Source of the DNA: Bryopsis sp. KO-2023
Lineage: Eukaryota > Chlorophyta > Ulvophyceae > Bryopsidales > Bryopsidaceae
Direction: 5' to 3'
Length of the DNA stretch: 64,000 bases
Assembly (NCBI GenBank): GCA_030272585.1
Contig: BSYQ01000003.1
Location: forward strand, 5,828,001 to 5,892,000
Positions 1-64,000 of the stretch are shown in pieces; positions within the stretch are counted from its first letter, which is position 1, and each line of letters begins with the position of its first letter. The notes beneath the pieces were generated by a model. The model was not told where the DNA came from and made no database searches. It was given only the letters and a program-made list of their open reading frames with translations. The position numbers and the translations under genes were made by a program.

Positions 1-412
1 TTCAACAGCATGGCCTCCCCCAACATGCACTCACACCACTGGATATTACAAAAAAAAAGAAACACTACGTAACCGTAACGAAAAGAAAATAAAAACAAAG
101 GAAAAAATATCTCCACATGGATACCCGACAGACAACAGGACGCAATGCATGAATTCAGAAAGGCATTTTTCTTTACACTACATCATGCACCTCAAAGAAA
201 GAAGCTTTGCTTTTAAGTTTCCCATAGAAGGGAAGCAGTGGAAAAGGCCCCCCCCCAAAAAAAAACCTCATCAATATGAAAACCTCATAAAAACTCTGAT
301 TGTGGCCTTCATCACCCACCCATGGCCCTTTTTTTAAAAATTCAATCAAATACCATAACAGCTGGAGTGGAAAGAAACTACAAAAGCCTTCAAAATCGGC
401 ATTACCTGCGGC

Positions 413-2777
413 GAGATGAACGGGAACGAGTCGAGGAAAGCTCCCATGACCATGGTGCGACCTCTTCCAGAGCAGTCTGTCGGGGCCTGAACCAATCTCC
501 TGGAGGCAATTCCTTCCACAGTGGTCGAGCGCACATGCTGTTGCAAATCTGGGAACTGACCGAGCAGATCCACCAGTCTGACACCACACATATTAAAAAC
601 TCACTCTCACTGTACGTCTCAAATTTTCAGCAATGATGGGTGCCTAGCCTATTTTAAGTGAAATTAAGGTGCATCCTGGAAGACGTATCTCTTTTTGAAC
701 GAGTTTTTCTATACCAAGGCATTGAGGGTTTGGGCCTACACTGCTTACCTTTCTATTCTGCTGCTTTCTTGAGGGCCGACGAAAGTGATGACATCAGATT
801 TGTCATCGATGCTGTGATATGTAGCATACAGTCCTTTGCCTGGAAAAAAAGTAATAAAAATAAAATTTGTGCGGAAAAACAAAACAGGCCCATTACTTGA
901 CGCTGAAAACGCATCCCTGAGCGGACAATTTCCAATCTGGAGACGCAGTTGTTTTTTCCAGGACTCTTTCCGAGCTAACTGAACTTCTGTGTCTGAAAAT
1001 GGCCCGACTCAAACGTGATGCAATCGAAACGTTTTGTGCGGCTGATGGCATGACCCAAAAATTTCCCTCTGTCTTTTTCCCAATGTGCTTTTTCTTCCAC
1101 ATTTGCCCCCCCCCCCCTCCTCCTTTCTTCTAAAAAACAATTGAGTTGCGGGAAGATCAAACATGGAAAATGTGTGGAGGGGAAGTGGAAGGGTGAGAAG
1201 AAGGGGTTCATTATTTTTTTTTTTTCTGAAGTCTTTTATTTTGGCATCCAGCAGTGACAAAATGATGCTACAGGGTGATTGGGTGGATACCTGTCCATTG
1301 AGAGAGAGACATGGCTGCGCCTTCGCATTTTTTCAGCTTCATGCTGACTTCCACGTGGCCAGAGTTAGCACCAGTTGATATGGCAGGGCTTCCAGAAACG
1401 GCACTGGAGCTGGTAACTAATAGCTTTGAACAGAGCACGGATCCATCCTAGCAAATTGAAGAGACAAAAAAAGGTTTTTGCAGGTTTGGAAAGAAATCTT
1501 GAGCAAAAGTAGTGCGCCCACACACGAAAAGGGGGCGGGAACACTTGAATCAACCCTATCAGAAAGTTAAGGATAACACCAATGCTTTTATGAAAGAAAG
1601 GGGAAGGGGGGGGGGGGGGGGAGTTCGATATTGCAGCAACTTTAGCATGCTCTAAAAGTCTGTGCAGCTCATCCCTAGCCCAAAACTGGTGTTGCATCGT
1701 CTGTTCTGTCATGTCACCTTCATGTGCAATTCCATCCCTTCCGAAGTTTCTGTCACGCTTTCCGGCACTTCACCAAACACGATGGCACCGGAAGGCAAGA
1801 TGGACGCAAGCAGTCTCATCAGGCGGGTGTGCGTTGTGTAGACAGTCCCGGATTCAGAACGGGGACTGTCAGACATGGAGTCATCACCAGAATCTATCAA
1901 TAAATGTTGGTTGATCAAGCTCTGGGATGTCAATGGGCTCACGGCGGTCAAGTCTTTCCATGCTTCTGGGGATATTCCCTGTTGGTTGTCAGACAATTTA
2001 TCTCAGTGGTTTTTTACATAAGGAAACTGTAGGGTCCTTTTCATTTACTTATTTGTGATCTCGTTCTGAAGCGATGAGTGAGGTGCATGCAAATTTCACA
2101 TTTCTGGTTTTGCTTTGTTTCTGTTTTTTCGACCTGTTTTTTTTTTTTTGGTTGTTTTTTGAAGATGTTTGTTTTTTGAACCCACCACAATAAAATCTTC
2201 TCCTTGCAGCGCAGTCGACGCTTCGTAAATCTGTCCAGAAAACCGAAATATATCAGGTCAAAGAGCGGAAGTCTCACTCCGAACCCTACCCCCACGCTTT
2301 CCTTCGCATTTTCAATTCCCACCGAGAACTTCCCCCCCGCTTCCACGACGCAACCGACGGAAGCCCAAGAAAGTCAACTCCACTGACGCAGACTCGGTCA
2401 GCGTCTGCCACCCCCTCTTCGAGAGAATCCCCAACATCTCCGAAACGAAAACTCTTGCACACAATTTTTTTTAATTGTTTCAAATTCAAGATTTCCGGGC
2501 AAGGGAAAAGACGCACCTTGATCTTGATTCCCTCGAAGTGAGAGGCCAGCGCCACAGCTGCGGTGATGTTGGGTAGATTCGCACCAAGAAACGCGACGTC
2601 AACGAGGTTATTTACTTGTTGGCTTGTATCGTCGCAGCGCGACCCCACAAGGGCCTCCTCCTCAAAACGACGCATATCCATCTTTGTATTTATCCGTCTT
2701 TCGAAAACCTGGTGTTTCTTTTCCTTTCCGTTGTTTCGAAAAAATTGCCAACGAATGGTGCGGTCCTTTCGCTCCAC
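413..2777 (-). CDS. Unidentified spliced gene A
   Basis: I do not recognise the product. Open segments bounded by GT/AG signals lie on the minus strand at about 2777-2517, 2230-2186, 1978-1718, 1400-1300, 1000-900, 825-752 and 590-413. The first three join without a phase change (the second is exactly 15 codons, the third exactly 87). The first segment contains VDVAFLGANLPN followed by a stretch that runs into the next exon as KIKIYEAS. This looks faintly like the N-terminal beta-alpha-beta of an FAD/NAD-binding fold, but the usual GxGxxG is not met. A later segment holds DDKSDVITFVGPQ. The joins after 1718 and the 3' end are not resolved. It diverges from RPA2, with about 340 bp between the starts. 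I am confident of coding character on this strand, not of function. Confidence 0.5.
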
Positions 2778-3120
2778 CCCTCTTCCTCAGGTCTTCGTTG
2801 CGCACAGCAAAGCACAATCGAGCGATCCGAATCGAATGTCTTGTTTTTTGTAACGTGGTGTGACTGTTCTACGGGTTCTGGACGAAGGTTTGTTTCAGAG
2901 CCGTTCGTAATAAATTCTGCTCCAAAACGCCCACTCTTGTGGACGTATGTCGGACATTCAGGACGCGGACATAAATCCTACGCATTTTGTCCAGAATGTC
3001 GTACAGTCACCTCCAGCACAGGGAGGAAACCACACAGAAGTTTGCAACGCCAGGTTTTTCGTTCACCTGCCCCCCACCTTCGTTATTTTACTCGCAAACC
3101 TGTCGCACACTGTATCCACA
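2778..3120. promoter_or_regulatory. Shared upstream region of gene A and RPA2
   Basis: About 340 bp separate the first codon of minus-strand gene A and the ATG of RPA2. Both 5' UTRs and any promoter must lie here or overlap the first exons. No clear TATA element is visible. Several short frames are open but none has exon signals that fit a neighbour. A bidirectional promoter is inferred from the head-to-head layout only. Confidence 0.3.
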
Positions 3121-5749
3121 ATGTTTGCCTCTCCCGGTGGCGCGTCGCAGTTCGGCGGTGGAGGCTTTCTTCCTTTGCCCAGGTGGGTTGCAGCTTCCAT
3201 TTCCCCACCTGTTGCTTTTTTGGTTGCGATTGGGAGCTCAACATGTTCTGCTGCATCCCGTTTTGGATACTCAGCCAGGGAGATGGAGAGAGGCCGACGC
3301 AGCAGCAGGTATTTATCGACGGTGCAGAATTTTTGACGAGGACGTCAGCATACCCCTGTCCGGACTCATCCACTCTCTGTCGTTGCAGAAACAAGGAAAT
3401 CAGACGATGCGGGCGCTGACTTTCGCTCAGATCCTGAAGGTGCGTTTCGAACGGTAGTCTCGTCGCCTATTCGGCTTTGTGGAGTTTTGCGTCTGCACGT
3501 GTTACCGTGCAGGAGGCCTATTGTAAGAATTTGGGATGTGAGTGTTCATACTGTGTACTCGATTTTCAGGCAGTGGAGGAGAACGGAGAGAAGATGGAGA
3601 GCCTGGTGATCGACGGCAGCGAAGTGAAAGAGGTTGGAAACAAAAACACATGCTTTGCTAACTGCCTTTATTTCAATACATGCATTGGAACATCCCCATC
3701 CATCCTGAGCGATAAGCACAATAAGGGATCCCATAAATTCATTCCAACTCTCATTCTGGTGTATTTTCTCTTTCCTGTTCACAGCCTTCCGCAATCGATA
3801 ATCTATCAGAGGCTTCTCATGAATAGTAGAAATGTCTGGGGGGGTTTTCTTAACTGAAATTTTGACAGGTGAAATCTGTGTGCCAAATTATGGACATACA
3901 AGACACTCATGCGTACACTCAGTTCAGAGTGGATGATTCCACAGGCATGATGCTAGTCAGGCAGTTCAAAGGCAATCAAGTGAGTTTCTTCTTTCTGTGC
4001 AATGCAATCCCCTTGTCTAGGAGAAAGGGAAAAAAAAGGAAGCTCTTCCCCACCCCACCAACCCAAAAAATAAAAGAAAATTAAATTGAAAATACATATA
4101 TGTATGTATATAGAAACTTTCAGCCTCGATGTAGTCCTCATAAAAATATGTTTTCAACGCAACGTTTGTTTTTGTTATTTTGTTTCAACACTTTGAATCA
4201 AACAACAAAAGAGAGAAGTTTCGAGACTTTTCTTGTTTGTTTGCCCTTTTTTTTTTGTTCTCCATATTAATTTGACGCATCCATCCTCAGTTGGCAGAAC
4301 TTCACGTGCACAATTATGTGGAAGTGTTCGGTCATCTGCGAACGGTGGATTCGACGTGGTGCTTAATGGCCTACTCCATCAGGCCTGTCAGCGACTACAA
4401 CATGGTGAGGATCGGAATTCCTCCATGCATGGATTTGCTTTTCGCCAGAAATACAAATAACAAGCAAAAGCATTTTGAAAAAATCACACCGAGCCCTTTC
4501 GCTGTTCACTCTCAGTTGCGCAACTCTGGTCTGCTGCACAACTAGATACATTATGAATAAATATAATAATCATGTATTATCAATGAAGCCGTTCGTTGCA
4601 TGTTTTATTTATTTGCGACAGCCACATCATCGATGGTGAAAATTAATTAAAAAAAAACAGGGCCAACAGAAATGGTTGAGTTCTGCATGCTTTTTATTCT
4701 GTTGTATCAATTTTATTTATTTTTTTTGGGGGGGGGTGCAGGTGCACCATCACTTCCTGGAAGTCATCCATCAGCATCTTCAATTCACCAGAGGTCCTTT
4801 GAGAAATGAAAACAACCCGACGCCCAACTTTCCACAAGATAGCAATGCAGTCCAAGCTGGACCAATGGGGGTAAGCTCTGCTGTGCCAAAAAAAAAAAAA
4901 GTGCGTCGCATACATTCCTTTTTGCCCCTTTCTTGTTTAGTCTAATTGTGTTGTTTTGCAGGCAGGGGTGTTTACACATTCACATATTTTTCAATTTCCA
5001 GAGGATTTTTTATTCATTTTAAAAGAGACATTCACACGTTTTTTGTATTGCCAAAGGAATTTTCTTCATGTAAAGAACAGGGCTGAATAAAGTTATTTTC
5101 TGGAAATTTGTCAGGGTGGCTCCATGTATGGGGGCAATCCTGTGCAGCCCAACATGGATAAGAGAGAAAATCAATTGAGTCAGCAGTTGCAGCGGTTGTT
5201 TGTCGATGAGGGGGGGGCTGAGAATCCAAACGGCCTGCACATAGATGAGGTCTGCAAATGGAATGGAAACCAGGATAAATGAATAGTTAAATAAATAAAC
5301 AGCAGCTCTCTAGGAAACTCTAAAGAAATAATCCATTTGTTTAGAGTTTCAAACAACACAGAATATCCACTGGCATTAACTTTGCATGGACTCGCTGCAA
5401 AAGATTTTTATTTTTTTTGGTTCGAATATGAAAAAAAGTGAGTAGTTGAAATCGATTCAAAGATTTTTTTTTTCAATATTATCGACAGAGGTTTCCCACG
5501 AATATGGCTTGATTTTCTTTCCTAAACAGTCCATACATTTTCCTGCACAGAGCAGCAGATCAGTGCTGGAACATCAACCAGGGAATTAATTGGCTTTTTC
5601 GTTTTTGATTTCATTGTGCTTTTGTTCAGATCATGAGGAGGCTGCAGGGCAATTGGCCGAGGCCCGAAGTAGAAAAGCTGCTCAATACTATAATGATGGA
5701 GGGAAAGTTGTACAACACCACCCCAGGAAGCTACCAATGGTGCTCGTAA
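3121..5749 (+). CDS. RPA2: Replication protein A 32-kDa subunit (RPA2)
   Basis: Middle subunit of the nuclear single-stranded-DNA-binding RPA trimer used in replication, repair and recombination. Nine exons can be set precisely: 3121-3182, 3275-3308, 3389-3439, 3570-3632, 3869-3979, 4291-4404, 4742-4870, 5115-5249 and 5630-5749. Every junction is GT-AG and the phases agree, giving 272 residues, the usual size. A Gly/Ser/Gln-rich phosphorylation-type N-terminus (MFASPGGASQFGGGGF) is followed by an OB fold: VIDGSEVKE joins VKSVCQIMD, then VDDSTGMMLVRQF, then YVEVFGHLRTV and MAYSIRPVSDYN. The linker begins HHHFLEVIHQHL, and a C-terminal winged helix ends WPRPEVEKLLN...YNTTPGSYQWCS. Introns are 80-380 bp and T-rich. 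Nothing looks broken; the start is the only ATG that gives the usual N-terminus. Confidence 0.93.
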
Positions 5750-8617
5750 GAATATTTTTCCTTCTTGTCTGGCTGATGTGGCTTTTTTTTTTTTTAAAGC
5801 AAAGGTTTTTTTCTAGAAGTCTAGTAGGTTTTTAGGACGCATATAGGGTAGAAATTGCAAAAAGAGGGTCTTTTTGATGGTAGTCTGGTGCTGGGATGAA
5901 ACAGTGGTGAAGTAAGGCTGTTCTGGTGGTGTGATTTTACTTGTTTTGTAACTGCCTGGTTAAAGCACTGATTTGTTGGGGTTATTTTATGCAGTGACGG
6001 AATTGTTGCAGGGACCAAATGGCGGCTCGTTTTTTTGTGGGTTTTTTTGTGCGTTTTGGTGTTTTTTTTCTTGAGGGGAGACGAGGCATTAGCTAATGCA
6101 ACGAAGACTAGAGTCGTCACACCTCCAAAGTACTAAAAGGGATCAGATTTCTGCACAATTGATTGTACCAGGTCTGCTTGATTGTTCATTGCTTGCTGTT
6201 TCCCGCACCCAATTCCGTTGCCATCCGAATTCCAAAAGAAAAGACAGTTAGTTGTGAACGAATTGAGCAGACAGGATATTCACAAAAAGCTGGAATGAAT
6301 TCATGTGCAACGACTGCTTCCTAGACATTTCCAGTTCAACCCACTCATATTCAATACTGATGATAATTACCTGAATCGAATCCACAATATTCATTGGTGC
6401 CACATGGACCCCTAGATTACAGTGGTTTCTTTTGTATGCACATTGCTTCTTCAGCTAGATTTGATAAGAAATTCTGGCCGACTTCATCTTCATCGAAGAA
6501 AGATATTTAAAATCACCCCATTTTACAAGCAAATTCCTCCACAGCCAAACACGAAACCAAGTCATTCCCCAAAAAATCCTGCATATTCCACACCACCCCC
6601 TGTTGTCCCAGAAGAAGCAAATCAATTTTTGAAACCCTTCCAATACCAACTTTTCTTTTTCGATTTCGGTGCTTTTCATTTTTTTTTCTCCTTTACCATA
6701 TGTATTTACACCCTTCCTTATTCTTTCAACTTAGATATCGTTTTCACTGTCCCAAAGTTCTTTTGTGCGCAGTGAACCCACACCCCCCAGCATATACATA
6801 TATATATATATATATATATATGCTGAACACATTTTCTTTTCCTTGGAACCCTTTTTTATCTCTCAACTGTTTTTTTGGTCTACCTTGGCGATGGCCCTTG
6901 ATTTTCTTCATCTTTTTTTTTTTTGCTGTTTTTCGAAGTCTAATTTCTTTTCCATCGGATTCTTTCTTTGAACTCAAAATTCTTCATTGATTTCAGCAAC
7001 TCTCCGTGTGTTCCCAGCACTTTTTTTTCCCCTTAAATCCGGGACCTCTTTTTTAAGGAGTCTCGAACTTCACCAAAAGAAAACATCTCCTCCTTCAGCT
7101 GCAACCCTAAACCTCCAACCATTTTTTTTTTCCTGATGATTCCCAGTAGGGTCACCCCCTCGCTCTGCAAGAGCTCAGAAGTGGCCCAACTGGGAATTGG
7201 GGCTGACATATTCAGCAGCAGAAGATTCCTTTCAATGACGTAGGAAACTCTCTCTGTTTTTTTTTCTCCAAAAACGTGAATCTCTTTTTCGAAACAATCT
7301 CTTTTTTTTCGTCCCAACTTGCGTTTTTCAAAAACGTTCAATGGAAAAAAAAATCAAGAATCAAGATGAATAAAAAATGAAGAATGGAAAGAATAAAGAA
7401 TGAATAATCAAGGAAAGAATCAGGAATAAAGAATAACGAGAATACTGTTGCACCGACGATTTGACATCCAACCCCACAGCAGATTCTTTGATTCCGAAAC
7501 TGCCCATCCTCTTTTCAAGCACCCACTTTTTGCTTGTTTGCCTTCCCCATCAGTGCAGGACCCTTAATCCGACTTGGGATTTGGCACTCCCATTGAAGGA
7601 GACCCGCTAGCTGCTGCTTTCACGTGGCCTCCACATTTCTGGTCTCTGCCCAGATGCTCCCAGATATATACCACCACCCATTGGATGTCTACCCACAGAC
7701 GTAACGTTCGTTCCATTCTTGCAGGAATCCTCCAATAATTGCCACACAATCACCCCATCTCAGATTCCTTCCTTTTCTTGGTTTCTTTTTCCGGAGTATA
7801 TTTTCATCCACTAATAATAACACTCAGGGTTCAACAGTAAGGAAAATGCTCCTCATTCACCACAATATTCCAGCAAATATTCCGGCTGAGTCTGAAACAC
7901 ATAACCCCATAACTCCTGTCACTGTTGCCTCTTTTTTTTCCAACATTTTTTTTTCCTGAATAAATTTTTTCAGCTCTGTTTTTTTTTGCTGTTCTTTTTT
8001 CAGTCTCTTGTTTTTTTCAACAGCTTTTTCTTTCTCCTCCAGTTTTTTGAACTCTCTTCCTTTCCTTTCTTTTGTTCCTACACTTAACTTTTTTTTCTCC
8101 ACTCCTACAACTCTTTTCTTTGCTGTTTTTTTTTCCACTACCTTTTTTTTGTCCGTGTTTTTTTCACTTCTTTTCCTCAACCTCCTTTTTTCAACACACT
8201 TGTTTTTCCCAAAGTTGGGAAAAAAGAGTTCTCCTTTTTTGTAAAAGATTTTTTCGCTACTCTCTTTTTTTATTATTTTAACGGCTTTTTCTCAACCTCG
8301 AAACAGCCGAAAAGTCCTGATTCTAACACAACTTTTTCGAGCAGAACAGATCGCTCCAGACATCCACCAATCTGGCTTTTTCACATTACACTAACCCATT
8401 CCGCCTCCTCACGACTTCAAGCCACCATCCATACTGATTCCCATTATGTATTTTTCGCCGATGGCGCCACACCGCTGGGCAATCCACACTCTCCATAAAA
8501 TTCTTCTTCATCTCTTGCTTCTGAGGGGTTGAATTTTTAGCTTCTCTTCGACATGGAGTGCTCTGTCCAATTTATGATCGATGTGTCTGACATGGTGCCA
8601 AAATCTCAAATCGGCAC
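5750..8617. other. Intergenic DNA without a confident gene
   Basis: AT-rich sequence with many T homopolymers. A 35-bp TA-type microsatellite is at about 6789-6823. Short open frames on both strands consist mostly of Phe/Leu/Ser or Lys-rich translations of poly-T or poly-A and lack paired splice signals. Distal exons of gene B (minus strand) may lie here, for example near 7560-7750, but I cannot support one. Confidence 0.6.
6789..6823. repeat. TA dinucleotide microsatellite
   Basis: An uninterrupted alternating TA run bounded by GCATATACA and TATGC. It is a simple repeat, probably polymorphic in length. Confidence 0.9.
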
Positions 8618-9475
8618 CTTCATGCACACTCCAGCCTCGTAAGTTTTCATTTTTTCCAATCGTGGCTCGATTTCTCCCCAAAAATTTGACAATGACATCC
8701 AGAATTTCGACACTTGAGTGTCATCCACGATTCCCTGACAGGCAAAACAAAAAAATTCAGTAGTGACCCATTTAAGAATACAAAATTGCAATCAGCCCCC
8801 AGGTAGGCAAAAAACCCAACAAATCCCAATTCTTGTCGAAACAACAGTGCTTACCATCAGTAGCCCTTCTTGCTGGATGATGAAAGTGGGTGACTCATTT
8901 AATGGCTCGGCATCTAAAATGTGTCGATCATGATAAATCTCTAGACTCTTCAATGTGATTTTTCACTGCCCAAAAAAAAATGAAAAAAAGAGGAAACAAC
9001 AATCTGTCGGAAAAACAACCAAATCAAATCAAAGTAATTTCCTTCCCCATCACTCAACAAAAAAAAGCATCCCCAGCCAGCCACTGCAGTAAGGCTCCCA
9101 GCAGGAACTACAACAAAAATAACACATCCACCATTCTCTCCTTGATCCCCTTATTTCAGTCCAACATTCCATTGCTGTATTTCTCACCTGCACTCCTGGA
9201 AAAAAATAGGTTTTCGGCAACCTCCACCTCTTGAGGTCACACAATTTGACGGCACAGCTTGAAAACTCCGAAAAAAGATTCCGATTTCCCAACCCACCCA
9301 ACAAACTTTTTGGCTTCTCGAAGAGATGATTGCACAGTTGATTGTGGATCATCACCACAGTTGAGATTTCTTTTGGTAAATCTTGAGGTGATATGATTTT
9401 TGAAACGAAGTTGGCCAAAATGAATTTAAGAAATCGCTTGAAAATATTGGATACATTGTACCATTCTGTTGATGA
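8618..9475 (-). CDS. Unidentified spliced gene B (internal exons)
   Basis: Three minus-strand exons with GT-AG borders are all in phase 0: 9475-9188 (96 codons), 8947-8855 (31 codons) and 8734-8618 (39 codons). The translation has ordinary globular composition: the first exon starts SSTEWYNVSNIF and ends PKTYFFPGVQ, the second contains HILDAEPLNESPTFIIQQEG, and the third contains GIVDDTQVSKFWMSLSNFWG. Three consecutive phase-0 exons without a stop make this a real gene. I do not recognise the family. The 5' and 3' ends are not found; a long minus-strand frame at 9558-9352 may be part of an upstream exon. The acceptor of the middle exon could lie a few codons away. Confidence 0.55.
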
Positions 9476-10595
9476 CTCTCTTCAAAAACAAAAACTGTGT
9501 CGATATGATCAGGTTGAATAACGCAGCCCTGCTGAATTTCCATCGCCCGGGCTACCATGTCGCATTGTATTGAAAAGACACAACTTGAAAAACAAATATT
9601 TTTTTGTGATCACCCCCTTGGATTTCTGTTGGATTACGAAACAACGCGCATCATTGCAACAGGTGAGATTCGAACTCACTCATATATATGATAAAACCCA
9701 TGTACTTCGAAGGCACATACCTTGACCAGAATTAGCTTGAATCCGTGTTGAGAGAAACATGGTCCAGAATAACAATCAGTTATGTGTGCTTGGAATGAAA
9801 TCAAGCCGTTTGATTGCAAATAAAGTCCAGAAAAACAAATGTCTTTGATTTTGAAAACAAAAGCCGTTGAGAAATTGAATCAGCACCTTTTTTGAGAGAA
9901 GATACACCCTTGCAAGTCGCGTTGAGTGATTCCCGTAATGGGACTGCCAGGAAAAGGCCGTTGAACTTTGAACGTTGCTTGAAACTTGCTTGAAACTTGA
10001 ATGAAACTTGAATGAAACTTGAAAGAAACCAAGATATGACCTTGGGAGAGATGCTTTTTTTGGGACAAGTTCTGGCTCAGGCTCGAAGTTGGCAGGTCAG
10101 CTTCCTGTGGACATCAAAATCAAATCTCAATCATCTGGACACATCTGTTTCAAAATTAAAATTCTGGCACCACTGGATGATGGAAAAATAGCACAATAAT
10201 ATACAAGAAAAAACACGCTATTGCTTTCACCCTTACCTTGACGTTCAGATCTCGTTGGCTTCATTCACATAATATTTCGGTTGAAGAATTCCATCCCACG
10301 GACTCCACAATCTTGCTCCAATCTCCTTTCGAAAAAAGATTCCAAAGGAACTCTCCAAAGATATCTTCTCCTCCTTTTTTGATCCATATGCATATTTTCT
10401 AATTTTTTTTCTCTTGCCTCTTACTTTTTTTGCCCTTGTCCATACATTTTTTTTTTCTCAACCTTCCCCTCCCCTCCTCTTTTCCTGTATGTGGTGTCCA
10501 TTTTTTAACATCCTATTCTTTTCATTTTATCTTTTCACACTCTTATTTTTTCTCTTTCAACACTTTTTTTTTTCCAACTCCCTGAATCCCATGTT

Positions 10596-10800
10596 CCTAC
10601 ACACAATAACGTACAAAACTGTACAGTCCTAATATACAAGACTACTGTACAAAAAATGTACATGCAAGTATATACAAAACTGCTGTACAAAAAACGTACA
10701 GGAATAATATACAAAAGTACTGTACAAAAAATGTACAGGAAATAATATATACTAAGTACAAAACTACTGTACAAAAAATATACAGTCAATATTGTACAAT
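10596..10800. repeat. TGTACA-rich tandem repeat, block 1
   Basis: Repeats of about 30 bp with the pattern AATATACAAAACTACTGTACA followed by AAAAATGTACAGG. Each unit contains one or two copies of the self-complementary hexamer TGTACA, so the block can form many short hairpins. Confidence 0.75.
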
Positions 10801-11027
10801 CTTCCTCCTGTTTTCCAACTCTCTCTTTTTTTCTTAACTGTTTCTTTTTCACTCCCTTTTTTTATTTATCTTATACTCTTCTTTTTTCTAATTGCACTCA
10901 ACTTTTTTTTTCTTTCACCACATGTTTTTTTGGCCACCATTTTTTGACATCCTTTTCCTTTTATTTTTATGTTTTTTTTTTCAACCCTTTTTTTTTACTC
11001 CCTGAATCCCATGTTCCTACAGGCAAT

Positions 11028-11200
11028 AATGTACAAAACTGTACAGCAAATAATATACAAAACTACTGTACAGCAAAGTACAGGAAATAATATACATAAC
11101 TACTGTACAAAAATGTACAGAAAAAATATACAATACCGTACAAAAAATGTACAGGAAACATTGGACCAAAAATGTACAGGAAACATTGTACAATCTTCCT
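11028..11200. repeat. TGTACA-rich tandem repeat, block 2
   Basis: Same unit as the block at 10596, again preceded by CCCTGAATCCCATGTTCC, which shows that the larger 430-bp segment has been duplicated rather than the short unit alone. Confidence 0.75.
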
Positions 11201-11769
11201 CCTGTTTTTTTAAGTCTCTCTATTTTTTCTTCTTCCTACACTTGCTCCTTTTTCTTTTTAAAGAGTTTTTCATCTCCACTCCTTTTTCTTGTCTTTCTTT
11301 TTTAACTGTTCTTTTTTCACTCACTCCTTTTTCTTGTCTTTCTTTTTTAACTGTTCTTTTTTCACTCCCTTTCTTTTTTCTTACAACTCTTCTTTTCTCC
11401 AACTGCACTCAACTTTTTTTTTTCTTCTTTCACAGCACATATTTTTTTCTCCACTTTTTTTTTTTTACTTCAATTTCTCAACCCTTTTCTATCTTCTTGA
11501 TACACTCCTTTTTTGTCGGCTCGATTTTAAAACTGTTCTTCCACTCTTCTTGTTTTACTATTTTTTCTTTACATCCTTTTGTCAACCCTCTTTTCCTCTT
11601 TTTTTTTTCTTCTTCAATACTTTTCTTCTCCTCAACTCCTTTTTTTCGCTTCTTTTTTTGTCAAGTGCTTTTCCTTCATTTTTTTTTGTTTTTCCACAAC
11701 CTTTTCTTTTTTTTTTCACCCCCCTTTTTCTACAATTTTTCAATACATAAATCCCCTGATCTCACAAGC

Positions 11770-11910
11770 AATAATGAACAAAAATGTACAAAAAGTCAAT
11801 ATTGTACAAAACATGTACACTCACTAATGTACAAAAACAACTGTACAGAAATGTACAGTTGATAATATACAAAGGAGCTGTACAGCAATGTACATGAATA
11901 ATGTACAGGC
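11770..11910. repeat. TGTACA-rich tandem repeat, block 3
   Basis: A third, more diverged block with units such as AATAATGTACAAAAACAACTGTACA. It is followed by a short run of CCCAGC/CCCACC units at about 11909-11938. Confidence 0.7.
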
Positions 11911-12599
11911 CCAGCCCAGCCCACCCCACCCCATCCCAGCAACGATCACGCGGATGGTCACTTTCCCTTAGATTCTGTGGCTTTCCCTCAATTGCTCATT
12001 TTCCCCCCTTTTTTCTTCTTCTCCTTTTTTCTCTTGCCCTCTCCAGTCATACCTAAAGAACAAGTTTTCATCACCTCTTTTCTTTTTTTTTGTCAATATG
12101 CCTTTCTTTCTTGCCCTCTATCCATTTTTTTTTTCAGATTCAATTCAAGTTATTTCCAAGCAGAGCACCCTTGCTGATTCTCCTCCCCCCCCCCCAAAAA
12201 AAATGAACAAATGCTCAACCCAGAAGAGCACCAACAGTTGGACAGCAATCACCCAATCGTGCAATGCGAGGCCCTGGTTGAAAACGAGTCCGCTCAAACT
12301 CCAGAAGGGACGGATTCGCCAGTGGATGAAATTCTGCAGGTTGGAAGAATTGGTGACCTTGAAGCAATTGGAGAGGCTTCGACCACTTCTGTGCGCTCAG
12401 AGTGTCCTTCCTTTGGTACTCATGAAGTCTGAAAAAAAACAAAAGAATTCCTTAAAACACTCGTCAAGAGAATATCATGGATGGTTGCGCGAAAGGAAAA
12501 AGTAACAATCAATTGATTCATGAGATTTTCAAAAACAAGAAGAACTTCAACGGAAAAAGAAAACTTAAAGAGACAATACGACTTACCATGTTGATAAAA

Positions 12600-12890
12600 T
12601 GGAGCCCCCACGCTCCACCTCCGCTTCCCTCCCGCTCCACCCACGCCCAACCCCCCTCCCCCCTACCCAGCCCCCGACTCCTTCCCTACCCTACCCGCGC
12701 CACGCCCCCTACCCGCTCCCACCCCACCCCAGCACCCGACCCCTCCACCCCTACCCCAGCCCTGACCCCCTCTCCCCAGCCCTTTCCCCTGCCCCACTCC
12801 ACCCCGCCCCTCCCAGCCGCTCCTCCACCCCGCTGCCACCGAAGACCCTGCGCCACAGAGCTGCCGCTGCCCCACCTTCAGCTCCTTCGT
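12600..12890. repeat. C-rich low-complexity block
   Basis: Irregular CCCCT/CCCAC/CCCTACC units over about 290 bp, with more than two thirds C by eye. The strand asymmetry is the reverse of the G-rich block 600 bp downstream. Confidence 0.8.
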
Positions 12891-13489
12891 GTGAGGGCAA
12901 GAGCTAGGGAAGGGAAGCTTCCCAAGCCCTACGCCCCCACACCTGATCCACACACTCCCAGGGTTCAGTTCATCGAAAGAAAAAAATTTACAAAGAAAGA
13001 CCAAAAACGACCAAAAAAATTCAACATGAACAACAACAAAAATTCACAGATACGAAAAACATTGAAGATATGGCAAGACAAGAAAAGACAAATTATTCAC
13101 CAATAATGGAACAAAAAAAAATAAGCAGGAAAAAACTGCACACTACAAATTTGTGTAAAGAGAGGGTAAGTTGAAAGAAACACGAAAATGCATTTGTTCC
13201 AACAGGAGGGGGGGGAACTGAAAAAAGAAAAATTGGTTCAGATAAAAACAATGCGTTGGCTTGCTTGTTTCTTTGATTAGTAAAGAGAAGAAAAAAAAAA
13301 GAACTCGCACTAAAAAAAAACAGTTGATCTCGTAGAAAAAAAAAGGTCAAAAAAGCGAAAAGCAAAGGTGAACAACAAAATTCAGCAGCCAACAAAATTT
13401 ACAGTGAAAAAGAAAACAGTTTTGGGGGAGAATTCACCATAAAAGATCCATACATTTGTCCCCGGTTTCTTGGGGTTCAGCTCCGCTTG

Positions 13490-13790
13490 GTGGGCGGTGA
13501 GGCAGGCAGGCACGCTCGTGACGACAGGGCCTCAGGTGACAGGGGGCGAGGAACGGAGGGAGGCGGCAGGGGGAGCGAGGTCAGGGGAAAGGACTGGGGG
13601 AGGAGGACAGGGAAGGGGCAGAGGCGGAGAGGACGGGCGCCGGGGCGAGGCAGGAGCAGGCAGGGGACGCGGCACGGACAGGGCAGGGAAGGAGCCGGGG
13701 ACTGGGAAGGAGAGAGGAGGGAAGGGCGAGGGTGGAGGGGAGGAAAGCGAAGGCGGAGACGTGGGGGGGGGGAGAGGACGGGTTTCTTGG
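13490..13790. repeat. G-rich low-complexity block
   Basis: Irregular GGGGA, GGCAGG and GAGGAC units over about 300 bp, nearly pure purine in parts. It has many GGG and GGGG runs and could form G-quadruplexes. Confidence 0.8.
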
Positions 13791-14039
13791 CTGCAATAAA
13801 AAAAAAACAGAAACAAAAACTCATGATTTGCTGGATTGATGACAGATCCCAAGGTGTCACTTCTGGATGCTCCAATGAAAGTGTTGTTTTCGAGGAAGGA
13901 TGGTTCAAACAGGTTTCGCAAAAGAATTAATCGAACATAGATTTATAAACTTGTAAAGTTATATTTTCTCTTGTCAGAATTTCCAGTCGTCGTGAAAGAA
14001 AGCAAAGAAAATCACACATTTATAGAAAATCTCAGGGGA

Positions 14040-16030
14040 TTACCTTGGTGCACAGTGCTCAGGGTTTAAAAAGTCGCTGTGGCCTTTCAGGGCTGGCAAC
14101 CCGTTGGGCACTTGGGACGTCCGCAGCAGGTGTAGGCACAGAAGGGCCCTGTTGCAAGTCTTCCACAAGTTGCGATTCCACCTTTGGGTCATCTTAGACA
14201 GGGACAGAGATAATTCTGATGATCTGGCACCTTGATGCCTTGCCCTAATTGGGCCAGCAGGCTGTTCGGGAGGAGGATTCTCTGGCTGGACAGCAAGAGC
14301 TGGAGACGGTCCAGCTTGAACCCGAAATCCATACATTGGTGGCGAATCTGGTGCTCCAGCTGGTCAAGCGTTGGCAATGGGAAGGATACATTATTAGTCT
14401 CACACATGCAGATATAAGAAAAAAGTAATATTCTAAAACCAAATTTCCTCCTGATCTTGCAGTAAGTTGACTGAAACTTCCCAGCCGTTTTCTCTTTTGG
14501 TTTTGGGGCACCATTTTCTTTTTTTTTTTTTAAAGACCAAATTTCAAGAATTTCAGGTTGTATTATCATTGTTTTTTGTCCGCACATGCATGGCGAACTC
14601 ACCTGGACAGCAGGGTTCATATTTTTGCGCTGAAAACTGGATCCACAGTCCCTTGAAGCAGCCATGACGGCAGCGATCCAAAAACCTGGTGACAAGAGAA
14701 ACAAAAAAATGATGATGTAACATATCATATTATATGATGTAACGACATTTTCAAAAAGAGCCGGTGAAAGGCAGAGCATCCCCCCCTCGACATGACAAAT
14801 ACAGAAGCATTTTCTGTAAAGAAACATGAGAAAGGTCAAGTTTTTTAAAAATATTTCTATTTTCTTTTGTTTCTTATTCCCTCCAAAATAAGCTGGAGAT
14901 GTTCTGCCTATTACCTGGAACATTAGTATTGAGGGATGGACGCTGGTGCCAGATCTTCTGCCAAACGGGCTTCGTCAAGAGGTGCATCAATCTGGACACC
15001 TCTCCTCCAATTCGGGCCGCTTCGAATGCTCCATGGACTCTGCTGTTTTGGTTTTCCTTATCGCAACTCGAGGTCATCTTGGACAATCTCTGACAACCCA
15101 CAGACATCGCCTTCATTGGGTCAGCCTGCTGGAGGAGGACTCTCCACTGGAGCTCTAAGGCACCGCGTCCTCCCACCAGTGAAAACTCGCGTGGATGGGT
15201 GTGTTGGGTGCTTCTGCCACAGGGAGAGCTTGGTCAGTCCCAAGATTTTTACTCTTGTCCATTTCCGGCCGCACGAATCCTCTATTGGCTCCGCCAGATT
15301 TCAGCACCACTGTCTCCCTTGCTTTCCACTGTACCATCTACCCCACTCCGAGCAGCATCCGACTCAGGATTGGCTCCTTTCAGGGCCATCTCAAGAACCC
15401 TTCGAAAAGAGGCTCCCTCTGTTTTCTTTTGGCCTTTTCACTCGTCTTGATTCACCCAAGAAATTGAACATTTCCATTCCTTCTATTTTGGACATCCATT
15501 CCTTCTATTCCAGAACCACCCCCAGCCTGCTTGTCAGCCACCGTGATTTTTTCTGGAAAAAGGTCCCCCTTGTTGAAAATTTTTTGCTCTTGGAAGTCCT
15601 GTGCGAATAGACGGCACGATTAAAGGAAAAAAAAATCAAGTAGCTGTGGTAGGAAACTGCCTCAGATTTTATTTCGTTTTATTTCAACCTACCGGCGTTT
15701 CCTTCATGCCATGTAGTACATACGTCAAGAACGGAAATCCTTGAACAGAAAAAAAAGCACCTCCAAAACAACACTGACGGAAAAACCAAACCAAACAACG
15801 TGCAGTGTTTTCTGTGTTTTCTGTCCAGAGAGAAGACAGCGCGCGGCGACGAAAGGGAAAGCGACAAGAACGGGGCGGTGTTCCGTCGTCGCGGACGTCG
15901 CCAGTCGGACGTGCGATTTTCAAAAAGGGATCAATTTTACCTCGGCTCGCAGGTGATCCTCGGTATTCTTTAGTAAGAGCGACAGCGTGGCGTTGGAGGA
16001 AAAAAACAAATGATGATCTATGAAACACAC
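14040..16030 (-). CDS. Possible minus-strand gene, exons poorly resolved
   Basis: Several minus-strand segments have protein-like composition. The best is about 14366-14238, which runs after an AG from LEHQIRHQCMDFGF to NSLLAQLGQGIK and stops at a GTGCC donor. A segment near 14200-14045 then ends in an acidic/proline-rich tail in one frame. Another, at about 15170-14900, contains AFEAARIGGEVSRLMHLL. The stretch near 16028-15684 could hold a first exon. Junction phases could not all be reconciled, so this may be one gene, two, or partly noise. I do not recognise a family. Confidence 0.3.
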
Positions 16031-16770
16031 ACCCGTGTTACGGGCTCAAAATTGTTTCCCTGCTGCAAAACAACGAGGCAACGCGATTGTCGTAAGAAGC
16101 TCTCTGAGGTGGTTTCCGTCTCAAGTGCCACCTGAGAGATAACGTCACGTTAACGTCACAACGGTTGTTGGTCGTTTATGTCGATACCTTTCATTCCCTT
16201 ACTCAATATCCGCTCCACTAGTCGAGGCCTTGACTTCCACTTTTTTTTGTTTTTTGTTCCCACCCTTTTTCCCTTTAAACCGCCCAGCAGGGGCGGAGAA
16301 ATACAAATTTCACATGTGGTCATGGTAGCCACCATGTAAAGCATCCAAGGAGGTTACTGAATTAAAAGGGAAAAGAGATGAATGGATAAAAGGAAACCAA
16401 CAGCAAATTGACAACATAAAACAAGAATCAATGAAAGAAAATGGAAACAATCGATCAATCAATGGGAACAGTGTTGCCTGAGGAGAGATTTTCTCTCCTC
16501 CACAATGTACTTTGATGTTTATTTGTTTGTTTGCTGCCTGAGGAGCCACTCTGGTCCAAGACAAAATCAAGACAAAAGATGTGTACATGCATGTACATCC
16601 AAACAAAGCACAGTCAGGATTGGCGTTCTCGGAACTACTACGCAAGCGCCATCACTTCGCATGATGGGAGCGAGAGGGGGTGATGGTGCTGCAACCATGT
16701 AGTTTGGAGTTCAAATAAGGTGGTGGTTCCTGTATGAATCGTGAGCACACTAGGTCACTCGCTATTAACG

Positions 16771-17008
16771 ATGGGGTCGAACTTGCTGCTGGCCATTTTT
16801 GGCGCCTTAGCCGTGTGCCACTCGGTGGACTCTGCTGGTATGTGCCTCCGCTCTGACACTCAAATCTGAGACCTCAAAAGATGAGTGGAGCCGACGAGCT
16901 ACCATATCAAATTGAAATGGAGTTCTGTGTGTTGCAGAGACCTCGCCGGCGCCTAGCTTTGGAACCCGCGTTCCGTCGATCGGTACAGGAAGGTCCATGC
17001 TCGGTGAG
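16771..17008 (+). CDS. Signal-peptide exon pair of a secreted protein
   Basis: The first exon encodes MGSNLLLAIFGALAVCHSVD, a good N-terminal secretion signal with hydrophobic core LLLAIFGALAV. A GTATG donor lies at about 16839. The second exon (about 16939-17008) continues in phase with a short Ser/Pro/Gly-rich segment (ETSPAPSFGTRVPS) and ends at a GTGAG donor. Downstream exons are not identified. The Cys-rich exons at 21.3-21.9 kb on the same strand also look secreted and lack a start, so this may be their 5' end across an intron filled with repeats. That link is inference; the exon phases between them are unknown. Confidence 0.5.
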
Positions 17009-17153
17009 TTTGATGCAGTCGACTTAAGATCTCGATCGTTCAATGACAGTATGTATTGCCTTCTTGTATTGTGGCATTTCTGCACTCTGCTGGCGATTTG
17101 CATGAATCTTTTTGCGAGGCCTGGGCTTATACTTCACTATGGGAAGAACCGCT

Positions 17154-17350
17154 CTGTGCGGGGTAGAAAAATCACATTCGATTTCCGCCGAAAACTGAAG
17201 TCGCGAAAATCGACGCGACAGAGAGAGGGAATGGTAGGAAACACCTGGGTTCGACTCCCAGGCATTCCCGTCACGATCTGGGGCGGAAAAACGGAGTCGC
17301 TGGCGAAGTCGTCAGCGACGGATGAAATGGCGAAACTCTACCCCGCACAG
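17154..17350. mobile_element. 197-bp inverted-repeat element (MITE-like)
   Basis: Bounded by perfect 13-bp inverted repeats, CTGTGCGGGGTAG on the left and CTACCCCGCACAG on the right. No clear target-site duplication is visible, so the superfamily is uncertain. Inside are GATTTCCGCCGAAAA and GGGCGGAAAAACGGAG arms that pair loosely, and a tRNA-like minihelix at 17227-17269. More CCCCGCACAG units follow immediately (17351-17425), and the same termini recur at 20.5-21.2 kb, so this is one member of a local family. Confidence 0.6.
17227..17269 (+). other. tRNA-like acceptor/T-arm minihelix
   Basis: GGGAATG (17227-17233) pairs perfectly with CATTCCC (17263-17269), a 7-bp acceptor-like stem. Between them, a 10-nt linker is followed by a 6-bp stem CCTGGG/CCCAGG closing a 7-nt loop TTCGACT, which is a canonical T loop. 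The geometry is that of a tRNA with its D and anticodon arms replaced by 10 nt. The loop and flanks also match the B box of an RNA polymerase III promoter (GGTTCGANTC). Whether it is transcribed is unknown. Confidence 0.6.
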
Positions 17351-20300
17351 TCAACCCCGCACAGGACAGTAACCCCGTACAGGACTCTGTGCGGGGTTAG
17401 TATCCTGTGCGGCGTAGGGTTGACGTCACCGAATCGCGAAATGCGGTGGATGGTGTGATCTGTCACACTCGTTTGGAATGCCAGTTCGCAGATCTCAATT
17501 GCGTGCTGGAGTCGAACGAAAATGACCAGGGGAGGGAGCACTCGATCGAGTCCCTCGCGAGGTACTCGCGGACCTCCAATAGGCTGAGAGCCATGCGGTC
17601 GACGGAGGATTGCTGCCATGCGTGGTCCAAGCGTCAGAACGAGATCTTTGGAGGTCGGTTGGTGAAAAGAGGTCATGGACGACGCCTGCATACTCGGCAA
17701 TCCTCCAGTGAGCCACGCTTTCGAAGCATCCCCAAGCACGGCCTCGGGCTCTGCTTCGAGCAGCGCCGCGAGATTCTTACACGAGCGACGCATCGCGCAA
17801 CGCAGCTCCCCTGGGTTTTCCACCAGTTCAAGGAGAGCCGAAGGTTTGTTTTTTTTCAACTGCTGTGTCCTGCGTGTATTTCACATCGGCACTTTACTTT
17901 TTTGAAGGACTACGCCCCAGTATTTTTTTGTTGTGTTTTTTACTTTAGCAAAAATTGGACAAAAAGGAGGCTTCAAGATATTGCCACCTTATGAATGTTA
18001 GTTGAATTTCTGAGCCAGCCTATAACGCATTTCAGTGCCACCTGCTTGCAATCTTGTTGATCCTGCCCCTGCTTGTTGAAGGTTGGAAATCCTAGCTCCT
18101 ACCTTGTCACACCCCTCCCCCCCCCCCCCAAAAAAAAAAAAAGAAAAAGAAAAAGGGAAAGGAAAATAAAACAAGTCTGTGTTCGAGGTTCGCACCTGTG
18201 CATTGTACACTTTCTTGAAAAAGTGAAAAAAAAACCCACAACAGGATGCTGGTCCATCGAATTCTTGCTTTCTCCAATCATGTTGATTTGCTGTCCAAAT
18301 AGATTCTTGCAAAGGTAAAATCAGTTCGCTGGATTGATGGATAGACAACGAATCAAAGGATCGACTTCAAAAATGGATGGCTTCCCATGACTCCACAGAG
18401 AAAACCCCCAGCTTTTCTTGGTTATGTTTTCAGGGGCTGGAGAATCCCAGAGGGCTCTTTGCGCTTCAAATTCTGACCTGTGCAGCTTATCTGAACGCGC
18501 TTTGCTGCAAGTTACTCCCGGAACCAGGAAGCCAAGGAAGGGAAAAAATTAACCCTCAACAACGAAGGCAACATCCAGGCGATCGCCACCATTGACAGAA
18601 TCCCCTTCAGAAGAAGAAGACGATCCCAAACCTTAAGAGGAAGAGGGCTCGGGGCCGGACTGGGTGGTGCTCGTTGCAATCACAGATGAAATCGAACCTC
18701 CTGAAGACGCTGCTGCCATTATCGCAACACCACCAGGAACGCTGCCCTCACCAACGCAAGGCCGACCGGCCGGCCGTAGTGGGTAGGACTGCACTGGATT
18801 TTTTTGCATTGTGTGAAGGTCTGTAGCACTCCTGCTAGTACTACTCATGAGCTCAACAGTCGCCACCAAATCCATTTCCTTCAGAAAGTTCCCACCCCAT
18901 TCAATTTGTTGATTGTGTTTAGGGGAAAATCTTGAGAGGGGTGCAGTGTTTCGAACTGTAGATGAGGTGTGACTGTATGGAGTGGCGAATGGGACACGAA
19001 ACTTCAGACGACCCCTCGTCGCTACTCAGATCTGGCCCTGTTGTGGTGCTGTTCAGTGGAGGGCTCAACACCACACTGTTGCCTGCTCTGCTGCATTTGT
19101 GCCTGCCATCGGATGCTCCTATTGATCTTGTGAACGTTTCATTTGCCAAAGAGACATCGCCAGATTGAGTGGGGAGCATCGAATCAGTCAGGGAACTCAG
19201 GCAATGGGCCCCTGATAGGCTGTGGCGGCTTGTTGAGGTTGATTCTTCCCTCGATGAGGTGGATGGTCTCAGGTGACACATCTATTCTTTTTCCAATTCA
19301 TGAAGGATCATCGTGGGGTTAACAGCCGTCTAATAGTTTTTGGCCTGATCAACAGATCAGACCTTCTGGCCCTACTGCACCCGTGCTCGTCGATTTTGGA
19401 CCCGAATGTTGGTGCCCCTCTGTGGTTGGCAGCAAGAGATACACTCAACATGATTTCTGACCCACTGGACAGCTCAGATGAAGTTGTTGTGGAGGCAGTT
19501 CGATACATGGTGCGGAGTTCACATCGTCGGCTCCTGTGGTTTTGACAGGGCATGGTGCCGCCGATCAGTGCTGTGGATATGCTCGCCATAAGTCAAGGTC
19601 TGTTGCTCCATCCTCACTGACAGCATTCCAACGCAAAGATTCGTCTGGGATCCAATTCCATGCTAGAGAAACAATGAGACGAACAGAGAAACCTGTGGAA
19701 ACATGTAAGTCTTGCGCGATGCCGCCCAAAACATGAGGGTTTAACGAACAGTTGCAATGCCCGATGTCAGGTGTCGGGAGGGTGCCTTGCACAGGTTGAG
19801 AAGCGAAGTTCAGATGGAGCTCCGTCGGTTATGGAAGACAAATTTGGGGCGAGATGATCGTGTTGTGTCTGATCACTGCCGAGAGGCCAGATTTCCTTTC
19901 CGAGACGAGGAGGTTGCGGTCCTATTTGCACATCTTCCGTTGTAGGTCAGAACCTGACGCTGTAAAGAGCAGTACTGTGTGCTTCAGCGGTGCAATCGCA
20001 ACTTTGCCTCTTTTGCCTCTTGAAAATCAGTGACATTCAGCAGTTCTGCAGCAGCCTTTTCGTTTGCTTCCTCGTCTGGCAAGAGCTATAATTTTTCTCA
20101 CGATCCGGCAACCTTTACAGGCAAAGGCGACAAAATGGTGGTGAGGGAATATTTGAGGAGTCTTGAAGTCTTGGAGAGTGCGGCCTCCAGGAAGAAGTGC
20201 GCAATCCAGTTCGGCAGCAGGGTCAGCAAACTATCTAATTGTCGCTATTTCAGCAGCAGCCAGGCAGCCAACAAAACAAGTGCAGGCTGTGTGGATCTCA

Positions 20301-20461
20301 CAGATGTCCATGGGTTTGGGTTTGGGTTTACACGATGGTTTTGGTACAGGTTATGGTCGTGTGTTTTTGACAACAAAAGTTTGGGAGATGTACAGATGCT
20401 GGGGATTTTGTAACATGAAAACACACATTTCACATGATTGAGATAGCATTGGTTATGTGCG
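17351..20461. other. Stretch without a resolved gene
   Basis: Frames of 80-190 codons are open on both strands at 17400-17990 (the minus frame at 17859-17460 contains ELVENPGELRCAMRRSC) and on the minus strand at 18633-18875, 18919-19281 and 19308-19589 (Ser/Thr-rich). None has splice signals I could join, and no family is recognised. The stretch probably includes decayed mobile DNA and introns. A poly-C/poly-A tract is at about 18115-18142. Confidence 0.5.
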
Positions 20462-21240
20462 GGGTGTTTAAAAACCACCGCACATGCACCGATCTGCCCC
20501 GCACAAACCGGAAATAACGCCGCACTGCTCATCAACTAACAACCCCGCACACAGCCTCACCAGCCCCGCATGGCTCTGCGATGATATGACCCGATTACTG
20601 CGAGGTATGGGAGACCTCGCACAAAGCCAAACCAAACCCGCACAGCGCTGTGCGATGTTATGACCCGGTTACTGCGAGGTGCGAGGGACCCCGCACAAAG
20701 CCAAACCAAACCCGCACACATCCACCACACCAACCCCGCACGGCTCTGTGCGATGTTATGACCCGATTACTGCGAGGTCTGAGAGACCTCGCACAAAGCC
20801 AAACCAAACCCGCACAGCGCTGTGCGATGTTATGACCCGGTTACTGCGAGGTGCGAGGGACCCCGCACAAAGCCACACCAACCCCGCACGGCTCTGTGCG
20901 AAGTTTTGAGCCGATTACTGCGGGGTACAGTGAACCTCGCACAGAAATTGACGTCTTTGTCGCCACCCTACCCCGCACAGGATCTGCGGCTCAGCCCCGC
21001 ACAGGCACCTCGCACAGACACGCTGGAACCCCGCACACTGTGCGGGGTTTATATTCCCCTGTGCGGGGTAGGGTGGCGACAAAGACGTCAACCTCTGTGC
21101 GAGGTTCACTGTACCCCGCAGTAATCGGCTCAAAACTTCGCACAGAGCCGTGCGGGGTTGGTGTGGCTTTGTGCGGGGCAGTGTAGTTCATGTGCGGGGT
21201 GTCAAAATGACCCCGCACACAGGGGAATTTCCCATAGTGC
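20462..21240. repeat. CCCCGCAC repeat cluster
   Basis: A dense field of CCCCGCAC/GTGCGGGG motifs. From about 20577 to 20860 it is a tandem array: units of about 90 bp (for example CTGTGCGATGTTATGACCC, then TTACTGCGAGGT, then CGCACAAAGCC) alternate in sequence, so the higher-order period is about 177 bp. From 20861 to 21178 the same material forms a large inverted repeat. The ends resemble the 13-bp termini of the element at 17154. Confidence 0.8.
20861..21178. repeat. 121-bp inverted repeat with 76-bp spacer
   Basis: Left arm 20861-20981 and right arm 21058-21178 are reverse complements over 121 bp with about two mismatches (CAGAAATTGACG against CGTCAACCTCTG). The spacer 20982-21057 itself holds two short CCCCGCAC/GTGCGGGG pairs. 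The structure would form a long hairpin and is typical of a foldback element. Confidence 0.85.
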
Positions 21241-21257
21241 TTCTGTGTGTGGTTCAG

Positions 21258-21931
21258 GCAGGAAATGGAATAGCTGCACGAGCAGCTGCCCGGTGAGCGC
21301 ACACCTGCTCGCACTTTTTTCTGCTGCGTCTGTCAAACTGTCCTACTGAAGGTCGTTCGTGCGTGTGTTCAGAGATGTTACAAAAGAGTTTGCGAAGAAG
21401 TTGAGTGCAAATTTAGAGGTGGCAAGTGCCGTGGCGCCGATTGCTGTGGTGCGTACGAGAAGAAATGCAGCTACGGCTTGAGGCGTCTTCTCGGCAGGAA
21501 TAATCGCAGGAAGAAGAGCAGAAAGAGCGGCGGAGGAGGCGGCGGCGGCGGCGGTGGTGGTGGAGGAGGAGGAGGAGGCGGCGGCGGCGGCGGCGGTGGT
21601 GGTGGAGGAGGCGGTGGCGGCGGCGGCGGCGGTGGTGGTGGTGAAGGAGGCGGTGGCGGTGGAGGCGGCGGCGGTGGTGGAGGAGGTGGCGGTGGCGGTG
21701 GAGGTGGCGGTGGAGGCGGCGGCGGTGGTGGAGGAGGTGGCGGTGGCGGTGGAGGTGGCGGTGGAGGCGGCGGCGGTGAGTTTCTTTTCTGGATTCTGGA
21801 GGTTTTAAAAAAAACAAAATGTCTGTCGGGTGCCAGACGTGTTTGTAATGTTCTTGCAGGACGAAATACGAAATTGCTGGAAGGAATGCAAGTCATGCAA
21901 AGTTTGCAAGAAGGTCTGCGTTTGCCATTGA
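21258..21931 (+). CDS. Cys-rich secreted protein with polyglycine tract (3' exons)
   Basis: Three exons fit: 21258-21292, 21373-21775 and 21837-21931, all GT-AG with matching phases (2, 0, 1), ending at TGA. The product has three parts: a Cys-rich segment (NSCTSSCP, then RCYKRVCEEVECKF, GADCC, KKC; nine Cys), a basic hinge (RRKKSRKS), about 83 almost pure Gly residues with one Glu, and a second Cys-rich tail in which Cys recurs every two to four residues (NCWKECKSCKVCKKVCVCH). This resembles cell-wall glycine-rich proteins with Cys-rich ends, but I know no exact family. The 5' exons are missing; the signal-peptide exons at 16771-17008 are candidates. The Gly tract is coded by GGC/GGT/GGA triplets and should be length-polymorphic. 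Confidence 0.65.
21526..21775 (+). repeat. GGN trinucleotide repeat (polyglycine codons)
   Basis: Imperfect GGC/GGT/GGA array of about 250 bp inside the exon above, with a few larger internal units (GGTGGCGGTGGAGGC). The opposite strand reads as polyproline, which is a shadow. Confidence 0.9.
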
Positions 21932-24900
21932 GGTCCCTCGCATCTCATGCTGGGGACAATCTGTCCGTTTCTGACAGTGGACGCATCCGAGTCCGACAAC
22001 ATCTTTATCGTGAATTGGTTTTTTGTCCATTAAATTTAAATTTTGTCGCCGATCACCTCAGTTTCATGATTGGCTTTATTAATTTATTAGGAGTGTACTT
22101 TCGCTGATCACCTCAGTTTCATGATCAGTTTTTTTGGGGAAACCTTTGTGTCACAAACATCAAACTGGTTTACAACAAATTCAAGATTTAATGGATCGGT
22201 TGGATAGGCTACCTGCTTCCAGCACCGATGTTACTTTGCGAGAGGAACTTTTGGAACGTTTTTCTTTTCAATCTTCTTTATTTGAAGATATTTCACGTTC
22301 GTTGAATTTAGCTGAATCGACCTATGCATCTTTGCATTCTTGATGGTCTTAGTGTCTTTGTGGGTACACACAAAAGCCAATGGAATTTCAACATTAAAAT
22401 ACACATGTTCATATTTGATTTTTACTGATCCTTGTAATAGGAGAATATTTCTCCTACACAATGTAATTGATGTTTGTTTGTTTTGTCACAAACATCTTTT
22501 TTGATTGACATGTTTTGGGGATGCCTGCACCAAGCATCAACTGGTGCATCATTTGGGCATGTAAATAATATTTGATTTGGATCCATTATTTGAGTTTTAT
22601 TTTGTCATCTGCTATGATCAAAATATTTTCCCACATATGATTCACCTGGGGCATCTTTTGAAATCTAGGGCCAATCGGCCATCAAGGAGCACTTGGTTTG
22701 TTGAGGCACTTCAACAAGACATAAATCTGACAGAAGCGCTCCGATGAAAAAATAATAATTGAAATGGAATTAGAACGTTTCTAATTAGAAATAAAGTGGA
22801 TTTTCAGTTATTAGATGGGTTGTAATAGACCAAACCAAACCAAAAATTACAATAGAGACCCGGGCTTCTGCGCATGTAATTTTTGGTTTGTTTTGTAATA
22901 GAACCCACATCAGTTCGCCGTATGTTCGCCGACTGCAGGAATTTTTATTTTTTTCAAAGAGCCACTCGTCAACAAGTTTAGACAAGTTTAATCTTGCGTG
23001 CCATTAAAATATGTAACTGGGGAGTGGGGGCGAAATCAAGAAGTCTAATCATTTTGTGGGGGCTCGACTGCTCTTCCACCAGAATTGTCCTATCGTCATT
23101 GAACATCAGTTTGGACTCCATTGCAAAAGTGTTATTTTTCCGCTTACACCCTCTTTGATTTACTTTTTCTTGACTAGACTCATGCTGATTTTCTGGTTTC
23201 ATTGTAACCTTGTTTTCATGGAGTGGTCACTTCCTGATCCTTCGCTGGGATGTTTTATGTTCAGCTAAAAGTCACTGATGCTGCTACCGAAACCAAAAGA
23301 ATAAACACCTCTTTCAATGCAAAAGATCGCCGAAAAGACTTTTACAAGCTATGTAGGAACCAGGCATTGTTGCTTTCAAGAATTCATGAATTCCCCCATG
23401 TGCCATTCCCCGTTTTTGGTTTAAAACCACAATGTTGAGATGGGATCCACCCAAAACACATCACGTCACCATTGCATACGGTGATTGAGCCGCCACTTGA
23501 TACGTTTCCTTCACCGAAAGCGGAAAAAAATAATAAATAAAAAACAAGCCAGCGGCATGGTTTCATCATTTGAATGCTAGTAAAGCGAAGGTGGACATGT
23601 GGGCGAAAATCTTCATGACCATAGTTTCGTGATTTTTTTTTCTCTTAGAGCAGGCCACCTCTTGAAATCAAGAGGCCGCCAAAACCTTCCCGGTAGAATG
23701 TGAAAGATCTGGGGCACCTGTTTGTGCGTCACCTCGCCCAAACAAACACTTTCCACACAACTCTTTTACAGCAACAGCCGATGTGTTTATGAAGCAACGC
23801 AGAATATCATGAAACGTGCGCGAACAGTCTTCTTGCACCCCTCGTGGCAAAATGGCTCGCTGTTTCGACGAATGCCGCCGTCAGTTAACACACGCACTTG
23901 TGCAAGGGAGGTCTTTCCTTGCCGTTTTGGTGTTTCTGGAAGAGTGATGTTCAGACGACCGTCGTTACGGTTATGAAGCAAGTGTGACTGCATCAGGTAT
24001 AAAACCAGCGCCAGCAACCCCCAAAGCCTTCTGCACGCTTGACTTTCTCTTGGTGACGCGTTCTCGACCGTCTCCAAGTGCAGAAATGACCGCCACGGTA
24101 TTGCAACACCAGGTGAGATGTGGAAAGGGAGGGAAAACCTCCACAAAAAGAAAAGAAAAGGAACAAACGAACAGCATCAATATTCATGCAGCACCTGTGG
24201 GGTTCAAGAAGATGAAACAATGGCGCAGATATATATCCTATTTTTCGTGGCACATATGCTTGCACGTTGGGTGGGTGCGTGTCGTCGCATGTCCAGCTGT
24301 GGGAGGTCTTCGAGTTTTGTTTTTCTTGCGTTGAAGGAACTCGACAGCCACAGAGGGAGCGTGGGGTGCTTCTGCCTACCCAGTCTTGTGAGACTGGGGA
24401 AAGCAGTAAAGCGAGTATTCAAAAGAAAACCCCGCAAGCCTCTCTCTGTCAACGCATCGGCTGGCTCAGGGCAGTCGATCTTCCTGGACCGGCTGTGGAG
24501 CCTGGAAACTACCCAGCTAGCAGACACGGTGACTTGTTCATTCCATTAAACCAACCAAACGTGATTGACAATTTACACATATAATGCAGAAAGCAAGTAA
24601 ATATGATGCTGTGTATTGATTTGAATCGGAATTGTGTACGAATTTGCCACTTTGAAGAGGTGATTGACAATTTTACGCCAAGACTGATTGAGATGAACAC
24701 TTATTTCCTACTTTTCAGTTTTGCTTTGAAGTCATGTCTTGTGCATGTGGCTTGTCTGGATGATATGTGTGTGTGTGTCAGTGAATCCTGTTTCTGGAGT
24801 GTGAACCCATCAGCCTCATTCTTATGTTTCTTTTGTTTCAAAAAACTAACCACTGTCTGGGATGTCAGCTTGAACCAAGCATGAACATATGACATTGAAA

Positions 24901-25557
24901 ATAAAAATGATTTGATTCTTTGTGGAGGTTCAGACCAAACAGACCAATTTTAAAACGACCACAGACTACGCCTCTTGGATAAGGGGTATACACGAGCAAC
25001 TGCACCACCCTACATCCAAGGTACATGAACTTCCCTGCTGATTCTGAGTTTTCTTATTTCTAAATCAGGCACTCCGGTTGAACATATCTTTGTTGTATAA
25101 CAGTGACACCTGCCAACAGCCTATGCATACCCTCCCCCATACAGCATTCCCACAAGTAAGGGAAAACTAAAACTAAAACTAACTATCCAGGATTCAAGTG
25201 ACAGTGGGACCTTTTCCATGTTCAATCAATCAACAGAACTTCACAGCCAGATACAAAAAATCCAGATGGCCCATTCAGCAAATAGCAGTGCTCCTCCCAT
25301 GGAGCCATTTTTCATTGAATTAGGCCACATGCACCAACATCAGGAATCACATGTTCTTTTCTGGCCAGAATACTGATATTGAAATATTAACATAATAACA
25401 TTGATATTTGAAAGCGAAATTCAAATTGTGCCAAACGATTGGCGATGGATGTATGTGTATTGATTATGACTATATTTTAGGGATTATATTTGTCATCCAC
25501 CTTTAAAAAAAACGCCTCTTTTCAACCGGAGCTTTATTCCTGATTCACAGGACTATT
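21932..25557. other. Stretch with only weak coding candidates
   Basis: Candidates on the plus strand: a 70-codon frame at 22134-22343 with a helical look (LMDRLDRLPASSTDV); a segment after an AG at about 23264 (LKVTDAATETKRIN); and a basic segment at 24330-24548 (LGKAVKRVFKRKPRKPLS). One or more could be 5' exons of the CHUP1-like gene that follows. A GTTTGGTTTGG palindrome-like pair lies at about 22827-22895. Nothing else is supported. Confidence 0.5.
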
Positions 25558-28034
25558 TGCTCTCATCAACACACACTCTGCATGAGGAGATCATGTATGT
25601 CAATGAATGCCCCAACTTCGTGCCTATCTTTCAGGTCTGGCACCACCACATCCCCCCATCATACGCACATCCAGAAAGCCACACAAGGAGGCTGCCTTGT
25701 TTTCTGGATCGGAGAACAAAGAGCCATCGAAGCCCCATGCTCTTCCACGACTCCCCAGTTTAAATCTTGCTCAGGTTGCAAGTTTGGACACATTTGCAAA
25801 GGCGGTTGTCGAACAAGAAGCTGGAAAGGTTGAGACAGAACCACCTCCCATTGCCAGTCCTGCTACTGCCACCAAACTCACCAAATCCAAGGCTTCACCT
25901 GTGGTTCAAGAAAGGAGTGCTCTGGAAACAACAAGAGGACCAGATCCACCACAAAAGAGTGCGTCTGGACGCTGCTCAATGAACATTTCTCCTCTCAAAC
26001 AGAAGCTTCCCCCTGAATTTGTGTGCCACAATGTTTCAGCTCGTGTTTGCATGATTTCTTTTTCCTAACCATAATGAGACGAGAGGTACTTTTATTTGGG
26101 CAAAACGATAACAGAGATTTTCAGAATGTTGCTGTTTCGGCCTGACTATTTTTTGATGTACAGAGCTGGATGTGCTGCCGCCAAATCTCTCTCCATGTGT
26201 TGAAGATGATCATGGCACTCCAAAAAGGAGCCATTCACCGACAAGTCCAGCCTCAACCAAGGTATCTTGCGGTGGAACATCCAAGACTGATTTCTTCCCG
26301 GAAGGGTTCCCGTCCTCTGGAGCTCCTACACCTCCACCATTGAGCAAAGGAATCCCCCTGCATCTGAAAGGTTTGCAGTCCTCTGGAGCTCCTACACCCC
26401 CACCATTACGCAAAGAAATCCCCCCACCTCCGCCACGTCTTGTGAAATCTGCATCCAAGATCGTGCACCAAAAACAGGTGATCAAGGATGCACTAAAAAA
26501 TGTATTGTTTATTTACCTGTCATATTGTGGCTTGCCATCGGTTCTACCCTACCCTGGTCTTTCTTGATATGTTCAATATGGCCACATTACAACTATCTAG
26601 TCTGAACAAATACATTATGTATGAAGAGTTTTCTTGGAAATGTTCCCTTTTTTTTCTTTTTCATGCGTGTTTTCAACAGGGAATAGGGGTTTTTCATATC
26701 TTTGCACTTTTTGCTGAAGAAGATTTACATTGCAGACATTGATATATCAGCCTGACTAATTTGAGAAAAAAAAAGGCAGCACGGAACAACCAGGATTTGC
26801 ACACATTGTGACTCACCAATCAAAGAAATTTCACGCTTTGGCTTGAGATAATGATTTGGAATCTCGTTTGGAGAAGGAAGGATGCTTTCGAGTCTTTTCC
26901 TTGACAAGTAAGAAGAACTGGTTTGTAGGTGGTCACATTGTTCCAGCGATATGTTCGGGGCGGCAAAATGCTGAACACGGCTGTAAAAACACCATCCAAA
27001 GGGCCCCAAGGATCGGCATCTTTATTTCTCGAGGAGTTGGAATCACGGAGCTCGCGGAAGAAAATGATCCAAGAAGATGCAGTCAGTTTCTGAGAGGGGC
27101 TGGCAGATATGGCTAAGGAAATTGAGGAGGCAAAGCCCAAAGATATGCCTTGTTTGGTGGAGTTTGTGCAAACTATCGACGCTTACCTCGACACGCTGGT
27201 GGATGAGCACGAGGTGTTGAAATTGGTTCCTTGGCCTGACCGGTACGGGGTGATGCGCGAGGCCACCAAATTGTTTGGTGACCTCATGGCCATCAAGGTC
27301 AGACTCGGCACGTGGAGGACGAGCGCGAGGACGGTGGAGGAGGAGCTGGAAGCAATGGAGAAATTCACGGTAAACAATCAGTTCTTTTTTAAATGGGTGC
27401 TTTGTATTAAAAAAAAAAACAGAGGATGTCAAGGGCACCTCTTACATTTCGATTATACAAAACAAAGCCGGCGGACTGAGTTCGATAACACTTCTAGTGT
27501 ACCGATAGAAAACTTGATGTTATTTTCTTTTGTGGCAAATTTCTGGCTTGGTTTAGGCATGCTGTCAAGCAGGTTGGGTTTTTTTTACCAGTTCTCTTCA
27601 AATGTTTGATTTCACAGAAAGACATGATTTCGAATACAAGTGAGCACTTTCCTGAGCAGTCATTTTAATTTTTTTGCTCCCTTCAGAGAATCAAAACAAC
27701 ATTGATCGATTTTGTGCATCAACACTTCTCAGTCTTACTCTTTCAGAACAATAAATGCAACTAACTGGTTTTCTTTTTGATATATATCCATGGTGTTTTT
27801 TTGAGAACATTTCCATTATCAGATGCCTTGAGTTTATATTTCGCAATTGAATTTTTTTTTTTCTACCTTACAGCGGACCACGGTGGAGAGGATGGACCTC
27901 CTCCAGCAACAAGAAACCTCTGTTGCTGAGAGGTCCGATCCGCTGCCCTCCACCTCCTCGCGCAGTACATTACCCTCGTCCTCCAGGTGGCAACCAAGGA
28001 CCTTGCATCCTCCCGCTCGGCCAGGCTGCTGAAA
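25558..28034 (+). CDS. CHUP1-like chloroplast-positioning protein, with apparent lesions
   Basis: CHUP1 is a plant-specific protein that anchors chloroplasts and nucleates actin for chloroplast movement. Here a Ser/Pro-rich part (25650-26030) is followed by a proline-rich part at 26172-26480 with repeated SSGAPTPPPL and PPPPPRLVKSA. The conserved helical C-terminal domain follows: FLEELESRSS (about 27030), then MPCLVEFVQTIDAYLDTLVDEH and PWPDRYGVMREATKLF (27140-27290), which align well with the CHUP1 motif of a WLDEELS...LVDERAVLKHF...WPE type. Two oddities are seen. An in-frame TGA at 27091-27093 splits the conserved domain. The last recognisable exon (27883-28030) needs a 2-nt shift near 27930 to keep its helical reading (HLLAQYITLVLQVATKDLAS). 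The N-terminal exons are not resolved. It may be a decaying copy, or the sequence may have errors. Confidence 0.6.
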
Positions 28035-29507
28035 GGTGCACGGAAAGCATATCATTATAAACTCACTTTTAATACAAAAACCCACACCACAAATCTGCTT
28101 TTGTACGCATGATCAAGCATTGACAACTGTTTTTGCCCCCCCCCTTGCCTTCAAAATAAGGGAAAAAAGAAAATCGAAATTGACCTGTGGGAGCACAAGA
28201 TTCCTATCGAAGGTTTTTGCTTACCTTTCAATGTGTTTTTTTGTTTCAGGGGCAATCGCGTACACCTACCTTGTCCATGCGTTTGTCGGCGGCCTGTGCT
28301 CAAAATGCACAGAACTTTTTTCCAGTCTAGTGGAGGTGGCACAGAAGTGCTTACCACCACTTCAGTAGTTTTTTTTCTTTTTCTTTGCTAGGTGTTGTAG
28401 ATGCATGTGGGGCATTAGGCCCTGATTGTCGGTTGGCCTCCCAAGTTTTTCTGACCACGATTTTGCCCAGGGGGTTTCTGGGAGGTTTTACCCCTGGGAA
28501 GTAGACAAAGAAAATGTAATATAATTCTTCAACAATACATATTGTGAGCTGCAATACGTATTTTTTTCGGGGGGGGGGGGGGGCAGAACTCACAAGACGT
28601 TGTGATTTTCTGGGCATTCTCTCCAAACTAGAACAAATATCCCCAGTGAAATGTTATGGATGACCTTTGCGAGAGGATCTGTTGCACTGAATTCTATAAA
28701 ATTAAAAATGAATAATTGCACAGAGATATGTACATCTCAAGGCAACATTTTTCTTCATTCACTTCTCGGTTTCACTGGATTGTTGTTGATCAACACATGC
28801 GTTCGAACAGAGAAGGAAAAAAAAATTGTGGAGGAAACAAGACACCTAGCGACCCCCCAAAAGATCCTTGAACTGGCAGGGTCTACATCTCCCTTTGCGA
28901 AGGAAAAAACATACCTCCGTCCAAACCGTTCCTCTGTTCCGAATCTCATTGGCACAGTTTGGAAAACAAGTGAACTGGAGACAGCCCCTATGGCAAGCAT
29001 CCACAAGGTTGAATTCAAAACCGTTTCAGATTTCAATTTTAGACCCAGCGTAAAAGTCCCAGCAGCACAAACCCTCTGTTTTCTTAACCGAAAGAGAAAC
29101 ACAAAGAATATGCAGCCGAACGAAAAGCATTTTCAAGATGGCCTTACACTCGCCCCATTAGCTGCAGTTTTTTCCGCTTGCTTTTTCTTTCGCTTTTCGT
29201 ATCGAACACAAATCCACCCTGCGACAGGTACCTGAATGCTCGCAGTGGTGATCACCGCCGCCTATCCCAGCAACAGAGCACAGCCCGCATGACGATTCAC
29301 TTTCAGCGGGCCAGCGGATCAGCTGCCTCCCCCGCCAAGAATTTCTTGTTCAAGCACACGTTGTGGTGAGGCTGATCATCCAGTTCGGCAGTGCGACAGC
29401 GCGAGCGGGATGATATGACAACCACACACCAATTTCTGGCATGGTACCTGATGCAAGGGAAAACATTGTTTTGGAACTTTTCTAGTCCTCAAGACCTCAG
29501 TAAGCAT
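28035..29507. other. Intergenic DNA with one candidate exon
   Basis: A plus-strand frame open from 28651 to 29235 includes a well-composed segment at about 28816-29080 after an AG (KKIVEETRHLATPQKILELA ... KVEFKTVSDFNFRPSVK). The Phe/Lys/Arg/Pro pattern is faintly like a TPX2 microtubule-binding repeat, which I would not rely on. Poly-G and poly-C runs lie at 28137 and 28570. Confidence 0.35.
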
Positions 29508-31230
29508 CTCCAGCACCTTTGGGGGTGATCGTCTCTCGCTGCTTTGGTGTTGTAATGATTGATTGGGGAATTACAAAGTCGACTTCTGGGTGATCAACCA
29601 AGATGTTGGAGGGAAAAACAGACAACCATACGCGGCTAGGATCCATACATACATGCAATTTTTTTTCAAGATAAAATCGCTTTTTTGAGGGTGGGGTCTG
29701 ATGGTTCTCTGAACGAGCCTGGTTTTCAGGGAATTGATTTGTCATTGCAAAGCAGATAAAAGGGGGGTGGAAATATGATCAAGGGAGTCACACCACCTTC
29801 TGCCGATTCGATATTACACAGAGTAGACACTCCTCTACACAGTCCCCACACGAAAATCCACCTTCGCATATTTTTACCTAGGCTAGAACAAGACCTGATT
29901 TACAGCAGCAATCCCGAAGCAGCTACCTCCTGGGACATGCAGCTGAACAGCTTGTATCGGCAATATACTATGGTGCGAGGAATGTTCAAAAACATTTTGC
30001 TCCCCAATCTACGTGGTCTGCCGTGCCCCCTGATGCTCAATATATATTCTGGTGATATTTTGGTTTGGCTTGATGGCATCCCTGAACGTCTTTCTCTACC
30101 TTCCCTTCATCATGGCCATTGCTTTGTACCTGTCGCGCTCAAGTCTGACATGGTCCAGCTCGAGTTTAACCTGGTTCACACGGTTTTTCCAAATCGTGTC
30201 GGTATTGCCCAGGGCCCTGGAGCTGCGAAAGGCTTGTCTTTCCTTCATGATGGTTTTTTCTATGGAGGACTTTTCCTTGGAGAGCGTGGTTACTTGCATT
30301 TTGAGCTCCGCCACTTCACATATGTCTATTGAAGAGAATCATATGGGGTTGAAAAATAACACACTCATTCACAGCTGAGAATTGTCATTGATGCTTTCTC
30401 ATAAAAGGTAGATATATCAACTGGACTGAAGAACAAAAGTGAACTTTTCTTTTTTGGTGGAGGATCCATTCGATGGCAGTCGATCATACGCTGATCTTTC
30501 ATGTGAGCAATTTCCGCTGAGTGGCATGCCTCGCGCTCCATCAACTGCAACAGCCAATCATCTATTTCTTAGTTTTTGTCTGCCGATCACCTTGCACCGA
30601 CCCTGAAAAACAGTCCAAAAAACTGACCTCGCTCCGAAGTTGACTGAGCTCCCGCTTCGAATTTGCCAGGTCGTATTCCCAATCCTGGCGGGCGACTTGG
30701 AGAGCTGCTTGCTCCTTGTTTCGACAAGAAAAAGACAATTGTGAAATGCTTACTTATGCATGCTCGCCCATCCATTCATCCATCTCTTTCGTGCCATACC
30801 TGTCGAGCTTCCCTCAGCTGCGCCTGTGCCGCATCCAGCTCCTCGACGGCGGAACGGTAGTTTTCCTCCAGGCGAATCTAGCAATCCCAACAAACGAACG
30901 CCATCAACCATCGCAGCTCACGAAAACATGGACAGATGAGTGCGGAAAGATTCTCTGCCTGGAACCCACATCTTCGTGGATATCTTTTCTCCTCTCGTCC
31001 AGCATTTCCAGGAGGCTCGCTCGGGACGCGGTCAGCCGCTTCACTTGATCCTCCGCCACCTCTCTGCGCTGCTTCTCGGCTTTCACCTCCTCATGCAATC
31101 GACTATGGGACTCGTCCATGTCTTGAATTTGAGCCAGAATTCCCGTCAAGAGTTCCGACATATCCAAGTGGTGGCGGCGGTTTTCTTTGGCAGCGTTTGC
31201 AGCTTTTTCGTTGAGCGAATTAGGTGGGGG
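29508..31230 (-). CDS. Coiled-coil protein gene, family not recognised
   Basis: A minus-strand series of exons encodes heptad-rich helix: about 31200-30965 (SELLTGILAQIQDMDESHSR ... KAEKQRREVAEDQVKRL), 30876-30802 (NYRSAVEELDAAQAQLREAR), 30712-30628 (QVARQDWEYDLANSKRELSQ), 30560-30470 (LMEREACHSAEIAHMKDQR) and 30316-30096 (MAELKMQVTTLSKEKSSIEK ... RLERDRYKAMAMMKGR). A likely last exon at about 29603-29508 (DHPEVDFVIPQSIITTPKQR) ends in a stop. Composition is rich in Glu, Lys, Arg, Gln and Leu throughout. No motor, membrane or catalytic motif is visible. Long coiled-coil proteins of flagella, centrosomes or vesicle tethering all fit. The start lies upstream of 31200. Confidence 0.55.
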
Positions 31231-32603
31231 TATTTGCGATTGATGGTTTCAGGCAAGAGCCTCAATGTTTGTTTGTGTGAAGGAGCAAGGGAAAACAGTT
31301 TTGCCAGGAACTCGAAGCATGCGAAGTGCGACGTGGCAGCATGCATGATATGATGATGCGCTCCTGAAAGATGGAAGCCACACCGTGCCGTTCCCCTTTT
31401 TTCTCAAACACCACACACGTCGACTTGAATTTGGACCATGCAACCCATCCGAGCAACAGCAAGCCAGCGCCGCTGTACTTGGAACAGGAAAGATCAAAAT
31501 AGACGAGCTCTCGTCGATTAAGTCTGGCACGATTTGCATTGCAGCCAACAAAGGGACAGAACTTACAGCAATTGGTTCACTGATGGGGATCTCTGAAGTA
31601 TGAAACATCCAAAACACTTCAAAAACACAAATTTGACATGGGGTTAGAATGAAGAATGATTTCTTATATATTTTGGTCGGTTGCCTTCCTGTGGTCAAGT
31701 CACAAAAATCTTCCACAAGCCACCACAGTTTCTCTTTTGATCATTACATAGCACATACACAATACAAATATAATTTTTCCATCCAAGGTTCCTCCATGTC
31801 CTCTTCACATCACCTCCACAAGAATCCATTCACTTGTATGAACCATATATATAAAAGAAAAAAGATTTTCTGCCACTCCATCTTGCCCCAAATGAAGGTT
31901 TGTAAAACATTGAAGCGTCGAAATCCATCGAAAGCTTTCAGGTTTTCAGAAACTACTGTTCTGGAAAGACACCAGAACCAAAAAAAAAAGATAAAATAGG
32001 GTTACCAAAGCCATTCGAGCTCTCGAATGGTCCTTGATACTTCCTCCTATTTCGATTTATTTCACCCACAGGGACAAAAAAGAACAACACTGCCGAAAAA
32101 GATCACACACTCTATCGGTACCCTAGTTCGAAAGGAAAAAAAGAGATCACCAATAATCTGCCTTTGCTACTTAATTAGGCGATTTAATCAAGAAAATACC
32201 CTGCCAATCAATTCAACCCCCAAACAAGAGAAATTTCAACCCAGATCAACCTCGCCCCTTATGTTCAGTCTTCATATGCTCATCAATCAGGTACTTTTAA
32301 TAGACTGATTTTTCTTTATTTTTTCAAGTACTCGTATATATATGCACGAAAAAACACAATCAATACTGCCCTATCCGTAAGTAGAATTAAGCTCTCTCTC
32401 TAAAAAACAAGACAGCCTGCCGTCTCTTTTTTCTCAGTTCCCATCTAAAAAAGCAGCAAAAACAAGAAACACTAGTCGACCGTCAGCTTGACGGTAACAA
32501 GGAATGATAAGCCACCCTTTTCCACATGGAGGGATCTTCATGTTTATTTATGCATTCAAAAGAGAAAAGCAAAAGTAAAAAGAAATGCTCAGGAGAGAAC
32601 CCC
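31231..32603. other. Intergenic DNA, nothing certain
   Basis: A plus-strand frame at 31385-31603 (ASAAVLGTGKIKIDELSSIK) and its antisense counterpart both look reasonable and cannot be told apart by eye. The rest is AT-rich with short poly-A runs. 5' exons of the coiled-coil gene or 3' UTR of the expansin gene may fall here. Confidence 0.45.
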
Positions 32604-34080
32604 TCATCCTCCTTCTCCAAAAGCACGGACCACGCCCTCGCCCACAAGAGCATCCCTCAGCCACATGATTCTGAAAAAAAAAACACAAATTAAATTGATT
32701 TTGGTTTTTAGGTGGAAACCAAGGGTGGCTGTTCTAGTAGAATTGGATCATACCTGCTTCCTTCACCGTTGGTCTTCTTTTCATAAGTTGGCTTGTCGCA
32801 AGGGACCGGTCTGTACTTCAATCCAATGACCCCCCAATGCCGATCTGCCAACTGGACAAAAAAAATGGCAAAAACCATAAAGGGATTTCATCATGCCTCC
32901 AAAATATTGAACAAATTTTCCTGTAAGCAACACTTCAGAGACAAAACCAGCCCATATATCTGGGCCATGAAAATGTGTCACCATATAACAAAGAGGAGTC
33001 TTCCAGAAGTCACACCTTATCAAAGACAGTGTACGACAAATCCAAGTGGTCCACATCACCGCAGCACCTGTTCGACAGACAGACACACACACATGGAAGC
33101 TTAACGATACTACGCTTTTTGGGTGTTAAAATTGAATTCAGCATCGCTGGTCGCTCACCATCGTTTGTTGGAGTAGTAGTTGTCCGGGAATTCGCATGGG
33201 CACGTGTCCGAGATCGTCAGCTTGACCACCATTTCTGGGTCTTTGCATGCGCCCGTTCTGTCCAGATTGGATCCGTAGTTGTCACCAAACGAGCGTGGGT
33301 CGCATTTCACCTCGTAGCACCTCCTGCGATGCATCCACACCGTCAACAACCAACCACTGCCAACTACAGAGAAACTGCATTTGTGCCGGAGCTCACCCGC
33401 AGGATCCGCCATACTCGTAGTGCACGTCCGGCAAGGCGGCGATGTCCTGAAAAACGAATCGATGTGGTTCACTCAACTTGCAAATAAATCAAAAACGAAC
33501 AAAGACAACGAAGCACAGCATACCCATCTTGTGCCCTTGTTCTGATCAAGCTGACCGAACCCGCAGCTCCCCCTGTTCAAAACAGCCGTCAGAATCCACA
33601 CATACACAACGGCGGCCACCGCCGCCGCCAAAGCGCCATCCAACAACTGGCTGCGCATTGCACGACCCTTTCTTGGCGCCTTTAAGTTTTGTGATGTGAG
33701 ATTGAGAATGGTTTTGCGAGTGAGCGAGAATAGCGAGAGCGAGATGTGCTGATGTACTGAAGTAGTGCTGTAGTGAAGTAGTGCGGTTTGGAGTGCACGT
33801 ACTGTTAGGGTTGTATATAAGGTGAACGTTTTCCTGTAACAAACACTTCTCTTCAAAATGTCTTCTCGCAAAAACAACAGTGATCGAAAGCAACGAGAGA
33901 GAAATAACGCACGAGTACAGACGCCAACAACGGACGTCAAGAAGTTGACACCTACTTGTGGATGTCCCAAAGCCAAGGCTGATCGCCGTAATACGTTCCG
34001 CGACCCCAACGCCACCCGTCTTGACCGAAAACGGTGGGCTGGATGGTAGCTGCGATCAACAGGAGAAAAACGATCGACAT
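32604..34080 (-). CDS. Expansin-like protein, shortened second domain
   Basis: Expansins loosen cell walls without hydrolysis. Seven exons fit exactly (34080-33956, 33572-33524, 33446-33397, 33323-33159, 33067-33016, 32851-32754, 32670-32604), all GT-AG with matching phases, giving 201 residues. A signal peptide (MSIVFLLLIAATIQPTVFGQ) precedes the six-stranded double-psi barrel: GRGTYYGD, GSCGFGQLD, YEYGGSCG, RCYEVKCD, ISDTCPCEFPDNYYSN, then W-C-C-G. The HFD-type site reads HLD in DHLDLSYTVFDK, so the catalytic-type Asp is kept. The start of domain 2 is present (GLKYRPVPCD), but the usual CBM63 barrel of about 90 residues is replaced by a 33-residue tail ending AFGEGG. Either the last exons used here are not the true ones or the protein is a natural short form. 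Confidence 0.85.
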
Positions 34081-34476
34081 TTTCTTCGGAGGCAGGAAAT
34101 CTGTGTGTGGAAACCTGTTCTCGGCGATCGTCTTTTTGCCTGCTTGGTTTCGTGACACTCCAGGGGAGGCGGTGGATGGAAGGATGGAGGAGATCTGCCC
34201 AACGTCCCCGTTTGGCTCAGTTTTCAGGACAAGCCAACGTCTCAAAGTTTGATGGATGTTCTCGAAAGTCTTTTCGCGGTCTGCCTCTGTAACCCTCTGC
34301 CTCTTTGATGCAAGCAATCATCTGGTTTCCATTCGGCGTTACAAAGCGTTGCAACGTCTGGGCAATTGGGAAAACATTTACGATCATTTGCAATTCTCAG
34401 TCGCGAGTGGCAGCCACAGGCACCAAGCGGAGACCATAGTTTCTTTTTTCTTTTTGCTGGTCACCCGATAATGTCT
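34081..34476. other. Expansin upstream region
   Basis: About 400 bp between the expansin ATG and the left end of the PAT element. It must contain the expansin promoter and 5' UTR. No TATA box is obvious on the minus strand. The insertion of the PAT element has displaced whatever lay further upstream. Confidence 0.4.
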
Positions 34477-34655
34477 GGCTAGTACGGTTAGTACGATAGG
34501 TTAAAGAACGCAATGACTCAGGGTGGGACGAAAAGCTATCCCTGGAAGGGACAGGTGACGCCAGTTGGGGATCCAGTGGGACTGGATCTTAGAATGATTG
34601 AGGGAGTAGTTCGCTTAAAAGAGGGCGGTTTTCATATTACAATCGAGGTTTTTCT
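34477..34655 (+). repeat. PAT element split repeat A1
   Basis: 179 bp beginning GGCTAGTACGGTTAGTACG and ending GAGGTTTTTCT. It matches A2 at 40261-40439 except for CCAGTGGG against CCAATGGG. Confidence 0.95.
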
Positions 34656-34764
34656 TTCTTTGGATCTCCAAAGAAAGTGTTGGTTCTTCGAACTGATAGT
34701 TTTTTCTGCCGCTTGCGGCGTCCCAACCCAGAGGGTTGTGTTGTTTTCATTTTGATCCATCTGG

Positions 34765-35977
34765 ATGGATCGTCTTTTACCGTTGTATACCACAGCAGCT
34801 CGAAATTACGGAGTTTCTATCCCACAAGATTTGGCCCTGTATCGACAATTGTCGGATACTACACTTTTGCTCGCGGCGAATAACCCGGTCGAGGCTCCTT
34901 CGACAGGAGTGACCTTGGGGCTTTGTGTTATCGCTCGGGAGGACTGACGTCCGCGAGCGACGTCTCCTATCTCGGAAAAGAGTGAGGCGGCGGCGGAACG
35001 GTCACACAAAATCGCACGGGTCACAGACTCGGGGTCACACCACAGATCACTGAAAAGCAAGGTTACATCAAGCGTCCCATCTTTTAACTCCCAGTTCGAC
35101 TTTCCCGAGGGTGACTAACCACCCGTAACACTCCCACTACCCTGACTCACAACCGCCAGTTCTACTCCTGACTCACTTACACACTCACACACAGGTCCAG
35201 ACCAAAGCACGTCCCCACTCAGACTCGAACCCAGGACCTCAGTCTCGCAAGTCCTCATCTAATTGCTCGAACCACTGTCTTGACTCTGTGCTCTTACGGT
35301 GGTTTCCTCGCTGTAGTTCAGTAGTACCTCCTTGGGAGGATGCTGTCATTCACCGGGGATGCATCTGACGCTTCACAGACGTCAGATGCATGACGCCTTT
35401 GACGTCTGACGTCCCTGGACGTCAGCAGCTGGTATCACTTTGGTTTGATTTTGGACGAACGGCGGACGGTCTGGAACTACAATCGACTTTGGGAAAGCGT
35501 TCAGGCTTCTGGCAGGAGATTGCGAATACAGCTCCGGTATTGTATTCGCTGTTTGTGACCACAGCTAATTTGGTTGGTTTTTTGGCGCATCCTGGAGTAC
35601 CAGAGGCTTTGCGTGAACATATCCATCCGATTGTGTCAGCGCAAGTGCGCACGTTGGATTTAGCTGTTGCCCAGTGGCAGGTGTTACAGACTCGGGGTTC
35701 TCAAGATCCAGACGTTCCGGGTGCAGCAGCAGGTCTGCAGAACCAGATTCGATTACAGGGAGCTCAGTTCCGCGGATATTCTGCCCCAGTGGCCCACGAA
35801 TATTTTGGCTCGTTTCGAGAGCAGTTGCAGCGGGCGCAGGTTAAGCACGCTACTACGCCCTCTCGGGGGGATCAGAAAAAAGGTCGTTCTCGTAAAGGAG
35901 CGCAGCAAGGACAGGGCGAGAATTCTGGGGCTCAGCAGCAGCAGCCGCCGCAGAATCAGAATCACCCAAAGAAGTGA
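34765..35977 (+). pseudogene. PAT element Gag-like ORF, interrupted
   Basis: The N-terminal part is 34765-34944 (MDRLLPLYTTAARNYGVSI), in a different frame from the remainder because of an insertion at about 34945-35424. The rest runs from about 35423 to the TGA at 35975 and contains VSLWFDFGRTADG and a basic, Gln-rich C-terminus (GDQKKGRSRKGAQQGQ, then a QQQQPPQNQN tail) suited to nucleic-acid binding. There is no zinc knuckle. The stop is followed directly by the ATG of the RT ORF at 35978. Confidence 0.7.
34945..35424. mobile_element. Insertion in PAT gag with minus-strand tRNA-like segment
   Basis: About 480 bp interrupt the gag frame. The ends read TGACGTCC (34945) and GGACGTCA (35424), a short inverted repeat, but no clear target duplication was found. 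The right end has nested inverted motifs (GCATCTGACG, CGTCAGATGC). On the minus strand, 35277-35217 resembles a tRNA: GTGGTTCGAGCAATTAGATG (A-box region), an anticodon-arm-like part, then GGGTTCGAGTC, a perfect B box. A SINE or a MITE with a captured tRNA both fit. Confidence 0.5.
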
Positions 35978-37003
35978 ATGGGGTATAGGCCGCCAGCGGG
36001 ATGGCCAGTTCGCGATCAGACGACTTTTCTCTTCAATCAGCCGAGGAAGCGGTTGACGATTTGGAGACGTATGGGAGCTTCCCGACGCACAATGAAATGG
36101 TTGCATCAGGGGGTGGATTGGAATTGGATCTCAGGACCACCACCCCCCTTCCACGAGGGGAATTCAGTGATGGAGGGGGCAACTGGTCAAGCATGGGACA
36201 AGATTCTGCAAGAGTATTTGGATCTCGGGGTGTTGCGCCCGGCCCGTTCGAATCGCTGGGTGTCCAAGGCTTTCTTGATCAAGAAACGCGATTCTCCCGA
36301 CTACAGGCTCATCATGGATTTACGACCTATCAACCAGTGGATTCGGGTTCCAAAGGTCCGGTTCGAGACTCTGCAGTCGGCGGTTGGCCATTTTCCAGAA
36401 GCCGCCCACATGATCCAATGGGACTTGAAACATGCGTACTTCCATGTGCCCATCCACCCCAAGCTGAGGAAATATCTGACGATTATGGTAAATGGTCGTC
36501 TATTCGAATGCTGTGCATTACCCTTTGGTTTGTGTATTTCGCCCTTTGTCTGGACAAAGGTGATGAAGGATGTGTCGTCCTTTTTGCGTTTCCCGCGGCA
36601 AGTGGCTTGCCCGCCAGGGGGTATTTTGAAGAAAATTTGGAAAGCCGATATTCCCGTCACACTTTTGGTGTATTTAGACGATTTCTTAGCATTATACAAG
36701 GGGAAAAAGGTTTTGGCTCGATGGGGCAGGTGGATTCAGAAATTTTTTCAGGCGTTAGGCCTGCTAGTCCACCCTGTCAAGAGCGATTTTTCGCCCTCCA
36801 GGAGGAGGATTCATTTGGGATTAGAAATAGATACCAATCAATGTTTGTTACGAGTACCGGTTACAAGGTTGTGTCGGATCCAGGGGTTGGCACGGTTGTT
36901 GCTCGATCGGGGGCGTCGACATCGTTGGAAGCTCCCAGTCCGACTGGTGGCATCGTTCTGTGGCCTTTGTCAGAGCACCAGCCCGGCTTTAAGCGCCGCC
37001 AGG

Positions 37004-37469
37004 CAGAGATAGGACTTGGGCCAAAATTCTGGTCCGGCTACGGTCCGGTCCGGTTACGGTCGAGTTACGGTTCCGTATTACGGCCGTAACTCCGTACCGT
37101 AACCGGAGTAATATGTTGTTTTTACGGTACGGAATAGGTACGGTATAGCTACGGTAGCCCCTAAATCACCGTGAAGTAGTGTGGTTCAGTGCTAAAGCGT
37201 TAGGCTGTAGTCTGTAAGGTCGTGGGTTCGAATCCCCCTGGGTTCCTTTGGGTTCTCGGGACCCTGCGGGGGTTACTATTTACGGTTTACGGTTGGTACG
37301 GTGGTTACGGTCGGTACGGTCCGGTACCGGAGCAGTACGGAGTGGTACGGTGGTCCGGTTCCGAGCACGAAAACCACTCCGGTCCGGACCGTAACTACCG
37401 TAACCGTAAGTGACCGGAGTGGGGTTACGGTACGGTTTACGGTACCGTAACCGGAAAGTCCTATCTCTG
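37004..37469 (+). mobile_element. hAT-type MITE, copy 1
   Basis: 466 bp with 14-bp inverted ends CAGAGATAGGACTT and a perfect 8-bp duplication CCGCCAGG (36996-37003 and 37470-37477), both features of the hAT superfamily. The ends are full of CCGTAAC/GTTACGG motifs, likely transposase subterminal sites. A central tRNA-like segment (37171-37246) contains TGGTTCAGTGCTAA and the B-box match GGTTCGAATCC. It sits between the RT and RNase H parts of the PAT element. Confidence 0.92.
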
Positions 37470-37662
37470 CCGCCAGGTTCTATCTGAGTCACTTATACGC
37501 TCAGATTGGCCAGAAGAAAACCTGGAAATCATGGGTCCCCATATCTGCAGCCGCGAGGAGGGAGTTGAAATGGTGGCGAAACGTTCCCGCGGCCTGGAAT
37601 GGAACTCGGTGGAAACCCGGGAGGGTCCATTGGACGCTGGAAACCGACGCCTCCCTCACCGG

Positions 37663-38127
37663 CAGAGATAGGACTTTACGGTTACGGTCACCGTAACCGG
37701 ACCGTAACCACCGTAACCGGACCGTAACCGGAGTACAATTTTCGTCAGAAAATCGTACTTTTACGGCCGTAACCGTAGCACCGTACCACTCCGTACCGCT
37801 CCGTACCGGACCGTAACGACCGTAACGGCCGTAACAACCGTAAACCGTAGAAAGTGACCCCCGCAGGGTCCCGCGATTCCAAAGGAACCCAGGGGGATTC
37901 GAACCCGCGACCCTACTGACTGCAGCCTAACGCTTTAGCACTGAACCACGCTACTTCACGGTGATTTAGGGCCTACCGTAGTTATACCGTACCTGTTCCG
38001 TACCGTAAAAACAACATATTACTCCGGTTACGGTACGGAGTTACGGCCGTAGTACGGTGACCGTAACCCGACCGTAACCGGACCGGACCGGAGTCGGACC
38101 AAAAATTTGGCCCAAGTCCTATCTCTG
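37663..38127 (-). mobile_element. hAT-type MITE, copy 2
   Basis: 465 bp, opposite orientation to copy 1, same termini, duplication CTCACCGG (37655-37662 and 38128-38135). It is inserted within the RNase H active-site codons (after LETDASLTG). The tRNA-like segment (37960-37881, minus) differs in its middle: a GCTGCAGTC motif in place of GCTGTAGTC. Confidence 0.92.
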
Positions 38128-38849
38128 CTCACCGGCTGGGGGGCCTCATTGTTGAAGGGCTTGGTAGAGACCGACGAGCGGGAGCGACGAGCACAGGGGG
38201 CAGTGTGTCACGGCTTTTTTCAGGCCGAACATCAGCAACATTCGATCAATTGGAAGGAGCTGACGGCAGTATCGCGCGCCTTGGAGCATTGGGAACCCTG
38301 CCTCGGCAAATGTCTGGTATCCGTGGTTACGGACTCCAGGGTAACCTATTGGGCGCTCAAGAAACTACGAGTGTACGAACCAACTCTGGTCCCAGTATAA
38401 CAGCAGATCGTCGAGTTTTTGATGCGGACGGGGGCGCGCATGTGCCCGCGTTGGGTGGCCTCCCAGGACAATTTTCAGGCAGATGCATTGAGCCGCCTCC
38501 AGTCTCATGGCTGAAGACTCAATCCGGCTATTTTTCGTCAGTTGGAGGTTCACTTTGGCCCGGTTCGGATAGACCGGCTCGCCACGCTCAGAGACCGGCA
38601 AGTGGAGGAATACAATTCACGAACTTGGGAACGCGAGAGCTCAGGCATAGATGCTCTCTCCCAGAGGGATTGGGACAGAGGCGTTTCATTCGTTCACCCA
38701 CCCTGGGGCTTGTTGGAGAAAACTATCGACTTCCTCAGCAACCTGCCGCGAGTTCGTGCCCTGTTGGTACTGCCGTGGTGGCCAGGAGCAGTGTGGTGTC
38801 GCCAAGTGATGAGCTTAGCCCAAGGAGGGATTTGGCTCCCGGACCAAGC

Positions 38850-40088
38850 AGGGACATTCTTACCTCATCCGGGGACGTGCAACCAGACCCCGTACCCCCC
38901 TTGGCGTTCGGTGGTGTGGATTATCAACAAACCGAAGAAGGTTTGGTTCTGGAAGGACAAGGTAATTCCCTTCGTCAAATTGTCCTCGCAGTGTTAGACG
39001 AGGAGTTTGGACAACAACAGTATGATTGGGAGCGTTTGCTAGAAGTGGATATACAATGGCCGTCTGAGATTGTGGCTTTACGGCTTCATGTGGTGCCCGA
39101 TTTGATTCGCAAGGTTATCGCATCGAATGCGCCGTCTGGACGGGACACTATTTTTGCAAAGTTTAGAAAATTTTGGCATTTTATGCAGTCTACCAAAGAG
39201 AAACCCCCGTTTCCTGTATTAACCCCGGAGATTTATGAGTACTTGACTTTTTTGAAAGAGGAAGGGAGGGTGAGTCCTGGGTCCGCGAGACAGTATCTGA
39301 CGGCGATCCAATCCATGCATTCGTGGACTATGCTGGGGACCTTGAAGCTTTCGGACGAGGTTACCAAAAGGTTTATCGCGGGATGGGGCAAGGATTTGGC
39401 GGAACGTTCACCGGAGAAGATCCCAGTGCAGCATTCGCCAGTGCCTTCCAAGGCGGTTCATTTTTGGTTATCTCTGGTGCGAGAGCAGGACTTGACCCTT
39501 CCCCAAGTCAGAGATCTTTTATTGATGGTATTCGATTTCCTTTTCTTTGCTCGGGCGGATACGGCGTTCGCGGTTCGCCTGCAGGATCTGGAACTGGATG
39601 CGGGTGAGTGCACGATACATTTTATTGAGCGGCGCTACAAATCGCATAATGCTTTTGAGTTGCGACGGTCGAGGCTTTTTCCTTGTTCGGGGTGCCCAGA
39701 GGTTTTCGGGGCGTTTGAAAAGTTTTTGAAAGCGCGGAAAGAAAACTGGGGACAGGATCAAGAAATGGCGACGTCTCCTCTCGCTTCATTATGGCGGTTG
39801 CCTGGAGATCCAGTTACATTGGATGCGAAATTTGTGGCGAAGTGCTTCTCCAGAGTCATTTTGAGTTTCGGAGAAGCAAGTGGATTGCCTAAAGGGTGTG
39901 TGTATGGCCATCACTCTCTTCGTCGGGGCGGCGCATCCGCAATGTATGCGATAGGGATTAGTGAAGGGGACATTAAATTCTGGGGGGGGTGGTCTGCATC
40001 GTCGACGGCCGTTTGGTCGTATATCGACAAAGCGCAGGTCGCGACGGAGTCCGACTTGTTATTTTTTGCATGGAAAAAGCGGAGCTGA
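38850..40088 (+). CDS. PAT element tyrosine recombinase
   Basis: The integrase of the element. It joins circular cDNA to the genome with a catalytic Tyr. Motifs: a SAM-like core-binding part (FRKFWHFMQSTKEKPPFPVL, GSARQYLTAIQSMHSW), then LLMVFDFLFFARADTAFAVR with the first catalytic Arg, GHHSLRRGGASAMYA (His-x-x-Arg motif), GGWSASSTAVWSYIDKA with the terminal Trp/Tyr region, ending FFAWKKRS. The frame is open without a stop from 38205 and overlaps the RT frame, but no ATG occurs before the core; the start given is therefore arbitrary. Expression by ribosomal frameshifting from pol, or by splicing, is likely. No lesion is visible. Confidence 0.85.
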   Translation, partial: RDILTSSGDVQPDPVPPLAFGGVDYQQTEEGLVLEGQGNSLRQIVLAVLDEEFGQQQYDWERLLEVDIQWPSEIVALRLHVVPDLIRKVIASNAPSGRDTIFAKFRKFWHFMQSTKEKPPFPVLTPEIYEYLTFLKEEGRVSPGSARQYLTAIQSMHSWTMLGTLKLSDEVTKRFIAGWGKDLAERSPEKIPVQHSPVPSKAVHFWLSLVREQDLTLPQVRDLLLMVFDFLFFARADTAFAVRLQDLELDAGECTIHFIERRYKSHNAFELRRSRLFPCSGCPEVFGAFEKFLKARKENWGQDQEMATSPLASLWRLPGDPVTLDAKFVAKCFSRVILSFGEASGLPKGCVYGHHSLRRGGASAMYAIGISEGDIKFWGGWSASSTAVWSYIDKAQVATESDLLFFAWKKRS

Positions 40089-40176
40089 ATTCTTTTTATT
40101 AAGTAGTTATTAGGGACAGCTGGGGACCGTTTTTTTCATGGTATTTGATTCCTTACTGCTTACTTGTGAGTTAAGG

Positions 40177-40260
40177 GGCATTTAGTATTAATATGTTTAG
40201 CCTTTTGTGAAGAGAACTCCTCCAGCTTTTCTGGGTGGGATCCTCATGCAGTGGGTTAAT
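40177..40260 (+). repeat. PAT element split repeat B1
   Basis: 84 bp from GGCATTTAGTATTAATATG to ATGCAGTGGGTTAAT, abutting A2 directly. It is identical to B2 as far as I can see. Confidence 0.95.
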
Positions 40261-40439
40261 GGCTAGTACGGTTAGTACGATAGGTTAAAGAACGCAATGA
40301 CTCAGGGTGGGACGAAAAGCTATCCCTGGAAGGGACAGGTGACGCCAGTTGGGGATCCAATGGGACTGGATCTTAGAATGATTGAGGGAGTAGTTCGCTT
40401 AAAAGAGGGCGGTTTTCATATTACAATCGAGGTTTTTCT
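40261..40439 (+). repeat. PAT element split repeat A2
   Basis: 179-bp copy of A1, beginning directly after B1. The B1/A2 joint reproduces the junction expected in the circular intermediate. Confidence 0.95.
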
Positions 40440-40691
40440 CCCGCCCATATATATTTTTCCTTTTTCGCGGGACTCAGTGGAAAATTTTTTTCCCCCCCTT
40501 TTTTGTTCGGTTTATATTGGGTAGTCAGCCTGGTGGGCTTTCTCCCCTGAAAGTTTGTGTTTTTTGTTTTTTCCAGTTCAATTTTATTGGTGGAAAATGA
40601 GACTGTCAAAATTAATGCTTGTTAATGAGGGTTTGGAATGGTTAGGTTTTGGGGACAAAACAAACAAACAGTTCGAAGTGTAAACCAATAT

Positions 40692-40775
40692 GGCATTTAG
40701 TATTAATATGTTTAGCCTTTTGTGAAGAGAACTCCTCCAGCTTTTCTGGGTGGGATCCTCATGCAGTGGGTTAAT
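40692..40775 (+). repeat. PAT element split repeat B2
   Basis: 84-bp copy of B1 that marks the right end of the element. 252 bp of T-rich sequence lie between A2 and B2. Confidence 0.95.
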
Positions 40776-40908
40776 CCTTTAACATATTCAGCGACGAGCA
40801 AGCCGAAGCGAGGAAAACCAACAGTGGCGAAACTGCTGTCTGTGGGAATGCTGACAAAATATTTGATTTGAAATGTGAAAGAAAGCGATGATGGGGGACT
40901 ATGTACTG

Positions 40909-41084
40909 TGTTGCGACGGATCAGGGGGATGAAGGGAAATGTGGGGACAGGTTGTATGTCGGACCGGGGGAGATATAAAAAGGAATGCGGAAAAGGGATT
41001 GGAGGTTCGGGTTTTGGACGATTGTAATCGATTTGTACAGGCGTAAACTACTGTGACCCCGTAATCCAGCAGGTTCCCTCTCTT
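40909..41084 (+). repeat. Ty3-1 5' LTR
   Basis: 176 bp. A TATA-like GATATAAAAAGG is at about 40971. It lacks the last 10 bases (GGTTGCAACA) present in the 3' LTR, so the PBS follows CTCTCTT directly. Confidence 0.9.
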
Positions 41085-41100
41085 TGGTTTCGGAGCCAGG
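41085..41100 (+). other. Ty3-1 primer-binding site
   Basis: TGGTTTCGGAGCCAGG starts directly after the LTR. Its complement ends in CCA and resembles the 3' end of initiator tRNA-Met (usual plant PBS TGGTATCAGAGC), with a few differences. Confidence 0.75.
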
Positions 41101-41110
41101 TTCGACGGGG

Positions 41111-43171
41111 ATGGCCGGGGAGAACGAGCGGAGAAACCCGGTGCGTCGAAGCAGGAGTCTGACGCATATGGAGGCGTTCCCTGTCCCACGATTGTATGAG
41201 GGGGAGGAAAGGACGTTGACAGGGGAACCGTTGGGTGCGTTGAGGTTTGGGGAGGGGGTATTTAGTCCTGCGCACGTCCCCGAGTTTCGTGGGGTGGTAA
41301 AAAGTGAAGGGGAACCGACGCCGCCAGGCCTGTCGGCGATGGGCAGTGCTGCGGCGTCGCCGAAGCACGATGGAAGCCGAGGTGGGGTGGGAGAGCCGTC
41401 ATGTCCGGCGACAGTCGCAGGCAAGGCGGAGCGGAGGATGGCGGCGGGAACGCCGCAGATTGAGTCGCCGAAGCCGCGGTCATGGGTGGAATCACCCGCT
41501 CCAAGGCTCGGGACTGAGGGGCAGGGAGACCGTCACCCGGGGCCTCTACTTCATACTGACACGGGGCAGTGGCGACGGACACAAGGGTTGCCGGAAATGG
41601 CGGGCGGTATCCCGCAGGCAGCCGAGGGGACTCTTGGGGCCGTGATGGCAAGGTTGGCGCAAGTGGAGGAGGGGATGGGCGGTGTGGCTGAGTTACGGGG
41701 AATGATGGCGGCGGTACTGCAACGCTTGCCGTCACAACCGCCAGGAGGCGAGACAAGTCGAACGCCGGCTGAACGCCGAAGGGTGGCCGGCGACATTCCG
41801 GGATTCAAACCGAAGTGGCCGGTGTATGGGGGGGAGGCGGCGGAGGATGTTGCGGCGTTCTTGAGTCAGTTCGACACCATGGCGGATCAGTGGGGACATT
41901 CTATGGAGCAACGTTCTGTGGTGTTCCTGCAACTCTTGAAAGGAACTGCGGCGGGGTGGGCATCAGGACTGCCGAGGGGTAGTCGGTGGGAGCATATTCG
42001 CGAGCGTTTTGAGGAGCATTTCCTTCCTTCCAAGGAACTTGTCCTGGTGGAGTTGGAGAATTGTACGCAGGGGATGGAGCGGGTGACAACATACAGCCAG
42101 AAGTTCACGCGGATCCTGCAAAGGGTGCCGGAACTGGACCTAGGCCACATCGGTACTACGTTATTTGTGCGAGGGTTACGGCCGGCGTTGCGGCGGGCGG
42201 TGATGACTCGGCGACCGGCGGCGCTACGTCAAGCTATTGAGGAGGCGCGTTATTTTGAAGGCATGGAAACTGTCCTTGGGGGGGGACATGAGCCACCGGC
42301 GCCGGTGGCTGTGATGGCGGGGGGGGGTGCACACGCGGCAGAGCCGCGACAGTATCCCAATATCCAATGCTGGGCGTGTCAAGAGTATGGCCACTACATA
42401 GGGGAGTGTCCGCAGTTCCGGAATCGGGGTCGGCAACGATGGGCGACAGCGGCAAACGCGGTGCCTGTGGGGAATCGACAGCCGAGCGCCGTGCACTTGT
42501 TGGATGAAGAGGTGAAGCGAGCGTTGACACCTGTGCCTGAATACCCCGCTCTCATGCTGGAATCCCTGGTGGTAGAAGGTTCGGGGGAAGCCGCGGCTGC
42601 GCCACCTACTGCTTCGGTTGCCGGGAACGCGAAGGTGAAAGTGGGGATCGCCGCTGGAACGGTCACCGCGATCGCCGATACTGGCGCGGGGAGGTCCTAT
42701 TTGTCTTTAGATGAGGTGCGTCGGTTGGGACTGGTTGATGCGGTGACGGCAGGGGCAGTTACGTTCAAGACAGCGGATGGTACGGTGGGCCAGGCGGTGG
42801 GCAGGATTCCTCGGCTACGAACCTGTATCGCCGGATTACAGGTGGAGCTTGATGTGGATGTGGTTGAGCAATTGGCGGTACCGCTGATTGTGGGGTGGCA
42901 AGATATGCGGCGTTGGGGGATGCAGGTGGAGACCGATCAGGGCCCGGGGAGACTTGTGTTGCGGGATCGACAGGGGCATAAGCATTCCACGAAGTTCGTA
43001 ATACCGGTCCGGGATCGACCAATGGCGGCCACAGTGGCGGAGTTGCACGCGTTGGGCAAACGAACCGGAGAGGGGGCGGCGCAACCGCAACCGCAACCGC
43101 AACCGCAACCACATCCGCATCCGCAACCGCAACCGCAACCGCATTTGTCGGGAAACGAACACCGCGCATGA
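41111..43171 (+). CDS. Ty3-1 Gag-protease
   Basis: 686 residues, starting at the first ATG after the PBS (MAGENERRNPVRRSRS). A disordered basic N-terminus is followed by a capsid-like helical part (FLSQFDTMADQWGHSMEQRS, then WEHIRERFEEHFLPSKE). A zinc knuckle CWACQEYGHYIGEC (CX2CX4HX4C, about residue 420) and an aspartic protease with ADTGAGRSYLSLDE (about residue 523) come next. The C-terminal end has a (Gln-Pro)n run coded by CAACCG repeats. The TGA overlaps the next ATG as ATGA (43168-43171), so RT may be made by stop-start reinitiation or a frameshift. No lesions. Confidence 0.92.
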   Translation: MAGENERRNPVRRSRSLTHMEAFPVPRLYEGEERTLTGEPLGALRFGEGVFSPAHVPEFRGVVKSEGEPTPPGLSAMGSAAASPKHDGSRGGVGEPSCPATVAGKAERRMAAGTPQIESPKPRSWVESPAPRLGTEGQGDRHPGPLLHTDTGQWRRTQGLPEMAGGIPQAAEGTLGAVMARLAQVEEGMGGVAELRGMMAAVLQRLPSQPPGGETSRTPAERRRVAGDIPGFKPKWPVYGGEAAEDVAAFLSQFDTMADQWGHSMEQRSVVFLQLLKGTAAGWASGLPRGSRWEHIRERFEEHFLPSKELVLVELENCTQGMERVTTYSQKFTRILQRVPELDLGHIGTTLFVRGLRPALRRAVMTRRPAALRQAIEEARYFEGMETVLGGGHEPPAPVAVMAGGGAHAAEPRQYPNIQCWACQEYGHYIGECPQFRNRGRQRWATAANAVPVGNRQPSAVHLLDEEVKRALTPVPEYPALMLESLVVEGSGEAAAAPPTASVAGNAKVKVGIAAGTVTAIADTGAGRSYLSLDEVRRLGLVDAVTAGAVTFKTADGTVGQAVGRIPRLRTCIAGLQVELDVDVVEQLAVPLIVGWQDMRRWGMQVETDQGPGRLVLRDRQGHKHSTKFVIPVRDRPMAATVAELHALGKRTGEGAAQPQPQPQPQPHPHPQPQPQPHLSGNEHRA
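43083..43145 (+). repeat. CAACCG hexanucleotide repeat
   Basis: About ten CAACCG/CATCCG units encoding Gln/His-Pro dipeptides at the end of Gag-protease. Change in unit number keeps the frame. Confidence 0.9.
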
Positions 43172-44099
43172 GGGCTCGGTCGCCTCGTGTGCGGGTACAA
43201 TTGACCGTGGAAGGGGAGCAGTCAGGGGATGTGGACGCAAATCGCATGGCGCCAGATGGGAACTCAGCGGCGCGACCGATGGGGGGGGAAGACAGGACGG
43301 CCGAAGTGCGGTCGCCACAGACGCACGCATGCGCTCCAGGCAAGCCGCGCACTCGAGTGGTGGAGGAGGAGACACCGGTAATGCTGATGGCGCCGGGATT
43401 AACTGAGCGAGGCAAAGCGCGGGTACAGGGACTGGGGTTTCGCCGAAAGTACGGAAAAATTGTTGAGGGGGAACAGGCAGTGTTGGGGGTTGAGGGGGTG
43501 GCAGATACTCTTGATGTAAGAGAGGGTCTTTATTGTTGGTTGAAGGGGTGTACTCGGGAGGGGTGGGCTCAGTCCAGTGTTCCTCATTCGGAAGTCTATA
43601 CCCACACTGATTCTGTCCCATTGACGTCCACTGCTACAATCACGGAACCGATGTACGGCTCTCAACTGACGCCGGCCCAGAAAGCCGAAATGGCTGCGGT
43701 CGTTGATCGATGGAAGCACCAAATCTTTGCTACGGACCTCAAGTCGGCTGTCGCCGCCGCTGACCAACATTGCCATCGCATCGACACTGGTAACGTTGCG
43801 CCGGTGGTACAGCGATCGCGGAGGTTCTCGGCAACGGAGCATCAAACTATTGGGGAGGAGGTAGACAAGCTCTTGGAGGCGGGGGCGGTTCGGCAGTCCG
43901 ACAGTGCGTGGTCCAGCCCAGTGGTGTTGGTACCGAAGAAGGACGGCACTTGGCGCTTTTGCGTTGATTATCGCAAATTGAATGCGATCACTCGGCGCGA
44001 CCAATTCCCACTACCCCGCATCGATGAGTGTTTGGATGCACTTGGAGGCGCTGGCTACTTCACGACTTTGGATCTCAAGGCTGGATACTGGCAGGCATA

Positions 44100-44560
44100 C
44101 TATGGACGTGATCGGAAATGATCGGCCGTCCATTTTCGATGTCAGGACAGGTCGTTTCATTGATCTGACCTGACACGATCTCGTTCCACATGATTCTGAA
44201 AATGATCGGTCTTTTTTTTTTTTTTTTTTACCGATCATGATCGATGATCGTGATCGTGATCGGCCGATTAAAACCTGATCGATGATCGTGGTCGGCCGAT
44301 TAAAGCTTGATCGTAATCGGGATCGGGCTTCCGATCATCGATCTAATCGGTTGCTCCGATCACGATCCCGATCACGATCAAGCGTCGCGACATGCAAACG
44401 CCTGATCGGCCGATCAAGATCGGTGAAACGCCGATTAATCGGCCGTTGATCCGATCAGCTCCGATCATGGTCGGTTGATCGGGATTTGGTTTCAAGTTCC
44501 GATTATGATCGGTCCAAGAAATCAAAAACCGACTTTTGCACCGATCATCACTTCCGATCA
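44100..44560. repeat. hAT left subterminal GATCGG repeats
   Basis: More than twenty GATCGG, CCGATC or CGATCA motifs in both orientations, many joined as palindromes such as GATCGGCCGATC. They probably serve as transposase binding sites. Confidence 0.8.
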
Positions 44561-44693
44561 AATCCAAAGTTAGTCAGTTCTGCCGTACTGTCCCGAATAT
44601 ATCGACTTCGCTCCCTGTTCGACTTCACCGCACCGTGCGCCTTTGTATCGTGGTATCTTGTTGTTGTCTCGCCTGCAGTGCTGATCGGTTGCG

Positions 44694-46410
44694 ATGTACG
44701 TGGAACTCAAAGCACGGCAGTATGTCGTGAGGCTCCGGAACAGGCTCCAAAACCGAACAGACCTGTTCCAGCCCGGGACGGTGGTAGATCGGGATGCCGC
44801 CGAGGTGGTGTTCCGGCATTTGACGTCGCTTAACACGTATTTTGGTCTGGAAAATGTAAGTGTATGCTGCCTGCTATCTGCTGCACTGTTTCTATTTCGA
44901 ATGTTTTGACTTAGGGTCAATGTTACTTGTCTTCCTAGGCTCTGTTTTGACTTAGGGTTAATGATACTTGTCTTCCTAGGCTCTGTTCTGGAAAGCTGCA
45001 TCCGCCCTGGACAGCGCTGCGGGAAGCGAAGACGAACTCTTCTTGCGAGCGTACCGAGCGGGCAACCCCCCTGAAAGGCGCATCGACCCCATACTCGATT
45101 CCATTCAGGTGACACCTCCAGGACTGACCAGGAAGGGGAGCACCAACCTGGGGGACATGGAATACCCCTACATGGTGCCTACAGGTGAGCAGTCCAGCAT
45201 CAGGTTCAAAGTAGGTTGTTTTTCTCTCTGCCCTCACATTCACATTCTGTCTTTTGCAGAACTCCTTCGTGATCGCCAGCTATTGCCTCATCTGGACCAG
45301 CTCAGAGAGGAGGTTGCAACCATGCACGAGGTTGATCTAGATCTGAGCAGAACGTTCGACTGGAGCATCGAAGCTGCAAGTCTTCCAGCACCTGATCCTG
45401 CACAAGAGATTTTGCCTGAAGCTACACTTCCAACCGCAGATGAACCTGAACCTGAACCTGAATCTGAACCTGAACCTGAGGGACCCTCTGAGCAGCTGCC
45501 GGAAAACCCGTGGAGTATGACGGACGAGGAGTCTGTTTATGAACCTGAACCTGTGCTTCACCCTGGTGGAAGAGGGCCACCCCCCAATCTGTTCAGAGCT
45601 GCTGAAGGTGGTGGAAGAGGGCCACCCCCAAACATGTTCAGACCTGCTGGAGCTGGTGGAAGAGGGCCACCCCCCAATCTGTTCAGAGCCGCTGAAGGTG
45701 GTGGAAGAGGGCCACCCCCCAACGTGTTCAGAGCTGCTGAAGGTGGTGGAAGAGGGCCACCCCCAAACATGTTCAGAGCTGCTGGAGCTGGTGGAAGGGG
45801 GAATGTTGGTGGATGGGAATTCGGGGGAGGCGGCAGGAACAGGAACCGAGCAGGTCAGGGTGGCCAGGGTGGCCAGGGTGGTCAGGGTGGCCAGGGTGGC
45901 CAGGGTGGTCATGGTGGCCAGGGTGGTTATGGTGGTCAGAGGCAGGCAAACCCCAGACCCCCATTGATGGACAGGTGGCCAATGGACTTTGATGGACAAC
46001 CCTGCATCGAAGACACTGAGGGGTACCCTCTGCGCAGGCAAGCCCCCTTGCGAAGGATCATGTCTGAACGGACCAGGGAACAGCGCAGAACTGCCCAGCG
46101 AGAGAGAGCCAACATGCAGACGGAGTATGCCTTCTTCCCCGACTTCACCATCCAATTCCCGGTAACCTTCGCCTCCATGCCCCATCTGAATCAGTTCGTG
46201 CAAAACGTATACCTGCAGAACTGTTACGCTCTCCACAGAGTCCGTGAAGGCCTCTTCCACCATCAGACCCGTTTGGAGGACCGAAATGTGATGAGGGACC
46301 TGGATATTGGCTCGGTCGACTTTGCACCTATCCCTGAAGACCGCACACGTGTGTATCGGGTCAGGGTTGGACCGGATGGGAGGTTGGTGGAGGAGGAGGA
46401 GCCAAATTAA
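44694..46410 (+). CDS. hAT second gene, 505-residue protein of unknown function
   Basis: Exons 44694-44855, 44980-45184 and 45260-46410, GT-AG with matching phases (0, 1), ending TAA. I do not recognise the N-terminal part (MYVELKARQYVVRLRNRLQN, FRHLTSLNTYFGLEN, ALFWKAASALDSAAG). Then come a (Pro-Glu)n acidic stretch, five copies of a 15-16-residue unit with GRGPPPN (about residues 224-303), and a GGQ collagen-like run (about 318-350). The C-terminal domain is ordinary (QTEYAFFPDFTIQFPVTFAS, YLQNCYALHRVREGLF). RG/GGQ low-complexity segments suggest RNA binding or phase separation; that is inference. The intron-exon structure is intact, so this is not a random frame. Most hAT elements carry only a transposase. 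Confidence 0.8.
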
Positions 46411-46412
46411 AG

Positions 46413-47113
46413 AAACTGTTTTGAGTCACCATAAACAGAGGGTGATCTGTTATCTGTTATCTGTTTTTTGATTCACGTAATGAACCATGAACCAGTCTGG
46501 TATATGTTATCTGTTTTTTGATTCACGTAATGAACCTTGAACCATGAACCATAAACAGAGGGTTATTTGTGTGGGCTGAATCAGTGTTGGAATCTGTGGA
46601 ACCTCTGAAACTTTTTGTTTTGTTTGAGTCATGTAATGAACCATGAACCATAAACAGAGGGTTATTTGTGTGGGCGGAATCAGTGTTGGAATCTGTGGAA
46701 CCTCTGAAACTTTTTGTTTTGTTTGAGTCATGTAATGAACCATGAACCATAAACAGAGGGTTATTTGTGTGGGCTGAATCAGTGTTGGAATCTGTGGAAC
46801 CTCTGAAACTTTTTGTTTTGTTTGAGTCATGTAATGAACCATGAACCATAAACAGAGGGTTATTTGTGTGGGCGGAATCAGTGTTGGAATCTGTGGAACC
46901 TCTGAAACTTTTTGTTTTGTTTGAGTCATGTAATGAACCATGAACCATAAACAGAGGGTTATTTGTGTGGGCTGAATCAGTGTTGGAATCTGTGGAACCT
47001 CTGAAACTTTTTGTTTTGTTTGAGTCATGTAATGAACCATGAACCATAAACAGAGGGTTATTTGTGTGGGCGGAATCAGTGCTGGAATCTGTGGAAACCT
47101 CTGAAACTTTTTA
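46413..47113. repeat. 99-bp tandem array between the two hAT genes
   Basis: Six copies of a 99-bp unit (TGAACCATAAACAGAGGG, then TTATTTGTGTGGGC) preceded by shorter related units from 46436. Copies strictly alternate GCTGAATC and GCGGAATC, so the array has a 198-bp higher-order period. Because 99 is a multiple of three, the minus strand is open for 204 codons, but that frame is a repeat artefact. Confidence 0.92.
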
Positions 47114-47336
47114 CCAAGCATTCAAAAGAGTTTGGATTACATACCCATACCAAAACAAACAGAACTCGGGGCAAATCACACCAGGTCAAGATGCAGATTG
47201 TCTGATCCATACCCAGCACCCCAAACAGAGAACATACCCGGCACCCCAAACCAAAAAAAGGAGAGTTCCTCCGTAACAGGAGGGTTCTGAATCAGAATAC
47301 AGATTGTCCCACACAATCAAACAGAAGCAGTTCAGG

Positions 47337-50015
47337 TCATGCCCTGAACAGATGCAGATTGTCCCGGAGCACGGTCAGTTGGTTGACCTTGCTCTCCTCC
47401 ATCGCCCTCCTGCGCTTGTTCAGCTGGTGGCCATTGACACTGAACATCCGCTCAACCGAGGCGCTGGAGGCTGGGATGCAGAGATACTCGGCAGCCAGGA
47501 TCGAAACTGTTGGGTATGCCGCCTGGTGTACCCTCCACCAGTCCAGAACAGATGAAGTGCTCTGAATAACCCTCCTGACCCCACAATATCGCTCCCACTC
47601 ATCAGAATAAGAACCGCCCGTAGCGGATGGAGGAGGGCACACACTGAGCCAGTCCCGTTCGAGATTTTCCTTTTTCTTTTTTTTTCCCTCTCTGCCTTCC
47701 CCCGGATTGTCAACACCTCTGTAATCTGATCGCTCCCGGATCTCCTTCAGCAGAGTCACGCACTCTTGCAGCACATCTGAAACCCACAGATCAGGTCTGC
47801 TGAATTGCTTCCTCAAGCAAGGAAAGCGCCCTGGGGTGCCCCACAAATACCGATTCACCTCAGCGTCTTCGAGTGATAGTTTGGTCGGATCCAGATGCTG
47901 CATGCACCCGACGGCCAGGAGCCATGCGGGATCGTCAAATTCATGGTCCATGACTGTGCGGAGCACATCTCTGAAGTCTATCACATCCGGTTCCTCGATG
48001 TTCATGGCATCTACCGCAGCGCTGATCCGAGCCATGAGCATCAGGACGGCACTCCCCGTCACCTTCTTTTCTGCCTCCAGTACCTTGGTTGCTTCCTTGT
48101 ATGGCCTCAGAACCAGGTACAGTTCCAGCAGCACTTTCCATTCTTGGGGGTTGATATTGTATTGGGGGGGAAGGAGGGGAAAGAGCTGGATCAGATCGGG
48201 TTTCAAAATCAACAATCGATGCAACATGTACCAGATGCTGTTCCACCTAGTCTCCACCGCCAAGGTGAGTCTGAGAACCTTGTCAGATCTGCGGACAGGT
48301 CCTGGGCAGTCTTCTGCCTCCTCCACGTCGTCTCCATCATCGGGACATGCTTCTTCATCACTTGAATATATTTCCTGTGATGTGGGGTCGTCCTGTTCCT
48401 GGCTCTGATGGTCGTTTTGATTAGATTCCTCTTGTGCATCCTCCAGAAGTTCATCCTCATCAACTTGAGATGGACCGGGGCTCTCACCAAGCCCACCGTT
48501 GCCAATCCCAGAGGCACCCGTGGCTGTCGAGGACCGGACCACATAAATTAACTCTTGGGGATCAGCCTCCGCTTGTTGCCGTTCCAGATCAGCTTCTTTT
48601 CTTTTGGCTCGATCGATCTGAATCTGTTTCAGCTTTTCCCAATGAGTGGATGCACCCATCACTGTTCTGCACAGATCGTGTACTTTGGCCACAAGGTCGT
48701 TCACGCTTTGGGGGGCATTTTTCAGACCCTTCTTTACCCCCAAATTTATTCTGTGTGTCCCGCACCCGTGCCAATCGTAACTGTAGTTCATTTCACATGC
48801 TGCCCCCATTCTGGACTCGTGATCGGTAACGATGCTGGCCTGATATCCGGTCAGATCAAAGTCCTCCCTGATCTCGTTCATTTGTGTGCAAATGTCCACA
48901 GCAGTTGCGGTACCCTCCATTTCCCAGGTCCCGAGACTGATCCGCTTGAGTTCGAACAGATCCTGTTCCGGGTCCCGGTGTATGTAGACAGCCCCCATCG
49001 CGAACCAATGCTTGGGCTGCTGAGACCAACCATCAGCAACAAAGCATGGTCGGAATCTGCTCAGATCCATATCCTTCATCTTTTTTTTAAGCCTGTTGGA
49101 GGACAAACCGACCTGGTGAGACATGGATTTCGCTGATAGAGGCGGAGCAGATGCGTTCAGTTGAGTGCACATGTCTCGGAAGTGCTGATCTTCCACTGTC
49201 CTGAAGGGGGCCCCGACGCTGACCAGATAGCACATAACCTTGTGCCGGTACGACTGGAACTCCCGGGTAGTAGGTCCCCATTTAGACACAAACGGGAGTG
49301 TTTTCTGGGTCCCAAAAGAACTGATCCGACCCCCTTGTGTGCCTGTTTTCATGTCCTGATCCTTTTGCCTTTTCAAATGGCAGCCCTCAAAGCCTTCCGC
49401 GACAGCGATTTCCATTTCGGAACTGATCCGGATACCGTGTTTGGCCGCATGATTCAAAAGGGGGATCCTGCCTCCCTTCACCCATGACAATTGTTCATGA
49501 CAGATTCTGCACGACACCACCTTTCTGCCCCGATCATCCTTATACACCAGGATCTTGCCTTCTGGACTGCTGACATACATCTTGTCAACCCATGTGTTAC
49601 TTCTCCGAACAGGAATCACAGGAGGGCTTGCACCCAGTTCCAGCAGATCAGCTTCCTTTCCATTTCTGTTCACTGCAGGGCAGGGCAGGACAGGACAAAC
49701 ACCTCATAAAAGCAGAACCAGAACAACTGGAGAAAGCACAAGCACCTCACACAATCCAACAAGGGAACACCTCACCCCCCCACAAAACCATAAGAGTACA
49801 ACAAGGCGGAACAGATCAGGGAGTAACGCACTGTTGGTCAGGTCAGATGCTTGCCCCGACCCCTGCGGCCCCACGGATGGAACGCTGCCCTGGCGACGAG
49901 GTTCCAACCCCCCGCTTCCAGATCCGGTCGGAACTGGTCTCCTCTGGGACGTGTGTGGGCGTTGCCCCGACCTCGCAGGGGTGACGAGCGCTTTTCTTTT
50001 TCCATGCCGGCCCAT
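47337..50015 (-). CDS. hAT transposase
   Basis: Two exons on the minus strand, 50015-49832 and 49672-47337, joined in phase 1 (GT-AG), give 839 residues. A BED-type zinc finger has CRICHEQLSWVKGGRIPLLN followed by HAAKH (about residues 113-140). The RNase H-like catalytic region includes SIVTDHESRMGAACEMNY, GCGTHRINLGVKKGL (the C-x-x-H hAT motif) and VETRWNSIWYMLHRL. The C-terminal hATC dimerisation domain is YPTVSILAAEYLCIPASSAS, then VERMFSVNGHQLNKRR. A long acidic insertion lies before the TRWNS motif. All hallmark residues are present and no stop interrupts it, so it may be active. The start is the first ATG of exon 1 (MGRHGKRKALV). Confidence 0.93.
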
Positions 50016-50139
50016 TTCGAACGGGGCGCTGATAAGACGTGGAGTTAAACGCTCACCAGATTAACAGCAACCGAACATGCGATGTGCCCGCGTGACTCAC
50101 CTGCATCTCACCCGCGATCAATGATCGATTCTTGACGTA

Positions 50140-50868
50140 GACGACCCACCGATCATGATCGGTGTTGCGCCGATCATGATCGGCGCAAGCCGATTATAGT
50201 CGATCGCGCCGATCCCGATCACGATCTCGATCAAGCGTCGCACCCTGTCGGCACCTGATCGGCAGTTTTTGATCGGCCGATCACGATCAGGCCGATCAAA
50301 AACTGCCGATCAGGTTGGGTGACCGATCAGATCGGTGATCGGCCGATCGTGATCGATGATCGGCCCTGCCTGATACAAACGTGGAACAAATAGACTAGTC
50401 GAGTGGACTTACGTCTAGAGCACGGAAAGACTTTCTCAAACAAGGATCTTTACAATAGTCCAAGTTACAATAAGGCTGTGGTCCGGGCCGAATAAGTATT
50501 CGGCCGGGCCGACAGCCTGTCCAACCCTTTCATCCAACTCAGCGTCCTAATGGCCCCTTGGCCGTGTCCTAATGGACCCTAAGCTGAATGTGAGGCTCCA
50601 GGCCGAACTGAGGGTTGCCACCTCAGAGGCGGCCTGGCCCTCTCCCTTAATGTGTGGCTATGATGATGGTGAGCTGGTTCGGTCCGACTACTGTCAGGCC
50701 GAACCACGTGTTGGGTGAGTGGGCCGAACCGCGTGTCATACGACGGACGTTCGTATCACTGCCAGACCTGATCGGCGACCGATCAGATCGGTGATCGGCC
50801 GATCACGATCATGATCGGTCTCCCGGTTGATCGGAGACCGATCTGATCGTGATCGGATCCATAGTATG
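50140..50868. repeat. hAT right subterminal GATCGG repeats
   Basis: Two blocks of GATCGG/CCGATC motifs (about 50140-50370 and 50765-50868) separated by about 390 bp of unrelated sequence with its own short palindromes (GGCCGAATAAGTATTCGGCC). The gap starts GATACAAACG and ends CGTTCGTATC, so a small secondary insertion there is possible. Confidence 0.7.
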
Positions 50869-51586
50869 CTGGCAGGTGCCCATAGCCGATGCCGATGCCG
50901 AAAAAACGGCGTTTTCGTGTCGACAAGGCTTGTTTGAGTGGGTCGTTATGCCTATGGGTCTCGTGAATGCGCCAAGTACTTTCCAGAGACTTATGAATGC
51001 GCGGTTCCGGGAGCGGTTGTGGCGCGATGTCCTCGTTTATTTGGACGACATCATTATCTTTTCTCGAACTTGGAGCGAGCATTTGGCGGCGGTGGACTCG
51101 GTGTTTGCGGCTCTGGCTCAGGATGGGTGGCGGATTGCGCCGCATAAGGCTGTTTTGGGTGCCACCGAGGTGGAATACCTTGGATTCGTCGTGTCTGGCG
51201 ATTGTGTGCGTACCTCACCCAAGAAGGTGGCAGCTCTTCTGGATATGGCACCCCCACGCACGCTCAGTGAACCATGGACGTTCCTCGGAATGGCGTCCTA
51301 CTATCGCCGCTTCATCAAGGCGTTTGCCAAACGTGCTGCCCCGTTACATCGGCTGCTTCGCGACGACGTCCCTTTTGTATGGACGCCTGGGGCCCAGGGA
51401 GCGTGGGAGTCGTTGCGCGATGCGCTGGCCGCCGAACCCGTGATGAGTCCTCCACGGCGGGATCGGCCTTTCCTGTTGCACACGGATTGGTCTAAGCAGG
51501 GGATCGCGGCGATTCTCTCCCAGCGCGATGATGATGGCCACGAGCGGGTAATTTCCTATGCGGCTCGGTCGTTGTCTCGCGCTGAA

Positions 51587-52052
51587 CAGAGATAGGACTT
51601 GGGCCAAATTTTTGGTCCGGCTACGGTCCGGTCCGGTTACGGTCGGTTTACGGTTCCGTATTACGGCCGTAACTCCGTACCGTAACCGGAGTAATATGTT
51701 GTTTTTACGGTACGGAACAGGTACGGTATAGCTACGGTAGCCCCTAAATCATCGTGAAGTAGTGTGGTTCAGTGCTAAAGCGTTAGGCTGTAGTCTGTAA
51801 GGTCGTGGGTTCGAATCCCCTTGGGTTCCTTTGGGTTCTCGGGACCCTGCGGGGGTTACTATTTACGGTTTACGGTTGGTACGGTGGTCACGGTCGGTAC
51901 GGTCCGGTACCGGAGCAGTACGGAGTGGTACGGTGGTCCGGTTCCGAGCACGAAAACCACTCCGGTCCGGACCGTAACTACCGTAACCGTAAGTGACCGG
52001 AGTGGGGTTACGGTACGGTTTACGGTACCGTAACCGGAAAGTCCTATCTCTG
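51587..52052 (+). mobile_element. hAT-type MITE, copy 3
   Basis: 466 bp, same orientation as copy 1 and nearly identical to it. Duplication GCGCTGAA (51579-51586 and 52053-52060). It is inserted in RNase H codons of Ty3-1. The tRNA-like segment is at about 51753-51830. Confidence 0.93.
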
Positions 52053-52420
52053 GCGCTGAAGCCAATTACCCATCCGTGGAGGGTGAGGCTCTTGCCGTTG
52101 TCTGGGGCGTGACGCAGTTTCGGCATTATCTGTTTGGTGCGGATTTCACGGTTGTTACCGATCACCATGGCCTGCAGTGGATGATGACGACCCAGAATTT
52201 GGCGGGCCGGGTGGGTCGTTGGGCCATGGTCCTGATGGAGTACTCGGGCCATATGTCGGTGCTTTATCGCAAGGGTAAGGTTCATCAGAATGTGGACGCG
52301 TTGTCTCGGGCCCGCTTCTTGTCGGCCGATGGGTATCGCGGCTGTGTGTTGCCTGCGGCGACGCCGACGTCTGAGCTGCGCGGTAGCTTGGGCGCGTTTT
52401 ACGATGCATGGTTTGGATGA

Positions 52421-52633
52421 ACGCCGGGGCGGCGTTTGTCGGGGGGGGGGCAGGGATTCTTTTTGGGTTTTTGTTTGGTGGCGACGGTTAGTCGTTGGGA
52501 TTCTTTTTGGGTTTTTGTTTGGTGGCGACGGTTAGTCGTTGGGATTCTCTTTGGGGTTGGTTTAGGCGGTTAGTCAGGGTGTCTTCTTGGGGTTTTTGTA
52601 TTCCGGACAAGGAAGAACGCAGGGTGCGCGGTG
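52421..52633 (+). other. Ty3-1 spacer between RT-RNase H and integrase
   Basis: About 210 bp, G/T-rich, with two perfect 44-bp tandem copies starting GGGATTCTTTTTGGGTTTTT (52453 and 52497) and a partial third. All frames that could link RNase H to integrase contain stops here (for example TGA at 52418 and a TAG near 52570). Confidence 0.8.
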
Positions 52634-52915
52634 ATGACGGGGGATGAAGTGTATGTACAGATTCTGGATGCGGTGCTGGGCCCGTACGAGGACACCAGAG
52701 GCGGGGCGGCGCCGCGGGAGGAAGCCGAAGCCGAAGCCGAAGCCGGAGCATCACAGTGGGACGGGGACATATGGACGGATGCCGCGGCGATGCATTACAT
52801 TCGGGCGGGGCAGCAGCTGCCGGGGTTGTCTCGAGCACGCCAAAAGAGGGTGTGGCGACGGACGCGGGAAAAAGGGGAATGTCGGTATCAGATGCGTGGG
52901 GACCGACTGTTTCGC

Positions 52916-53155
52916 TGTTTAGAACCTCTCCTACACGACCACGTCGCCAAAAAGAAGCCCCCGGACAGCCCCTTGAAGTCCTTTAACCCTCCAACCCCAT
53001 GGGTCCCATCAACCACGTGGAGGAACCTAGCAAGCTAGGCGGACACCCTGTCCAGTCACATCACCCATCAGGGGGATGTGACATCGACCACCCACTACAC
53101 CACGCCACCCACGTGGCTAGTGGAGGCGGCACACTCAGGCAAGGAGGGCATAACA
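52916..53155 (-). repeat. Ty3-2 3' LTR
   Basis: 240 bp, TGTTTAGAACC to GGCATAACA on the plus strand. It is the 3' LTR relative to the element's minus-strand coding direction. Confidence 0.95.
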
Positions 53156-53172
53156 GTCCTCCCCCTCCGATG
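53156..53172 (-). other. Ty3-2 polypurine tract
   Basis: On the minus strand CGGAGGGGGAGGAC lies immediately before the 3' LTR, as expected for the plus-strand primer of reverse transcription. Confidence 0.8.
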
Positions 53173-53649
53173 AGTCTCCACCTGGTGACTCGTGCCTCTG
53201 GGTTCACAAGATACTCTTGTACCTTAGCTATCGGTTACCCCTTCAGCTATGCGGACCACCCACATCTCTCTACAATGGATAATCAGTTGACTATTGTCCC
53301 ACTGATTCTACCAATATCCAACACACTCATTCTTGGTGGCGAACCAAGACACCATATCAATTCCTCCCGAATTGACATCCACACTCTCACATCTGCACAT
53401 CCGCTTATGCAGTAAGAAGATTCGATACCCAAGAGCTCTTCTTATTCAACTTCACCTTCCTGTTTCGGAAGCAAGTCGACTCCCATTATGCGAGAAACCC
53501 AAAGTCAAGGTAGCTAACCGTCAACTAAGGCAGGTTCATTAGTTGAAAGTATTCCATACAAACAACTTGATTTTTCTGATCACGAACCCCTCTCCATATC
53601 AGTACTCCCCTTCCTGATCACGAAGAAAACATACTCAACCCTACACAAG

Positions 53650-56600
53650 TCACGAACGAAGTCGCCTACTTCGACGCACTTGTTTCAGGGGAACCAACGT
53701 TGGTTTCTTATATTCCTCAATCATATCCCGAGCATTCTCCACATTTGCTTCGGGCTCCCATGAGTTATGCTCATGCGAGTATCCCAACCACTTCACCAAG
53801 TATTGCGGGATTACTCGTCGACCTGTCTTTACCTCTCGGTAGTCGAGGAGTTTCTCAACCTCATATTCAAGCTCACCCTCAATCTCAACTGGAGGTGGCG
53901 GAGGTTGTGTCCTACCATGCTTCCAATACCTCTTCAGAAGTGAAGCATGAAAGACCGGGTGGATCGGAAGTGACTCAGGCAGTTCCAGCCGGAATGCAAC
54001 CTGTTCGGCCATCGACCTTCGCTTTTGGACACCTTCTAAAACGCGGAAAGGACCCAACCATCGTGGCAACAACTTCCTCCTGCCGGGATGTTTCAATTTA
54101 ATATGTCTAGCATCCAGCAAGACCATATCTCCCACTTGAACATCTACCGGACGTCTGCGCGCATCAGCATAAGATTTCATCCTTTGCTGAGCCGCTTCCA
54201 AACACCGCTTTGCCCTGACAATCGCCTCGCGAATGTCCTCAGTCATCTTCTTCACCGCCGGTACCCCCACTTGGGTTTTACTCGTCCCACCTTGATCACC
54301 TGATCCTCTGGTAGGGAGTTGCACCGTCAACGGCGTCCACGGATCTCTACCGTAGTTCAAGAAGAACGGCGTCTCATCAGTGGCCATTGACTTGGAATTA
54401 TTCATTGCAAATTCTACCACTAGTAACAAATCACTCCAATCATTCTGGCGCGGTCCAACGAAATGTCTCAGGGTATCCTCGAGGACCCTATTCATCGCTT
54501 CGGTCTGACCATCAGTCTGTGGATGGAAAGCCGTCGATAACGCCTGATTGACTCCCAAGGTACGACACAATTCAGTGAAGAATTTTGACGTCCACCTTGT
54601 ATCCCTGTCACTGATGAGAGTCTTAGGAAGACCGTGTGAACGGAAAACCTCACCAACAAACAGCCTCGCCGATTCAACCGCATCACAAGTCGTATGTGTA
54701 GCAACACATCGAACCATCTTTGTGAGTCTGTCTACAAAGACAATGATGGCGTCAAATCCATTCGGACCCGACTTAGGCAAATCAGTAATCAAATCCATGG
54801 ATACTGATTCCCATCTACCATCCGGTATACGTAAGGGTTGTAGAGGACCTGGCACCTTGCCGCGTCGGTGCTTATTCCTCTGACATGAATCACATCCTTT
54901 CACAAAGTTTGCGATATCACCCTCAACGCCAGGCCACCAAAAGTGTTTCAGAACTGCCCTTTGAGTCTTGCGGATCCCAAAGTGCCCGGCATACACACTT
55001 TCATGACTTCCAATCAGGATCTCTTGCCTTAAGCCATCCCAATCAGGTACCACTACACGTGCCCCATTCCAACACAAGCCTGAGTCATAATGACAACCAT
55101 GAGCGGCGACCTCACTGGTTTCAAACCACTCATCTTGTGCCAACCCCTCAAGAATTCTATCACTGAGCACCGACGTACCGGTCCGGGGCGAGGACGGATC
55201 CCCTTTCCAAGTTGGTCGTTTCTGGCCACCTCCCAGCTCCGAGAGTATTCCGATCTGCTGAGAATACGACGGATATCGTGACAAGGGATCTGCCACGTTC
55301 GTCCGACCCGGCCTGTATTCCCACTCGAACCGAAAACCCTGAAGGACTTCAAGCCAACGTGCCGATCTCCGTGAAAGAGTTTCTTGGGAATGGAAATATG
55401 TATTAGGCTGATGATCACACACCACCTTGAACATACGCACATCCAAGTAGCAACGCCACAACTTCAGAGCATGTACCACGGCGAACATTTCTTTGTCCCC
55501 GGTGCTCCAATTAAGTTGTGCTCCAGATAACTTCCGACTTTCGAAAGCTATTGGATGTCCCTCTTGCAACAAGATTGCCCCGATTGCATAATCCGAAGCA
55601 TCAGCAATCACTTCGAAATCCTTATCGAAGTTAGGCATTGCCAAACAAGGCGCATTCGTTAAGCTTTCCTTAACTCCTTGAAATGCCCTTTGACAATCCT
55701 CTGTCCAACTCCACTCCTTGCCCTTCCTAAGCAAGTTAGTGAGTGGGGCAACAAGCTTGCTATACCCTTGCACAAACCTCCGAAAGTAATTCGACAGCCC
55801 AAGGAAAGAACGTAACTCATTTACATTCTTCGGGACAGGCCACCCGATTACTTTAGCAGTCTTACGAGTATCCACCGTAATACCGTCTCGGTTTACCACA
55901 AAACCAAGATAATGAAGCTCATTCTTGAAGAAATCACACTTTGACTTCTTAAGAAAGACCTTGTGCTCACGCAACCGTTCCATCACAGCTCGTAAATGTT
56001 GCACATGCTCCTCAGGGGTTTTGCTGAATACGAGTATATCATCCAAGTATATCAGGACCGACTTCCCGATCATACCAGTGAACACCCGATTCATCCAAGT
56101 CTGGAATATCGCTGGTGCGTTGCACAAACCCATCGGCAACACCCGATATTCATACAGACCAAACGGGGTCTTAAAAGCAGTCTTCGGTTGGTCTGGTTCC
56201 TTCACCCGAAGTTGCCAGTACCCTGCTTTCAAGTCCAAGGCCGAAAAGAACTTCGCACCTTGCAACTGATCAAGGAGATCATCTATCCTTGGTAGAGGAT
56301 ATTGATTCCTGATCGTGAGTTTGTTCAACCCTCTATAGTCAACGCACATGCGCCGGGAACCATCAGGTTTGGGCACAAACAAGATAGGTGCTCCCCATGG
56401 ACTACAACTTGGTTTCACCAAACCCTTTCTCAACATATCAGCGATTTGCTCCTCGATCTCTTTTCTTTCCTCTGGCGTATACCGAAACATAGGTCTATGA
56501 ACCGGTTTCGCTCCAGGGATTAGATCGATCGCTGCATCCTCTTCACGAGCGGGTGGACATTCAGCCAACTCATCCGCAAATCTGTCCTCATATTCATTCA

Positions 56601-58887
56601 ACAAGTTTTTCAACTCACTTGAATGAGACACAGATGGAAGGGATTCAGTTTCGGGTACCCCAGGTTCCTCCCCCTCAACAGGGTGCGGGACCTCCCGAAC
56701 CAACACAAGGAAAGGTGAAAGCGAAGATTTCTTCAACCGCCTTTTCACTTGTGAGATACTCAACAAGGGATTGATCCGTGCATTCGACGGAGTAGGGGCA
56801 CGCAACGCCAAATCAGGTCGTAACGTGAGTCGGTTGCCCCGTGTGGATAGAACCGATGCACTGCCCACAGTGAAATCCATCAGAACTCGGTGATTGCGTA
56901 ACCACACATCCCCAAGGTACAAATCAAAATGCTTGGCAGTGATCACTTGACACTCGATTTTCATCCGCAAGCCTTGCAACCGCAAGTTAATCGAGGTGAC
57001 CCCAACAACATGTAAGGGACTGCCATCAGCCATCTCAACTTGTTGACCTTTTGTACACCTGTAACTCAGCCCTATGCTTTCGCAGTAGTGCTTTGAGATA
57101 TAGGCCAAACCAGCGGCGCCAGAGTCTAACAAGACTTGACCAGGAGAACCAGAAATTAATGCTTTAAAGGACATTGACATCTGATGATTATGATCCTCTT
57201 CAGATACCCCTCCAGGTAACGAAGCTACTGGTGGATCATAATAGATATCAACGGGCCAAAGCAAACCTGGTGCTTTTCCGCTACCATGAGCAAACAATTT
57301 CGCTCCTTTTCGGTACTGCGCAATCAATCGCATTTTCCCGATGTCTTTGATCTTTACCGCCATGTTGTGAGGAATCAACACGCAGCAACTGGTGGTAGAA
57401 GGTGATTCTTTCTTGCCATTTAAATAATGATGCATATACTCATGCACATTCTTTCGTCCAGGATCCATCCAAACATGATGTCCTGTTACTGACGATGCAA
57501 GAAACTTTTCTCCCATACGAAACTCTTTACACAACGCAAAGTTCACATCGTTTGTAGACGAGTCCAAAGTAAACTCTCTACTTGCTTCTTGCAAACGATG
57601 AAATTCCGTATCCAAGAGTCGCATCCCAGAGACGCAATCTTTCTCTGGCACCTTCTCTTTCTCACTCAGAAGTACCGGATTTTGGACGTCCCCAATGGGA
57701 TCGACGACCATCTCATCCTCTTCTTGAGTTCCACTCTCATTTCTATCAACAGACATAACCTGGTCAGGATTCGTCTTTGATGAAATGGTTTGTTCGGGTT
57801 CCAACATATCTGCATCCACTGGATCAGATTTTTCTGTGGCATGTTCCACAACTGTTGGAAAAACTTCTTTCCCGAAACAAGCAAACACACCCTTGCTTAC
57901 CGTTCCAGAATCACACACGTGACCCGGTTGGTATGGTGCACCGCACTTGAAACACAAACTGGCAGCTCTACGCCTCTCGAGTTCCTTAGGACTCAAGCCA
58001 AAAGAGCGTTTCTCATTTCCCCGACGCATCCGCGTTGGTTGAGAATCACCACCACGACCTGGTGTGAAAGCCGGAGTCGATCGAAACTTCTTTCGACTAT
58101 TCGACCGTTCCTTGCTCTTTTCGTTTGTTTCATTGCGCTTTTTGCTCTTTCTGTCCTCTTCGTCACTCTTCTGTGACAACACTAGCGTTCGCTCATCGTG
58201 CGAAACCCCTTTTGCCAACACATGAGATCGGAAACCCTCATACGAGGTCCATTCCTTTCCCGAAGTATCCGTTGCAACCGCTTCTTTCAACACACTGTGC
58301 AAGTTGCGGTGTAAGAACCAAATCTTGGTGATATCATCCACCTTGGTCTTACGCAGGGTAAAGTATGTGTCCATTTGACGAACATACTCTCCAGTGTCAC
58401 ATTTCCGATTGATATGGTCCCTGAATGTGGCTAGTTTTTGAGTTATGGCATACTCTGTAGCCAACTCACCAAAACTACCATCATCCATGGCGGTACACAT
58501 ATCCTCCCACGATAGGGCACCTTGGGACACACTGTCCTCACCCACACGTGCAATGAGGTGTTTGATCCCCTTGGGACCCAAATAGGTTGGACCTATTTTA
58601 CCCCACTCGGAACGAGGCACACCCTCAGCATTCCAGAAAATTTCTAAGGTCACCTTGTGCTCAGCCCATGGACATTGTCCATCGAACTTGTCCGGTTTTC
58701 CAACCGCGGACCTTTTAGCACCTCTGCGGCTTTCGACCTCTTTCTGAAAATTTTCTTGCTGGGTTCTCAACAAAACCAACTCCCTTTGCAACTCTGCAAC
58801 TGTGGGAGCTACCACTTCTGGCTCCTCGGTCTGACCTCCGACCAAGTCTTGAACCTCAAGGCCAGTAGACCCCTCTGGTTGAGCCAT
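53650..58887 (-). CDS. Ty3-2 Gag-Pol polyprotein with chromodomain
   Basis: 1745 residues in one frame from MAQPEGSTG. Gag with a coiled N-terminus; zinc knuckle CFKCGAPYQPGHVC (about residue 312); protease LLDSGAAGLAYIS (about 588); RT with PLPRIDDLLDQLQGAKFFSA, LPMGLCNAPAIFQ and YLDD in VLIYLDDILVFS (about 946); RNase H with VIADASDYAIGA (about 1099) and NVADPLSRYP; integrase with an H-H-C-C domain (HFGIRKTQ ... CDSCQRNK), D,D,E in SMDLITDLP, LISDRDTRW and GQTEAMNRVLED; and a C-terminal chromodomain (about 1672-1719) with PQYLVKWLGYSHEHNSWEPE. The chromodomain directs integration to marked chromatin in related elements. No stop, frameshift or missing catalytic residue was seen. Confidence 0.96.
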   Translation of the reverse strand: MAQPEGSTGLEVQDLVGGQTEEPEVVAPTVAELQRELVLLRTQQENFQKEVESRRGAKRSAVGKPDKFDGQCPWAEHKVTLEIFWNAEGVPRSEWGKIGPTYLGPKGIKHLIARVGEDSVSQGALSWEDMCTAMDDGSFGELATEYAITQKLATFRDHINRKCDTGEYVRQMDTYFTLRKTKVDDITKIWFLHRNLHSVLKEAVATDTSGKEWTSYEGFRSHVLAKGVSHDERTLVLSQKSDEEDRKSKKRNETNEKSKERSNSRKKFRSTPAFTPGRGGDSQPTRMRRGNEKRSFGLSPKELERRRAASLCFKCGAPYQPGHVCDSGTVSKGVFACFGKEVFPTVVEHATEKSDPVDADMLEPEQTISSKTNPDQVMSVDRNESGTQEEDEMVVDPIGDVQNPVLLSEKEKVPEKDCVSGMRLLDTEFHRLQEASREFTLDSSTNDVNFALCKEFRMGEKFLASSVTGHHVWMDPGRKNVHEYMHHYLNGKKESPSTTSCCVLIPHNMAVKIKDIGKMRLIAQYRKGAKLFAHGSGKAPGLLWPVDIYYDPPVASLPGGVSEEDHNHQMSMSFKALISGSPGQVLLDSGAAGLAYISKHYCESIGLSYRCTKGQQVEMADGSPLHVVGVTSINLRLQGLRMKIECQVITAKHFDLYLGDVWLRNHRVLMDFTVGSASVLSTRGNRLTLRPDLALRAPTPSNARINPLLSISQVKRRLKKSSLSPFLVLVREVPHPVEGEEPGVPETESLPSVSHSSELKNLLNEYEDRFADELAECPPAREEDAAIDLIPGAKPVHRPMFRYTPEERKEIEEQIADMLRKGLVKPSCSPWGAPILFVPKPDGSRRMCVDYRGLNKLTIRNQYPLPRIDDLLDQLQGAKFFSALDLKAGYWQLRVKEPDQPKTAFKTPFGLYEYRVLPMGLCNAPAIFQTWMNRVFTGMIGKSVLIYLDDILVFSKTPEEHVQHLRAVMERLREHKVFLKKSKCDFFKNELHYLGFVVNRDGITVDTRKTAKVIGWPVPKNVNELRSFLGLSNYFRRFVQGYSKLVAPLTNLLRKGKEWSWTEDCQRAFQGVKESLTNAPCLAMPNFDKDFEVIADASDYAIGAILLQEGHPIAFESRKLSGAQLNWSTGDKEMFAVVHALKLWRCYLDVRMFKVVCDHQPNTYFHSQETLSRRSARWLEVLQGFRFEWEYRPGRTNVADPLSRYPSYSQQIGILSELGGGQKRPTWKGDPSSPRTGTSVLSDRILEGLAQDEWFETSEVAAHGCHYDSGLCWNGARVVVPDWDGLRQEILIGSHESVYAGHFGIRKTQRAVLKHFWWPGVEGDIANFVKGCDSCQRNKHRRGKVPGPLQPLRIPDGRWESVSMDLITDLPKSGPNGFDAIIVFVDRLTKMVRCVATHTTCDAVESARLFVGEVFRSHGLPKTLISDRDTRWTSKFFTELCRTLGVNQALSTAFHPQTDGQTEAMNRVLEDTLRHFVGPRQNDWSDLLLVVEFAMNNSKSMATDETPFFLNYGRDPWTPLTVQLPTRGSGDQGGTSKTQVGVPAVKKMTEDIREAIVRAKRCLEAAQQRMKSYADARRRPVDVQVGDMVLLDARHIKLKHPGRRKLLPRWLGPFRVLEGVQKRRSMAEQVAFRLELPESLPIHPVFHASLLKRYWKHGRTQPPPPPVEIEGELEYEVEKLLDYREVKTGRRVIPQYLVKWLGYSHEHNSWEPEANVENARDMIEEYKKPTLVPLKQVRRSRRLRS

Positions 58888-59551
58888 TTTCCTCACACCT
58901 TCTATTGACCAAATAGAAGAGAGCACACTCACTGAAGCTCTCCAAGCACTTCAGTACAACTGTACTCTTTCCACCATCCAAGACACAACTGCCCTTGGTA
59001 TGCTATGTAGCACTAAGGCTTCTCGAGAGCACACACACACACCCTAGAGCTCTCTAGGGTCTTGATCTTAGCTCAAGGAGAAAAATCTCAGCAACCCCAG
59101 TCACAGCCCTCACTGATGTTGTAGGTTTCCAGAAAAAACCTCAGCCCACTTTCACTTGCTTATCCACCCAAAAGAAAACCTCCCTTGAGGCAAAAACAAG
59201 CCCTATGGACCCAAACAAGCACACAGCACCACCAAAACTCTCCAACACTTGTCTTAGGGTACTTGACCTGACCCTTAACCTAACCTAGGGTAAAACACTC
59301 AGTGAACAAGAAAACACCCCAAGTTTTCCTTCGCGAACTCAAACAAACCCCAATAGGCCACCCTGAAAACCGTCAGGATCTTTAAACGGCCATAACTCGC
59401 TCGTCTGAACTCCGATAACGAAGCGACAAAATGTTCTGGAAAGCTCTTTTTCTGTAGATACTTTTTGCAACCTTGTAATCCCAATTCCAATACGTGTGCG
59501 ACCAGTAGCAGCCGAAAACGTGCGCCAGTCGTCACTTGCTCCGAAACCAAC
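58888..59551 (-). other. Ty3-2 leader with primer-binding site
   Basis: About 660 bp of untranslated leader. On the minus strand GT separates the 5' LTR from TGGTTTCGGAGCAAG (ending at 59549), an initiator-Met-type PBS sharing its first 12 bases with that of Ty3-1. No long open frame is seen. Confidence 0.75.
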
Positions 59552-59792
59552 TGTTTAGAACCTCTCCTACACGACCACGTCGCCAAAAAGAAGCCCCCTG
59601 GACAGCCCCTTGAAGTCCTTTAACCCTCCAACCCCATGGGTCCCATCAACCACGTGGAGGAACCTAGCAAGCTAGGCGGACACCCTGTCCAGTCACATCA
59701 CCCATCAGGGGGATGTGACATCGACCACCCACTACACCACGCCACCCACGTGGCTAGTGGAGGCGGCACACTCAGGCAAGGAGGGCATAACA
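59552..59792 (-). repeat. Ty3-2 5' LTR
   Basis: 241 bp. It differs from the other LTR only by one extra T in the CCCCCTGGACAG stretch. Confidence 0.95.
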
Positions 59793-60859
59793 TTCGCAGG
59801 GACGGGCGTGAAGTGGTAGCTCCGGGACGCCGGGCGGCGGTTATGCGGCAGTCACATGAAGCTCTGGGGCACTTGCGGGGCCGGCGATGGGAAGGGGTGT
59901 TCGCTGCAGGGTGTTGGTGGAAGGGGTGGCGGGCGGACCTAGCGCAGTGGGCGCGGGAGTGTGAAGCTTGCCAGCGAGCACAGCCACGTTTTGAGGAGCA
60001 GCCGGCGCTTGTGACCGAGGTCGTGGGGAAGCCATGGGACAAGGTGGGTGTTGACTTGGTGGGTCCGTTTCAGGAGACTCTACGGGGACACAAGCACGCG
60101 GTGGTGGTGGTTGATTACTTCACCAAGTGGGTGGAGGTGCAGCCGTTACGGACAGAAGCCGCAGGACCTGTCGCCGAATGGTTTGAGCGAGACATCCTCC
60201 AACGCTATGGACGGGTGGGTAAGGTAGTGGCCGACCAGGGAAACACGTTCAAGGGGGAATTCGCGGAGATGCTGCGACGTTGGGAAATCCCCTTGTTACT
60301 GGCACGAGTGCGGCACCCGCAGACCAATGGGTTGGCTGAGCGCACCAACAGGACGCTCAAGGAAGGAATGAACCGAATCCTGAATGGGCGGGTCTTGGAA
60401 TGGGAGTCGGCTCTGTACACAGCAGTGTGGGGGTACCGTGCGGCGGTGCATTCGGCGACGGGATTCTCTCCTTACTGGATGTTGTTCCATCGGCCTCCTA
60501 TGGCGATGAGGGCCGGAAATGGGGCCGAAGCGGAGGTCACCCCAGGAGAAGACGTGAGTAGGGGGGAACAGAGGCGGACGGAGACCGATGCACGGGCGGG
60601 GGAGGCGCTGGGTCGGGCAGCCGAGCGAGGGCAGCGGGCCTTTCTGCGGACACGGCGGCGAGCTCGGGAAGGGATAGCCGACGGCAATGTGGTCCAATTC
60701 CGAGTGCCGAAGCGGTACCGACGAGGACTGGAGCCCAGGGGCGAGGGCATGGGGGTGGTTGCGGGACAGTGTACCACTGGGCACGCGGTGGACGTGGAGA
60801 CCATCTGGGGAACGCATCGTGTGGGCGTGGAGGAGGTGGCTAGGTGGGACGGGGCGGCG

Positions 60860-61190
60860 GTGACAGAAACATCCGAGGTGCGGCGACCTTTTGTCTTGCG
60901 CAGGGCACCCGAGGTCCGACGTGGGCGGTGATTGAGAGGGTGAGAGGGACGAGGGCGAGGGGGTACATAGGGAGCGGGGGTGTGGGTTTCGCAGCCGACG
61001 ATTATGGATCCGAAAATAAACATCCGAGGTGCGGTGACAGAAACATCCGAGGTGCGGCGACCTTTTGTCTTGCGCAGGGCACCCGAGGTCCGACGTGGGC
61101 GGTGATTGAGAGGGTGAGAGGGACGAGGGCGAGGGGGTACATAGGGAGCGGGGGTGTGGGGTTCGCAGCCGACGATTATGGATCCGAAAA
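60860..61190 (+). repeat. 174-bp tandem duplication at integrase/ORF4 junction
   Basis: A stretch starting GTGACAGAAACATCCGAGG (60860) recurs at 61034 with one visible change (GGTTTCGCAG against GGGTTCGCAG). It covers the last codons of integrase, its stop, and the start ATGGATCCGAAAA of ORF4. The first copy's ATG (61004) opens a 33-codon frame that re-enters the duplicated integrase tail and stops. Confidence 0.9.
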
Positions 61191-62371
61191 TTCTGAAAAA
61201 GCTGCTGGGGCAACTCGAGAGTGTCCAGGAAGGGTTGGTAGCGGCGTGGGAGGAAGGGGATGGGATAGTGGACGAGGCGGCGGAGAAGATAGAGAGGGAA
61301 CAGGATCGGCTGCAGGCGGCGGAGGGGGAGATCGAGAAAGAAAGAAAACGTGCGGCGGTGGAGATAGAGAGGGGACGGGTTCGGCTGCAGGCGGCGGAGG
61401 GGGAGATCGAGAAAGAGAGAAAACACGCGGCGACCCTGGAAATCGAGAGATCGCAGCTGAGGGCGGAACTTCAGGCGAAAACGACGGAGCTGGCGGCTAA
61501 GGACAAGCAGATCGAGGAGCTAAAGCAGGAGGTGGCCGCACATGTGAAGAGGGCCGAGAAGCGCGGCGCGCGGTCTGAAGCTCTTCCCGGCTTCGCCAGG
61601 ATCCACCGCTTGCTGAAAAGACCGCCGGAGGGGAGCGCATTAACGGTATTGTCAGGGAAGCGCAGACGCGACAGCAGCACGGGGGAGGCTGGGAGCGGCG
61701 GAGTCGGCGACGGAGAAAGCAGTGGCCAGAGCCGAGGCAGTGAAGAAAGGGAGGGGGTCCGTTCGGGGGGAAGGGAAGTGCCGGTGGGGCGGGAAATTCC
61801 AATCGACGATGTCCACAGTGACAGCAGCGAATCGCCGACCGAGACGCCAACGCCGAAGAAGACGCATCCTGCGGTCGCCGACAAGACTCGCCCAGGGGTG
61901 CCACGGGTGAAGGGGGGAAGGTTGTGTTTGTGGTGTGGACGGTCGGGTCGGACATACCCGGTCACGGGCGGAGATTGCCCGCATGTGTGTTGCGACGGAC
62001 ATCGCGGATTGATCGTTACAGCAGGAATAGCGGCCGCGGTAGCTCAAAAAGGAGAGGAGGTGTTCACCATGGCCGAAACCATTTGGGGGAATTGGTTCAT
62101 CGCGGCGGGGTTTCGGTGGTGGATCGATAATTGGAGTGGGGAGAGTCTCCTACCGTTCTGTGCCCGCTGTGAAAAGCAGGTGTGCGGCTGGTCGGGCAAT
62201 GTCAAGTCCCACTCGCGCGAGTTGCTGGAGAAGCTGACGGGGAGTCAGAGACCGGACAAGGATCAAGTCCAAGCGGCTATCGCAAGAGCATGTGGGTTGC
62301 TGGATGGGGCTGGGCGGGATCTTCCAGTGGCGGGTGACTTTGTGTTGGACCAGAATCGGATGGAGCTATAG
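61178..62371 (+). CDS. Ty3-1 ORF4, coiled-coil and Cys/His-cluster protein
   Basis: 397 residues, starting MDPKILKKLLGQLE. Residues 30-140 are a charged coiled coil with a duplicated unit (RLQAAEGEIEKERK twice). A Ser/Glu/Gly-rich linker follows, then a Cys/His cluster at about 249-274 (LCLWCGRSGRTYPV then CPHVCCDGH) and a second at about 327-346 (CARCEKQVCGWSGNVKSH). Between them is a Trp-rich segment (WGNWFIAAGFRWWIDNW). No signal peptide or membrane segment is visible, so it is not an envelope protein. It occupies the position where some retroelements carry extra ORFs. A zinc-binding, nucleic-acid- or protein-binding role is inferred. I know no match. Confidence 0.75.
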   Translation: MDPKILKKLLGQLESVQEGLVAAWEEGDGIVDEAAEKIEREQDRLQAAEGEIEKERKRAAVEIERGRVRLQAAEGEIEKERKHAATLEIERSQLRAELQAKTTELAAKDKQIEELKQEVAAHVKRAEKRGARSEALPGFARIHRLLKRPPEGSALTVLSGKRRRDSSTGEAGSGGVGDGESSGQSRGSEEREGVRSGGREVPVGREIPIDDVHSDSSESPTETPTPKKTHPAVADKTRPGVPRVKGGRLCLWCGRSGRTYPVTGGDCPHVCCDGHRGLIVTAGIAAAVAQKGEEVFTMAETIWGNWFIAAGFRWWIDNWSGESLLPFCARCEKQVCGWSGNVKSHSRELLEKLTGSQRPDKDQVQAAIARACGLLDGAGRDLPVAGDFVLDQNRMEL

Positions 62372-62562
62372 GACAGGTCGGTCGTCCATTTGGGGATTGT
62401 CGTTTTCTTGTTTCTTGTTCCTCTTTTGTCGGGGGCTGTTGTTGTTACGTGGGATTGGTCGGTTCGTTCGGGGATACTGGGTTTGGAGGTTGGGTAGACC
62501 GGGGGTGGGCTAGGAGACTTCGAGGGCGAAGTAGGGAGTGAGGGGGGGGTGGTTGCAACAGC
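62372..62562 (+). other. Ty3-1 3' untranslated part with polypurine tract
   Basis: T/G-rich sequence ending GTAGGGAGTGAGGGGGGGG, a likely polypurine tract, then TGGTTGCAACAGC before the 3' LTR. The GGTTGCAACA here equals the last 10 bases of the 3' LTR. Confidence 0.65.
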
Positions 62563-62748
62563 TGTTGCGACGGATCAGGGGGATGAAGGGAAATGTGGGG
62601 ACAGGTTGTATGTCGGACCGGGGGAGATATAAAAAGGAATGCGGAAAAGGGATTGGAGGTTCGGGTTTTGGACGATTGTAATCGATTTGTACAGGCGTAA
62701 ACTACTGTGACCCCGTAATCCAGCAGGTTCCCTCTCTTGGTTGCAACA
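62563..62748 (+). repeat. Ty3-1 3' LTR
   Basis: 186 bp, TGTTGCGACGG to GGTTGCAACA, identical to the 5' LTR over its first 176 bp. It has the same TATA-like GATATAAAAAGG at about 62625. It ends 97 bp before the ATG of the sterol glucosyltransferase gene. Confidence 0.95.
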
Positions 62749-62845
62749 TACTGCTTCAATCTTTGTTTTGCATTGATAAACCAAGCGTTACACACTTGGT
62801 GGAGTTGAGTGGCGGCAAACAGGAACCGTATCAGGACGTTCCAGC

Positions 62846-63888
62846 ATGAAAAATGAAAAAGCAAGAGCCCACTGGAAGATAGTGGCCGACAGCTTGCAGA
62901 ATGGGGGAGACGCAGCGTGGGGGGGTAGTGGGTTGCTGTGGGCTCTCCATGCTATAGACGGGCAAGTGCAGGAAACCGACGATGGCGAACAATCAGCGCG
63001 CGTCGCTGGCATCACTCGCGATGGGGGTATGGAGGTTGCGTTTGACGAAAACTGGGATGCTTCAGTGGAGTCGGAAGACGTCGAGGAAGAATCAAGCGAA
63101 GCAGCCGACGACGCAAAGCCTGCTCACAAGTTGCGTGAGGATATCGGGACCTTGAACATAGTGATCTTGGTGGGTTGGCACCTGATGGATCTTTACTTAT
63201 TGGGTTGCCTTTATGCTTGAGGCTGTACTGTTTCAATGCTGCCTATTTCGATCAAAGGTCGTCGGCACCAGGGGAGACGTCCAGCCGTTCGTCGCGTTGG
63301 GACGAGGTTTAAAGGAGTGCGGCCATCGCGTACGACTTGCCTCTCACCGCGATTATAAAGGATTTGTTACGTCTTTCGGCCTGGAGTTTTATCCCCTTGG
63401 TGGCGATCCCAAAGTATTGTCTGAGTTCGTGGTGGAAAACAGGTGCTGCAAGGCCTCACTCTTGTCGGTTACTCTTTTTCAAACTGTTTTTTTGCAAACG
63501 GGATACATCTCTAAATCGTCACAAACAAAAAACCAATCAAGATTGCATGGGAAAATGCACCAAGATACAAAAGAGACACTAGTTGCATGCGCATGCCCAA
63601 TGATTCCACAAGTTGGACATGAAAGCGATATATTTGGCCATGTTTCCACCACCATCAGGGTTCGTTTTGCTCTGGGAATGGATGAACTTCACTTTCTGTG
63701 ACAAAAAGAGTGACAATTGTGTGACATATACACTTATTCTTTTGCCAAGAGGAGTGCTTCCTCTAGGAGTACTATCTGGAAATCTCCGTGCCATCCCCCA
63801 AAATCTAGAGCAGCTCAGGAGCATTATCTTCTCTACCATGGGAGCATGCACAGAACCTGACAGTTATGGCGACAAGGCCCCATTCACG
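62846..63888 (+). CDS. Sterol 3-beta-glucosyltransferase (UGT80 type), 5' part
   Basis: Transfers glucose from UDP-glucose to membrane sterols. Three exons lie in the window: 62846-63169, 63258-63442 and 63750-63888, GT-AG with matching phases; the gene continues past the right edge. After an acidic N-terminal part, the N-lobe of a GT-B fold begins LNIVIL (exon 1) and VVGTRGDVQPFVALGRGLKE (exon 2), the GTRGDVQP motif typical of sterol glucosyltransferases, then GHRVRLASH and FGLEFYPLGGDPKVLSEFVV. Exon 3 has NLRAIPQNLEQLRSIIFSTM and CTEPD, matching the plant UGT80 pattern. ATG 62846 is the first in frame; an upstream exon is not excluded. Confidence 0.85.
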
Positions 63889-64000
63889 GTGTGAAAATAT
63901 ACATACATATATTTGTTCTCTTGTGAATAATCAGAAACGGTGCTTGCATCGAAATTTCCTACCTGAGTGCTGTGGCATGGCATGCTTCCTTAAAAAAGAA

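Follow-up and report, generated by a model that had tools for sequence, protein, structure and literature searches.

hAT elements are widespread DNA transposons that serve as genetic tools and are generally treated as one-protein systems. Other DNA transposons carry a second gene beside the transposase: MuDR has two convergent genes, mudrA and mudrB, and the second protein of Harbinger is Myb-like. A conserved partner gene would give a hAT lineage such a second component, as in Harbinger, CACTA and some Mutator-like elements. In the available passages of the literature, Harbinger and CACTA are described with a transposase plus a second protein (PMC4423477, PMC2528002), hAT elements usually encode a single transposase (PMC4423477) and Hermes is presented as a single component (PMC10512250); where those passages mention second frames of DNA transposons, these belong to Mutator, Harbinger, CACTA or PIF, and never to hAT. 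The targets of VANC, the second protein of VANDAL elements, are described in the passages available as fast-diverging, non-coding tandem repeats (PMC5735166, PMC10398659). A search of titles and abstract openings, with a coverage that mostly leaves out subscription journals, returned no hAT element with a second gene or frame, and a literature search for hAT elements in Ulvophyceae returned no paper.

A hAT element with two convergent genes

The window, a stretch of 64,000 nucleotides from Bryopsis sp. KO-2023, contains a hAT element of 6,773 bp, bounded by 11-bp inverted repeats and flanked on both sides by an exact 8-bp target duplication (Table 1). A previous sequence-only reading had reported the hAT element and its exact duplications. 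Within the window the terminal motif is exact only at the two element ends, with one further site at one mismatch (41897); shuffled windows gave a mean of 0.34 matches when one mismatch was allowed. Across the genome (91 Mb, 28 contigs) each strand carries the motif 264 times, compared with 5 and 11 occurrences of a reversed control pattern. The insertion splits a frame resembling that of a gypsy-like retrotransposon reverse transcriptase.

The same retrotransposon also harbours a small element with inverted ends AGAGATAGGACTT and AAGTCCTATCTCT, which holds a tRNA-like stretch with a B-box-like GGTTCGAATCC. Because its ends resemble those (CAGAGATAGGAC) of a different hAT element of this genome (family G, L030), it may be a non-autonomous derivative of that type.

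Table 1. Features of the element and its surroundings, in window coordinates
Feature	Position	Strand	Basis or remark
Target-site duplication CTGGCAGG, left copy, 8 bp	44088..44095		sequence read
hAT element	44096..50868		
Left terminal inverted repeat CATACTATGGA	44096..44106	+	sequence read, motif scan
Left subterminal array rich in GATCGG/CCGATC	44107..44690		
Gene 2, whole	44694..46410	+	
Gene 2 exon 1: N-terminal domain, ends ...YFGLEN	44694..44855	+	
Gene 2 intron 1, with 41-bp tandem duplication	44856..44979	+	
Gene 2 exon 2	44980..45184	+	
Gene 2 intron 2	45185..45259	+	
Gene 2 exon 3: end of N domain, acidic linker, repeats, C-terminal domain, stop	45260..46410	+	
45-bp units encoding five GRGPPPN repeats	45564..45797	+	units at 45568, 45613, 45658, 45703, 45748
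GGQ-repeat stretch	45853..45926	+	
C-terminal domain (WPMDFDG...IQFP...HL.QF.QNV...LHR.REGL), conserved across six families	45976..46407	+	
Intergenic tandem arrays, periods 50 and 99 bp, between the convergent stop codons	46446..47112		
Main transposase exon, 788-codon stop-to-stop frame	47337..49703	-	
Probable first transposase exon (MGRHGKRK..., basic)	49832..50015	-	predicted from sequence; 159-bp intron to 49672
Right subterminal array rich in GATCGG/CCGATC	50115..50857		
Right terminal inverted repeat TCCATAGTATG	50858..50868	-	sequence read, motif scan
Target-site duplication CTGGCAGG, right copy, 8 bp	50869..50876		sequence read
Small element inside the retrotransposon	51590..52060		

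The second gene, here called gene 2, has three exons and 505 codons, with GT-AG introns and a terminal stop, and is convergent with the transposase, the two lying on opposite strands with their stop codons facing. Its open three-exon structure, its length and its orientation are thus as the sequence-only reading had described them. The protein features noted there, namely five GRGPPPN repeats, a GGQ run and a conserved-looking C-terminal domain, were all located in exon 3, and the C domain is indeed conserved in six families. The two conserved domains have pI values of 4.8 to 8.0, from acidic to roughly neutral, and the linkers are rich in Gly, Pro and Arg (Pro/Glu/Gly-Arg, low complexity). 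When intron 1 of the window copy was aligned with that of other copies, 41 gap columns appeared against L008, L012 and L017, and none against L002.

The transposase frame contains a finger-like CxxC...H...H stretch, ADGW, TDHE and SVER blocks, and a hAT dimerisation domain (Pfam Dimer_Tnp_hAT, E 3.1e-18, 65.8 bits against a cut-off of 21.4); it also matches Hermes structures (E 3.8e-9). The three blocks occur in the transposases of all six families that carry gene 2, and they are the putative site of the hAT catalytic acidic residues. A short basic exon upstream probably belongs to the same gene. The closest transposase found outside this genome (P0004) is 39% identical over 95% of the length and lies on a contig of at most 2.6 kb; one scan of a viral collection gave no relatives of the transposase.

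DNA-level searches of the genome gave at least 60 matches for gene 2 (40 of 73 candidates scored) and at least 41 for the transposase (40 of 118 scored). We assigned family labels A to H, and sampled 20 further loci of the window's own family, A, making 21 with the window copy. Of these 21, 10 have exact ends and the same 8-bp duplication on both sides; another copy, L009, has the duplication with a one-base change in its end. The whole three-exon frame of gene 2 is kept in 16 of 19 scored copies, the exceptions being an early stop in L005, an insertion in L017 and L001, for which no call was made; L018 and L019 fell outside the scored set. Despite its broken gene-2 frame, L017 is still bounded by both ends and flanked by an exact duplication. 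All 11 copies with a full-length transposase match have that frame intact, and several others are truncated or interrupted. The sequence-only reading had raised the question of whether other full-length copies keep both genes, and they do. Taken as a whole, the window copy is well supported as a complete member of a two-gene hAT lineage.

L005 is without its left end, and at index 394-415 of the oriented locus it reads TACCCTAACCTAGGGTAAACC, resembling plant-type telomere repeats.

Shorter relatives are also present. Two of 1,025 bp were read, and both keep the ends, the arrays and exact duplications with no room for either gene, which fits a supply of the proteins in trans; a third, of 306 bp, has imperfect duplications.

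The number of low-complexity repeats differs between family A copies. These copies are about 1% divergent over most of their length, so intact frames within the family are weak evidence against the reading that gene 2 is no gene, its frame being open by chance and its protein apparent only because the copies are recent.

Gene 2 in other families and its pairing with the transposase

A protein search with the last 105 residues of gene 2 gave 112 matches to the C domain in the genome, some of them pieces of one copy and most free of internal stops. Identities were mostly 83-100% in family A, and about 62%, 54%, 49%, 44%, 42%, 41% and less elsewhere; the transposase gave a corresponding series of about 73%, 60%, 58% and 55%. 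Gene 2 is present in at least six families (A, B, C, D, E and H), whose transposases are down to about 54% identical and whose gene-2 proteins have the domains and GRGPPP-type repeats in common. Invariant columns number 28 in the C domain (six families) and 24 in the N domain (five families). Between families, these homologous domains are 28-67% identical at synonymous distances of at least 0.7. Such homology excludes a chance frame, the least probable of all the readings weighed here.

Nine gene-2 loci from other families were fetched. The ends of families B, D and E are CATACTATGGAT or CATACTAGGGAT, that is CATACTA(T/G)GGAT, with exact 8-bp duplications in all six copies; no credible end pair with a duplication was found for the three loci L027, L028 and L029 (families C and H and the E-like L028). 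In splice models predicted from the DNA, the exon boundaries and splice phases of the N domain are identical in A, B, D and E. Exon 1 of B, D and E ends in FGLE or FGLR plus one codon, at the same place as in A; exon 2 ends in VPT or VKT, in the same phase; and exon 3 runs on into acidic or Pro/Ala linkers, GRGPPP-type repeats and the C domain. The models for family C have a GC donor at intron 1 and an interrupted exon 2, and that for family E has one extra intron.

Several of these loci show peculiarities of their own. In family B (L021 and L022), gene 2 contains tandemly repeated units of 153-162 bp that include an intron (93 bp in L021), so that whole intron-exon units multiply; there are three such introns in L021 and fewer in L022. 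In L029 (family H), intron 2 is absent at the conserved exon 2/3 junction, which looks like a precise intron loss. Diverged C-domain matches of 35-54% identity (C2:3342796, C2:2999554, C2:2564301 and C2:4023298) may be relics or further families.

The two genes are closely associated. A match to the C terminus of gene 2 faces the transposase within 3 kb for 58 of the 62 transposase frames of at least 700 codons (A, 27 of 27; B, 8 of 10; C, 1 of 1; E, 7 of 7; D and others, 15 of 17). This count drew on 107 of the 112 gene-2 matches and 91 of the 127 transposase matches, short fragments and 16 family-G matches being omitted. Two of the four unpaired frames were read. Each aligns with the reference mainly over the stretch that begins in the intergenic repeats and reaches the right end, and the 7.5 to 8 kb retrieved for them contain no left end; for these reasons they look like truncated copies and not like complete elements without gene 2. 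The sequence-only reading had held that intact transposase copies lacking gene 2 would mark it as a captured passenger, and both of the candidates read, out of four, look truncated in this way. The remaining two belong to a cluster on contig 2 and are separated from a gene-2 match by 5 to 11 kb. When the count starts from gene 2 instead, 16 of 95 whole-domain matches are without a transposase match at 3 kb or less; of these, L001 and L003 were read, and both hold transposase pieces.

Another reading is that gene 2 encodes a repressor or copy-number regulator, made by the element to limit its own transposase. Selection among element lineages could in principle maintain such a gene, its product could work in trans, and the convergent layout would permit antisense control. 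However, a self-limiting gene would be expected to disappear readily over short times, and the loci read include no complete copy without gene 2; we consider a repressor improbable.

Selection on gene 2 and its history with the transposase

The sequence-only reading had proposed that gene 2 is under selection and had suggested computing dN/dS; between families, where measurable, the ratio for gene 2 is 0.21-0.54. The least saturated pair, D and H, gave 0.33 for the N domain and 0.28 for the C domain. The other measurable pairs gave 0.23-0.54 for the N domain (nine pairs) and 0.21 and 0.29 for the C domain (two pairs), at a dS of 1.3 to 3.2, where the estimates are poor; saturation affects 12 of 15 C-domain pairs. 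The transposase gave 0.11 to 0.24 where measurable, and 0.59 for D and H, the H frame being shortened.

Within family A, the gene-2 changes common to at least two of 16 copies comprise 7 non-synonymous and 11 synonymous ones, a lower non-synonymous share than the 70-76% that neutrality predicts (p between 0.0009 and 0.005, according to the transition bias assumed). Changes confined to one copy are depleted less strongly (22 of 38 non-synonymous, p 0.011 to 0.067). In the transposase, shared changes (10 of 15 non-synonymous) do not deviate significantly, and single-copy changes (18 of 30) are borderline (p 0.031 to 0.13). The codon table drew on 16 of the 21 copies for gene 2, among them L005, which carries a stop, and on 11 of the 21 for the transposase. 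Taken with the between-family ratios below one, this pattern of change shows purifying selection on gene 2. In this respect the earlier proposal holds, but the argument then given for it, that splice sites had survived in a recent insertion, is weak on its own since any recent copy retains its splice sites; it is the between-family evidence that carries the case.

The transposase and the gene-2 C domain gave trees of one topology, ((A,B),(C,(E,(D,H)))). Support for the A-B split is 0.998 in the transposase tree and 0.784 in that of the C domain, where it is the weakest split; across 15 pairs, distances in the two proteins correlate with r = 0.73. Of the two genes, gene 2 changes the more quickly, with identities of 60% (C domain) against 65% for A and B, and 36% against 54% for A and D, which would also fit a factor engaged in an arms race.

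Co-inheritance of the two genes is not strict. Between D and H (L025 and L029), dS is 0.16 in the transposase and 0.70 and 1.19 in the two gene-2 domains; this far lower value suggests that parts are at times exchanged between copies, and a transposase segment was probably exchanged between these two families. The window subfamily differs from other family A copies (L005-L013) by 1.4-1.7% in gene 2 and 0.5-0.9% in the transposase, a mismatch that looks like recombination between element copies.

We also considered whether gene 2 changes several-fold faster than the transposase at synonymous sites within family A, and rejected this: the pairwise medians are 0.36% and 0.46%, respectively (45 pairs from 10 copies), and the apparent gap arises because one subfamily split, the window copy included, looks recombinant.

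These results weigh on the idea that gene 2 is a passenger, that is, a gene of host or foreign origin that an ancestral element picked up a single time and that has since travelled with it without being of use to it. Such an origin would agree with the usual description of hAT elements with a transposase alone (available passages of PMC4423477 and PMC10512250), with our failure to recognise a homologue of gene 2 in Pfam, the PDB or the protein collection, and with the variation in low-complexity repeat number between copies. Against it, frames, splice phases and two domains were retained while between-family synonymous sites neared or reached saturation, dN/dS between families is below one, and gene 2 is paired with a transposase whose tree has an identical topology. 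Nor was a host homologue recognised, two of the 16 whole-domain matches without a nearby transposase having been read. A captured passenger is therefore unlikely, and we rate it as very improbable, below even the repressor. That gene 2 is a selected partner of some kind is, in our judgement, very probable.

Possible function and comparison with known systems

What kind of partner it might be could not be read from homology. The N-terminal domain had been called unrecognised in the sequence-only reading, and a PDB profile search with it indeed gave no match, nor did one with the C domain. A profile search of the N- and C-terminal parts had been suggested there as a route to relatives; it led to none that is credible. 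The full protein, compared with 5.8 billion proteins in a word-based search that scored the best 7,993 candidates by shared words, had no credible match, and the C-domain profile found none in the protein collection at E up to 1 among 3,869 candidates. Pfam gave no acceptable match to gene 2, Myb and other DNA-binding domains included. An AlphaFold model of the C domain, built from one sequence, had a mean pLDDT of 44.5 and no usable fold. Two sets of candidates were discarded as chance matches: three glycine-rich proteins from the collection (E 0.14 to 0.79), and Pfam hits to five families, each from one C-domain member (E no better than 0.043).

The non-coding parts of the element offer further clues. 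GATCGG/CCGATC reaches 32.7 per kb in the first 550 bp on the left, compared with 0.7 for the element's interior and 0.36 for the window outside it; at the ends of A, B, D and E together the density is 13 to 42 per kb, falling to 0.4 to 1.4 in their interiors. Intergenic tandem arrays are found in all six gene-2 families examined, with unit lengths of 50 and 99 bp in A, 137, 27 and 19 bp in B, 66 bp in C, 98 bp in D, 78 and 62 bp in E, and 83 bp in H. The family-G hAT L030 has no GATCGG at its ends, with subterminal arrays of ACCGTA instead, and it too contains tandem arrays. We had considered the GATCGG arrays as binding sites for the gene-2 protein; since the family-G element has arrays of another motif and no gene 2, arrays do not require gene 2 and are, alone, no evidence that its protein binds them.

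Observed/expected CpG is 0.49 in gene 2 and 0.60 in the transposase, against 0.81 in the whole window. Among single-copy changes in family A, CpG transitions run at 0.028 per site, against 0.019 at other C/G sites and 0.033 at A/T sites; there being no strong excess, heavy recent methylation of these copies is not evident. The sequence evidence on methylation of the element is thus mixed.

These features were weighed for an anti-silencing factor. Like VANC, such a protein would bind non-coding parts of its own family, strip silent chromatin marks and let the transposase gene be expressed. In its favour, the element has two genes and resides in a genome with a plastid: the assembly includes a 91,672-bp plastid contig with psbA and psbD, and the host is therefore photosynthetic (the plastid D1 matches many D1 chains, 9hd7 best). 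The family-specific unit lengths of the intergenic arrays recall the VANC targets, likewise fast-diverging repeats in the available passages (PMC5735166, PMC10398659), gene 2 changes more quickly than the transposase, and CpG depletion in both genes is what past methylation could cause. However, the most conserved non-coding motif, the terminal GATCGG, is common to four families, which VANC targets are not; the family-G element, without gene 2, has tandem arrays as well; the single-copy changes carry no strong excess of CpG transitions; and gene 2 has no convincing Pfam match. On balance we find an anti-silencing factor rather unlikely.

We favour instead a trans-acting co-factor of the transposase, the VANC-like alternative fitting somewhat less well. 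The pairing, the common tree topology, the faster evolution and the mobile relatives without both genes all fit such a co-factor, and we counted in its favour that families A, B, D and E carry GATCGG arrays while L030, without gene 2, carries arrays of ACCGTA. Against it count the pI of the conserved domains, atypical for a strong DNA binder, the family-G arrays in an element without gene 2, the quicker change of gene 2 in so far as it would also fit an arms race, the uneven co-inheritance of the two genes, the low-confidence single-sequence fold, the intact ends and duplication of L017, and the 16 gene-2 matches with no transposase nearby. According to this proposal, the transposase would cut and paste the element in the ordinary hAT manner, and the gene-2 protein, supplied in trans, would help to build or regulate a protein-DNA complex on the GATCGG arrays at both ends. 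The two conserved domains would make contacts and the repeat linker would supply many weak ones, and selection would keep gene 2 in that the element needs its protein for its own spread. We infer the action in trans, the action together with the transposase and the arrays as the place of action.

If gene 2 is a selected partner, the chance that it is a transposition co-factor is somewhat better than even; an anti-silencing role is then distinctly less probable, and some other role takes a small remaining share. As the best explanation of the whole, the trans-acting co-factor stands for us at an even balance between true and false. Somewhat more tentatively, and short of that balance, this hAT clade may have depended, from a time before its families diverged, on an obligatory second protein of a new family, acting in the transposition complex or as a sequence-specific anti-silencing factor whose origin was independent of VANC. 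Were this so, hAT, usually a one-gene superfamily, would have a two-component system of its own; were the anti-silencing reading true, it would represent an independent origin of a strategy known from VANDALs. In either case, the many intact copies in one genome provide material for studying the role of gene 2.

PIF/Harbinger, CACTA (En/Spm) and MuDR resemble the present element in being DNA transposons with a transposase and a second protein, but they belong to other superfamilies, and no Myb domain was found in gene 2. VANDAL elements of Arabidopsis share with it a fast-evolving second protein beside the transposase and non-coding tandem arrays. They differ in that their transposase is Mutator-like (MULE), the present one being hAT, and in that the GATCGG end motif of the present element is common to several families; moreover, the activity of VANC is known by experiment, whereas gene 2 is known here from sequence alone and is likened to VANC by description. 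The family-G hAT of this genome (L030) has a hAT-type C-terminal part in its transposase (38-39% identity over about 100 residues, 16 matches), an 8-bp duplication and subterminal arrays. It differs in its length of 4,743 bp, its ends, its array motif and the absence of gene 2, neither domain of which was found in it by tblastn at E 0.01 (11 matches in the positive control, L021). Finally, the present element shares with the hAT elements Ac and Hermes the 8-bp duplications, short inverted repeats, subterminal motif arrays, hAT dimerisation domain and Hermes match; unlike them, it carries a second, convergent and conserved gene.
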